Part shown: piece after piece, positions 1 to 38,886 of the stretch
How positions within the stretch are numbered: the stretch's first letter is position 1
Layout: each line of letters starts with the position of its first letter
NCBI GenBank assembly: GCA_015056385.1
Contig: SVGI01000011.1
Coordinates: 1-38,886, forward strand
Source: Clostridiales bacterium
GTDB lineage: Bacteria > Bacillota > Clostridia > HGM11327
DNA: 38,886 nucleotides
Reading direction: 5' to 3'
Made by a program: the position numbers and the translations under genes
The notes under the pieces: model-generated
The model's input: the letters and a program-made list of their open reading frames with translations, nothing else
Database searches by the model: none
What the model was told of the DNA's origin: nothing

Positions 1-535
1 TCTCGGTGAAAAAACTCCCCGCTTTTACGAGCTTTGCGTTTCACTTTCAGGGGCTATGGTTTCTTTAGCCATGAATATCCCCTTTGACGAGGCTTGTCTT
101 CTTACGGCACGTGCAATAGAAAACAAAAGCGCGCTTAAAAAATTCTGTGAAATGGTTGAGGCCCAGGGTGGGGACGCGCAAAGGGCAGTAGACCTTAAGC
201 TTACGGGTAAGGATAAGCCCTGTTACACCCTTACAGCCACTCAAAGCGGCTACGTTAAGGGTCTTGATGCCCTTAAATGCGGCGAGGCTGCCATGCTTAC
301 AGGGGCAGGAAGGCTTAAAAAGGAAAGCTCAATAGACCTTACGGCAGGCGTGCTTCTCAGTAAAAAAACAGGTGATTACGTAAGTAAGGGAGAAGCCCTT
401 GCCACCCTTTACTATGACGAGGGTAATGCAGACGCCGATATAAATGGGGCAATAAAAAGGCTTATGGAGGCATACACCTTCTCCAATGAACCATGTGAGG
501 CTTCACCTATTATTATTGACAAAACAGGAATATAA
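1..535 (+). CDS. pdp: Pyrimidine-nucleoside (thymidine) phosphorylase, 3' part only; 5' end is outside the window
   Basis: The frame is open from base 2 (LGEKTPRFYELCVSLSGAMVSLAMN...). The C-terminal sequence TGAGRLKKESSIDLTAGVLLSKKTGDYVSKGEALATLYYDE is typical of the pyrimidine-nucleoside phosphorylase C-terminal domain. The track ORF at 56 starts at an internal Met. Confidence 0.88.
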   Translation, partial: LGEKTPRFYELCVSLSGAMVSLAMNIPFDEACLLTARAIENKSALKKFCEMVEAQGGDAQRAVDLKLTGKDKPCYTLTATQSGYVKGLDALKCGEAAMLTGAGRLKKESSIDLTAGVLLSKKTGDYVSKGEALATLYYDEGNADADINGAIKRLMEAYTFSNEPCEASPIIIDKTGI

Positions 536-543
536 ATAAATAA

Positions 544-570
544 GCCTTCTCCCATCGGAGAAGGCTTTTG
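544..570 (+). terminator. Rho-independent terminator after pdp
   Basis: GCCTTCTCC-catc-GGAGAAGGC followed by TTTTG. Confidence 0.8.
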
Positions 571-583
571 TACTGATGCTTAT

Positions 584-630
584 AAAAACACTCCCACAAG
601 CCTTAAACGGTCTGTGGGAGTGTTTTGTTT
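584..630. terminator. Second, probably bidirectional, terminator between convergent genes
   Basis: AAAACACTCCCACA ... TGTGGGAGTGTTTT, 14-bp arms, T-rich on both sides. Confidence 0.7.
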
Positions 631-656
631 AATGCCTGTACAAAGCGCCGTGTGCT

Positions 657-3600
657 TTATTTCGGTATAACTCTGAATGTTTTGATCTCATAGGGCTTAA
701 TCTTGAATGAGATTGCGTTGTTTTCAACTGCATAATCATCCTCGTTATCCTCCATAAGGTTACATTCGTTTACAGATGCAACGGGGAATGCAAATTTAAG
801 CTCTGCATTGTTGTATCTGCCGCCCTTTGCCTCATACATACGGAATATAATACCGTTGCCGTCCTCTGCGCCCTTGATTGTATCAATCATTACGCCGTCT
901 GCATCAACGGTAACGAAGCTTTCCGTATAAAGCTCTGCCTTGGGTGTGTTTTCTTTACATTCATAGGGCAAAAGCTTAACGTTAAGGTCGAACGCCTCCT
1001 CAACGGTACCGCCCTGACGCCAGTTGTTTTCGTGGGGATAGAGTGAATACGTGAACGTATGAACACCCTTATCAGCCACAACGTCGGGGAAGTTAGGCGC
1101 ACGGAGAAGTGTGATTCTCATATTGGAATCCTTAACATCCCAGCCGTACTTGCAGTCGTTAAGAATACTTACGCCGTATTCGTTTTCGGAAAGGTCGCAC
1201 CATTTGTGGCCGCTGACCTCAAAACGTGCCCGGTCGTAGGTTGTATTTCTGTGTGTGGGGCGCTCAATAGAGCCAAACTGTATTTCGTAGGTTGCCTTGG
1301 TTGCGTGGATATCAACGTTGAATGCCGCCTTAAGCATCTTCTCCGTTTCGTACCAGTCAACGGTGGTTATAAAATCAATTCTGTCTGCATCTGCGTTAAG
1401 GGTAATATCCTGAGTGATTTTGGACTTGTTAAAGCTTCTTACCACTCTTATAACACCCTTGAGCGGTGAGGATTCCACAACCTCTACGCTGTCTGCATCT
1501 GTAAGCTCCCAGAATTTATTCTGATATTCAGGGTCGATATTCCATGCGCTTTCGCCGTGGGGGGAATCGTCGAATACTGTAAGGAGGTTGCCTGTTGTGC
1601 CTTCCTTAAGCACCTCGCGCTTTGCCCTCTTATCGTAAACTGAGGTGATAAGACCATTATCGTTAAGGCTTACGCGGAGATTTGCATTTTCAAGGCAGTG
1701 GATATCGGCAGAAACACTACCCTGGGGCATACTTGCCTCGGGGTTGAATACCTTGTAGCCCATGGGGGGAACGCTTTCTGCATAGAATTCCTTATCACCA
1801 ACGGACACTATACCGCTTCTTGCCTTTGAAAGGAAGTTCCATACGATAACCTCGCCCTCCTTTGTGGGAATAAGGGCGTTGAGCCTTGATATGGCCTTTT
1901 CGTATATTTTCTTCGCTTCTGCAAGTATTTTTACGTACGACTTGTCTGCGTCAACGTAAACATCGTGAACGGAGGAGCCCGGCATAATATCGTGGAACTG
2001 GTTGGTAAGAACCTCCTCCCAGATACGTGCAAGCTTTTCTGCGGGATACTCTGCGCCTGTGTAAACAGTAGCCATAGCGCTTGCAATTTCAGCCTCGCGG
2101 AGCCTTAATTCACTTAAGCGGTTGTTCTTCTTTGTGTTTGCCTGTGAGGTGTATGTGCCTCTGTGGAATTCGTAATACATTTCGTCGTTCCATACGGGAA
2201 GCTCATCTGTGAATTCCTCTATACCCTCAAAAAATGCCTGTGCAGTTGAATGCTCTATATGGGGCATTGCAGGGTTTTTCTTAAGGCGCTCGAAGTTTTC
2301 GAACATCTGGTAGGTGGGACCGCCGCCGCCGTCGCCGTGTCCGTAGGTAAGAAGAGCGGAATCTGTAAGGGCTCTTTGGTCGTAGAAGCGGTAGAGAAGG
2401 TCGATAAGCTCTGCCTCGATTTCACCGTTGTAGCCTACGCGCTGAAGGTATGCAGGTATTTTGGTGCCGTCTATACCCTGCCACAGGAAGAGTGAGTGGG
2501 GGAAACGGTTTGTATCGTTATTGTTGAGCTTTGCAGTGAAGAAATAGTCAACTCCGCTGCGCTTAATTATCTGAGGCATTGCCCAGGAATATCCGAAAAC
2601 GTCGGGCATCCAGAAGACCTTTGAATCCTTGCCGAAGCGGCTTCTGTAATATGCTCTGCCGTAAAGCAGCTGCCTTACAAGTGATTCGCCTGAGGGGATA
2701 TTTGTATCCATTTCCACCCATGCGTTGCCTACAAGCTCAATTCTGCCCTCTGCAATTCTCTTTTTAGCCTTTTCGAAAAGGTCGGGGTAATACTGCTCGG
2801 TAAATCTCCAAAGCTGGGGCTGGCTTGCGGCAAATATAAAGTCGGGGTATTTATCCATAAGCGCAAGAACTGCGGAAAGAGTTTTGGCGCATTTACGTAC
2901 GGATTCCTTAAGGGGCCAAAGCCACGCCGTATCTATATGTGAGTTACCTACAAGCTTTATAACCGTATTTGTTTTGTGGGGAATACCTGAAAGAACGTTA
3001 TCTATAACAGCCTTTGCCTGGGGTATGGATGCCTTAAGTGCGTCTGTACCGAAGTGAAGCTCAAGCTTTGAAAGAGATTCCTCAACTGCCTTTATAAGCC
3101 TGTCTGAATGGTAGTATTCCTCGCTGGACATACGTACCACGTCACCCATCATATGGTTTCCCTGTGTGGGGCATTCGCGTATATGCTGCGCCATGGGGTT
3201 TACAATGAATCTTGAAACCTCAAACAGGTTTGTTATATCAAAGGCGTAGGATTCAATCTCATCATCTATTTCCTGGAATTCAGCCATTGCAAAGGTGTAG
3301 GTTTCGTAATCGAATTCGCCGTTGTCGTTTGCGCTGACGTAGCGTGAATCAAGGAAGTTAAGGCATGATTCGAACTCGATTTCAATAGTGTCCCCCGGCT
3401 TGAACTTATCAAACTCAACTCTGCAGCGAACCCATTTGGAAAGCATTGTGCCGTCTCTGTAGCCTGTTACAGCGCCGTAAACCTCGCCGTTTACCCTTAT
3501 AAGGCTTTCACCGCCTATAATAAAGGCACCTACGATTCTGCCGCCCTGCTCAGGCGCGGGGATTGTGGCGGTTGCCTTGAATCTTCGCGTAACGTTCATG

Positions 3601-3782
3601 GCGCACTTCCAAGTGTCGCCTACGCTTATATCACGCCAATCCTCTGTGGTGGTATAAACCTCGGGAAACTCGAAGCGCTGCTCCATGGTTTTCCAGCCCG
3701 TTATGGGTATTTTTCTAAGACAAGCGGCGCCCTTTACAAGGTCTATCTGCTTGTTTAAGATTCTATCCTTAAATCTGCCCAT
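657..3782 (-). CDS. Alpha-mannosidase, glycoside hydrolase family 38
   Basis: 1041 aa; NSHIDTAWLWPLKE (metal-binding HxD), MPDVFGYSWAMPQI (nucleophile Asp region), GH38 C-terminal beta domains. Confidence 0.92.
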   Translation of the reverse strand: MGRFKDRILNKQIDLVKGAACLRKIPITGWKTMEQRFEFPEVYTTTEDWRDISVGDTWKCAMNVTRRFKATATIPAPEQGGRIVGAFIIGGESLIRVNGEVYGAVTGYRDGTMLSKWVRCRVEFDKFKPGDTIEIEFESCLNFLDSRYVSANDNGEFDYETYTFAMAEFQEIDDEIESYAFDITNLFEVSRFIVNPMAQHIRECPTQGNHMMGDVVRMSSEEYYHSDRLIKAVEESLSKLELHFGTDALKASIPQAKAVIDNVLSGIPHKTNTVIKLVGNSHIDTAWLWPLKESVRKCAKTLSAVLALMDKYPDFIFAASQPQLWRFTEQYYPDLFEKAKKRIAEGRIELVGNAWVEMDTNIPSGESLVRQLLYGRAYYRSRFGKDSKVFWMPDVFGYSWAMPQIIKRSGVDYFFTAKLNNNDTNRFPHSLFLWQGIDGTKIPAYLQRVGYNGEIEAELIDLLYRFYDQRALTDSALLTYGHGDGGGGPTYQMFENFERLKKNPAMPHIEHSTAQAFFEGIEEFTDELPVWNDEMYYEFHRGTYTSQANTKKNNRLSELRLREAEIASAMATVYTGAEYPAEKLARIWEEVLTNQFHDIMPGSSVHDVYVDADKSYVKILAEAKKIYEKAISRLNALIPTKEGEVIVWNFLSKARSGIVSVGDKEFYAESVPPMGYKVFNPEASMPQGSVSADIHCLENANLRVSLNDNGLITSVYDKRAKREVLKEGTTGNLLTVFDDSPHGESAWNIDPEYQNKFWELTDADSVEVVESSPLKGVIRVVRSFNKSKITQDITLNADADRIDFITTVDWYETEKMLKAAFNVDIHATKATYEIQFGSIERPTHRNTTYDRARFEVSGHKWCDLSENEYGVSILNDCKYGWDVKDSNMRITLLRAPNFPDVVADKGVHTFTYSLYPHENNWRQGGTVEEAFDLNVKLLPYECKENTPKAELYTESFVTVDADGVMIDTIKGAEDGNGIIFRMYEAKGGRYNNAELKFAFPVASVNECNLMEDNEDDYAVENNAISFKIKPYEIKTFRVIPK

Positions 3783-3844
3783 AGGTAAAATCCTTTCATT
3801 GGTGGATTATTTTATATGATTATATATTTTGATGTAAGAATCTG

Positions 3845-5221
3845 TCAAACTGTTTTTTCAGGCTGACAAAGCTCCCACATGCATTGGAGTATAAGTGCCG
3901 CATCCTTCATAAGCGCGTCTATATATACGAATTCGTTTGGTGAGTGGATATTACCGCCGCAGCATCCGCCGAAGGCAACTACTCTGCCCTGTGCCTGCCT
4001 TGCGTAGGTGCCGCCGAATGTAAAATGGATTTCGGGCTTGTTGCCGTATATTGCCTCACCTGCACGGGTGAGCCTATCTATAAGCTCACTGTTTTTGGGG
4101 TGATACATAGGGGCGACGTTTCTTATTTCCTCAACACTGCAGCTGAATCTCTTCCACGCCATTTCGAAGGCGCTTTTCATAACTTGGAAATTGCAAAGGG
4201 CGCCGTAGCGTATGCAGTAGCCTATTTTGAATTCGCCGTTTTCCATGTGGCACTTGCATATACATACTGTAAGCTCGCCTCCGCATTCCTCACTGCAGGC
4301 AATACCCAGACGTGTGCCGTTTATTTCGTAATCAAGGTTTGTCTTGAATATTTTTACTATACCGTCTGCCTTTATTTCCTCAATAATTTTCATTGCGGTA
4401 TAAAAGGCGTTGCAGGAGGGGTCCGGATGTATGGCGTTTGCCTTCTGCCCCTTTGTTTTAAGGACTATATTGCCCTCATCATTTAATGAAAGCTCTGCCC
4501 TTTCGTTGCCCTCTATAATCTGTAAAAGAGCATTATAGCGCTCGCCATCACCCTTTATTACAACCTCGCAGCTATCGGGGGTACTGTTCATAGCCTCCCC
4601 TGCGTGAATGGAGATAATAATACTGTCATTACTGTCTCTTCCTGTAACGGTGCCCTGCCACAGACCCTTTTCTACGTTGGGGATTATGTAGCCTATATCG
4701 GGAACAAAGCCCCAATACGGAAGAGGCTCTTTGGTGAAGTAATATTTCATATCCTCCATGCCCCGCTCCTCGTTAGTGCCGAAGATTACCCTTATTTTTT
4801 TATCTCCGAGCTCTATGCCGCTATCCTTTATTATCTTCATTGCGTAAAGGGCTGAATATGCGGAGCATTTGTTGTCCGCAGTGCCTCTGCCGAATATTTT
4901 ACCGTCCTTAATTACGGGGACAAAGGGGTTTGTATCCCACTTGCTTTCATCCCCCGCAGGCACAACGTCGAGATGAACGAATACTGCAACAGTTTTTTCA
5001 CCTGTGCCGTATTCTGCATAGCCTGCGTAGTTATCTATATTTTTTGTTTTGAACCCCATTTTTTTGGCGGCCTTAAGAGTGTACTTAAGCACGTTACTGC
5101 ATTCCGTACCAAAGGGAGCGCCGTCCTGAGGCTCGCTCATAACAGAGGGGAATTTTACAAGCTCGCAAAGCCCGTTTATTATTTCATCCTTATAATCGTA
5201 TATCTTTTCACCGAAAAACAT
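3845..5221 (-). CDS. M20 family metallopeptidase, PepV/Sapep-like dipeptidase
   Basis: HLDVVPAG...W..NPF.PVIKDGKIFGRGTADNK and FGTNEERGMEDM metal-binding motifs. Confidence 0.9.
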   Translation of the reverse strand: MFFGEKIYDYKDEIINGLCELVKFPSVMSEPQDGAPFGTECSNVLKYTLKAAKKMGFKTKNIDNYAGYAEYGTGEKTVAVFVHLDVVPAGDESKWDTNPFVPVIKDGKIFGRGTADNKCSAYSALYAMKIIKDSGIELGDKKIRVIFGTNEERGMEDMKYYFTKEPLPYWGFVPDIGYIIPNVEKGLWQGTVTGRDSNDSIIISIHAGEAMNSTPDSCEVVIKGDGERYNALLQIIEGNERAELSLNDEGNIVLKTKGQKANAIHPDPSCNAFYTAMKIIEEIKADGIVKIFKTNLDYEINGTRLGIACSEECGGELTVCICKCHMENGEFKIGYCIRYGALCNFQVMKSAFEMAWKRFSCSVEEIRNVAPMYHPKNSELIDRLTRAGEAIYGNKPEIHFTFGGTYARQAQGRVVAFGGCCGGNIHSPNEFVYIDALMKDAALILQCMWELCQPEKTV

Positions 5222-5314
5222 TTCGAGACCTTCTTTATTTTTTTCATAATAATATCATATTATTTATTATATTACAATAAAAAGCATACAGCGGATTTGG
5301 TTACTTTTACAGAT

Positions 5315-5350
5315 AAAAAAAGGCAGGGGCTGTATAAAAGCCTCTGCCTT
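5315..5350 (-). terminator. Terminator downstream of dxs
   Basis: On the minus strand AAGGCAGAGGCT...AGCCCCTGCCTTTTTT: imperfect stem plus T-run. Confidence 0.7.
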
Positions 5351-5355
5351 GTGTG

Positions 5356-7230
5356 TTAAAAACCAAGCCTTCCCTTTATTTTGCCGTATATGCCCTCTGC
5401 ATCTATACCTGCAAGCTCCCTTTGCCTTGTAACGGACATCTGGGGTATAAAGGGATTTTCAACTCCTACGGTGATAACAGGGCAGGCGGTGATTATACTG
5501 CGCAGCCCCTCGCCGAAGCCGCCCTTTATTATTCCCTCCTCCACGGTTACCAAAAGCTCGTAGCCACGGGTGTTTAAGGATGAAAGTATATTGGTTGAAG
5601 AGGGGGATATTACCCCGACCTCTATAACGTCTACGGTAAATCCTTGGCCGCAAAGGCGCTTTGCCGCCTTATACGCCTCCTGCAGCATAACGCCCAGGGC
5701 AACCACGCATATTTTTCTTTCTCCGTTACCAAGCCGTGCCTCCCTTATAAACGGCTCCGTATTGCTTATGGGCTTAAGGGAATCATTCAGGAGAGAGTCG
5801 TCCTCTGTAAGCGTTATATCCTTGGGGTAACGTATGGCGCAGGGTGAATCTGATTTTATACATTCCTCAAGCATGGGCAAAAGCTCATGGGGAAATGCAG
5901 GGGCATACACCCTCATATAAGGCGCCATTGTAAGATATGAAATATCGAATAAGCCGTGGTGAGTTTCTCCGTCCTCCCCTACGAAGCCTGCGTGGTCCAA
6001 GCAAAGCACAACGGGAAGCCTCTGAAGGCAAACGTCGCTTATTATCTGGTCTACGGAGCGCTGTAAAAATGAGGAGTAAATTGCCACAACAGGGCGCATA
6101 CCCGTTAAGGCAAGGCCTGCGGCAAAGGTTACGGCGTGCTGCTCTGAAATGCCTACGTCGAAAAATCTTTCGTTATATAGCTTCGAAAATTTGTCAAGGC
6201 CTGTGCCTGTGCACATTGCGGCGGTTATACCTGCAACACCCTTGTTGCTATTGGCAATATGGCATATCGCATCCCCAAAGGCCTGTGTAAAGCTTATGCA
6301 GGTAGTGCTTTTACTGCTTGAGTATGCCCTTACGGAATGGTATTTTTCAGGGTTGTACTCTGCGCTTTCGTATCCGCGCCCCTTAACCGTACGTACGTGG
6401 ACCAATACGGGTGTGTTAAGCTCCAAGGCCTTGCGGAATATCTGGGACATATCCTCTACGTTATGCCCGTCCACAGGGCCAAGGTAGGTTACGCCAAACT
6501 CCTCAAACATTGTTTTTGGGAGAAAGAGTGAGCGCAGGGCATCCTTACTCCTGTCAAAAAATTTCATAAGGGGCTTACCTACGAGAGGTACGGAAAGAAA
6601 AGCCTTCTTAAATCGGCTTTTTGTAAGCTTGTATCTGCTGCTTGTCCTCATTTTCGTAAGCCTTTTGGCAAAGCCGCCTACGTTTTTGGATATGGACATT
6701 CCGTTATCGTTAAAAACTATCAAAAGCTGTGAGGAAAGCTCTCCGCAGTTGTTGAGCCCTTCAAGGGCTACGCCCTCGGATAAAGCGCCGTCCCCAATTA
6801 CAACGGCCACCTTATAGTCTTCGTTACTTATGTCCCTTGCGTGTGCCATACCCAGCGCGGCAGATATGGAGGAGCCTGTATGGCCTGTGTCGTAATGGTC
6901 GTATTTACTTTCGCTTCTCTTGGGAAAGCCTGCAAGGCCCCCCTCTTTTCTTAACGTAGGAAGAAGAGCCCCTCTTTCGGTAAGCATTTTATGCACGTAG
7001 GACTGATGCCCCGTATCCCATATAAGCTTATCCTCATCAAGCTCAAGGACTCTGTGAAGAGCAACCGTAAGCTCTACAACCCCGAGATTAGATGCAAGAT
7101 GCCCGCCTGTATTGGCAACGTTTTGGATAAGCCTTTCCCTTATTTGAAGCATAAGGGCACTAAGCTCACTGTCTGTGAGCTCCTTTAACGTGGTGTTGTT
7201 TATATTATCAAGCAATTCCACCAAGGGCAT
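5356..7230 (-). CDS. dxs: 1-deoxy-D-xylulose-5-phosphate synthase
   Basis: 624 aa; NTGGHLASNLGVVELTVALH, DTGHQSYVHKMLTER, VVIGDGALSEGVALEGLNN, GISEQHAVTFAAGLA motifs. Confidence 0.96.
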   Translation of the reverse strand: MPLVELLDNINNTTLKELTDSELSALMLQIRERLIQNVANTGGHLASNLGVVELTVALHRVLELDEDKLIWDTGHQSYVHKMLTERGALLPTLRKEGGLAGFPKRSESKYDHYDTGHTGSSISAALGMAHARDISNEDYKVAVVIGDGALSEGVALEGLNNCGELSSQLLIVFNDNGMSISKNVGGFAKRLTKMRTSSRYKLTKSRFKKAFLSVPLVGKPLMKFFDRSKDALRSLFLPKTMFEEFGVTYLGPVDGHNVEDMSQIFRKALELNTPVLVHVRTVKGRGYESAEYNPEKYHSVRAYSSSKSTTCISFTQAFGDAICHIANSNKGVAGITAAMCTGTGLDKFSKLYNERFFDVGISEQHAVTFAAGLALTGMRPVVAIYSSFLQRSVDQIISDVCLQRLPVVLCLDHAGFVGEDGETHHGLFDISYLTMAPYMRVYAPAFPHELLPMLEECIKSDSPCAIRYPKDITLTEDDSLLNDSLKPISNTEPFIREARLGNGERKICVVALGVMLQEAYKAAKRLCGQGFTVDVIEVGVISPSSTNILSSLNTRGYELLVTVEEGIIKGGFGEGLRSIITACPVITVGVENPFIPQMSVTRQRELAGIDAEGIYGKIKGRLGF

Positions 7231-7389
7231 CTCCTGTACGAATTATTATGTATATTGTACAGAACTTAGGCTTCGGTGTCAACTCAAAAGCCGTGCTCCG
7301 ACAGAGGAAAAGTCTTATTTTGTATAGCAAAATTTAAGATTTTTTAAGTATTCAGGCGGTATTTTGTATTATTTTGAGATTTGTTGTTA

Positions 7390-7418
7390 TTGACTTTTGA
7401 ATAAGCCCGTGATAAACT
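7390..7418 (+). promoter_or_regulatory. SigA-type promoter for the NCS2 permease gene
   Basis: TTGACT - 17 nt - TAAACT, upstream of AGGAGA RBS and ATG 7468. Confidence 0.6.
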
Positions 7419-7467
7419 AACAAATAGTGCGGTAAGCACTCCCTTAAAAAAATTACAGGAGAACAGT

Positions 7468-8820
7468 ATGAAATTAGTCTACGGTATCAAAGACAAACCT
7501 AAGTTCACCCAGATAGTTTTGTTTGCTCTTCAGCAGCTTCTTGCTATCATGGCAGCTACAATCGCCGTTCCCGCAGCTATCAATGACATTTGCGGAACAA
7601 CAATGAGCTCCTCTGCAGCGCTTTTCGGCGCAGGCGTTGGAACTATCGTATATCTTCTCTTCACCAGAGGCAAGAGCCCCGTATTCCTCGGCTCATCCTT
7701 TGCTTTCATCGGACCTATGATCACCGCATTCGGTGGCGCAGTTTCCATGGCTGCAGGCTACATCGGCCTTATCATCGGTGCAGCAATGGCGGGATTGGTT
7801 TACGTTATTATCGCTATCGTTGTTAAGTTCTGCGGTACGAAGTGGATCAACAAGCTTATGCCTCCCGTTATCATCGGACCCACAGTTGCTATTATCGGTC
7901 TTTCATTGGCAAGCAGCGCTATCGGTCAGGTAACAACCTCCAACGTTCCCGGCGGCTCAACCTACGTTGCTCTTATCTGCGCGCTTATAACTCTCTTCGT
8001 TACTATGGCAGTTTCTACCTACGGCAAGAGAATTTCCAAGCTTATCCCCTTTATAATCGGTATTATCGCAGGCTATGCAGCTGCATCCATCTTCTACCTT
8101 ATCGGTAAGTGGACAGGTAACGCATCACTTATGATTATCGACTATTCCGCATTTGTTAACTGCGGTATATTCAGCCTTCCCGACTTCACCTTCCTTAAAG
8201 GCGGTATGGAGGGCCTTAAGGCTATCAACGGCACTTACATCATTACTCTTTTTGCTGCATACGTTCCCGCTGCATTCGTTGTTTTCGCAGAGCATCTTGC
8301 AGACCACAAGAACCTTTCATCCATTATCGGAACAGACCTTCTTGAGGAGCCCGGCCTTTCCCGCACTCTCCTGGGCGACGGTGTTGGTTCAATGGTAGGC
8401 GCATTCTTCGGCGGATGCCCCAACACAACCTACGGTGAATCTATTGCTTGCGTAGCTATCACCCGCAACGCTTCCACAATAAGCATCTGGGGCGCAGCTA
8501 TTACCTGCATACTCATCTCGCTTATTTCACCTCTTACAGCATTCCTTCAGACTGTTCCCACAGCTGTTATGGGCGGCGTTTGCATAGCTCTCTACGGCTT
8601 TATCTCCATAAGCGGTCTTAAGATGTGCCAGAAGGTTGACTTCAATAAGAACCGCAACCTCTTCGTTGCATCCGTTATCTTTATAACAGGTGTAGGCGGC
8701 ATGGTTGTTACATTCGGCGCTGTTGAAATCAGAACAGTTGCTTGCTCACTTATCCTCGGTATTCTTGCAAACCTTATGCTTTCCAAGGAAAAGGATGAGG
8801 AAGAAGCAGCAGACAAATAA
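7468..8820 (+). CDS. uraA: NCS2 family nucleobase (uracil/xanthine) permease, UraA-like
   Basis: 450 aa multi-TM; QQLLAIMAATIAVPA, GSSFAFIGPM, FGGCPNTTYGESIACVAITR, PTAVMGGVCIALYGFI motifs. Substrate not resolved from sequence. Confidence 0.88.
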   Translation: MKLVYGIKDKPKFTQIVLFALQQLLAIMAATIAVPAAINDICGTTMSSSAALFGAGVGTIVYLLFTRGKSPVFLGSSFAFIGPMITAFGGAVSMAAGYIGLIIGAAMAGLVYVIIAIVVKFCGTKWINKLMPPVIIGPTVAIIGLSLASSAIGQVTTSNVPGGSTYVALICALITLFVTMAVSTYGKRISKLIPFIIGIIAGYAAASIFYLIGKWTGNASLMIIDYSAFVNCGIFSLPDFTFLKGGMEGLKAINGTYIITLFAAYVPAAFVVFAEHLADHKNLSSIIGTDLLEEPGLSRTLLGDGVGSMVGAFFGGCPNTTYGESIACVAITRNASTISIWGAAITCILISLISPLTAFLQTVPTAVMGGVCIALYGFISISGLKMCQKVDFNKNRNLFVASVIFITGVGGMVVTFGAVEIRTVACSLILGILANLMLSKEKDEEEAADK

Positions 8821-8837
8821 TCTTTATATAACAATCA

Positions 8838-8869
8838 AAAAGAGGTACGTAAATCGTACCTCTTTTTTT
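8838..8869 (+). terminator. Terminator after the permease
   Basis: AAAGAGGTACG-taaat-CGTACCTCTTTTTTT. Confidence 0.85.
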
Positions 8870-8879
8870 ATGCTTGTTT

Positions 8880-9545
8880 TTATGTATTGTTGCTTTTTTG
8901 CCATTGACATTTATCCTTAAGGGGGCAAATGCCGCACTGTGGCTTTCGCGCACTGCATATCCTTCTGCCGTGGAATATTAAAAGATGATGGGCGTGGGAC
9001 CACTTATCCTCATCTAAAAGCTCCATTAGCTGCTTTTGCGTTGCCTCGGGGGTGGAGGCTTTAGCAAGGCCAAGCCTGTTTGCTACCCTGAATACGTGGG
9101 TGTCCACCGCGATAGCGGGGATACCGAACCACACGCTTCTTATTACAGAGGCGCTTTTTATACCGACACCCTCAAGGGACATAAGCTCCTGAAGCCCCGA
9201 GGGTACCTCGCCCCCGTATACGTCTATTATCCTTTGTGATGCGTTTATTATGTGCCTTGCCTTGGAGGCGCCCAGCCCGCAGGGGGTAACTATCTCTGCA
9301 AGCCTTTTCTCACCAAGCCTTACCATATCACAGGGGTTATCGGCAAGTGAAAAAAGCTCCCCGGTTACTATGTTTACCCTTTTATCCGTGCACTGCGCGG
9401 AAAGCACAACGGCTACCATAAGCTCATAGGCAGAGGTGAAATTAAGGGCAGGGGCGGCGTCGGGGTGAATAGCCTCAAGGGCTGAAAGAATTTCCCTTGC
9501 CTCAAATGGTGAAACGGTATTTCCTATATTATCTGTTTTTTTCAT
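8880..9545 (-). CDS. nth: Endonuclease III (DNA glycosylase/AP lyase)
   Basis: LEGVGIKSASVI HhH motif with catalytic Lys, VDTHVFRVANRLGL with catalytic Asp, C-terminal 4Fe-4S Cys cluster CSARKPQCGICPLKDKC. Confidence 0.95.
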   Translation of the reverse strand: MKKTDNIGNTVSPFEAREILSALEAIHPDAAPALNFTSAYELMVAVVLSAQCTDKRVNIVTGELFSLADNPCDMVRLGEKRLAEIVTPCGLGASKARHIINASQRIIDVYGGEVPSGLQELMSLEGVGIKSASVIRSVWFGIPAIAVDTHVFRVANRLGLAKASTPEATQKQLMELLDEDKWSHAHHLLIFHGRRICSARKPQCGICPLKDKCQWQKSNNT

Positions 9546-10723
9546 TCCTCGACCTTACTTACAGCTTCAGGGGCGGGGATTTTGTTGCCGTCGCTGTCGC
9601 AACCGTTTCTTTCGAGATTTTTATCAAGATATTCCTTGAAAACGTATGCTATTATTGCGGCTACGGGTACAGCAAGGAACATGCCCACGATACCGAATAT
9701 ACGTCCCCCTATAATAATTGCCGCAAGCACGCCAAGGGGGCTTAAGCCTGTTGAATCGCCGAAAAGCCAGGGCTTTATAAGGCTTGAATCACTCAGCTGG
9801 AGAACAATAGTCCATATAAGGAACCAAAGCGCATAGGAGGGCTCAACAAGCAGGAGTATAAAAAGTGAGGGTACCGCGCCGATTATAGGTCCGAAGGTAG
9901 GTATAAGGTTTGTTACACAAACTATAAGTGATATAAGCAAAGCATAGGGCATACCGAATATACTCATAAAAATAAAGTTCAACACACCGATAATAAGCGC
10001 GTCTGTTATATTACCTACAAGGTAGCGCTTAAATATGCTGTTGCTTTTTACTGATATTGCATTAAGCTTATCATACTTTTCGTCGGAAAGCCTTGCGCGG
10101 AATATTCTTCTGAAAAGCCTTAATATACTTGCTTTATCGAAAAGCATATATATCATAAAGACTATTGCAAGGAATGCGTTGAATATCCCCTCGCCCACCT
10201 TAACGGAGGTACCAACTATATTTCCGATGTTATCGCCTATCCAGGAGGAAATGGCAGTAACCACCTTTTCCCAGCTTCCCAAAAGGTCCTCTATTTCGTT
10301 GCCGATTTGGGGATGCTTCTGAACAATGCCGGATATAAGGTCTCTGAATGAATCCAGATACCCGTCTATATTATCTATAAGAAGCTTCACGGAAGATATA
10401 AGCTGGGGCACAACAAGTGCAACGCACAGGGTTATAACGCTTAAGGAAATAAAAACGGTTATGATAATGGAAATCGTCCTTGCGGCGTTCCTTTTTTTCA
10501 TTTTGGAGAACACGTGCTTTTCAAGGAAGGAGGCAATAGGGTCTAAAAGGTATGCCAAAAAAGCGCCCCAAAGCAACGGGTTTATTATTGATATCAGGCG
10601 TGAAAGAAGATTGCCTACTGCCGTAAAATTATCCAATATCATATAAAATGCAATGCTTATAAGAAGTATGCACAGAGAGGCAAGAAGCCTGTGTGAACGA
10701 AAATATGCTACTATTTTTTTCAT
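9542..10723 (-). CDS. AI-2E transporter family (YdiK/YtvI-like) permease
   Basis: 393 aa multi-TM; TNLIPTFGPIIGAVPS and GRIFGIVGMFLAVPVAAI motifs; overlaps nth by 4 nt. Confidence 0.85.
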   Translation of the reverse strand: MKKIVAYFRSHRLLASLCILLISIAFYMILDNFTAVGNLLSRLISIINPLLWGAFLAYLLDPIASFLEKHVFSKMKKRNAARTISIIITVFISLSVITLCVALVVPQLISSVKLLIDNIDGYLDSFRDLISGIVQKHPQIGNEIEDLLGSWEKVVTAISSWIGDNIGNIVGTSVKVGEGIFNAFLAIVFMIYMLFDKASILRLFRRIFRARLSDEKYDKLNAISVKSNSIFKRYLVGNITDALIIGVLNFIFMSIFGMPYALLISLIVCVTNLIPTFGPIIGAVPSLFILLLVEPSYALWFLIWTIVLQLSDSSLIKPWLFGDSTGLSPLGVLAAIIIGGRIFGIVGMFLAVPVAAIIAYVFKEYLDKNLERNGCDSDGNKIPAPEAVSKVEE

Positions 10724-10856
10724 ATATTTTTATACCACCTTTGTTGACGCCAGTCTAAATATACTGTTTATATTATAAGAAATATGCGCGGCAATTTCAA
10801 GATAGGATATTGTATATTTATTTACGTATCTATTAGCCTGTAAGAAAAAACTTATG

Positions 10857-10921
10857 AGTATTCAGGCGGCGGAGCCTGAAAACAACGCCGGGCTTTGCCC
10901 TTGGATAAATATTTTACCCAA
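10857..10921. repeat. Two-hairpin intergenic element upstream of comEC
   Basis: TTCAGGC-ggcgga-GCCTGAA (10861-10880), then GGGC-ttt-GCCC (10890-10900), then TTGG...CCAA. Confidence 0.4.
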
Positions 10922-10925
10922 GAAA

Positions 10926-10954
10926 TTGACTTAACGCGCTATTTGTCGTATTAT
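10926..10954 (+). promoter_or_regulatory. SigA-type promoter for comEC
   Basis: TTGACT - 17 nt - TATTAT, upstream of AAGGAGG RBS and GTG 10978. Confidence 0.7.
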
Positions 10955-10977
10955 AAACAAAAAGGAGGAATTATACT

Positions 10978-11727
10978 GTGAGCATAAAACGGCCTGTTAT
11001 ACCTGTGAGTGTCTGTTATGCTGCAGCTATAATTCTTTCGTGGCTTTTAAGAGAATACTGCGGTATTCTCTTATGCTTTGGGGCGGTGGCTTCCCTAATT
11101 TCCCTATTTCTTTTGGTATCGGGGCACAGGAAGATGCTTGTTGTTGCAGTGCTTGCTCTTGGCGTTGGGCTTGTTAATTCATCTGCCCGTGTTGCCATCA
11201 GAGAAAGCAGAGTAAGCATTGATGACGTAAGCATAAAATGCTGTATAGTGGAGGAGCGCATAAGCGTAAACGAGAGCTATTGCGAATATGCCGTAAAGGA
11301 TGCAGAGGAAAGCATAAATAAAAGATATCAGGGTGAAATTCTCCTGAGGATATATGGCGACAGTGTAAAATACGGAGCAGGAGATGTGCTTTGTATAAAT
11401 AACGGCGTGTTGCTTGATGAAATCCATATAGATAACGACCCTTTTTCGAGGGGCGCCCGTCTTGAAAGGGATGGAATATATTATACCGCTAACGTAAACA
11501 GTGATGAGCTTTTTCTGATGTATCACGCGCCGCATACCTTATCTCACTACATAGAGAGGTACAGGGAGGGCATTGTAGATGATATGTACGAAGCCTTCAG
11601 TGAGGATACCGCATCTGTACTCAACGCTACGGTAGTAGGTGATACCCTGTTATGGACAGTGAGCTGCGTGAAAGCTTTTCCCGCACGGGTACAGCCCATA
11701 TATTTGCTATATCGGGGCTTCACGTAG
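10978..11727 (+). CDS. comEC: ComEC/Rec2 homologue, N-terminal part (OB-like/DUF4131 region); frame lost near 11650
   Basis: GTG start with AAGGAGG RBS. Sequence reaches NATVVGDTLL, after which the frame yields non-ComEC residues. ComEC continuity resumes in the -1 frame. Confidence 0.75.
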   Translation: MSIKRPVIPVSVCYAAAIILSWLLREYCGILLCFGAVASLISLFLLVSGHRKMLVVAVLALGVGLVNSSARVAIRESRVSIDDVSIKCCIVEERISVNESYCEYAVKDAEESINKRYQGEILLRIYGDSVKYGAGDVLCINNGVLLDEIHIDNDPFSRGARLERDGIYYTANVNSDELFLMYHAPHTLSHYIERYREGIVDDMYEAFSEDTASVLNATVVGDTLLWTVSCVKAFPARVQPIYLLYRGFT

Positions 11728-12962
11728 GCTTTTTCTTTGCTGTTACAGAGCGGATTACCGCATTTATGCGGAATCATCGGGCCTTGCGCAACGCAGTAAG
11801 GATAATTCTTACGCTTATGTACGTAATTTTTACAGGAGCAAGTATTTCAGCCCTGCGCGCCTTTATATTTGCCGTGGTTTACCTGGGGTGCAGGCACAGG
11901 GGTCTCAGGGGAGATTCCATTATGGTACTGTGTACGGCTGCCTGTGTAATTCTTCTTATATCTCCCTTTGATTTGTTTTCCTTAAGCTTTATACTTTCCT
12001 TTTGCGCGGTTTTAGGTATATCACTTTTATCCGGTGTCATAAGGCGGGGTATAAGAAAAATATACAGGGGCGAGAGACGTACTGTTCTTAAAATCATAGA
12101 CGGCCTTGCCGTAAGCACAGGTGCTCAGGCAGGCGTTATGCTACCTATGGCGCTGATGTTTAACGTGTTTTCACCCTCGGCATTTGTAACAAATATTATT
12201 GTTATACCTATAACCTCTTTTGTATATTCCGTAGGCTTTATTGCAAATCTGTTTAACGCAGTACTTTCTTACGTTCCTCAGGTGCTTGTTTATGCGGTGG
12301 AAATACTTGTTTATATTCTTACTGCAATAGTAAAATGGGTGTCTGCCCTGCCCTTTGCACAGATAACCGTGGCAACACCCTCTGTATTACTGTGTATAGC
12401 CTTTTGTACATGGGTATACCTTATATCCCCGGAGCGTCCGGTGTGGATGTTAAGGCGCAGGGGCTGTGCTTGTCTTATTATGGTTCCCGTAATAATTGCT
12501 CTTGCAGCGTACCCCTATATTGCCGTAAGGGACGGCTTTACAACGTATGCCACAGAGGGTAGCAGTACAGCCGCCTTTACCGTTATATCCCCAAAAGGTG
12601 AGGCTGTGGTATTCTGTAACGGTGCGGATATAGACGATAAGGCGGTTGAGGCGCTTAAAATGAATAACGGCGGAGTTATAGACGTGCTTGTCCTGTTTGC
12701 AGATGCCTGGGACAGCTACAATATATGGGCAAGAGATATAAAAAACGTATATATTTGCAACGCAACCGTGAAAACTTATGATAAAGCCCTGGAAAGCGGA
12801 GCAAATATAACCTACCTCGAGGGTAATAAGCATTATAAAGGTAAAAGAGGCGGGCAGCTTCATTTTACGTGTCGGGATAATGGCGTTTATGTAAAAATGG
12901 AAAGCGGCGGCAGGACTGTAAGGGTAAGGCTTTGGGATGATACCTTAAGCCTCATTGACTAA
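11652..12962 (+). CDS. comEC: ComEC/Rec2 homologue, competence (channel) domain plus degenerate C-terminal MBL-like region
   Basis: MDSELRESFSRTGTAHIFAISGLHVG is the ComEC competence-domain signature and directly continues ...VVGDTLL of the upstream ORF. Confidence 0.8.
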   Translation: MDSELRESFSRTGTAHIFAISGLHVGFFFAVTERITAFMRNHRALRNAVRIILTLMYVIFTGASISALRAFIFAVVYLGCRHRGLRGDSIMVLCTAACVILLISPFDLFSLSFILSFCAVLGISLLSGVIRRGIRKIYRGERRTVLKIIDGLAVSTGAQAGVMLPMALMFNVFSPSAFVTNIIVIPITSFVYSVGFIANLFNAVLSYVPQVLVYAVEILVYILTAIVKWVSALPFAQITVATPSVLLCIAFCTWVYLISPERPVWMLRRRGCACLIMVPVIIALAAYPYIAVRDGFTTYATEGSSTAAFTVISPKGEAVVFCNGADIDDKAVEALKMNNGGVIDVLVLFADAWDSYNIWARDIKNVYICNATVKTYDKALESGANITYLEGNKHYKGKRGGQLHFTCRDNGVYVKMESGGRTVRVRLWDDTLSLID

Positions 12963-13013
12963 TTGCGCCGTGAAATGTATAATTTAGAAAAATCCATAAG
13001 GAGATATACTGCA

Positions 13014-13541
13014 ATGATAAGCGAATTTAAGTTTAACGAGCTGGCAGAAAAAAGATATACCGTAAGGTCCTACAAGGATACGCCTGTGCCCTGTGAGTGT
13101 GTGGAATATATACTCAACGCGGCGCGCCTTGCCCCTACTGCAAAAAATAATCAGCCTCAGCGTATATACGTTATTACAGGGGAGGAAAACCTTGCAAGGC
13201 TTGATAAGTGTACAAGATGCAGATACAATGCTCCTATGGCGTTCGTAATAGGCTACGATAAGGATATCTGCTTTACAAGGACAGACCTCGATAAAAAGTC
13301 AAGCGGTGATATAGATGCGTCTATCGTAACAACGCATATGATGCTTGCCTGCGCCGATATCGGCCTTGGAAGCACCTGGGTTATGGCCTTTGACCCCTTT
13401 ATATTAAGGGAGGAATTCAATATTGAGGACAAGGTGGATTTAACCGCAGTGCTTATGGTAGGCTATGCCGCAGAGGACGGTGTGCCATCTCCCAGACATA
13501 CAACATACAGGTCTGCAGATGAAATAATCACCTATAAATAA
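13014..13541 (+). CDS. Nitroreductase family protein (FMN-dependent)
   Basis: RYTVRSYKDTPVPCECVEYILNAARLAPTAKNNQPQRIYVI. Start at ATG 13014 with RBS AAGGAGA; the track ORF start 12963 is upstream of this RBS. Confidence 0.85.
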   Translation: MISEFKFNELAEKRYTVRSYKDTPVPCECVEYILNAARLAPTAKNNQPQRIYVITGEENLARLDKCTRCRYNAPMAFVIGYDKDICFTRTDLDKKSSGDIDASIVTTHMMLACADIGLGSTWVMAFDPFILREEFNIEDKVDLTAVLMVGYAAEDGVPSPRHTTYRSADEIITYK

Positions 13542-13557
13542 AAGAGTGGCAAAAAAA

Positions 13558-13588
13558 GAGCCGTACATCCCAAGGGTGTACGGCTTTT
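13558..13588 (+). terminator. Terminator after nitroreductase
   Basis: GCCGTACA...TGTACGGC followed by TTTT. Confidence 0.75.
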
Positions 13589-13600
13589 ACTTTTGTATCA

Positions 13601-14545
13601 TCAGTCCAAAATTGTTTCAATAAAGTAGCGGGGCCTTGCCTTTGTTTCCATATATACCTTGCCGATGTAGGAGCCTATAACACCGATACCCAAAAGTATA
13701 AGTCCGCATACGCACCATATAGAGCAAAGAATTGCGTGGCCAACTGTTACACCTACGTTACAAAGAAGAAGTATAAGAAGTGTAAGAAGACCTCCCGCGC
13801 CTAAAAATGCAAGAACAGCGCCCAGGGCGGTTATAAGCTTTATAGGCGTTACGCTGAATGAGGTAATGCCGTCGTAGGCAAGTGCAAGCATCTTTTTAAG
13901 AGGATACTTGGATTCTCCCGCAAATCTTTCGTGCCTTTCGTAAAATACCTTTGCAGTTTTGAAGCCTATAAGGGGCACTATTCCTCTTAAGAAAAGGTTT
14001 ACCTCCTTGAAATCCGCAAGGGCCTCAAGTGCTCTTTTTGACATAAGCCTGTAATCTGCGTGGTTATATACGATATCAACACCAAAGGCGTTCATTACCT
14101 TGTAGTAGCCCTGGGCTGTGCCGCGCTTAAAGGCGGTATCCGTATCTCTTGCGCTTCTTACGCCGTAAACTATATCGCATCCGTTGTAATATTCGGCAAT
14201 AAAATCGTCTATTACCTCAATATCGTCCTGCAGGTCTGCGTCTATGGATATTACCATATCCGCCTTTTCCTTGGCTGTCATAAGCCCTGCCATAAGGGCG
14301 TTCTGATGCCCCTTATTTCTGGAAAGCTTTATGCAGGAAACGTATTTGTTTTCACCGTGAAGCTTTTCCATAATCTCCCAGGTTTTATCCCTTGAGCCGT
14401 CGTTAATAAAAAGAATTTTACTCTTGGGGGAGATTTTGTCTGCATCTATAAGGGCTGTAAGCTTATTTGTAAGCTTTTGTGCTGTAACCTCAAGAACCTC
14501 CTGCTCGTTGTAGCAGGGTACTGCAATATAAAGTATATCTGCCAT
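13601..14545 (-). CDS. Family 2 glycosyltransferase, GtrB/DPM1-like polyprenyl-phosphate glycosyltransferase
   Basis: AVPCYNEQEVLE, FINDGSRDKTWEIM, SRNKGHQNALMAGL, SIDADLQDD, DYRLMSKRALEAL, two C-terminal TM helices. Confidence 0.92.
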   Translation of the reverse strand: MADILYIAVPCYNEQEVLEVTAQKLTNKLTALIDADKISPKSKILFINDGSRDKTWEIMEKLHGENKYVSCIKLSRNKGHQNALMAGLMTAKEKADMVISIDADLQDDIEVIDDFIAEYYNGCDIVYGVRSARDTDTAFKRGTAQGYYKVMNAFGVDIVYNHADYRLMSKRALEALADFKEVNLFLRGIVPLIGFKTAKVFYERHERFAGESKYPLKKMLALAYDGITSFSVTPIKLITALGAVLAFLGAGGLLTLLILLLCNVGVTVGHAILCSIWCVCGLILLGIGVIGSYIGKVYMETKARPRYFIETILD

Positions 14546-14560
14546 AGCTTTTTCCTTTCG

Positions 14561-15031
14561 TTATTCCTGTGTAGGGTTATGGTTATTTTGTGTTTGATTA
14601 TCTACCTCGGCCTTGAATATAAAAAACCTGTTTCCGACGTAGTTGATTGTAAATGATACAAGCATTGATGCCAGCTTTGCAATATAGGGACTTATATGGA
14701 AATACGTTTCGAATACCCATACTACCAATACGGATGAACCCATTGCAATAAGGTTGAGTATTATAAACTTTATAACCTCAGCGGTGGACATTTTATTCTT
14801 AGCCTTAAATGTAAAGCGCCTGTTCAAAAAATAACTGCATACAACGCCGCTGGAGAATGATATTACCTGTGAAATAAGGCTTCCCACGTGAAGAAGGGTG
14901 TGGAGAAGGAAAAATACTCCGTAATCTACGGCGGTATTTACGCCGCCTATAAGGGTAAAGCGTATAAGCCTTACTATTTCAGGTGAAAAAAAGCGTTTCA
15001 ACAGTGAGGGCTTGTTTTGTTTTTCTTCCAT
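14561..15031 (-). CDS. GtrA family membrane protein (possible flippase)
   Basis: RLIRFTLIGGVNTAVDYGVFFLL and FTINYVGNRFFIFK. Preferred start 15031 (MEEKQNK, RBS AAGGATG); the track start 15076 overlaps the upstream CDS. Confidence 0.88.
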   Translation of the reverse strand: MEEKQNKPSLLKRFFSPEIVRLIRFTLIGGVNTAVDYGVFFLLHTLLHVGSLISQVISFSSGVVCSYFLNRRFTFKAKNKMSTAEVIKFIILNLIAMGSSVLVVWVFETYFHISPYIAKLASMLVSFTINYVGNRFFIFKAEVDNQTQNNHNPTQE

Positions 15032-15056
15032 TTTTGTACATCCTTTAATATTGTTA

Positions 15057-16256
15057 TTACATAAGCAGGTAATCAAGTAAATTCAGGTCGTTTACTATCA
15101 TAAGACCTATTTCTGTAACCATGTTCAATATAATTATAATAACACCGATTTTAATTCCCAGTGTCTGTGTTTTGCCCTGGCCGTAAAGCTCAAGGTCTGT
15201 ACGGTAGCGGTGGCGGGGCGCCCCTGAATTTATTTTCCCTAAAAGGGAGATAAGCAGGAAAATTATAACCGTACCGATTGCCGCTACTGCAAAATATACA
15301 AGAGCAAGGCTTATTTTGTCAAGCACAGGGATATCAAGCATTTCCTCGAGAGTTGGTGCGTTGGGGTCTGCAGGCATAAAAGACATTACCACAGAGGCAA
15401 TATTGTTTACTGCGTGAATAATAATGGGGCACCACAGGGAGTTTGTTGCGTAGGCGGTGTATGCAAGGATTATTCCCAGAATTATTTTAGGGGGAGCCGT
15501 TGTTACGGACATGTGCATAAGGGCAAAAAGCACTCCGCACATAATTATTGAATATTTTGCCCCCTTGCCCTCAAGGCCGCGCTGTAATACACCTCTGAAG
15601 CAAAGCTCCTCTAAAACCGGGGCTATAACGCAGAGGGATAATACCATCATAATTATTCCCGGAATTGATGTTGGGTTAGGCGTATCCGTAATAATGGGCG
15701 TGCCTATAAGGGATACAAGGTATATCCAGGATTCTGTTATGGCGAAATTCACAAAAAAGGCGAGTATGCTTATTACGCCTACAACAGCCAACGTGCTTGG
15801 TGAGGGGCTGTGAAGCCTTAAAAGGTCCTTTTTTGCATCGCCGTATTTCTTAAGGTATATCAAAAGGGGTACGCCTAATGAAACAAGGCTTATTATACAC
15901 GTAACGGTATATAAAAGCCCGGAGGGCACGCTTTCAAAAAAAGCAGACACAGTAGCGTAAAGGCTTGAAAGAACTGTCTGGGCGCCAAGGATTATAAGAA
16001 AGAAAAAGCCTGCCGCCTTAACCGAGGGCCAGCGCTTATCCTCTTTGGGGCGCTGTACTGTATCTATTTGCGGGGAATTGTAATGGTAGGTGCCGTCGTA
16101 AGGGTCGTACCAGCCTAAAAGGGGCTCGTGCTCATGTTCCGCCTGTGATGCCTTATGGGCTTGAGGCGCTGTAATGCTGTCGTTGGTTATATTCTCGTTT
16201 ACCGAATTACTTAAATCGCTTGTGCTGCTCGGTATGCTGTTATCATCCTCGTACAC
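15057..16256 (-). CDS. CPBP family intramembrane metalloprotease
   Basis: APVLEELCFRGVLQRGLE (EExxxR), FALMHMS, IIIHAVNNI motifs in a multi-TM protein. Confidence 0.88.
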   Translation of the reverse strand: MYEDDNSIPSSTSDLSNSVNENITNDSITAPQAHKASQAEHEHEPLLGWYDPYDGTYHYNSPQIDTVQRPKEDKRWPSVKAAGFFFLIILGAQTVLSSLYATVSAFFESVPSGLLYTVTCIISLVSLGVPLLIYLKKYGDAKKDLLRLHSPSPSTLAVVGVISILAFFVNFAITESWIYLVSLIGTPIITDTPNPTSIPGIIMMVLSLCVIAPVLEELCFRGVLQRGLEGKGAKYSIIMCGVLFALMHMSVTTAPPKIILGIILAYTAYATNSLWCPIIIHAVNNIASVVMSFMPADPNAPTLEEMLDIPVLDKISLALVYFAVAAIGTVIIFLLISLLGKINSGAPRHRYRTDLELYGQGKTQTLGIKIGVIIIILNMVTEIGLMIVNDLNLLDYLLM

Positions 16257-16291
16257 GGTATATCCTCCTTAAATCAAAGGCTTTAATAGGG

Positions 16292-17089
16292 TTATATAAG
16301 ATTATATACCCTTGAAACGTGGTCCCTGTATGTCATATCAACCATTATGTCGCTTCCTATATGCACGTTGCTTTGGGCAAGTATATCCCTTACGGTGGCA
16401 AATGCAAGCTCCGGTGTGTTGGATTCCTTGCTTAAATGGGAAAGCAGTATGTAGCGTATTGAATGGTCCATAAGCTTAAGTATTGTTTCCGCACAGTCTG
16501 TATTTGAAAGGTGCCCCTTGGCGCTTAATATTCTCTGCTTTAATACAGGCGGGTAGGAGCATCTTATAAGCATATCCACGTCGTGATTCGCCTCAAGAAA
16601 AACAAGCTGGCTTCCCTCCATAAATGAAAGCACTCCCTTGTTTATCACGCCAAGGTCTGTTACAATGCTTACCTTTCTGTCCTTATCGCATACGCTGAAG
16701 GCAACGGGCTCTGCGGCATCGTGGGAAATCTTAATCGTGCTTATGCATATATCGGAAAAATATATGTCCCCTCCCGAGGAAAAAAGCTTTATACACCCCG
16801 GGCGGACCTCGCCTATTTTCTTTTCCATAGCCTCCCAGGTGCTTGTGTTGGCAAATATGGGTACGCCGTATCTTCGGGAAATGGCGCCTACGCTTTTAAT
16901 ATGGTCGCTATGCTCATGGGTAACGAAAACACCGTGGATGCTTGAGGGGGAAACTCCTATGGAATAAAGCCCCTCCTCCAATGTTTTTAAGGGGATGCCG
17001 CAGTCTATGAGCAGATTTGTGCGGCCGTTGGAAATAAAGGTGCAGTTTCCGTTACTGCCGCTTTGCAGTGAACATACACTCAAAGACAT
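16292..17089 (-). CDS. MBL-fold hydrolase, WalJ/YycJ-like
   Basis: SLQSGSNGNCTFIS, GVFVTHEHSDHIKSVGAISRRYGVPIFAN, LEANHDVDML, LSHLSKESNTPELA. Confidence 0.85.
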   Translation of the reverse strand: MSLSVCSLQSGSNGNCTFISNGRTNLLIDCGIPLKTLEEGLYSIGVSPSSIHGVFVTHEHSDHIKSVGAISRRYGVPIFANTSTWEAMEKKIGEVRPGCIKLFSSGGDIYFSDICISTIKISHDAAEPVAFSVCDKDRKVSIVTDLGVINKGVLSFMEGSQLVFLEANHDVDMLIRCSYPPVLKQRILSAKGHLSNTDCAETILKLMDHSIRYILLSHLSKESNTPELAFATVRDILAQSNVHIGSDIMVDMTYRDHVSRVYNLI

Positions 17090-17110
17090 AAAACGGTATC
17101 CTTTCTAAAA

Positions 17111-17422
17111 TCAGTCGTGAGGAAGCTTGTGCACAAATATTTTTGCGATGTCAAATGCAAGGGGTATGCGGGTAGAATAATCGTGCTTAAAGCTTTTTAC
17201 TGAGGCAATTATTGAAAATACCAAAAACACTATACCGTATATCCAGCCAATAAGCGGCGCTCTGCTTATTACGTTTCCTACAAGCACGGAAATACACTGC
17301 TGCCTTTCAAAGGGCGTCATATGGTGCCTGTCTATAATAAGAGTTAAAAGGGCAACGGGCCACAGCAAAAATGCAAGGCCGAAGCAGATGTTTTTATCTA
17401 TGCTTAAAAACTTATTATCCAT
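17111..17422 (-). CDS. Small multi-TM hypothetical membrane protein
   Basis: 103 aa, hydrophobic segments, same strand and close to the WalJ-like gene. Family not recognised with confidence. Confidence 0.55.
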   Translation of the reverse strand: MDNKFLSIDKNICFGLAFLLWPVALLTLIIDRHHMTPFERQQCISVLVGNVISRAPLIGWIYGIVFLVFSIIASVKSFKHDYSTRIPLAFDIAKIFVHKLPHD

Positions 17423-17534
17423 TTTATACCATCCACCTTAAATATACTTATATTTATAATATCACAAAAAAGCAAAAATATCAAACACCACGGCTAAAGA
17501 GGGGAAAAGAGCAAATTAATGGTTGCTATTATTA

Positions 17535-17563
17535 TTGAAATAGGTTAAACTATATGATATAAT
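17535..17563 (+). promoter_or_regulatory. SigA-type promoter for murA
   Basis: TTGAAA - 17 nt - TATAAT. Confidence 0.75.
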
Positions 17564-17604
17564 CAAAAAAGTATGTAGGCCTGTAAGGGCCCGGAGGTGT
17601 TTTT

Positions 17605-18876
17605 TTGGAAAAGCTTATTATAAACGGATCACGTCCCCTTAACGGAACGGTTAAGGCAAGCGGTGCTAAAAATGCTGCTTTAGGTATTATGGCGGCCACT
17701 GTTATAGCAAACGGGCCTTGCCTTATCGGTAACCTTCCCGAAATAGAGGATGTAGAGATTATGAAGGATATTATCCATTCCCTTGGGGTAAAGGTAAAAT
17801 CCAAAAAGAATCAGGCTTATTTCGATGCATCTACAATGACAACCTCCGACGTTGAAACACCTCTTGCATCCAAAATGCGCGCTTCATACTACCTTATAGG
17901 CGCTCTTCTTGCCAAAACAGGCCGCGCATCAATACCCCTTCCCGGCGGATGCCAGATAGGCGCACGCCCCATAGACCAGCACATAAAGGGCTTTAAGGCT
18001 CTTGGCGCTACGGTGGATATCTCTGAAAACAGAATAAGCGTAAGCGCAAGGAAGCTTGTCGGGGATGAGATTTATTTCGACAGCGTAAGCGTAGGCGCAA
18101 CAATAAACGTTATGCTTGCAGCAGTAAGGGCAGAGGGCACCACGAAGCTTGTAAATGCCGCACGTGAGCCTCACGTTGTTGATACTGCAAACTTCCTTAA
18201 CCTCCTTGGCGCAAGCATAAGGGGTGCAGGTACAGACGTTATAACTATTGAGGGTGTAAGTGAGCTTAAGGGCGGGGAATACTCCATAATTCCGGACCAG
18301 ATTGAAATAGGAACATATATGATAGCCGCCGCCGCAACAAACGGCAACGTATATATCACAGACGTTATACCCAAGCACATGGAAACCTTAAGCGCAAAGC
18401 TTGAGGATATGGGTGTAACGGTGGAAAACGGGGACGATTATATTCACGTGGTTGGTAACGGCAGGCCCTATGCCGTAAACGTAAAAACCTCTGTATATCC
18501 CGGCTTCCCTACGGACCTTCAGCAGCCCCTTTCAGCCCTTCTTTGTATTGCCCAGGGCAACAGTACCGTTACTGAAAATATTTTTGAAAACAGATTCAGG
18601 CATCTTGAAGAGCTTAAAAAAATGGGGGCAAGTGTTGAAACAGAGGGCAGAAGAGCCTTTATTACAGGTGTTTCATCACTTACAGGCGCAAAGATAATGG
18701 CAAGCGACCTTCGCGCAGGCGCCGCCCTTGTTATAGCAGGGCTTATGGCAGAGGGTGAAACGGAGGTTTACGGTCTTGAGCATATAGACAGAGGCTACGA
18801 ATCCATAGAAAAGAAATTTTCAAAGCTTGGCGCTGACATAAAAAGAGTTCCCTACCTTACAAGGTCCGGCTCTTAA
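17605..18876 (+). CDS. murA: UDP-N-acetylglucosamine 1-carboxyvinyltransferase
   Basis: TTG start after GGAGG. GSRPLNGTVKASGAKNAALGIMAA and LPGGCQIGARPIDQHIKGFKALGA with catalytic Cys. Confidence 0.95.
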   Translation: MEKLIINGSRPLNGTVKASGAKNAALGIMAATVIANGPCLIGNLPEIEDVEIMKDIIHSLGVKVKSKKNQAYFDASTMTTSDVETPLASKMRASYYLIGALLAKTGRASIPLPGGCQIGARPIDQHIKGFKALGATVDISENRISVSARKLVGDEIYFDSVSVGATINVMLAAVRAEGTTKLVNAAREPHVVDTANFLNLLGASIRGAGTDVITIEGVSELKGGEYSIIPDQIEIGTYMIAAAATNGNVYITDVIPKHMETLSAKLEDMGVTVENGDDYIHVVGNGRPYAVNVKTSVYPGFPTDLQQPLSALLCIAQGNSTVTENIFENRFRHLEELKKMGASVETEGRRAFITGVSSLTGAKIMASDLRAGAALVIAGLMAEGETEVYGLEHIDRGYESIEKKFSKLGADIKRVPYLTRSGS

Positions 18877-18905
18877 TTAACGGTTTGTTTGAATTTTTTA
18901 AGGAT

Positions 18906-18953
18906 AAAACGTACTGTGATATGCTATAATTCTGTATCAGGTACGTTTTTATT
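18906..18953 (+). terminator. Putative murA terminator whose loop contains an extended -10 promoter element
   Basis: AAAACGTAC (18906-18914) / GTACGTTTTT (18941-18950) stem. The loop contains TGCTATAAT (18922-18930). Confidence 0.5.
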
Positions 18954-18965
18954 TTGGAGGATAGC

Positions 18966-19044
18966 GTGAAAAACATTTGTTCACGCCGGAAATGAAAAAC
19001 ATTTGTTCACGCCAGAAGCGAGAAACATTTGTTCACGCCGGAAA
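18966..19044 (+). repeat. Three tandem 26-bp repeats (tgaaaaacatttgttcacgccggaaa)
   Basis: Copies at 18967-18992, 18993-19018 and 19019-19044 with 2-4 mismatches. The core GCGTGAA...TTCACGC is an inverted repeat. Confidence 0.9.
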
Positions 19045-19076
19045 GGAAGGCTTTCGATAAACGAAAGCCATGGTTA
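19041..19076 (+). repeat. 36-bp direct repeat, copy 1
   Basis: GAAAGGAAGGCTTTCGATAAACGAAAGCCATGGTTA; contains hairpin GGCTTTCG-ataaa-CGAAAGCC and an ATG. Identical to copy 2. Confidence 0.95.
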
Positions 19077-19077
19077 G

Positions 19078-19128
19078 GGTTTTGTGGCCTTCGCCACCAA
19101 AGTGGTGGCGATTTTGCAGAGCAAAACC
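19078..19128 (+). other. Nested/alternative hairpin module between the two 36-bp repeats
   Basis: GGTTTTG/CAAAACC outer stem enclosing TCGCCACC-aaagt-GGTGGCGA. Alternatives GTGGC-cttc-GCCAC and TTTTGC-aga-GCAAAA compete for the same bases. Confidence 0.7.
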
Positions 19129-19143
19129 AGCCCCAATTCCCCA

Positions 19144-19179
19144 GAAAGGAAGGCTTTCGATAAACGAAAGCCATGGTTA
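19144..19179 (+). repeat. 36-bp direct repeat, copy 2
   Basis: Exact second copy of 19041-19076, offset 103 bp. Confidence 0.95.
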
Positions 19180-19186
19180 TTTAAGT

Positions 19187-20200
19187 ATGAGAAAAATAAA
19201 AGCATTGATGCTGTTTGTTCTTGCTGCGGTAATGGTTATTACCTGCACAGGATGTACGTCTATGTACCTCGATTTGCCCACCTATAAGGGCATAGAGGTA
19301 AAATACAGTAAGATCTCCGTAACAGACGAAAAGGTTACCGAAAGAATAGATACCGTACGCGATGAGCATGCCACAGGCGGATATATTACAGACAGAGGCG
19401 TTCTCAACGGGGATACCGTTGTTATGGACTACGAGGGCTATATAGACGGAATACAGTTTGAGGGCGGTACAGCCTCCGGCTCAAGCCTTGTTATAGGCTC
19501 CGGCGAGTTTATTCCCGGATTTGAGGAAGGGCTTATAGGCCATAAAACCGGCGAGGAATTTTCTATATCCGTTACATTCCCCGATGATTACCATAAGGCA
19601 ACCTTAAGAGGCAAGGTAGCAGAGTTCAAAATCACCCTTAAATCAATATACAGAAAGGACCTTCCCGAGCTTACAGATGCCTTTGTACAGTCTGTATCCG
19701 ATTGCGAAACCGTTGAGGAATACAAGGCTTATATAAAGGACCTTCTTGAAAAGGAAAATCTTTCAGGTATAGCATGGGAGAATCTTCTTAAAACCGCAAG
19801 CTTTAAGGTATATCCGTCAAAGAGAGTAAAGGAGCGCTGCGCCGAAATGGATGCCTACTACCAGGAGTATGCCGATTACTACGGCATGACTGTTGAGGAA
19901 TTTATGAAGCAGCAGTACGGCGTAAGCCCCGAGCAGTATGCAAAGGACAGGCTTGAATACGGTGAAACTGCCGCAAAGGAGGACCTTGTATTCGAGCATA
20001 TTGTTGCAGAGGAGAAATTCGTTATAACAGACGAGCTTTACGCTGAAAAAAGCAAGGAATACGCAAAGCTTTACGGCTATGAATCCCTTGAGGAATTCGA
20101 GGAGGCCTACGGCAGAGAGCTTATAGAGGAAAGCATTCTTTGGGACCTTATGCTTGAGGTTGTGGCAAACAACGCAGTTATAACCGGAAAAGACAAGTAA
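19187..20200 (+). CDS. Trigger-factor-like FKBP-type peptidyl-prolyl isomerase, predicted lipoprotein
   Basis: MRKIKALMLFVLAAVMVITCTGC signal/lipobox; GDTVVMDYEGYIDGIQFEGGTA...GSGEFIPGFEEGLIGHKTGEE FKBP domain; trigger-factor C-terminal-like helices. Start 19187 chosen; the track start 19070 lies in the repeat. Confidence 0.85.
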   Translation: MRKIKALMLFVLAAVMVITCTGCTSMYLDLPTYKGIEVKYSKISVTDEKVTERIDTVRDEHATGGYITDRGVLNGDTVVMDYEGYIDGIQFEGGTASGSSLVIGSGEFIPGFEEGLIGHKTGEEFSISVTFPDDYHKATLRGKVAEFKITLKSIYRKDLPELTDAFVQSVSDCETVEEYKAYIKDLLEKENLSGIAWENLLKTASFKVYPSKRVKERCAEMDAYYQEYADYYGMTVEEFMKQQYGVSPEQYAKDRLEYGETAAKEDLVFEHIVAEEKFVITDELYAEKSKEYAKLYGYESLEEFEEAYGRELIEESILWDLMLEVVANNAVITGKDK

Positions 20201-20216
20201 TAATAATCAAAAAAAT

Positions 20217-20250
20217 AAAGCGGTATATCTTTTGGATATACCGCTTTTTG
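20217..20250 (+). terminator. Terminator after the PPIase lipoprotein
   Basis: AGCGGTATAT-cttttgg-ATATACCGCTTTTTG. Confidence 0.85.
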
Positions 20251-20267
20251 TTTACCTTGAATACGGA

Positions 20268-21680
20268 TTACTTGCCGTAGTATTCTGCGTAAGTAACCTC
20301 AACAGCCTCTCTGAATGCTGCAAGGCCTTCCTTAAGAGCTTCCTCGTCGATTGTAAGAGGAGGACATACCTTGATTGTGCATCCGGGTCCTACGGGAGCA
20401 AAGAGCATAACGCCTCTTTCAATGGCTGCTCTTGTTACGTCGTGAGCAAAGTCGGGGTCGTATTCCTTGGAGTTTTCCTTTGTGAAGATAACGCCCCAGC
20501 CTGCGCCTGCGCCGTTTACACGGTTGATAACGGGGTAATCCTTCTGGATAGCCTCAAGAGCGGGTCTGATAATAGCCTCAAGGCTTGCAGAGCGCTCAAC
20601 AAGCTTGTTATCTACGATGTACTTAATGTTTGCGAGAGCAGCAGCAGCGCATACAGGGTTACCTGTGTGGGTGGATGTCATCTCGTTAGGTCCGTACATA
20701 TCCATTATTTTGCTTCTTCCCAATACTGCTGAAAGAGGAAGTGAGCTTGAGATACCCTTACCGCAGCAAACGATATCAGCCTCTACGCCGTAGTGCATAT
20801 AGGTAAAGAGCTGACCTGTTCTGCCGAAGCCTGCCTGAACCTCGTCGAATGTGAGGAGAGCGCCTGTTTCGTCGCAGAACTTTCTGAGTCTTTCTACGAA
20901 GCCCTTGGGCATAAGCTGTACCCAGCCGCCCTGGTAGGATTCGGGCATAAAGCCTGCGATATCCTCAAGCTTACCGCCGCAAGCCTCTTTAAGGAAGCCC
21001 ATCCACGTATCAAAGCAGTTGTCGTCGCTGTAGTTGGGGTTCTTTTCATCTGCCCAGTCGTAAAGGAATGCGTTGGGGTAGGGAACCTGAACGATATCGG
21101 GATCATGGTGAACGATCCATGCCTTGCCGCCCTTTGAGCCGCCTGCCATCTGTGCACCCATTGTTCTGCCGTGGAAGTCGTTTTCAAATGTAACTATCTT
21201 AAGCTTGGTGGGAGAGTAGAATCTCTGGCCGTGTGTACGCATAAGCTTGATAGCGCACTCTGTTGTTTCAGAGCCTGTTGTAAGAAGGAATGCCTTTTCG
21301 AGGTATGCGGGTGTAACCTCAATGAGCTTTTCTATAAGGTCTGCTCTGATTTCAGAGGGGAAGCAATAGTTGTGAAGAAGGCCGTGGTCCAGCATGTCGA
21401 TAGCTGCCTTCTTGATTTCGGGGTTGGAGTGTCCTGCATTTGCTACGAGAACGCCTGATGAGAAGTCAACGAACTTGTTGCCGTATTTATCGTAGACGTT
21501 GTAGTTATCTGCTCTGTCCCAGATGATGAGGGGCTGACCGCTCATTGAACGGGGCTCATATTTTCTCAATTTTTCAATGATGGGCATTGATTCTGGCACA
21601 GGGATATCTGTGCAGATTTTTCTGTACTTCGTTTCAAAACGAGTGGTTTTTCTTGGTTCCATTTCAAAGCTTTTTGCCAT
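20268..21680 (-). CDS. Class III (PLP-dependent) aminotransferase, 4-aminobutyrate aminotransferase-like
   Basis: GSETTECAIKLMR, FHGRTMGA, LLTFDEVQAGFGRTGQLF, CCGKGISSSLPLSAVLG, THTGNPVCAAAALA. Confidence 0.92.
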   Translation of the reverse strand: MAKSFEMEPRKTTRFETKYRKICTDIPVPESMPIIEKLRKYEPRSMSGQPLIIWDRADNYNVYDKYGNKFVDFSSGVLVANAGHSNPEIKKAAIDMLDHGLLHNYCFPSEIRADLIEKLIEVTPAYLEKAFLLTTGSETTECAIKLMRTHGQRFYSPTKLKIVTFENDFHGRTMGAQMAGGSKGGKAWIVHHDPDIVQVPYPNAFLYDWADEKNPNYSDDNCFDTWMGFLKEACGGKLEDIAGFMPESYQGGWVQLMPKGFVERLRKFCDETGALLTFDEVQAGFGRTGQLFTYMHYGVEADIVCCGKGISSSLPLSAVLGRSKIMDMYGPNEMTSTHTGNPVCAAAALANIKYIVDNKLVERSASLEAIIRPALEAIQKDYPVINRVNGAGAGWGVIFTKENSKEYDPDFAHDVTRAAIERGVMLFAPVGPGCTIKVCPPLTIDEEALKEGLAAFREAVEVTYAEYYGK

Positions 21681-21715
21681 GGTTATTTCCTTTCTGCCGT
21701 AATGGCTTTCAAATC

Positions 21716-22048
21716 TTATTTAGCGCGAAGGCTTTCGGGCCAGTTCGCAAAGTAGAGATACTCAAGGGGAATATCAGAGGTGCAGTGCATCTGGTGGAGT
21801 GTTTTGGGCGGCACGTAAACCGTATCTCCTGCCTTAACAGTATCCGTTTCCTCACCTAATACAAGAGTAGCCTCACCCTTAAGTATTACGTAAACCTCCT
21901 CCTCGTCCTCGTGAAAGCCCCTTGAGGTGTATTCACCGGGGAGAACGGAAACGTATCCAACTGCAGTTGTAATAGCCTCGTCCTCGTTTACGAGAAGTCT
22001 TTCGGTAGGTGCAGGCTCAAGGTCCTGCCATATATTTCTTTTAAGCAT
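21716..22048 (-). CDS. Small cupin-domain protein
   Basis: GEYTSRGFHEDEEEVYVILKGEATLVLGEETDTVKAGDTVYVPPKTLHQM cupin motifs. Confidence 0.9.
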   Translation of the reverse strand: MLKRNIWQDLEPAPTERLLVNEDEAITTAVGYVSVLPGEYTSRGFHEDEEEVYVILKGEATLVLGEETDTVKAGDTVYVPPKTLHQMHCTSDIPLEYLYFANWPESLRAK

Positions 22049-22069
22049 ACAATTTCCTTTCAGGGTTTA

Positions 22070-23026
22070 TTATGCAATAAGACCCAAAACGTTGTATATG
22101 ATGGGTATTGTTATTACGGAAAGCGCAGTGGTTATTCCTATTATAGATGCCATAAGCTCGTCGTCCGTATCCATCTGCGCCGCCAGGGCATAGCTTGAAA
22201 CGGAGGAGGGCATACCTACAAGCAATACGGAGAATGCAAGGTCCTCACCTGAAAGGGAGAATATAAATGCACCTATAATAAAGCCTATAACAGGGGAAAG
22301 TACCAGTTTTATTGCGCTTACCGATGCAATAATGCCAACGTTCTTTCTTATAGAGCCGAAATTTATGGAGCAGCCTATAACAAAAAGTGAAAGAGGCATT
22401 GAGATATTACCTGTAAGGGTAAGAAGCTCGCCTACGAATCCCAGTCTTAATACGTCAAGCTTAAGCCATACGCATATAAAGCCCAGCACGGTGGCTATAA
22501 GGAACGGGTTTTTTACAACGTCGAAAAGCTTGGATAAAAGAAGCCTTTTTGCCCCCTCCTTATTGCCGTTGCCGAATGCTATTGTTCTGAATATTTCAAG
22601 CGCCACTATTGAAAGTATTACGCAGTAGGGTGAATCGAAGCCGTTTATAAGCGCCGTAATGGAAACGGCCCTTGCTCCAAAGAAGCTATCCACCACGGGA
22701 AGCCCCATATACCCCTGGTTAGACCTGAAGCAGCCCATGTGGAATGCCCCCCTCTTTTTCGGGTCCTTTATGAGAAAGGCTACACCGAAGGTAAGAAGAA
22801 ACACTGCAAGGGTTGTAAGCAGGTTTTGTGCAACTATATCAAGGCGGAATGTGCTCTGGAAATCAAAGCTTACTATCCCCTTGAATATGGTTGCGGGCAT
22901 TGCGGCGTAGTAAACAAGGTTGTTGAGGAAATTCTTCGTTTCCACAGAAACCACCTTGAAGCGCCTGCAAAGGAAGCCTCCTAATAAAAATACGAATATC
23001 GGTATAATGACGTTGAAGGTTTCCAC
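22070..23026 (-). CDS. AEC (auxin efflux carrier) family transporter
   Basis: 318 aa multi-TM; FLLGGFLCRRFKVV, NLVYYAAMPATIF, NQGYMGLPV, SMPLSLFVIG, GMPSSVSSYALAAQMD. Confidence 0.88.
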   Translation of the reverse strand: METFNVIIPIFVFLLGGFLCRRFKVVSVETKNFLNNLVYYAAMPATIFKGIVSFDFQSTFRLDIVAQNLLTTLAVFLLTFGVAFLIKDPKKRGAFHMGCFRSNQGYMGLPVVDSFFGARAVSITALINGFDSPYCVILSIVALEIFRTIAFGNGNKEGAKRLLLSKLFDVVKNPFLIATVLGFICVWLKLDVLRLGFVGELLTLTGNISMPLSLFVIGCSINFGSIRKNVGIIASVSAIKLVLSPVIGFIIGAFIFSLSGEDLAFSVLLVGMPSSVSSYALAAQMDTDDELMASIIGITTALSVITIPIIYNVLGLIA

Positions 23027-23032
23027 TGTTAA

Positions 23033-24241
23033 TTACTCAAAAGAAATGTTAAGCTCGTCGTCGAACACAACGAATCTGCTGCCGTTATCTACGCTCATAC
23101 GTACTGCGTTGTTAATAGCAACACCTACGAGAGCCTGCTCGGGAAGTCCACGTGTATCTGCCATCTTTTCAAGCATTTCACGTCTTTTAAGGAGAGCCTC
23201 CTCCTCAGACATACCCTCTGTTGCGTTCATAATCATCTTGATATCGTTGATGCCCTGAACGATGCTGTCGTAGCCGTAGCCAACGTTATCAACGTCGCCG
23301 GGGAAATCCCAGCTGTCATACTGCTTGAAGAAGTTGGGGTTGTAATCCTCGTAGCCCTTTTCATCTGTTACGAAGTGAGTGTTTCTTGCCTTATGGTCGC
23401 CCCAGTATTCACCCATGGTGCCAAGGAGCATCATGCCCTGGTTTGTCATAGCGGAGTTCTTGGGGTTGTTTACCCAGGATGTCTGGATGAACTGAACGGA
23501 ATCATCCTCCCATACGATGGTTGCCTGAACAGCGTCGTATGCGTTTTTGCCCTGTGTGGGAAGGAATTTCTTCTGACCGAATGCTACAAGGCGCTTGGGC
23601 TTAAGGCCTGTTATGAAGTAGTATGCGTCTGCATAGTGAACGCCGATATACTCGAAGGATGAGCTCTTCTCGCACCAATCCTTGAATACGTTAAGAGCCA
23701 TGTACTTGGGCTCCTCGATCCATGCGTGTGAATGGAGCATTTCGCCAAGATCACCGTTGCGGTATTTGTATCTTGCAGCTCTTATGGAGCGGTCGTGCCT
23801 CTTGTGATAGTCTGTAAGAACGTAAACGCCCTTGTCGTGTGCTTTTTTGATAATATCCTTAGCCTCGTTAACCTTAAGGCAAAGGGGCTTTTCAACGATA
23901 ACGTGTCTGCCTGCCTCAATAGCTGCAAGGATAACGGGTGTGTGGAGATGGTCAGGTGTTGCAACTATAACAACGCCGTCCGGGGGAAGGTCTGCAATAG
24001 CCTGCTTGAACATATCGGGATACTTTTCTGTCTCGCCGTATACGTCGGGATCGGGATAACCCTTGAATTTGGGGAACATTGAGCGAAGCTTGGTGATAAT
24101 ATCACCTGTAAGTGCTGAAATGGAAATGTTACCTACTCTGCCGTATCTCTGCTCCTGGAAGAGAGTGGGGAGAATAACCTCCTGGCTTATCATGCCACCG
24201 CCGACTACCAATACGTCGACTTTACGTTCGAAAATACTCAT
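23033..24241 (-). CDS. Gfo/Idh/MocA family oxidoreductase
   Basis: VVIVATPDHLHTPVILAAIEAGRHVIVEKPLCLKVNEAKDII; GGG N-terminal nucleotide-binding region. Confidence 0.92.
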   Translation of the reverse strand: MSIFERKVDVLVVGGGMISQEVILPTLFQEQRYGRVGNISISALTGDIITKLRSMFPKFKGYPDPDVYGETEKYPDMFKQAIADLPPDGVVIVATPDHLHTPVILAAIEAGRHVIVEKPLCLKVNEAKDIIKKAHDKGVYVLTDYHKRHDRSIRAARYKYRNGDLGEMLHSHAWIEEPKYMALNVFKDWCEKSSSFEYIGVHYADAYYFITGLKPKRLVAFGQKKFLPTQGKNAYDAVQATIVWEDDSVQFIQTSWVNNPKNSAMTNQGMMLLGTMGEYWGDHKARNTHFVTDEKGYEDYNPNFFKQYDSWDFPGDVDNVGYGYDSIVQGINDIKMIMNATEGMSEEEALLKRREMLEKMADTRGLPEQALVGVAINNAVRMSVDNGSRFVVFDDELNISFE

Positions 24242-24321
24242 TTGATTTTTTTCCTTTCGTAATGGTATTTATTTTTTTATATAATATCCGCTTTTGGCGG
24301 AAATTGACCTTAAATAAGGGC

Positions 24322-25356
24322 TCAGCCTCTTCTTTGCGCCGTGGATGAGCGTTCAATGAAGGAGGGGGTAACCGAAAAGGGAGGTGTCCTCTGGGGGACC
24401 TCCTCAATATCGTCAATAAGCATATTTACTGCGTGGAAGCCTGCCTCGTAGGCCCTTTGGTCCGCAGTGGTGAGGGAGGGCGTTACCATTGATGCGGTTT
24501 CAATATTGTCAAAGCCTGCAACGGATATATCCTCGGGCACTCTTACTGAAAGCTCCGAAAGCTTCTGGATTATGCCTATTGCCGTCATATCGTTTACGGC
24601 AAATACTGCGTGAGGCAATTTTGTGAGGGCGGCTATCTGAGTTGCTATATCCCTGCCGTTTCTGAATTCGTATGCTCCGCTTCCCGTTTCGCTTTCATCC
24701 TCCGAGATAAATATAAGGCTCTCATCAACGTCTATGGATAAGGCAGTAAGGGCGTCCTTATAGCCCTCAAACAAAAGGCGGCGGCTTTCGATAGTAAGAG
24801 GCGAGGATGCAAAAGCTATACGCCTGTGGCCAAGTGAAATAAGGTGCTCCACAAGCCTTTTTGCGCTTTCACGGCGGTTGAAATCTATCCCCTCGGGGTT
24901 ACTTGCATCTATGTCGATAATCTTTATGCCTCTTGAAATGTAGGGTATAAGATAATCCCCTGATGCAGCCACAGATGAAAGGAGTATTCCCCCCACCTGC
25001 TTTTCGCAAAGTGTACGCAGGTATTTCTGCTCCGTTTCCTCGTTTCGCATGGAGTTACACAAAAGGATGCTGTACCCCCTTTTGTTTGCTCCCCGCTCCG
25101 CACCCAGCACAAGCTCCGTATAAAACGGGTTTGAAACGTTGGGGATTATTATGCCTATATCCTTCGAAACTGATTGCTTTAACATTCTGCCTATGGCGTT
25201 TGGTACGTAATTCATGCTTTGCGCCGCAGAGAGAATTTCGTTTCTTGTCTGCACGTTTACGGGATAGGAGCTGTTGGAGAGCACGCGGGACACTGTGGCA
25301 GAGCTATACCCTGTCTTTTTTGCTATCTGGCTTATGGTTGCCCTTTTTGCGCTCAT
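24322..25356 (-). CDS. LacI family transcriptional regulator
   Basis: ATISQIAKKTGYSSATVSRVLSNSSYPVNVQTRNEILSAAQSMNYVPNAIGR HTH/hinge; IGIIIPNVSNPFYTELVLGAE periplasmic-binding fold. Confidence 0.95.
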   Translation of the reverse strand: MSAKRATISQIAKKTGYSSATVSRVLSNSSYPVNVQTRNEILSAAQSMNYVPNAIGRMLKQSVSKDIGIIIPNVSNPFYTELVLGAERGANKRGYSILLCNSMRNEETEQKYLRTLCEKQVGGILLSSVAASGDYLIPYISRGIKIIDIDASNPEGIDFNRRESAKRLVEHLISLGHRRIAFASSPLTIESRRLLFEGYKDALTALSIDVDESLIFISEDESETGSGAYEFRNGRDIATQIAALTKLPHAVFAVNDMTAIGIIQKLSELSVRVPEDISVAGFDNIETASMVTPSLTTADQRAYEAGFHAVNMLIDDIEEVPQRTPPFSVTPSFIERSSTAQRRG

Positions 25357-25375
25357 ACGAATATCCTTTTCTCTG

Positions 25376-25395
25376 TATAGAAATCGTTTTCTATA
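25376..25395. promoter_or_regulatory. Predicted LacI-family operator upstream of lacI-like gene
   Basis: TATAGAAAT-CG-TTTTCTATA, palindromic about a central CG (8/9 half-site match). Confidence 0.75.
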
Positions 25396-25404
25396 AGTAG
25401 CAAT

Positions 25405-25433
25405 ATTGTATCACAGTAAAAATATTTGTGCAA
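25405..25433 (-). promoter_or_regulatory. SigA-type promoter for the lacI-headed operon
   Basis: Minus strand TTGCAC - 17 nt - TACAAT; the operator lies 9 nt downstream of the -10. Confidence 0.65.
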
Positions 25434-25471
25434 GTAAATAAAATATAAAATAAAGGTGTAAAGGGCGTATA

Positions 25472-25500
25472 TTGAAAATAACAGAAAAAAATGGTATATT
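25472..25500 (+). promoter_or_regulatory. SigA-type promoter for the Nif3-like gene
   Basis: TTGAAA - 17 nt - TATATT. Confidence 0.6.
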
Positions 25501-25528
25501 AAACATAATAAGAACAAGGCGGTTTTAT

Positions 25529-26353
25529 ATGAATAATATTAAGGTTAGTAACGTATTGGAAATACTTAACAGGGCGTACCCCTTTTCCCTGGCTTTGGAA
25601 TGGGATAACGTAGGGCTTCTTGTGGGCTCGCCTCAACGTGAGGTTACGGGAATTGTTACAGCCCTGGACCTTACGGACGAGGTAATAGATAAGGCAATAG
25701 AAATAAACGCCTCTCTTATAATCACTCACCACCCGATAATGTTTTCTCCTGTAAGGAGTATATTGGCGGATGAGGGGGAGGGTAAGCTTATATTTAGGCT
25801 TATAAAAAGCTCAATATCCTTAATAGCCGCCCATACGAATTTTGACGCAGCCCGTGGCGGTGTGGATGAGGCCTTTGCCAAAAAAATATGTAATGCCGTG
25901 GGTGCAGATATTGAAAGCATAGAGATTATGGAAAAATCGCCTCTTGATGCCTCCTGCGGAACAGGCAGAATATATAGCTTAAACGAAAAGTCAACAGCTC
26001 TTACAGTTGCAAAAGGGCTTGAGACTGCATTTGGGGCAGGCGCCCTTGTAGCCCTACCCGAAAAGGAGGTAAGCCGTGTAGCAAGCGTATGCGGAAGCGG
26101 CGGAGATTATTGGGATATGGCGCTTAAAATGGGGGCTGACCTTATTATAACCGGCGAATCAAGCTACCATAAGGCATTGGACGGGGCAAAAATGGGTATA
26201 TCAACAATAGTGCTCGGGCACGATGTATCCGAGGCACACGCTCCCGGTGTGCTTGCCGACTATTTACAAAACTCCTTAAATAGTGTACAATATAAGATAC
26301 GCATCGAGTGTGCCGATGTAAGCCCTCTTTTTAAGAGTGCAGCATGCCGTTGA
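25529..26353 (+). CDS. Nif3-like dinuclear metal centre protein (YqfO family)
   Basis: YPFSLALEWDNVGLLVGSP, LIITHHPIMFSPVRSI, AAHTNFDAARGGVDEAFAKK, GHDVSEAHAP. Start ATG 25529; track start 25472 coincides with the -35 box. Confidence 0.92.
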   Translation: MNNIKVSNVLEILNRAYPFSLALEWDNVGLLVGSPQREVTGIVTALDLTDEVIDKAIEINASLIITHHPIMFSPVRSILADEGEGKLIFRLIKSSISLIAAHTNFDAARGGVDEAFAKKICNAVGADIESIEIMEKSPLDASCGTGRIYSLNEKSTALTVAKGLETAFGAGALVALPEKEVSRVASVCGSGGDYWDMALKMGADLIITGESSYHKALDGAKMGISTIVLGHDVSEAHAPGVLADYLQNSLNSVQYKIRIECADVSPLFKSAACR

Positions 26354-26378
26354 TGAAGGAATTGAAAGGACATTTGTT

Positions 26379-27101
26379 ATGAACCAGTTGGAACTTCTGC
26401 TTGCTCTTCAGGCGATTGATGAGGAGATCACTGCGTGTGAGGAAGAAAAAAAGAGGTTGCCTGTACGCCGTACCATATCCGATTTGGCAAGTGAGATAAA
26501 AACTCTTCAGGAAAAATATTTACAGCTTGAGGAATGGGTTACAAAGACAGAGGCAAAGGCGACTGCATACGCAGATGAGCTTAAGCAGCTTACCGCAAAA
26601 ATGGATACTCTCCGTGTATCCTATGAAGCGCTGTCCGATGATGAGCCAATAGAAAAGCTTACAGAGATTTACAATCAGATAGAAGCCGTTCATAAGGCAA
26701 TAGAAAAGAGAAAGGGCTCACTTGCCACAGCTCTTTCACAGGCTGAAAAAACCTCCAAGCTGGCAGGTGAGCTTGCAAAGCTTATATCCAAAAAGCGCAG
26801 TGAATACGATGAGCTTCGCCCCCAGTACGATGCGCTTGCCGCTGAAATAGACGTAAAAATAAAGGCTATAAGGGAGCGCTACAATGCTGTTGCAGTGCAG
26901 ATAGAAAAGCCCCTTATGAACAAATACGAGGCGTCAAGGGCAAAGCATAAAAGGCCGCTTGTAGAAATGTCCGGCGGGGCCTGCAGGGGCTGCAATATGT
27001 CCCTTTCCAGCGTGGAGCAGCATAAGGTTGCGGCATCTGTGGTATATGCCTGCGAAAATTGCGGACATCTTCTCTACGTGCCGGAAAACGTATCAGGATA
27101 A
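26379..27101 (+). CDS. COG1579-like coiled-coil protein with C4 zinc ribbon
   Basis: Long coiled coil and C-terminal GGACRGCNMSLSS...YACENCGHLLY zinc ribbon. Start ATG 26379 with AAAGGA RBS. Confidence 0.88.
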   Translation: MNQLELLLALQAIDEEITACEEEKKRLPVRRTISDLASEIKTLQEKYLQLEEWVTKTEAKATAYADELKQLTAKMDTLRVSYEALSDDEPIEKLTEIYNQIEAVHKAIEKRKGSLATALSQAEKTSKLAGELAKLISKKRSEYDELRPQYDALAAEIDVKIKAIRERYNAVAVQIEKPLMNKYEASRAKHKRPLVEMSGGACRGCNMSLSSVEQHKVAASVVYACENCGHLLYVPENVSG

Positions 27102-27118
27102 AATATAAGTAAAGATTT

Positions 27119-27454
27119 TGAGCGGGTCAGGCGGTCGCGTGCCTTTACGGTGCGAGGAAAGTCCGGGCTCCACAGAGCAAGGGTGCCGGATAACGTCCGG
27201 TGAAGGCGACTTTAAGGAAAGTGCAACAGAAAATAACCGCCGTGCGTTATGCGCGGTAAGGGTGAAAAGGCGAGGTAAGGGCTCACCGCATTCCCGGAGA
27301 CGGGCGTGGCAGTGTAAACCCCACCCGGAGCAAGGCTGAGGGCAAAAAACGGTTGCTCGCCGTGTCCTCGTGAGTGCCGCTTAAGCCACTCGGCAACGGG
27401 TGGCTTAGATAGATGACCGTCCAACGACAGAACCCGGCTTACCGATCCGTCTCA
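27119..27454 (+). ncRNA. rnpB: RNase P RNA
   Basis: GAGGAAAGTCCGGGCTCCACAGAGCA (P4/CR-I region), ACAGAACCCGGCTTA (P4' / CR-V), terminal P1 pairing TGAGCGG/CCGTCTCA. Confidence 0.95.
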
Positions 27455-27461
27455 ACAATTT

Positions 27462-27492
27462 TAAGAGTGTACCCACAAGGTGCGCTCTTTTT
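27462..27492 (+). terminator. Terminator after rnpB
   Basis: AAGAGTGTACC-cacaa-GGTGCGCTCTTTTTG with G:U pairs. Confidence 0.75.
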
Positions 27493-27516
27493 GTTTATTG
27501 AAAAAAATTAATGTAG

Positions 27517-27545
27517 TTGTAATTTCGGGCGATATTTGATATTAT
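27517..27545 (+). promoter_or_regulatory. SigA-type promoter for GT4 gene
   Basis: TTGTAA - 17 nt - TATTAT. Confidence 0.5.
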
Positions 27546-27584
27546 TATAGAAAATGACTGTTTGGTCGATATTACGGAGAAGGT

Positions 27585-28883
27585 ATGAAAATAGCAATTT
27601 GTTCCGATAGCTTTTTACCAATAATAGACGGTGTTGGAAGGGTTACCTATGAGTATGCAGACAGGCTTGCCAGGCGTGGCCACGAATGCCACGTAATAAC
27701 ACCTGTTGAGCCCTATTGCTATAAGGGTGGCTTGAGCTTTGAAATAAACGATTATTGGAGCGTTAAAACATCCTCCTCATACCAGTACAGAACGGGGCTT
27801 ACAATCTTAGACCCTCACTATCTTGAAAAAATACGCTATCAGAGGTTTGACGTTATTCACGCGCATACTCCTGCATCCTCGGGGCTTGAGGCTGTGCGCC
27901 TTGCATCAAGGCTCAGGGTGCCCCTTATAGGTACGTTTCACTCCAAGTATTACGACGATTTCAAAAAGATGACGGGAAGCGACATGGTTGCAAGCCTTGG
28001 TGTAAAATATGTTGTAAGCTTTTACGAAAGGTGCGACGAGGTGTGGACGGTAAGCAACAATGCCGCGGAAACTCTGCGCTCCTACGGATATAAGGGTGAC
28101 ATTGTTGTAGTGCCCAACGGCTCAATTACGGAAAAGGCTGTGGACCCCTCTGCTGCTCAACGTGCAAGGGAGCAGTTTAATATTCCCCAGGGCCGCCCCA
28201 TGCTTTTATACGTAGGGCAGATAGACAGAAAGAAAAACCTTGTACATATAATGGAATCCGCGGGAATACTTGCCAAAACCCAGGATTTTACACTTGTTTT
28301 TGCGGGAATGGGCGTGGATATGGATATGCTTAAGGCAAAGGCAAAGGGTATGGGGATAGAGGATAAGGTGATTTTTACAGGCCACATATACGATAAGAGC
28401 CTTCTGGACGGTCTTTATGGGCTTGCGGACCTCTTTATTTTCCCGTCCCTTTACGATACTGCAGGCCTTGTTGTGTGTGAGGCGGCTCTTATGGGTACAC
28501 CCTCCCTTGTTGTAAAGGGAAGCGCCCCTGCAGAAAGGGCAACTCATATGAAAAACGCTGTTGTGTGTGATGATACACCCTCATCCATAGCAGGGGCAAT
28601 ATCAGACTATATTGCCTTGCCGCAGAGTCAAAAGGATATTATCTGCCAAAACGCATACAGGGATATACCTATCCCATGGGATAACGTTATAGATATTGCG
28701 GAAAAGAGATACTGCGATATTATTGAAAAGGGTACTGTAAAGAGGGATATTCTCGGTAATTTTTCAAAGAGTGAAAGGCGGGTAACACCAAGGGTGGTTG
28801 AGGCAAAGCCTAAAAAAACAGGAAAAATAAGGCAGCCGAAAAAGGAAAGCAACGTTGTTGTAAAAAAGAATTTAGAGATATAA
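27585..28883 (+). CDS. Family 4 glycosyltransferase
   Basis: DSFLPIIDGVGRVTYEYADRLARRGHECHVITP, GTFHSKYYDDFKK, LLYVGQIDRKKN, FIFPSLYDTAGLVVCEAALMGTPSLV. Confidence 0.92.
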   Translation: MKIAICSDSFLPIIDGVGRVTYEYADRLARRGHECHVITPVEPYCYKGGLSFEINDYWSVKTSSSYQYRTGLTILDPHYLEKIRYQRFDVIHAHTPASSGLEAVRLASRLRVPLIGTFHSKYYDDFKKMTGSDMVASLGVKYVVSFYERCDEVWTVSNNAAETLRSYGYKGDIVVVPNGSITEKAVDPSAAQRAREQFNIPQGRPMLLYVGQIDRKKNLVHIMESAGILAKTQDFTLVFAGMGVDMDMLKAKAKGMGIEDKVIFTGHIYDKSLLDGLYGLADLFIFPSLYDTAGLVVCEAALMGTPSLVVKGSAPAERATHMKNAVVCDDTPSSIAGAISDYIALPQSQKDIICQNAYRDIPIPWDNVIDIAEKRYCDIIEKGTVKRDILGNFSKSERRVTPRVVEAKPKKTGKIRQPKKESNVVVKKNLEI

Positions 28884-28889
28884 GGCTAA

Positions 28890-28922
28890 TAACAAAGGCA
28901 GGAATTATTTCCTGCCTTTGTT
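28890..28922. terminator. Bidirectional terminator between convergent genes
   Basis: AACAAAGGCAGGAA-ttat-TTCCTGCCTTTGTT. Confidence 0.85.
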
Positions 28923-28924
28923 TA

Positions 28925-29635
28925 TTATCTTCTTGATTCGCTTCCGTTTATATTGGCTACGGGGAAGGATTCCTCAAGGTGAAGAGCCTCGGGGTGTGTA
29001 ATATTGCAGGTAATAAATTCCTTTACACGGGCAAGCCCCTCTCTTGCATTAAAATAATACTGTCCGGCGTAGCTTCTTAAATCACTGGGGAAGCCCATAG
29101 CCTCAAGCCCTAAGGACTGTGCTATGTAAAGGGCTCTGGGCAGGTGATAGCTTTGGGTAACTATTATTATTTTCTTTGCGCCGAATACCTCCTTGGCTCT
29201 ATATACGCTTTCATAGGTGGAGTATCCGTGGTAGTCGGTGTATATTGCGTCCTCCTCAACGCCCTGCTCAAGTGAAAAGGTGTACATAACGTGGGGCTCA
29301 CTGTACGGGGTAACGTTGCCGTCCCCGCTTAATATAAGGGCAGGGGCAAGTCCGTTTTTATATATATCTATGGCGGTTTTTAGCCTGTCCTCCAGCATGG
29401 GGCAGGGCTTATCGTCCCATGCTCCTGCGCCTAAAACAAGAATACAGTCTGCCTGAAGCTCCTGAAGCTCCTCGTAATCCTCTGCAACAAGGTATCCCCC
29501 TACGGTTTTAACTACGGTATTGAGAATAACCGCCGCAGCTATTATAACCGCAGCAATGCCTATAAGTATAACGAATATATCCTTTATTTTGTCCTTTCGG
29601 GTAAGGTGCTTTTTAAGGGGCGGGTTAAGCGACAT
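28925..29635 (-). CDS. YdcF/SanA-like DUF218 membrane protein
   Basis: ADCILVLGAGAWDDKPCPMLEDRLKTAIDIYKNGLAPALILSGDG and IIIVTQSYHLPRALYIAQSLG. Start 29635 with AAGGAGA RBS preferred over 29677. Confidence 0.88.
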   Translation of the reverse strand: MSLNPPLKKHLTRKDKIKDIFVILIGIAAVIIAAAVILNTVVKTVGGYLVAEDYEELQELQADCILVLGAGAWDDKPCPMLEDRLKTAIDIYKNGLAPALILSGDGNVTPYSEPHVMYTFSLEQGVEEDAIYTDYHGYSTYESVYRAKEVFGAKKIIIVTQSYHLPRALYIAQSLGLEAMGFPSDLRSYAGQYYFNAREGLARVKEFITCNITHPEALHLEESFPVANINGSESRR

Positions 29636-29922
29636 TTTTGCGTATCTCCTTGCTTTATGGTTAAGATATATTACCATTTTTACCTATGAAAGTAAAGGGG
29701 CTTAAAAAGCCTGGCACAAAACGGTGTTTATCGGAAAATACAGTAAAAATAATTTAAACACGGACCTTCCTTGATTCAAAATTAATAAAATCTTAAGCTC
29801 TTATGGGGCGGTGTAATAAAATACCCCCCGTATGAATATTTATTCTAATGCGAGGAGATTGCATTACCTCAAAAACAAGGGAGGGAGGGTGCGGAAACAC
29901 ATTTATTTCTGCACAGAAAAAT

Positions 29923-30231
29923 ATGAGCTACGAGGAAAAAAACAATAATCCAACTGTTGTTCCCAACGAAAATACACCTATGCACACGCTTAAGCTTGAG
30001 GGCAGAAGGCGGGTATCTCTTACAGGGGTTAAGGATGTGGACGGCTTTGACGAGCATACCGTAATACTTGTTACCACACAGGGTATGATGAGTATATACG
30101 GGGAGGACCTTCACATAACGAAGCTTAACGTTGACGAGGGTGTTTTGTGTGTAGACGGACGTATAAACGCCCTTCAGTACAGCGACGGAGAGAATAAGGG
30201 TAAAAACGTATTGGGCAAGCTGTTCAGGTGA
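29923..30231 (+). CDS. yabP: YabP family sporulation protein
   Basis: HTLKLEGRRRVSLTGVKDVDGFDEHTVILVTTQGMMSIYGEDLHITKLNVDEGVLCVDGRINALQYSD. Start uncertain (29848 is the track start). Confidence 0.8.
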   Translation: MSYEEKNNNPTVVPNENTPMHTLKLEGRRRVSLTGVKDVDGFDEHTVILVTTQGMMSIYGEDLHITKLNVDEGVLCVDGRINALQYSDGENKGKNVLGKLFR

Positions 30232-30236
30232 TGTAG

Positions 30237-30563
30237 GTGAACGTAATACTGGATTCTCTTTCCTATGAGATAGGGGGATTTTTTATTTGCTTTGCCGCAG
30301 GTGTGGGTATGTGTATATGTATTTTACTTACTACACATCTTTTGAAATGGAAAACAAGGGAAAATGAGGGGGCAAGGCGGCCGCCCACAGCCCTTATGCT
30401 TCTTGATATTATGTGGGGGATTGCCTGGGGAGTAATATTATTTCTTGTTATGCTTAAATTTAACGGCGCAGAGCTTAGGGTATATAACTTTGCGGCAACG
30501 GCAGCAGGCGCAGGCGCGGTGCTTTTTATAAAATCCAAAATTCTCAAAGGAAAAACGCGGTAG
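30237..30563 (+). CDS. yabQ: YabQ-like spore cortex biosynthesis membrane protein
   Basis: Small multi-TM protein directly after yabP with a GTG start 5 nt past the yabP stop. Assignment supported mainly by synteny and topology. Confidence 0.65.
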   Translation: MNVILDSLSYEIGGFFICFAAGVGMCICILLTTHLLKWKTRENEGARRPPTALMLLDIMWGIAWGVILFLVMLKFNGAELRVYNFAATAAGAGAVLFIKSKILKGKTR

Positions 30564-30642
30564 CATGGAGAATAAAAATATACTCAAACCATACTTAAAA
30601 TACAAATTTGGAGTATAATATAATAAAAAAGGAGGCTTGGGT

Positions 30643-32385
30643 ATGGATATTAAATGGCAAAGAAATGCTGTAAGGATGCTGAGAAGAATTGCTAATACAG
30701 GGGCCCCCACTATACCCTGTGCAGCCTTTATACCCCAGAAGCGGATTGTGGAAAGGGGTGAGGCGGTAAGTCCCCTTTGCCGTTGCTCCCCTGAAAGCCT
30801 TGGGGTAAGCAGTGAATATATAGAAAAATTTCTGGACGTCCTTGAAAGGGATAGGGACGTAAACCCCCATACCCTTATGATAATCAGGAATTCAAGGGTT
30901 ATATTCGAGGGAGCCTTTGAGGGGTATTCTCTGGATATTCCCCACATAACCCATTCTGCCTGCAAAAGCATAACAGCCCTTGCCATAGGTATTATGGTGG
31001 ATGAGGGGCTGATAAGTGAGGATACCAAAATTGTGGATATCCTTGGGGATAAAATGAGCTCCGTAGCCCAGATAAGGCTTAAGGATATGGAATTAAGGCA
31101 TCTTCTTACCATGTCCTCCGGTGTAAGCTTTAACGACGTTGGCCTTGCTACCTGTGAGGATTGGGCAGAGGCGTTTCTTGATTCAAGGCTTAAATTTGCC
31201 CCCGGGGAAGCGTTTATGTATAACAGCATGAACTCCTATATGCTCTCCTACATCGTAAAAAGGGTAACGGATGAGGGCTTAAGTGAATTTCTGGATAAAA
31301 GGCTGTTTTCCTATATGGGCATAAAGGATTATTATTGGGAAAGATGCCCCAGGGGAATAGAAAAGGGCGGCTGGGGCCTGTATATGCTTACGGAGGACCT
31401 TGGCAAGCTTGGGCTGCTGGTGCTTAATAAGGGTATGTATGGTGGAAAGCAGCTTGTAAGCCGTGAATGGATAGAGAAAATGACAACCGCCCATATGAGC
31501 GCCCCACCCTCTACGGGTGAATACGATTACGGCCTTCATACCTGGCGCCACAGGGGCGCTCAGGGCTTTATATTTAACGGTATGTTCGGGCAAAACGTGT
31601 TTGGCTTTCCTCAAACGGATACGGTGGTTGTGCTTACCGCAGGCAACAACGAATTTTTTCAGAGCACACCCTGCTATAAGCACGTAAACGCCTTCTTCTC
31701 TAAAAAATATTGGAGCGACGGTATTGTTGAGGATAAATGGGCGTATGAAAGCTTAAGGAAAAGAGGAGATACCCTTAAAAGAAAAAGGGATTATCTTATA
31801 GCTAACCCAACATCAAAAAATATGGAGAGTGAGGACGTAAGAGCCTTTTTTAACGGAAAACGCTATGAAATAAAGGGTGGTGAAAGCGCATCCCTGATGC
31901 CCCTTGTAATTCAGGCTATGAGCAATAATTATACGCCCGGCTTAAGGGAGATAGGCTTTGAGGCTGTTGACGGGGGCTTAAGCATTTCCTTTAAGGAGGG
32001 TATGCGCACCCACGTATTGCCCCTTTCACAGGGTAGTGTGGAATATACAAGCCTTAATTTCTCCGGTGATGAATATAAGGTAAGCGTTATGGGCAGATTT
32101 ACCTTTAACGAAAATGACGACCCTGTACTTATGATAAAGTGTAATTTCTGTGAAACGTCAAGCACCAGAGATATAAAGCTCGTATTTTTTAAGGATAGCG
32201 CAGACGTTTATTTAAGTGAAACTCCCGGATACGGGCTTTTTGAAAACGGCAGAAGCGCAATAGACGGGGTGATGCCGGGTGGTAAAATGGTGAAGCTTAT
32301 TCTGGAAAAGGCGGATATGGAGTCTATAACAAAAAGAACAAGGGAGGTGTTTGAGCCTCACCTTGTTGGGACGTTAAAAAAATAA
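30643..32385 (+). CDS. Serine hydrolase of the beta-lactamase class C/esterase family with extra C-terminal domain
   Basis: HSACKSITALAIG (SxxK), AFMYNSMNSYMLSYIV (Y-x-N region), preceded by GGAGG RBS. Confidence 0.88.
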   Translation: MDIKWQRNAVRMLRRIANTGAPTIPCAAFIPQKRIVERGEAVSPLCRCSPESLGVSSEYIEKFLDVLERDRDVNPHTLMIIRNSRVIFEGAFEGYSLDIPHITHSACKSITALAIGIMVDEGLISEDTKIVDILGDKMSSVAQIRLKDMELRHLLTMSSGVSFNDVGLATCEDWAEAFLDSRLKFAPGEAFMYNSMNSYMLSYIVKRVTDEGLSEFLDKRLFSYMGIKDYYWERCPRGIEKGGWGLYMLTEDLGKLGLLVLNKGMYGGKQLVSREWIEKMTTAHMSAPPSTGEYDYGLHTWRHRGAQGFIFNGMFGQNVFGFPQTDTVVVLTAGNNEFFQSTPCYKHVNAFFSKKYWSDGIVEDKWAYESLRKRGDTLKRKRDYLIANPTSKNMESEDVRAFFNGKRYEIKGGESASLMPLVIQAMSNNYTPGLREIGFEAVDGGLSISFKEGMRTHVLPLSQGSVEYTSLNFSGDEYKVSVMGRFTFNENDDPVLMIKCNFCETSSTRDIKLVFFKDSADVYLSETPGYGLFENGRSAIDGVMPGGKMVKLILEKADMESITKRTREVFEPHLVGTLKK

Positions 32386-32386
32386 A

Positions 32387-33226
32387 TTACGATATGCTTA
32401 TAATAGGTATATGAGGACGGTTGAATATACGCGGTATAGGTACGTGGTTGCCTATGCCGCGGCTTACTATAAGGGTAGGGGCGCTGTCCTCATAAGTGTA
32501 TATACCGCTTGTGTATTCAGGGAAAAAGCCCTGCCCGGGGGAAAATAATCCGCCAACAAGGGGTATAATTATTTGCCCGCCGTGTGCGTGGCCTGAAAGC
32601 TGTATATCAAAATCAAACTGCCTGTAATAGTTGAAATTTTCGGGGTAATGGGATAAAAGGATCCTTATGCCACGAAACTCCTCCAGCTCCTCAATAAGGC
32701 TTTTCGGTGTGGAGATATACTGTGATGACACCTCGTCTGCGCCTAAAACTGCCACGGGCATACCCTTTATTTCGGTATAAAAAATTTCGTTTTCAAGATA
32801 TACTACACCCTTTTCCTTAAGGGCTGTCTTTACTGCCTCGTGGTGAGTGCCCCTGTGCTCGTGGTTACCGCTTATGGCAACAACAGTACAATGCTCTGCA
32901 AGGGCGGATAAAAGGGATATTCCATCGGATATACCTTTGTCGTTTGAGGAAACAAGGTCCCCTGTGTGAAATATAATGTCGGGTGAGAAGGAAAGTATTT
33001 TATCTATAAATTCCCTGTCATTACCGCTGTACGCCTGATGAAGATCGGAAAGGTGGCAAACCGTTAAATTTCCGCTGTTACCCCCGTAAGATTTCACATC
33101 AATACTGTACTGTGTGAATTCGGGAAATCTGTTTACTATTATTTGTGAACACAGAAATAAAAGAATCACCGCCGTAAAAGCGAAGATAATTCTCTTAAAT
33201 GCTTTACGGCGGTGTTTGTTATTCAT
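32387..33226 (-). CDS. Membrane-anchored metallophosphoesterase, YkuE-like
   Basis: CHLSDLHQAYSGNDREFIDKI, DIIFHTGDLVSSND, AISGNHEHRG, LLSHYPENF, LSGHAHGGQI. Confidence 0.92.
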   Translation of the reverse strand: MNNKHRRKAFKRIIFAFTAVILLFLCSQIIVNRFPEFTQYSIDVKSYGGNSGNLTVCHLSDLHQAYSGNDREFIDKILSFSPDIIFHTGDLVSSNDKGISDGISLLSALAEHCTVVAISGNHEHRGTHHEAVKTALKEKGVVYLENEIFYTEIKGMPVAVLGADEVSSQYISTPKSLIEELEEFRGIRILLSHYPENFNYYRQFDFDIQLSGHAHGGQIIIPLVGGLFSPGQGFFPEYTSGIYTYEDSAPTLIVSRGIGNHVPIPRIFNRPHIPIISIS

Positions 33227-33243
33227 TGTAAATTCCTCAAATA

Positions 33244-34326
33244 TTATTTGTAGAACTCGTCCTCTACGAAGTCAATAGACTTGTTGAGTCTTGATGATTC
33301 GAAGGCTGCGTCGATAACCTTCATTACGCGGCGTACCTGCTGGGGCTGAACTCTTAAGGGCTCAACACCGTTGAGTGCCTTGTGGTAGTTAACGTAGTAG
33401 CTCAACCAACGAAGCTTAACCTCGGGAAGCTCCTGGGTAATAAGAACGTCGTCGGGACGGGGTGCAAATGTTCTTGTAGGACCTGCAGATGTTTCCTTGA
33501 TCTGTGAGGAGAATTCGTCTGCAAGAGTCTTAACCTGGATAACCTTACCGCCGCCGTTGAAGTCGTCAACTCTAACAGCGCCGCCTGTGCCGTATGCAAC
33601 GAAGCGGGGCATTTCCTGGGGAACGGGCAAGCAATGGTATGTGCTTACCTCAACCTGTGCGTGTGTGCCGTTTGCAAACATAATAATAAGCTTGAAGAAG
33701 TCGTCGCATTCGGGGTTGATGATGTGGTGGAGGTGAGCGTAAACGCTTACGATAGGCTCCTTAATAAGGTCAAGAATCTGGTCGATAAGGTGAATACCCC
33801 AGTCGTAAAGCATACCGCCGCCGTGCTCCTTCTGGCCTCTCCAGCCGAACATGGTGCCGCCTGTGCCGTAAAGTCTGCTTTCGATAGCGAAAACGTCGCC
33901 TATCATACCGCCTTCGATTACCTTACGAACGATGTTGAAGTCTGTGTCGTAGCGTCTGTTCTGGTGAACGGTGAAGATAACGCCGCATTCCTTTGAAACT
34001 GCAAGCATTTCGTCAAGCTCTGCAACGTTGAAGGCAACGGGCTTTTCGCAGATAACGTTTTTGCCTGCTCTCATAGCTGCGATACAAAGATCCTTATGAT
34101 AGTCGTTAGGAACTGCAACGAGAACAGTGTTCATATCGTGCTTGAGGAATTCTTCAAGAGTATGATATCCTGTAAGGCCTTCCTTCTCTGCAAGAGCAAC
34201 TCTCTCAGGGTCGATGTCATATGCTGCAACAACATCGTTGATGTCGCTGAGCTCATCCTTAATGTACTTGTGGTGGAAGCTTCCCATACCACCGTAGCCG
34301 ATGATACCTTGTTTGATTTTCATCAT
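33244..34326 (-). CDS. Gfo/Idh/MocA family oxidoreductase (second copy, distinct lineage)
   Basis: GIIGYGGMGSFHHKYI, VAVPNDYHKDLCIAAMRAGKNVICEKPVAFN, GGGMLYDWGIHLIDQ. Confidence 0.93.
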   Translation of the reverse strand: MMKIKQGIIGYGGMGSFHHKYIKDELSDINDVVAAYDIDPERVALAEKEGLTGYHTLEEFLKHDMNTVLVAVPNDYHKDLCIAAMRAGKNVICEKPVAFNVAELDEMLAVSKECGVIFTVHQNRRYDTDFNIVRKVIEGGMIGDVFAIESRLYGTGGTMFGWRGQKEHGGGMLYDWGIHLIDQILDLIKEPIVSVYAHLHHIINPECDDFFKLIIMFANGTHAQVEVSTYHCLPVPQEMPRFVAYGTGGAVRVDDFNGGGKVIQVKTLADEFSSQIKETSAGPTRTFAPRPDDVLITQELPEVKLRWLSYYVNYHKALNGVEPLRVQPQQVRRVMKVIDAAFESSRLNKSIDFVEDEFYK

Positions 34327-34413
34327 ATAAATCGTCCTCCCAAATTTTGCTTTATAAAAACAAATTTGTATAATTTTTCGTTAGTTTTTACACAACGATA
34401 TTATTAAGGTAAG

Positions 34414-34441
34414 TATATAATATTATTTATAAGTTTGTCAA
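34414..34441 (-). promoter_or_regulatory. SigA-type promoter for the 33244..34326 gene
   Basis: Minus strand TTGACA - 16 nt - TATATA. Confidence 0.5.
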
Positions 34442-34472
34442 CCGCTTTTTAAGAGCAAAATAAATGCTTTTG

Positions 34473-36326
34473 TCAGGTGAACTGAGAATTGTAAAGTGTG
34501 CTGTAAAAGCCTCCCTTGCTTAAAAGCTCCTCGTGTGTGCCCTCCTCTGTAATTTCACCGTTTTGTATTACTATAATGAGGTCTGCGTTCTGTATGGTGG
34601 AAAGCCTGTGGGCAATTACGAAGCACGTGCGCCCCTCCATAAGCCTTGCCATAGCCTCCTGGGTTTTAATCTCGGTACGGGAATCAACGTTGGAGGTAGC
34701 CTCGTCAAGTATAAGCATTGAGGAATCTGGGAGAATTGCCCTTGCTATGGTTATAAGCTGCTTTTGCCCCTTTGATATGTTTGTGCCGTCGTCTGAAAGC
34801 ACGGTATTATATCCCTCGGGCAGATTTTCTATAAAGGAATCTATATTTGCTGCACGGGCGGCCGCCTTTACCTCCTCAAGAGTTGCGTTTTCCTTTCCGT
34901 AGGCAATATTTTCAAATATTGTGCCGTGGAAAAGCCAGGTATCCTGCAATACCATAGTGTATGCCTTTCTTAAGGTGTCCCGCTTAAGGTGGGTGATTTC
35001 GTTGCCGTCTACGGTTATCTTACCCTCGTTAACGTCGTAAAACCTCATAAGCAGGTTTATTATGGTGGTTTTTCCTGCCCCCGTAGGCCCTACTATGGCA
35101 ATAGTTTGTCCGGGGGAGGCGTTGAGGGATACGTTCTTAAGTATGGTTTTATCAGGCACGTACCCGAAGGTTACACTCTCAAGGGCTACGTTACCCTTTA
35201 CGTCTGTAAGGGGGATTGCATCTGTGTCATCTGCCTTTTCGCTTTCCTCGTCAAGTATGCGAAAAACCCTGTTTGCGGCGGAAAATGCAGACTGAAATTC
35301 GTGAAGAATATTGGCAAACTCGTTTATAGGGCCTGCGAATTTACGTGAATACTGTACGAACTGGGCTATACCGCCTAATGATATGAAGAAAAGAGAGCCT
35401 GCAGCAACGGCGCCGCTTTGCGAAAGCATATAAAGTATTCCGCCCAATATCATAACCAATGAAATGGAGAAATTATTTATAAAGTTAACAGAGGGTCCAA
35501 GTGTTGCGCCGTAGTATTCGGCGTTGTAGTATGCCTGCATTGCCTCCTCGTTGCGTTCGTCAAACCTGCCTACTATTTCATCGGTGCGGTCGTAGGTACG
35601 TATTACGTTTGCCCCTGAAAGCATCTCCTCGGCATATCCGTTTAATTCACCAAGCTTTCTGGAGCGCCTGTGGAAAAGAGGCCTTACCTTTTTGGAGCGG
35701 TAACGGGTGAATATTATGGATGCGGGAACTGTAATAACAAAAACCGCAATAAGAGGCTTTGATATCTGCCACATAAAAAACAGAGAGCCTGCAACAGTAT
35801 AAATGCTGGTAAGTATCTGTACAAGGTCGTGTGAGAGAGTGGCGTTAATAGTATCTATATCGTAGGATATACGGCTTATTATATCGCCTGTGGTGTGAGT
35901 ATCGAAATAGCTTACGGGAAGAGAGGTAAGCTTTTCAAAAAGCTCACGGCGCATGGTATATACTATTTTTTGGCTTATATGCACCATAAGCACTGTTAAA
36001 GCGTATGAAAATATTGCCGATGCTATATAGCAGAGAAGCATTTTAACAACGCTTGTCTGTACGATATAGAAATCTATTCCGTTTTCCGAGGCTATTGCAT
36101 CTATTGCCTCCCCTGAAAACCTCGGCGCCATAAGGGCAAGCTGGTTTGAAAGAAGGGTTATTGCAATGGCAAGGAGAAATAAAGGCCAGGATTTAAGCAC
36201 GTATTTTGCAAGCCTTAAAAATATACCCTTGTATGATTTCTTTTCACCTATATCCTCCGCATCAACGTTGATGCCGTGCTTGTTGGGCATACCCGGGCCC
36301 ATTCCTTTGTTAATCAACGAAGGCAC
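34473..36326 (-). CDS. ABC exporter half-transporter (TMD-NBD) with canonical catalytic residues
   Basis: GPTGAGKTTI Walker A, SMLILDEATSNVD Walker B with Glu, FVIAHRLSTI H-loop, ISKGQ signature. Confidence 0.94.
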   Translation of the reverse strand: MPSLINKGMGPGMPNKHGINVDAEDIGEKKSYKGIFLRLAKYVLKSWPLFLLAIAITLLSNQLALMAPRFSGEAIDAIASENGIDFYIVQTSVVKMLLCYIASAIFSYALTVLMVHISQKIVYTMRRELFEKLTSLPVSYFDTHTTGDIISRISYDIDTINATLSHDLVQILTSIYTVAGSLFFMWQISKPLIAVFVITVPASIIFTRYRSKKVRPLFHRRSRKLGELNGYAEEMLSGANVIRTYDRTDEIVGRFDERNEEAMQAYYNAEYYGATLGPSVNFINNFSISLVMILGGILYMLSQSGAVAAGSLFFISLGGIAQFVQYSRKFAGPINEFANILHEFQSAFSAANRVFRILDEESEKADDTDAIPLTDVKGNVALESVTFGYVPDKTILKNVSLNASPGQTIAIVGPTGAGKTTIINLLMRFYDVNEGKITVDGNEITHLKRDTLRKAYTMVLQDTWLFHGTIFENIAYGKENATLEEVKAAARAANIDSFIENLPEGYNTVLSDDGTNISKGQKQLITIARAILPDSSMLILDEATSNVDSRTEIKTQEAMARLMEGRTCFVIAHRLSTIQNADLIIVIQNGEITEEGTHEELLSKGGFYSTLYNSQFT

Positions 36327-38034
36327 CTCCTATCTGTGAATTACTTATTTCAATGTATTCCTCACAGCCCTGCATAAGCTCGTTGTGGGTGCCCATTGCA
36401 ATTATTTTTCCGTTATCCATAACTATTATCTTGTCGCAATTCATAACGGAGGAAACTCTCTGGGCAACGGTAAGAGTTGTTGTACCTGCCATATTTTCCT
36501 TCAATGCGCTCCTTAAGCTTGCATCTGTTTTGTAGTCCAGGGCAGAGGAGCTGTCGTCAAGTATAAGTATTTGGGGGTTACCTGCTATTGCACGGGCAAT
36601 AAGTATTCTTTGCTTTTGTCCGCCGGATATATTTGTGCCCTTCTGTGAAAGGGGATGGGCATAGCCATCGGGGAATGCCGTTATAAAATCGTGAGCCTGT
36701 GCGATTTTTGCCGCCTTGAATATTTGGTCCGGAGGCAGGTGGCGGCCGAAATCTATGTTTTCATATATTGTGTCCGCATAGAGAAAATCGTTCTGCATAG
36801 CCGTACCTATAGTTTTATGAAGCTCTGTATGTGAAAGAGTGCGTATATCCCTTGAATTTATGTATATACCACCCTTGTTAACGTCGTAAAACCGCAGTAA
36901 AAGCCTTATAAGTGTACTTTTGCCGCTTCCCGTTACCCCGATTATGCCAAGGGAACTGCCTTTTTTAATACCGAAGTCTATATCCGTAACGGTTTTTATC
37001 GTACCGGGGTAGGCAAAAGAAACGTCCTTAAACGTTATATGGTCATCCGTATCTATACAGGGGTATTCCTCCTGGGTATGCTCAAGAATATCACAGGGTG
37101 TATCTATAACCTCCTCTATACGCTTTGCAGAGGCGGAGCTTTTGGTGTACATAACGAATATTCTTGTAACGGACATCATTGCCATAGAAATAAGGGTAAA
37201 ATACTGCATAAAGGCAATAACGTTTTCGGGGTCGGACTGACCCAAAGCAACTCTGTTGGCGCTTAATGCTACTACCGCAACAATGCCGAAGTTCATAAGA
37301 AACGTCATAAACGGGTTTACCATACCCATTACTATATTTGCCTTTTTCTCGTGGCTGACAAGGCTTGTATTGGTTTTGTCGTAGCGCCTATGCTCATATT
37401 GCGTTTTGGAAAGAGCCTTTACCACGCGGATTCCCTGTGTATCCTCACGCACTACGCGTATCATATTGTCCGTAGCCCTTTGTACCTTTGTATAGAGAGG
37501 TATGCCCTTTATGGATATAACGTAAACCACTATAAAAATAAAGGGAAGAACAGAAATCATTACCAATGCAAGGAAGCTGTCCATCATAAGGGTTATTGCA
37601 ACACCGCCTATAAGGAGTATGGGAGCCCTGACGCCCATTCTCTGCATAACACCAACGAAATTATGTACGTTGTAGGTGTCTGTGGTGATTCTTGCCTCAA
37701 GGGAGGGTATTGTAAAGGCGTCTGTCTGGGCGGAGGAAAGGGTCATTGCCCTTTTGAAGAGGTCGTGGCGCATATTGCGCGAGAAATCTCTTGCTACACG
37801 GGATGCCATACGGTTTGCTATTATGTTGCAGGTACAGGCAAGGGCGGCAATAAATATCATAATGCATCCCCACATAACAATAGGAGCCACCCTTTCGAAA
37901 TAAACTATGTTTTTAAGTATGTGGCTTAATATGTACGGCAGGGCAAGCTCTATAAGAGTGCCGAACACCTTTATCGTAAGCCCTACGCCCATACGCCCTG
38001 CAAAGGGGCGCAGATATCTTATCATCAAATTCAT
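36310..38034 (-). CDS. ABC exporter half-transporter (TMD-NBD) with degenerate catalytic site
   Basis: GVTGSGKSTL Walker A, QILILDDSSSALD (Asp for Glu), LTVAQRVSSV (Gln for His), ISGGQKQR signature; overlaps next gene by 17 nt. Confidence 0.94.
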   Translation of the reverse strand: MNLMIRYLRPFAGRMGVGLTIKVFGTLIELALPYILSHILKNIVYFERVAPIVMWGCIMIFIAALACTCNIIANRMASRVARDFSRNMRHDLFKRAMTLSSAQTDAFTIPSLEARITTDTYNVHNFVGVMQRMGVRAPILLIGGVAITLMMDSFLALVMISVLPFIFIVVYVISIKGIPLYTKVQRATDNMIRVVREDTQGIRVVKALSKTQYEHRRYDKTNTSLVSHEKKANIVMGMVNPFMTFLMNFGIVAVVALSANRVALGQSDPENVIAFMQYFTLISMAMMSVTRIFVMYTKSSASAKRIEEVIDTPCDILEHTQEEYPCIDTDDHITFKDVSFAYPGTIKTVTDIDFGIKKGSSLGIIGVTGSGKSTLIRLLLRFYDVNKGGIYINSRDIRTLSHTELHKTIGTAMQNDFLYADTIYENIDFGRHLPPDQIFKAAKIAQAHDFITAFPDGYAHPLSQKGTNISGGQKQRILIARAIAGNPQILILDDSSSALDYKTDASLRSALKENMAGTTTLTVAQRVSSVMNCDKIIVMDNGKIIAMGTHNELMQGCEEYIEISNSQIGGAFVD

Positions 38035-38474
38035 TTTTGCCCTTCTTCCTTACTGTTTACGTAGCTCTTTGCTTTAAGGGTTATTTTTTCAAGCACGTCA
38101 CTGAAAAGCGAAAGCTCCTCGGGGGAAAGCTCCTCAGTAAGATATTCGTTCCAGCTTTTGGCAATAGCCTTTATTTTGGGGAGTATTGCCTCCATTTTTT
38201 CTGTGGGATATACAAAAAGCTGCCTTTTATCCTCCGGGTTTGGGGTACGTGTAACGTAGCCGTGCTCCTCAAGATAGGAAAGGGTACGTGTAACGTTGCT
38301 TTTGTTTATGTAGATGTGCTTTGAAAGCATCTCCTGTGTTATACCCGGGTGGTGGGATATAGCAAGTATAAAGCTGTGGTGGCAGGGGGTTATTTCACTG
38401 TCTGAAAGCTTATCTGCCCTGTACGCACCTGCACAGCGGCTTATGGTGTTGATTTGTCGCATTAACGTAGGCAT
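38031..38474 (-). CDS. MarR family transcriptional regulator
   Basis: HPGITQEMLSKHIYINKSNVTRTLSYLEEHGYVTRTPNPEDKRQLFVYPTEK winged HTH; ATGA overlap with the first ABC gene. Confidence 0.94.
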   Translation of the reverse strand: MPTLMRQINTISRCAGAYRADKLSDSEITPCHHSFILAISHHPGITQEMLSKHIYINKSNVTRTLSYLEEHGYVTRTPNPEDKRQLFVYPTEKMEAILPKIKAIAKSWNEYLTEELSPEELSLFSDVLEKITLKAKSYVNSKEEGQK

Positions 38475-38503
38475 ATATCGTCCTTTACAAAAGTATTCAA
38501 ATT

Positions 38504-38534
38504 AGTTGCGTTTGCAACTGTTGCAAACGCAACT
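38504..38534. promoter_or_regulatory. Predicted MarR operator
   Basis: AGTTGCGTTTGCAA-ctg-TTGCAAACGCAACT, perfect 14-bp inverted repeat 30 bp upstream of the MarR start codon. Confidence 0.85.
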
Positions 38535-38536
38535 GT

Positions 38537-38564
38537 ATTTTACCATATTATTACACAATGTCAA
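38537..38564 (-). promoter_or_regulatory. SigA-type promoter for the marR-ABC operon
   Basis: Minus strand TTGACA - 16 nt - TAAAAT. The operator starts 2 nt downstream of the -10. Confidence 0.7.
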
Positions 38565-38639
38565 TAAGTATGTACTGTGTATGGTGATATATTCCTATAA
38601 CAAAGCCCGTACAGAATGGCGAGTACTCGTAAAACAGTT

Positions 38640-38678
38640 AAATCCGACCTATGGTTTCGATCACAGGTCGGATTTTTG
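38640..38678. terminator. Strong intrinsic-terminator-like hairpin
   Basis: AAATCCGACCT...AGGTCGGATTT (11-bp perfect arms) followed by TT on the plus strand. No assigned plus-strand gene lies upstream. Confidence 0.6.
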
Positions 38679-38701
38679 CAATAATTACCGGTTTCGGAAA
38701 G

Positions 38702-38752
38702 GCTCCCTTATGTAAAGGGAGCTGTCAGCGAAGCTGACTGAGGGATTGTTTT
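38702..38752. repeat. REP-like two-hairpin repeat overlapping the 3' end of the DUF559-like gene
   Basis: GCTCCCTT-atgta-AAGGGAGC then GTCAGC-gaa-GCTGAC then TGAGGGATTGTTTTAC. It resembles a dispersed repeat I recognise from many Clostridia genomes; not searched here. Confidence 0.7.
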
Positions 38753-38886
38753 ACCGCAACATCAATATACTCGCAAACTCCACGGAAGTTTCCGGTGACT
38801 TCGTTGTTAGGAATACGAATCACGCGAAGTCCATATTCTTCCAGAAAAGCAGTACGGTCTGCATCGTTTTCCATCTCATCTATCTC
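38725..38886 (-). CDS. DUF559 (Vsr/restriction-endonuclease-like fold) protein, C-terminal part; 5' end outside window
   Basis: Minus-strand translation EIDEMENDADRTAFLEEYGLRVIRIPNNEVTGNFRGVCEYIDVAVKQSLSQLR*. It matches the familiar DUF559 C-terminus (DxxRxxxLexxGyrViRfxNxeV...NxegV). Absent from the ORF track because it has no start in the window. Confidence 0.8.
   Translation of the reverse strand, partial: EIDEMENDADRTAFLEEYGLRVIRIPNNEVTGNFRGVCEYIDVAVKQSLSQLR

Follow-up and report, generated by a model that had tools for sequence, protein, structure and literature searches.

A dispersed, probably mobile hairpin element with its own Shine-Dalgarno sequence lies between ribosome-binding site and start codon in Clostridia

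The initiation region of a lipoprotein gene in a Clostridiales bacterium houses a short, structured repeat. This repeat is dispersed through the genome, lies between the Shine-Dalgarno sequence (SD) and the start codon of its genes, is missing from corresponding sites in sister species of another carrier, folds into covarying helices, and conserves both an internal SD and the distance from this SD to the start codon. We consider it, with a probability of roughly 70%, to be a short non-autonomous mobile element of Clostridia that sits in sense orientation in the spacer between SD and start codon, and whose own SD, bridged by a hairpin (H2), keeps the gene translatable.

Results

Structure of the window copy

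The stretch analysed here (the window) spans 38,886 nucleotides, and the parts of its copy are listed in Table 1. The left limit falls on TAG right behind the native SD, and the right limit lies about 6 nt upstream of the ATG. As assembled in this draft genome, the copy is a compound form whose H1 is expanded and whose SD-H2 unit is doubled, giving the order H1 plus two additional half-units, SD-H2, M, SD-H2.

Table 1 Features of the window copy and its surroundings
Feature	Position	Strand	Basis or remark
Native SD GGAGGA of the downstream gene, adjoining the element on the outside	18956-18961	+	Sequence
Element, window copy	18962-19180	+	One of 27 host copies
H1, left-end hairpin TAGCGTGAA..TTCACGC	18962-18986	+	Sequence, fold; 10/10 pairs covary across copies
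Two additional half-copies (3' half of H1), each of 26 bp and in tandem, only in the window copy	18987-19040	+	Repeat analysis
First internal SD-like GAAAGGAA	19041-19048	+	Sequence; most conserved part of the element
First H2 hairpin GGCTTTCG-ATAAA-CGAAAGCC with ATGGTTA tail	19049-19076	+	Sequence, repeats, fold
M module, a three-way junction plus the conserved CCCCAATTCC	19077-19142	+	Host copies, fold, covariation of helices 2-5
Second internal SD AGAAAGGAA	19143-19151	+	Sequence; GAAAGG-to-ATG distance across copies
Second H2 hairpin, interval from SD to start codon	19152-19172	+	Repeats, fold, helix 6 covariation
Right-end ATGGTTAT (consensus GGTNAT)	19173-19180	+	Conservation across copies
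Downstream gene, FKBP-type PPIase / trigger-factor-C lipoprotein; its initiation region houses the element	19187-20200	+	

The first-pass annotation had described three 26-bp tandem units, an exact 36-bp repeat present twice, and a hairpin-rich module between its copies, and all of these were recovered from the sequence. The tandem units occupy 18968-19048 and are 86-93% identical to the first unit. The two copies of the longer repeat, 103 bp apart, read identically across 36 nt (19041-19076 and 19144-19179), and 0 occurrences of its 32-nt core are expected by chance. The proposed hairpin-forming capacity is borne out by a predicted folding energy of -80.3 kcal/mol for the region (z = -5.5 against shuffles).

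The statement that no coding sequence explains the region also holds, although a mechanical ORF (19070-20200) begins inside the element and runs into the lipoprotein gene. This N-terminal extension of the lipoprotein ORF is probably spurious read-through. ORF calling through the element is a likely cause of wrong annotated N-termini. Elsewhere, the window contains an ordinary bacterial RNase P class A RNA gene (27119-27458, 290 bits).

Copies in the host genome

The host genome (G000) is a 1.45 Mb draft in 71 contigs with 84.6% completeness, and a search of it returned the 27 element loci. The full unit runs from H1 through an optional three-way-junction module M, the SD-like AAGAAAGGA and H2 to GGTNAT, and the element measures about 70-175 bp. 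In the consensus of the aligned host copies, H1 is TAGCGTGAAAAATACTTTTTCACGC with a 10-bp stem, M takes up about 65 nt where it occurs, and AAGAAAGGAA is followed by H2 GGCTTTCGAYAAACGAAAGCC, then ATGGTTAT, 4 nt and the start codon of the gene. The internal SD is the best-conserved stretch, invariant or nearly so.

A composite element had been proposed, and this is what the copies display: module loss is frequent, and H1-M-H2, H1-H2, M-H2 and H2-only forms all occur. M is missing in L019, L020, L021, L023, L025 and L026, no recognisable H1 is present in L007, L014 and L017, and L027 consists of H2 alone; L004 ends at a contig edge. Some contigs terminate within element copies.

Distribution in other genomes

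All source genomes are drafts or MAGs. One scan of a species-level genome collection identified a second carrier, RGIG3925 (G060), a MAG from roe-deer caecum with 43 element matches, and 8 of the 59 genomes in its family are carriers. A genome from the host's family but of a different genus (G001) has one copy, and a genome of another family (G162) contains diverged forms. The class-wide model search was positive for at least 5 of 391 genomes, a lower bound because only eight candidates were scored per genome. The suggestion of a dispersed element is supported by the 27 host loci together with the G060 matches and the carriers in its family, and the absence of any other copy, which had been named as the result that would speak against it, was not encountered in the host or its relatives.

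Among viral contigs, the M patterns matched one contig and a search with the H2 pattern gave 0 matches. The viral contig IMGVR_UViG_2236876025_000418 (L191 130-290) bears one complete element, which follows ATGGAGG, precedes the ATG of a phage-like gene and has the same layout with wholly different H1 and 12-bp H2 stems. No element was found in the phage and plasmid collections. In Rfam, nothing matched at the gathering score, and a relaxed threshold gave chance-level matches only.

Placement between SD and start codon

The copies lie on the sense strand, almost always between the gene's own SD and its ATG. For the 28 copies whose two ends were set automatically, an SD core occurs within 16 nt upstream of H1 in 25, compared with 21% of random 16-mers. 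The native SD ends 0-4 nt from the element in 24 of these copies and 7 nt from it in a further one, and the gap from GGTNAT to ATG is exactly 4 nt in 25. When the flanks are rejoined without the element, the spacing between SD and ATG is mostly 4-8 nt, within the native range. The earlier label "intergenic" stands insofar as the copies are outside genes, but it understates a location as specific as the spacer between SD and start codon.

With the loci read individually, a gene start follows in 25 of the 26 host copies whose downstream side is assembled, L008 being the exception and L015 being stopped by a contig end. Of the 21 host copies detected automatically, 20 are followed at the expected distance by an ATG that opens an ORF of 60 aa or more, compared with 2.5% of random positions. 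A looser downstream-ORF test, uninformative in that 48% of random positions satisfy it, was dropped in favour of this strict one. Across genomes, an evident downstream gene is absent at L008, L056, L063 and L121. The downstream genes, named by eye, are unrelated and include nadD, pth, ruvX, nusB, dnaJ, pyrI, rnc, xseB, a nifU-like gene and lipoproteins.

In most copies (for example L012 and L058), the 3' foot of H2 also carries an ATG or GTG, which is 12 nt 5' of the gene start and in frame with it; this upstream ATG sits in GCCATGGTNAT. Where its spacing differs, a stop usually comes at once, as at 19173 in the window (ATG GTT ATT TAA).

Empty sites in sister species

Mobility had been raised as a possibility, and it gains support from near-identical copies in one species and from empty sites in its sisters. 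In a genus of five species, the element was matched in one (G447) only, with five copies that are 96-98% identical. At the first site, the left and right flanks of G447 each align to those of G452 at 76%, and between them G447 has an additional 131 bp where G452 has 3 bp, so that AGGTGAG-GAC-ATG is the empty form and AGGTGAG-[131 bp]-ATG the filled one. This site is empty in G452 (AGCAGGTGAGGACATG), G450 (AGCAGGTGAGGGAATG) and G453 (GGGTGAGGATATG), and reads AGTAGGTGAG-[element]-AAATG in G447.

The second site is empty in G452 and G453. In G450, which yielded no copy of the element, the same position (L147, G450:C42, at the start of a V-ATPase-like operon) has the SD GAAAGGAAA, an unrelated hairpin and then TGGTGTTTAAGATG. 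This H2-like leader, which G450 has of its own, raises the possibility that SD-hairpin leaders occur independently of the mobile element, as a wider class in Clostridia. Orthologues of the lipoprotein gene in the window are distant (about 36% identity); the likely one in G001 is preceded by a plain SD, with the element missing there. Inspection of the element ends and the empty sites revealed no evident terminal inverted repeats or clear target-site duplication; an A-rich duplication of 2-3 nt at the insertion sites is possible.

RNA structure and covariation

A check for conserved RNA structure had been recommended, and covariation backs all six helices of our model. This model comprises H1, a three-way junction (P2, M1, M2) and H2; it was derived from 22 copies in three genomes and used to gather 83 matches for the covariation test. 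In an alignment of these 83 matches that was fitted to the model and so favours it, the paired fraction is 92.2% of cells with letters, and 30 of 37 pairs have changes on both sides. Double-change cells number 220, compared with 52.5 after shuffling, and none of 500 shuffles reaches the observed value. Sliding the pairing partners abolishes the signal. Sub-families with entirely different H1 stems (GCGTGAAAA..., GTTTGAAAG..., GTCTGAAAA...) and H2 stems display the pairing directly. The default fold of RNAalifold, which chose an alternative pairing of GAAAG with CTTTC, was replaced by the six-helix model, which fits the second genome too.

Spacing and a model of translation

The start of GAAAGG lies 39-42 nt from the ATG in nearly all copies with H2, and H2 is predicted to fold stably between the internal SD and the ATG. 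In L061, L120 and L122, which have lost H2, the same SD is 5-9 nt from the ATG. We take AGAAAGGA and the AGAAAGGAA of the window to match the complement of the usual 3' end of 16S rRNA.

Insertion would move the native SD away from the AUG, and the element would bring a replacement, AGAAAGGA, directly 5' of H2. The mRNA of the element is expected to fold as separate hairpins H1, M and H2. Folding of H2 would take out about 21 nt, placing the internal SD about 13 nt from the AUG rather than 34 and thereby leaving the gene translatable. The ribosome may then use the internal SD across H2, and from the sequence we infer that the host gene is kept translated through this SD. The resulting near-neutrality may be the reason why the element spreads. 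The fixed spacing between SD and ATG could partly be a result of a fixed insertion distance.

Discussion

Alternative explanations

Several features would suit a cis-regulatory RNA (a riboswitch, thermosensor or protein-binding leader) of a regulon, with copies kept for translational control. The covariation is strong, the position is exclusively at start codons, and the conserved SD lies beside alternative pairings; a regulatory role is conceivable because a GAAAG/CTTTC hairpin could hide the SD. However, the downstream genes share nothing, modules are freely lost, the element is absent from sister species and Rfam offers no match, and we regard this explanation as unlikely. An assembly artefact deserves next to no weight. 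Every source is a draft or metagenome assembly, and contig ends fall within some of the copies, but this concern, which the first-pass annotation had raised, is contradicted for the element at large by many non-identical copies at distinct loci with coherent flanks in independently assembled genomes, and by the empty-site orthologues.

The mobile reading leaves a choice of mobilisers. Insertion through RNA, dependent on a reverse transcriptase and targeting the initiation region of the mRNA, would account for the exclusive sense orientation and the placement at an mRNA landmark, and reverse transcriptases are present in G000, G444, G446 and G447 and in none of G450-G453. Against it, these enzymes are of four kinds (group II, retron Ec67-like, retron Ec107-like and DRT2) and none was found in the carriers G001, G060, G405, G409, G428 and G430, which makes the idea highly doubtful. 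A REP/BIME-like element moved in trans by an IS200-type (Y1) transposase would likewise be short, hairpin-rich, multicopy and non-coding; yet the transposase is absent from the draft genomes of the carriers G000, G405, G409, G430, G446 and G447, there is no conserved target tetranucleotide, and REPs are not known to lie between SD and AUG or to occupy initiation regions in one orientation. We hold this version to be highly improbable. As common mobilisers, a Y1 transposase was rejected for its absence from several carriers, and a single reverse transcriptase because the types differ and several carriers are without any. The host contig G000:C12 (L184 230-2122) encodes a reverse transcriptase of 631 aa, a retron-type enzyme of the Ec67 (RT-Toprim) family. 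Among the H1-only and partial copies fetched in search of an autonomous version, there were truncated elements only and no gene-containing copy.

Relation to known repeats and split ribosome-binding sites

With dispersed non-coding copies and signs of mobility (empty sites, near-identical copies), the element is best grouped with the short non-autonomous interspersed repeats of BOX type or MITE-like kind. It shares with REP/BIME and MITE repeats a small, hairpin-rich form and a presumed dependence on enzymes in trans, but no terminal inverted repeats were seen and several carriers lack a Y1 transposase. BOX elements of Streptococcus, boxA-(boxB)n-boxC, are regarded as parasitic and of low mobility, and like our element they are short, modular, dispersed and predicted to fold as RNA (PMC3049150). 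Their sequence and modules differ, however; they are enriched between convergent genes rather than restricted to the spacer between SD and AUG, and they are not known to carry an SD for host genes.

The TAACTGA direct repeats of Beggiatoaceae are likewise multicopy and forward, just 5' of the start codons of unrelated genes, which are mostly without an obvious SD (PMC4679880); they are heptamer direct repeats, whereas our element consists of hairpins, and insertion with empty sites is not known for them. In phage T4 genes 38 and 25, a hairpin shortens the distance from SD to AUG from 22 to 5 nt and from 27 to 11 nt, respectively (PMC3014915). The element resembles these split ribosome-binding sites in having a hairpin between SD and AUG, which here would restore a working distance, an arrangement to which sequence, fold and covariation point. 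The T4 cases are single genes, whereas the element is dispersed and probably mobile.

In our search of the open-licence literature, BOX elements, REPs and the TAACTGA repeats came closest, and no published mobile repeat occupying the spacer between SD and AUG emerged. We propose only tentatively that the element represents a distinct mobile class recognising initiation regions, possibly at the RNA level. On inserting between SD and AUG, its members would bring along a hairpin-bridged SD of their own, which could make almost every gene a harmless landing site, and its sub-families in several Clostridia families and one virus would keep the architecture while swapping the hairpin sequences.

Implications

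Mobile repeats are usually tolerated where they are least harmful. This element lies in a stretch of a few nucleotides that is among the most constrained in a gene, and it appears to mend the damage through a ribosome-binding site of its own. It would offer a natural experiment, repeated many times over, on how structured SD-AUG spacers are tolerated. It might also give rise to new translational control of unrelated genes, and it would point to insertion machinery able to recognise initiation regions.

Follow-up and report, generated by a model that had tools for sequence, protein, structure and literature searches.

A DUF559 gene between inverted double-hairpin repeats in Clostridia: a candidate REPIN-like mobile unit

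DUF559 genes of Clostridia were found to lie between two similar but distinct hairpin repeats in inverted orientation, L on the 5' side and R on the 3' side, and the favored reading is that L-DUF559-R is a REPIN-like mobile unit with a Vsr-like nuclease as its autonomous partner (probability roughly 0.6, in the absence of any biochemical test). That the gene and its repeats form a mobile pair is likely; that the nuclease itself moves the unit is an inference without biochemical data, for which the odds appear evenly balanced. Linkage, co-occurrence and co-divergence of gene and repeats, covariation within the hairpins, purifying selection on the protein, differing presence between species, and several near-identical copies in the source genome are all shown.

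The window, a stretch of 38,886 nucleotides, is the complete contig C23 of a 1.45-Mb MAG (G000, 84.6% complete). It is truncated within a DUF559 gene on the minus strand, and with the contig end falling inside the gene only the 3' part, 53 codons and the stop, is visible (38725..38886, identified by a Pfam DUF559 match and by translation). The reading frame ends in EYIDVAVKQSLSQLR-stop, with TGA at 38727-38725, and overlaps the right repeat R (38701..38750, minus strand), which is made up of two hairpins and a tail, GAGGGATTGTT. Hairpin 1 (GCTCCCTT/AAGGGAGC, 38702..38722, assigned by sequence and fold) lies past the DUF559 stop, and hairpin 2 (GTCAGC/GCTGAC, 38724..38738) codes for SQLR-stop. 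An earlier note, made without database searches, had described the final codons and stop as part of a repeat with two hairpins in these places, and that description was confirmed. As single-stranded DNA, R folds into both hairpins (z = -6.9), and hairpin 2 changes in sequence among relatives with its pairing kept. A generic pattern of the repeat is not explained by chance, because it turned up 10 times in the 1.45-Mb MAG and was present in 34 of the 388 genomes surveyed from the class, compared with no occurrences of a reversed-pattern control in the same MAG and genome scan. Elsewhere in the window, tandem copies of a 26-nt unit (GAAAAACATTTGTTCACGCCGGAAAT) adjoin a duplicated 39-nt stretch at the start of an ORF at 19070 (18968-19179), and a bacterial RNase P class A RNA is found at 27119-27458 (Rfam RF00010, 290 bits).

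C23 continues on contig C18, where the missing 5' part of the gene occupies bases 1-300 and which begins with a 93-base exact overlap with C23. Another copy is split between contigs C11 and C68, and a further one is complete on C48, which brings the MAG to about three copies of the unit. The contig overlaps are by themselves ambiguous, as either C18 or C11 could be the partner of C23; the ends joinable via the DUF559 gene were paired as C23 with C18 and C11 with C68 because the host stem halves outside each copy match. The copies are 97-99% identical in the stretches compared (355/360 for C18 and C11, 236/240 for C23 and C68), except that C48 has extra sequence inserted in its R hairpin. The contig break is consistent with such a multi-copy, nearly identical element. 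The C48 insertion (locus L004, ~1400-1475) is a second small hairpin (CCCATTTTGGCAAAGCCAATAATTTTCGCAAGGG) placed in the loop of R hairpin 1.

The left repeat L (AAAGCCTCCCTTGTGTAAAGGGAGGTGGCACGGCGAAGCCGTGACGGAGGGATTGTT) stands immediately 5' of the DUF559 ATG on C18 and terminates in a Shine-Dalgarno-like GGAGGG six bases upstream of it; L and R are similar, non-identical, and inverted. A matching 5' repeat was found on C18, C11, and C48. Of 80 relatives drawn from GTDB genomes, 64 had strict repeats on either side of the gene, 12 had a strict repeat on a single side, and the remaining 4 had only a degenerate form. DUF559 was the sole gene found between L and R. The outer ends of the unit are AAAG...CTTT, and no target-site duplication was recognised by eye, without a formal test. 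Flanks outside the unit are mostly unrelated among relatives, the exceptions being a small number of longer shared blocks and some shared extensions, which are the outer elements with terminal inverted repeats (TIRs) taken up further on. Hairpin 2 covaries: 52 distinct sequences were seen in L and 31 in R, with mean stems of 5.5 and 6.6 bp, respectively, compared with 3.2 and 3.0 bp in shuffles. Searches against Rfam, covering the window and five loci, returned no family matching the repeat and no group I intron.

Repeats without the gene were also seen. Among the loci examined, 14 gene-less doublets were found, every one of them composed of one L and one R in inverted orientation, and in 11 of these the spacer is 16-25 nt long and bears no resemblance to the ends of the DUF559 gene. 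One doublet of the source MAG takes up a cloverleaf fold when single-stranded (z = -10.3). These L-spacer-R doublets are likely to be non-autonomous derivatives of the L-DUF559-R unit.

Across the class, type-A repeats were found in 34 of 388 genomes and DUF559 relatives in 50, with both in 28, such that DUF559 was present in 28 of the 34 repeat-bearing genomes and in 22 of the 354 others (odds ratio 70, p = 2e-23). These counts take in repeats at the DUF559 gene itself, so the presence tests are partly built in, and since the genomes lack independence, the p values serve only as a guide. Copy numbers and subtype match are more informative. The median number of type-A copies is 6 with DUF559 and 1-2 without. 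A second subtype, type C (hairpin CTTCCCC..GGGGAAG, tail GATGAGGTG), occurs in 40 genomes at up to 90 copies per genome; its repeat was present in all 14 genomes with a type-C gene and in 12 of 36 other DUF559 genomes, and the other subtype match gave 18 of 18 compared with 10 of 32. Six genomes with no DUF559 match carry at least 8 type-C copies (up to 43), four of them having a genus code in common with DUF559-bearing genomes. On a protein tree from which the repeat-encoded C terminus was left out, repeat type required 11 changes compared with 39.8 when shuffled, and types A, B, and C alone required the minimum of 2. The repeat sequence co-diverges with the DUF559 protein. RAYT/Y1 transposases were considered as the partner of the repeat and rejected: no Y1 transposase (RAYT, PF01797) was matched in searches of the 84.6% complete MAG, and across the genomes of the class Y1 transposases showed no correlation with the repeats.

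The DUF559 protein is under strong purifying selection, because its dN/dS is about 0.055 (median pairwise value over 319 pairs), and its likely catalytic residues do not vary among 36 sequences. The structures closest to a model of the protein (pLDDT 80) were NGO0050 (3hrl) and the homing endonuclease I-Bth0305I (3r3p), with a weaker match to Vsr (1vsr, E = 0.39); no match in this structure comparison had an E below 0.001. By sequence, 3hrl is a clear match to DUF559 (E = 6e-16). On the basis of the model, the protein is predicted to be, in all likelihood, a Vsr-like PD-(D/E)XK nuclease. YcjD has been assigned to the PD-(D/E)XK superfamily near Vsr (PMC1189080), and in Caulobacter the DUF559 protein VsrA has been reported to trigger SOS upon loss of the methyltransferase ScmA (PMC12907096).

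Congeneric species differ in the presence of the unit at orthologous loci. In a genus of five genomes, G190 carries a DUF559 unit downstream of its HPr gene, and the remaining four genomes lack the unit at their orthologous HPr genes. One doublet is intact in G058; G190 and G104 have it only in decayed form, G401 and G149 lack it, and the flanks are 81-92% identical. No base-precise empty site was found between congeners, such junctions not being obtained because of intergenic divergence. Joined-flank matches at locus L023 resembled an empty site and turned out to be a copy without the gene that had decayed. Few relatives came from searches of phages and IMG/VR, and no empty sites from phages.

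Outside Clostridia, 8 of 14 DUF559 loci had flanking inverted repeats exceeding all 300 shuffles; these loci, from plasmid-collection records of Deinococcota, Pseudomonadota, and Cyanobacteriota, are a small sample picked by query similarity. A Novosphingobium locus has a similar layout of hairpin 1-TGG-hairpin 2-ACGGAGGGG. In Escherichia coli, the DUF559 gene ycjD ends within a G/C-rich CCCTCACCCCAACCCTCTCCC repeat (L296, sap-fabI region), and its two flanks show no significant match to each other. At least 80% of the ycjD region is covered in 3367 of 5403 matching genomes; the others were rejected as a clean empty site, as the two examined (L297 and L298), which lack ycjD at this place, have an efflux operon beside sapF instead. 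In three Deinococcus species (L291, L300, and L301), DUF559 stands at differing positions in or beside the 4-hydroxyphenylacetate (hpa) gene cluster, and these loci offer a natural test for DUF559 movement.

In the window, the unit is itself nested in a second element. A terminator-like hairpin (AAATCCGACC...GGTCGGATTT, 38640..38675, assigned by sequence), common to class-1 units, lies between R and the TIR GTAAAACAGTT (38629..38639) of an outer class-1 element that encloses the unit and has DUF559 as its only evident gene. This outer element splits a host stem, because the stem halves stand at 38606..38618 (CCCGTACAGAATG) and at C18:542-554 (CATTCTGTACGGG). Such nesting in larger TIR elements was found in two subfamilies, and the outer flanks usually correspond to the two sides of a terminator-like stem (in 26 elements, complement scores averaged 14.3, compared with 7.1 for mismatched pairs). 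Class-2 elements (CTWAAGGACAGTTTT) have a varied cargo gene and hold a DUF559 unit, a gene-less doublet, or neither; with one outer cassette cargo, a gene-bearing unit in L203 and a gene-less doublet in L202 occupy the same place. The mobile elements bounded by CTWAAGGACAGTTTT at L201-L217 (G390-G399) are 0.8-2.2 kb long, stand mostly between terminator-like stem halves, and carry a methyltransferase, NUDIX, peptidase, sigma factor, and other cargo. No transposase was recognised in the outer TIR elements when their ORFs were read, without a family search, and the CTWAAGGACAGTTTT elements may conceivably be a separate cassette system of their own. Nesting does not explain the family, because many units show no outer TIR element. 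Part of the spread of the unit need not be its own doing, a possibility raised by the TIR elements that, in several subfamilies, carry the unit and also occur without it.

The proposal of the earlier note, that DUF559 and the repeat form a mobile or domesticated pair like that of RAYTs, is supported by these results, with recognition of hairpins or movement of anything by the nuclease remaining unproven. The check it had proposed, for a repeat at the 5' flank, was positive on C18, C11, and C48, and strict repeats stand on both sides in 64 of 80 relatives. None of the outcomes it had named as refuting was met: repeat abundance is correlated with DUF559 (odds ratio 70, with subtype match), strict repeats stand on one or both sides of 76 of the 80 loci, and simple vertical inheritance is at odds with related species differing at orthologous loci, although no base-precise empty site is at hand. 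Two refinements apply, the one repeat being two distinct ends, L and R, and the pair being nested in the window within a TIR-bounded element.

By analogy, the unit probably works like a REPIN-RAYT system (TnpA-REP; PMC3116915, PMC2817692, PMC8266576), with which it shares inverted hairpin-repeat doublets, solitary non-autonomous copies, a repeat-flanked nuclease gene, and co-divergence. It is not taken to be a member, because an HUH enzyme was sought and is not the partner. Its enzyme is a predicted PD-(D/E)XK Vsr-like nuclease and not an HUH tyrosine transposase, its ends carry two hairpins apiece and are consistently distinct from one another, and a genome holds several near-identical DUF559 copies, in contrast to RAYTs, which have been described as single copy. 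Like IS200/IS605 elements, the unit has left and right ends that differ, sub-terminal hairpins, and no evident target duplication, but it has no Y1 transposase and none was found in the source MAG. The predicted fold and invariant likely catalytic residues are those of Vsr and I-Bth0305I (EDxHD homing endonucleases), yet DUF559 lies between hairpin repeats at many unrelated sites and not in an intron. MITEs and mobile insertion cassettes are familiar elements in general; as in these, gene-less copies keep the ends of the gene-bearing element, and the outer TIR elements have varied cargo and no transposase, but the proposed autonomous partner is of no known transposase type. No paper linking DUF559 with inverted repeats was found in the literature searched, with preprints and most subscription papers outside its scope.

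In the favored reading, the Shine-Dalgarno sequence ahead of the ATG comes from L, and R contributes the final codons and stop of a nuclease that would recognise its own subtype's repeat in folded form, either single-stranded or as a cruciform, and would cut or nick there. Repair or replication may then copy the unit to new sites in cis and doublets in trans. These steps are inferred.

Three other explanations were weighed. The L-R doublet could be the original element, moved by another enzyme, with DUF559 a homing-type invader that cuts gene-less doublets and is copied in by recombination using L/R homology. The resemblance to I-Bth0305I, the L202/L203 pair with and without the gene at one cassette place, and doublet spacers unlike the gene ends speak for this; the start signal in L and last codons in R, however, imply long co-adaptation, repeat type co-diverges with the protein, and no other mover has been identified, Y1 transposases being uncorrelated. 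It is considered unlikely, as is the view that DUF559 is a passenger serving stabilisation or defence, with repeats or TIR elements moved in trans by an unidentified transposase. Class-2 TIR elements with varied cargo, with or without DUF559, and repeats in some genomes lacking DUF559 fit a passenger, but L and R were found to enclose no gene other than DUF559, many units lack an outer TIR, the repeats fit the DUF559 subtype, and no transposase was recognised within the elements.

Least credible is that DUF559 is an ordinary Vsr-like repair endonuclease flanked by terminators or RNA-stabilising hairpins. The VsrA SOS link (PMC12907096) and the position of YcjD near Vsr (PMC1189080) are in its favor, and R followed by T-rich sequence resembles a terminator. 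Ordinary terminators, however, would not form solitary L + R doublets, would not track DUF559 subtype genome by genome, and would not match one another as inverted copies across tens of bases. Compared with these alternatives, the REPIN-like unit remains the preferred reading. A bolder version would make DUF559 proteins, as Vsr-like PD-(D/E)XK enzymes, a mobilising nuclease class of a new kind: helped only by host repair, they would carry themselves and G-rich double-hairpin repeats through several bacterial phyla, as counterparts of RAYTs with unrelated chemistry. As a whole, this version is judged more apt to be wrong than right.

Short G-rich hairpin repeats with no known source are common in bacterial genomes, and the DUF559 family is found widely but still lacks an accepted general role. 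If repeats and family do belong together, a single small nuclease would help to explain both. The spread of the repeats could be put to a direct test, using a protein of 122 residues and a substrate of 130 bases, and, if the reading is true, there would be a second, chemically different route to REP-type mobility beside that of the HUH transposases.
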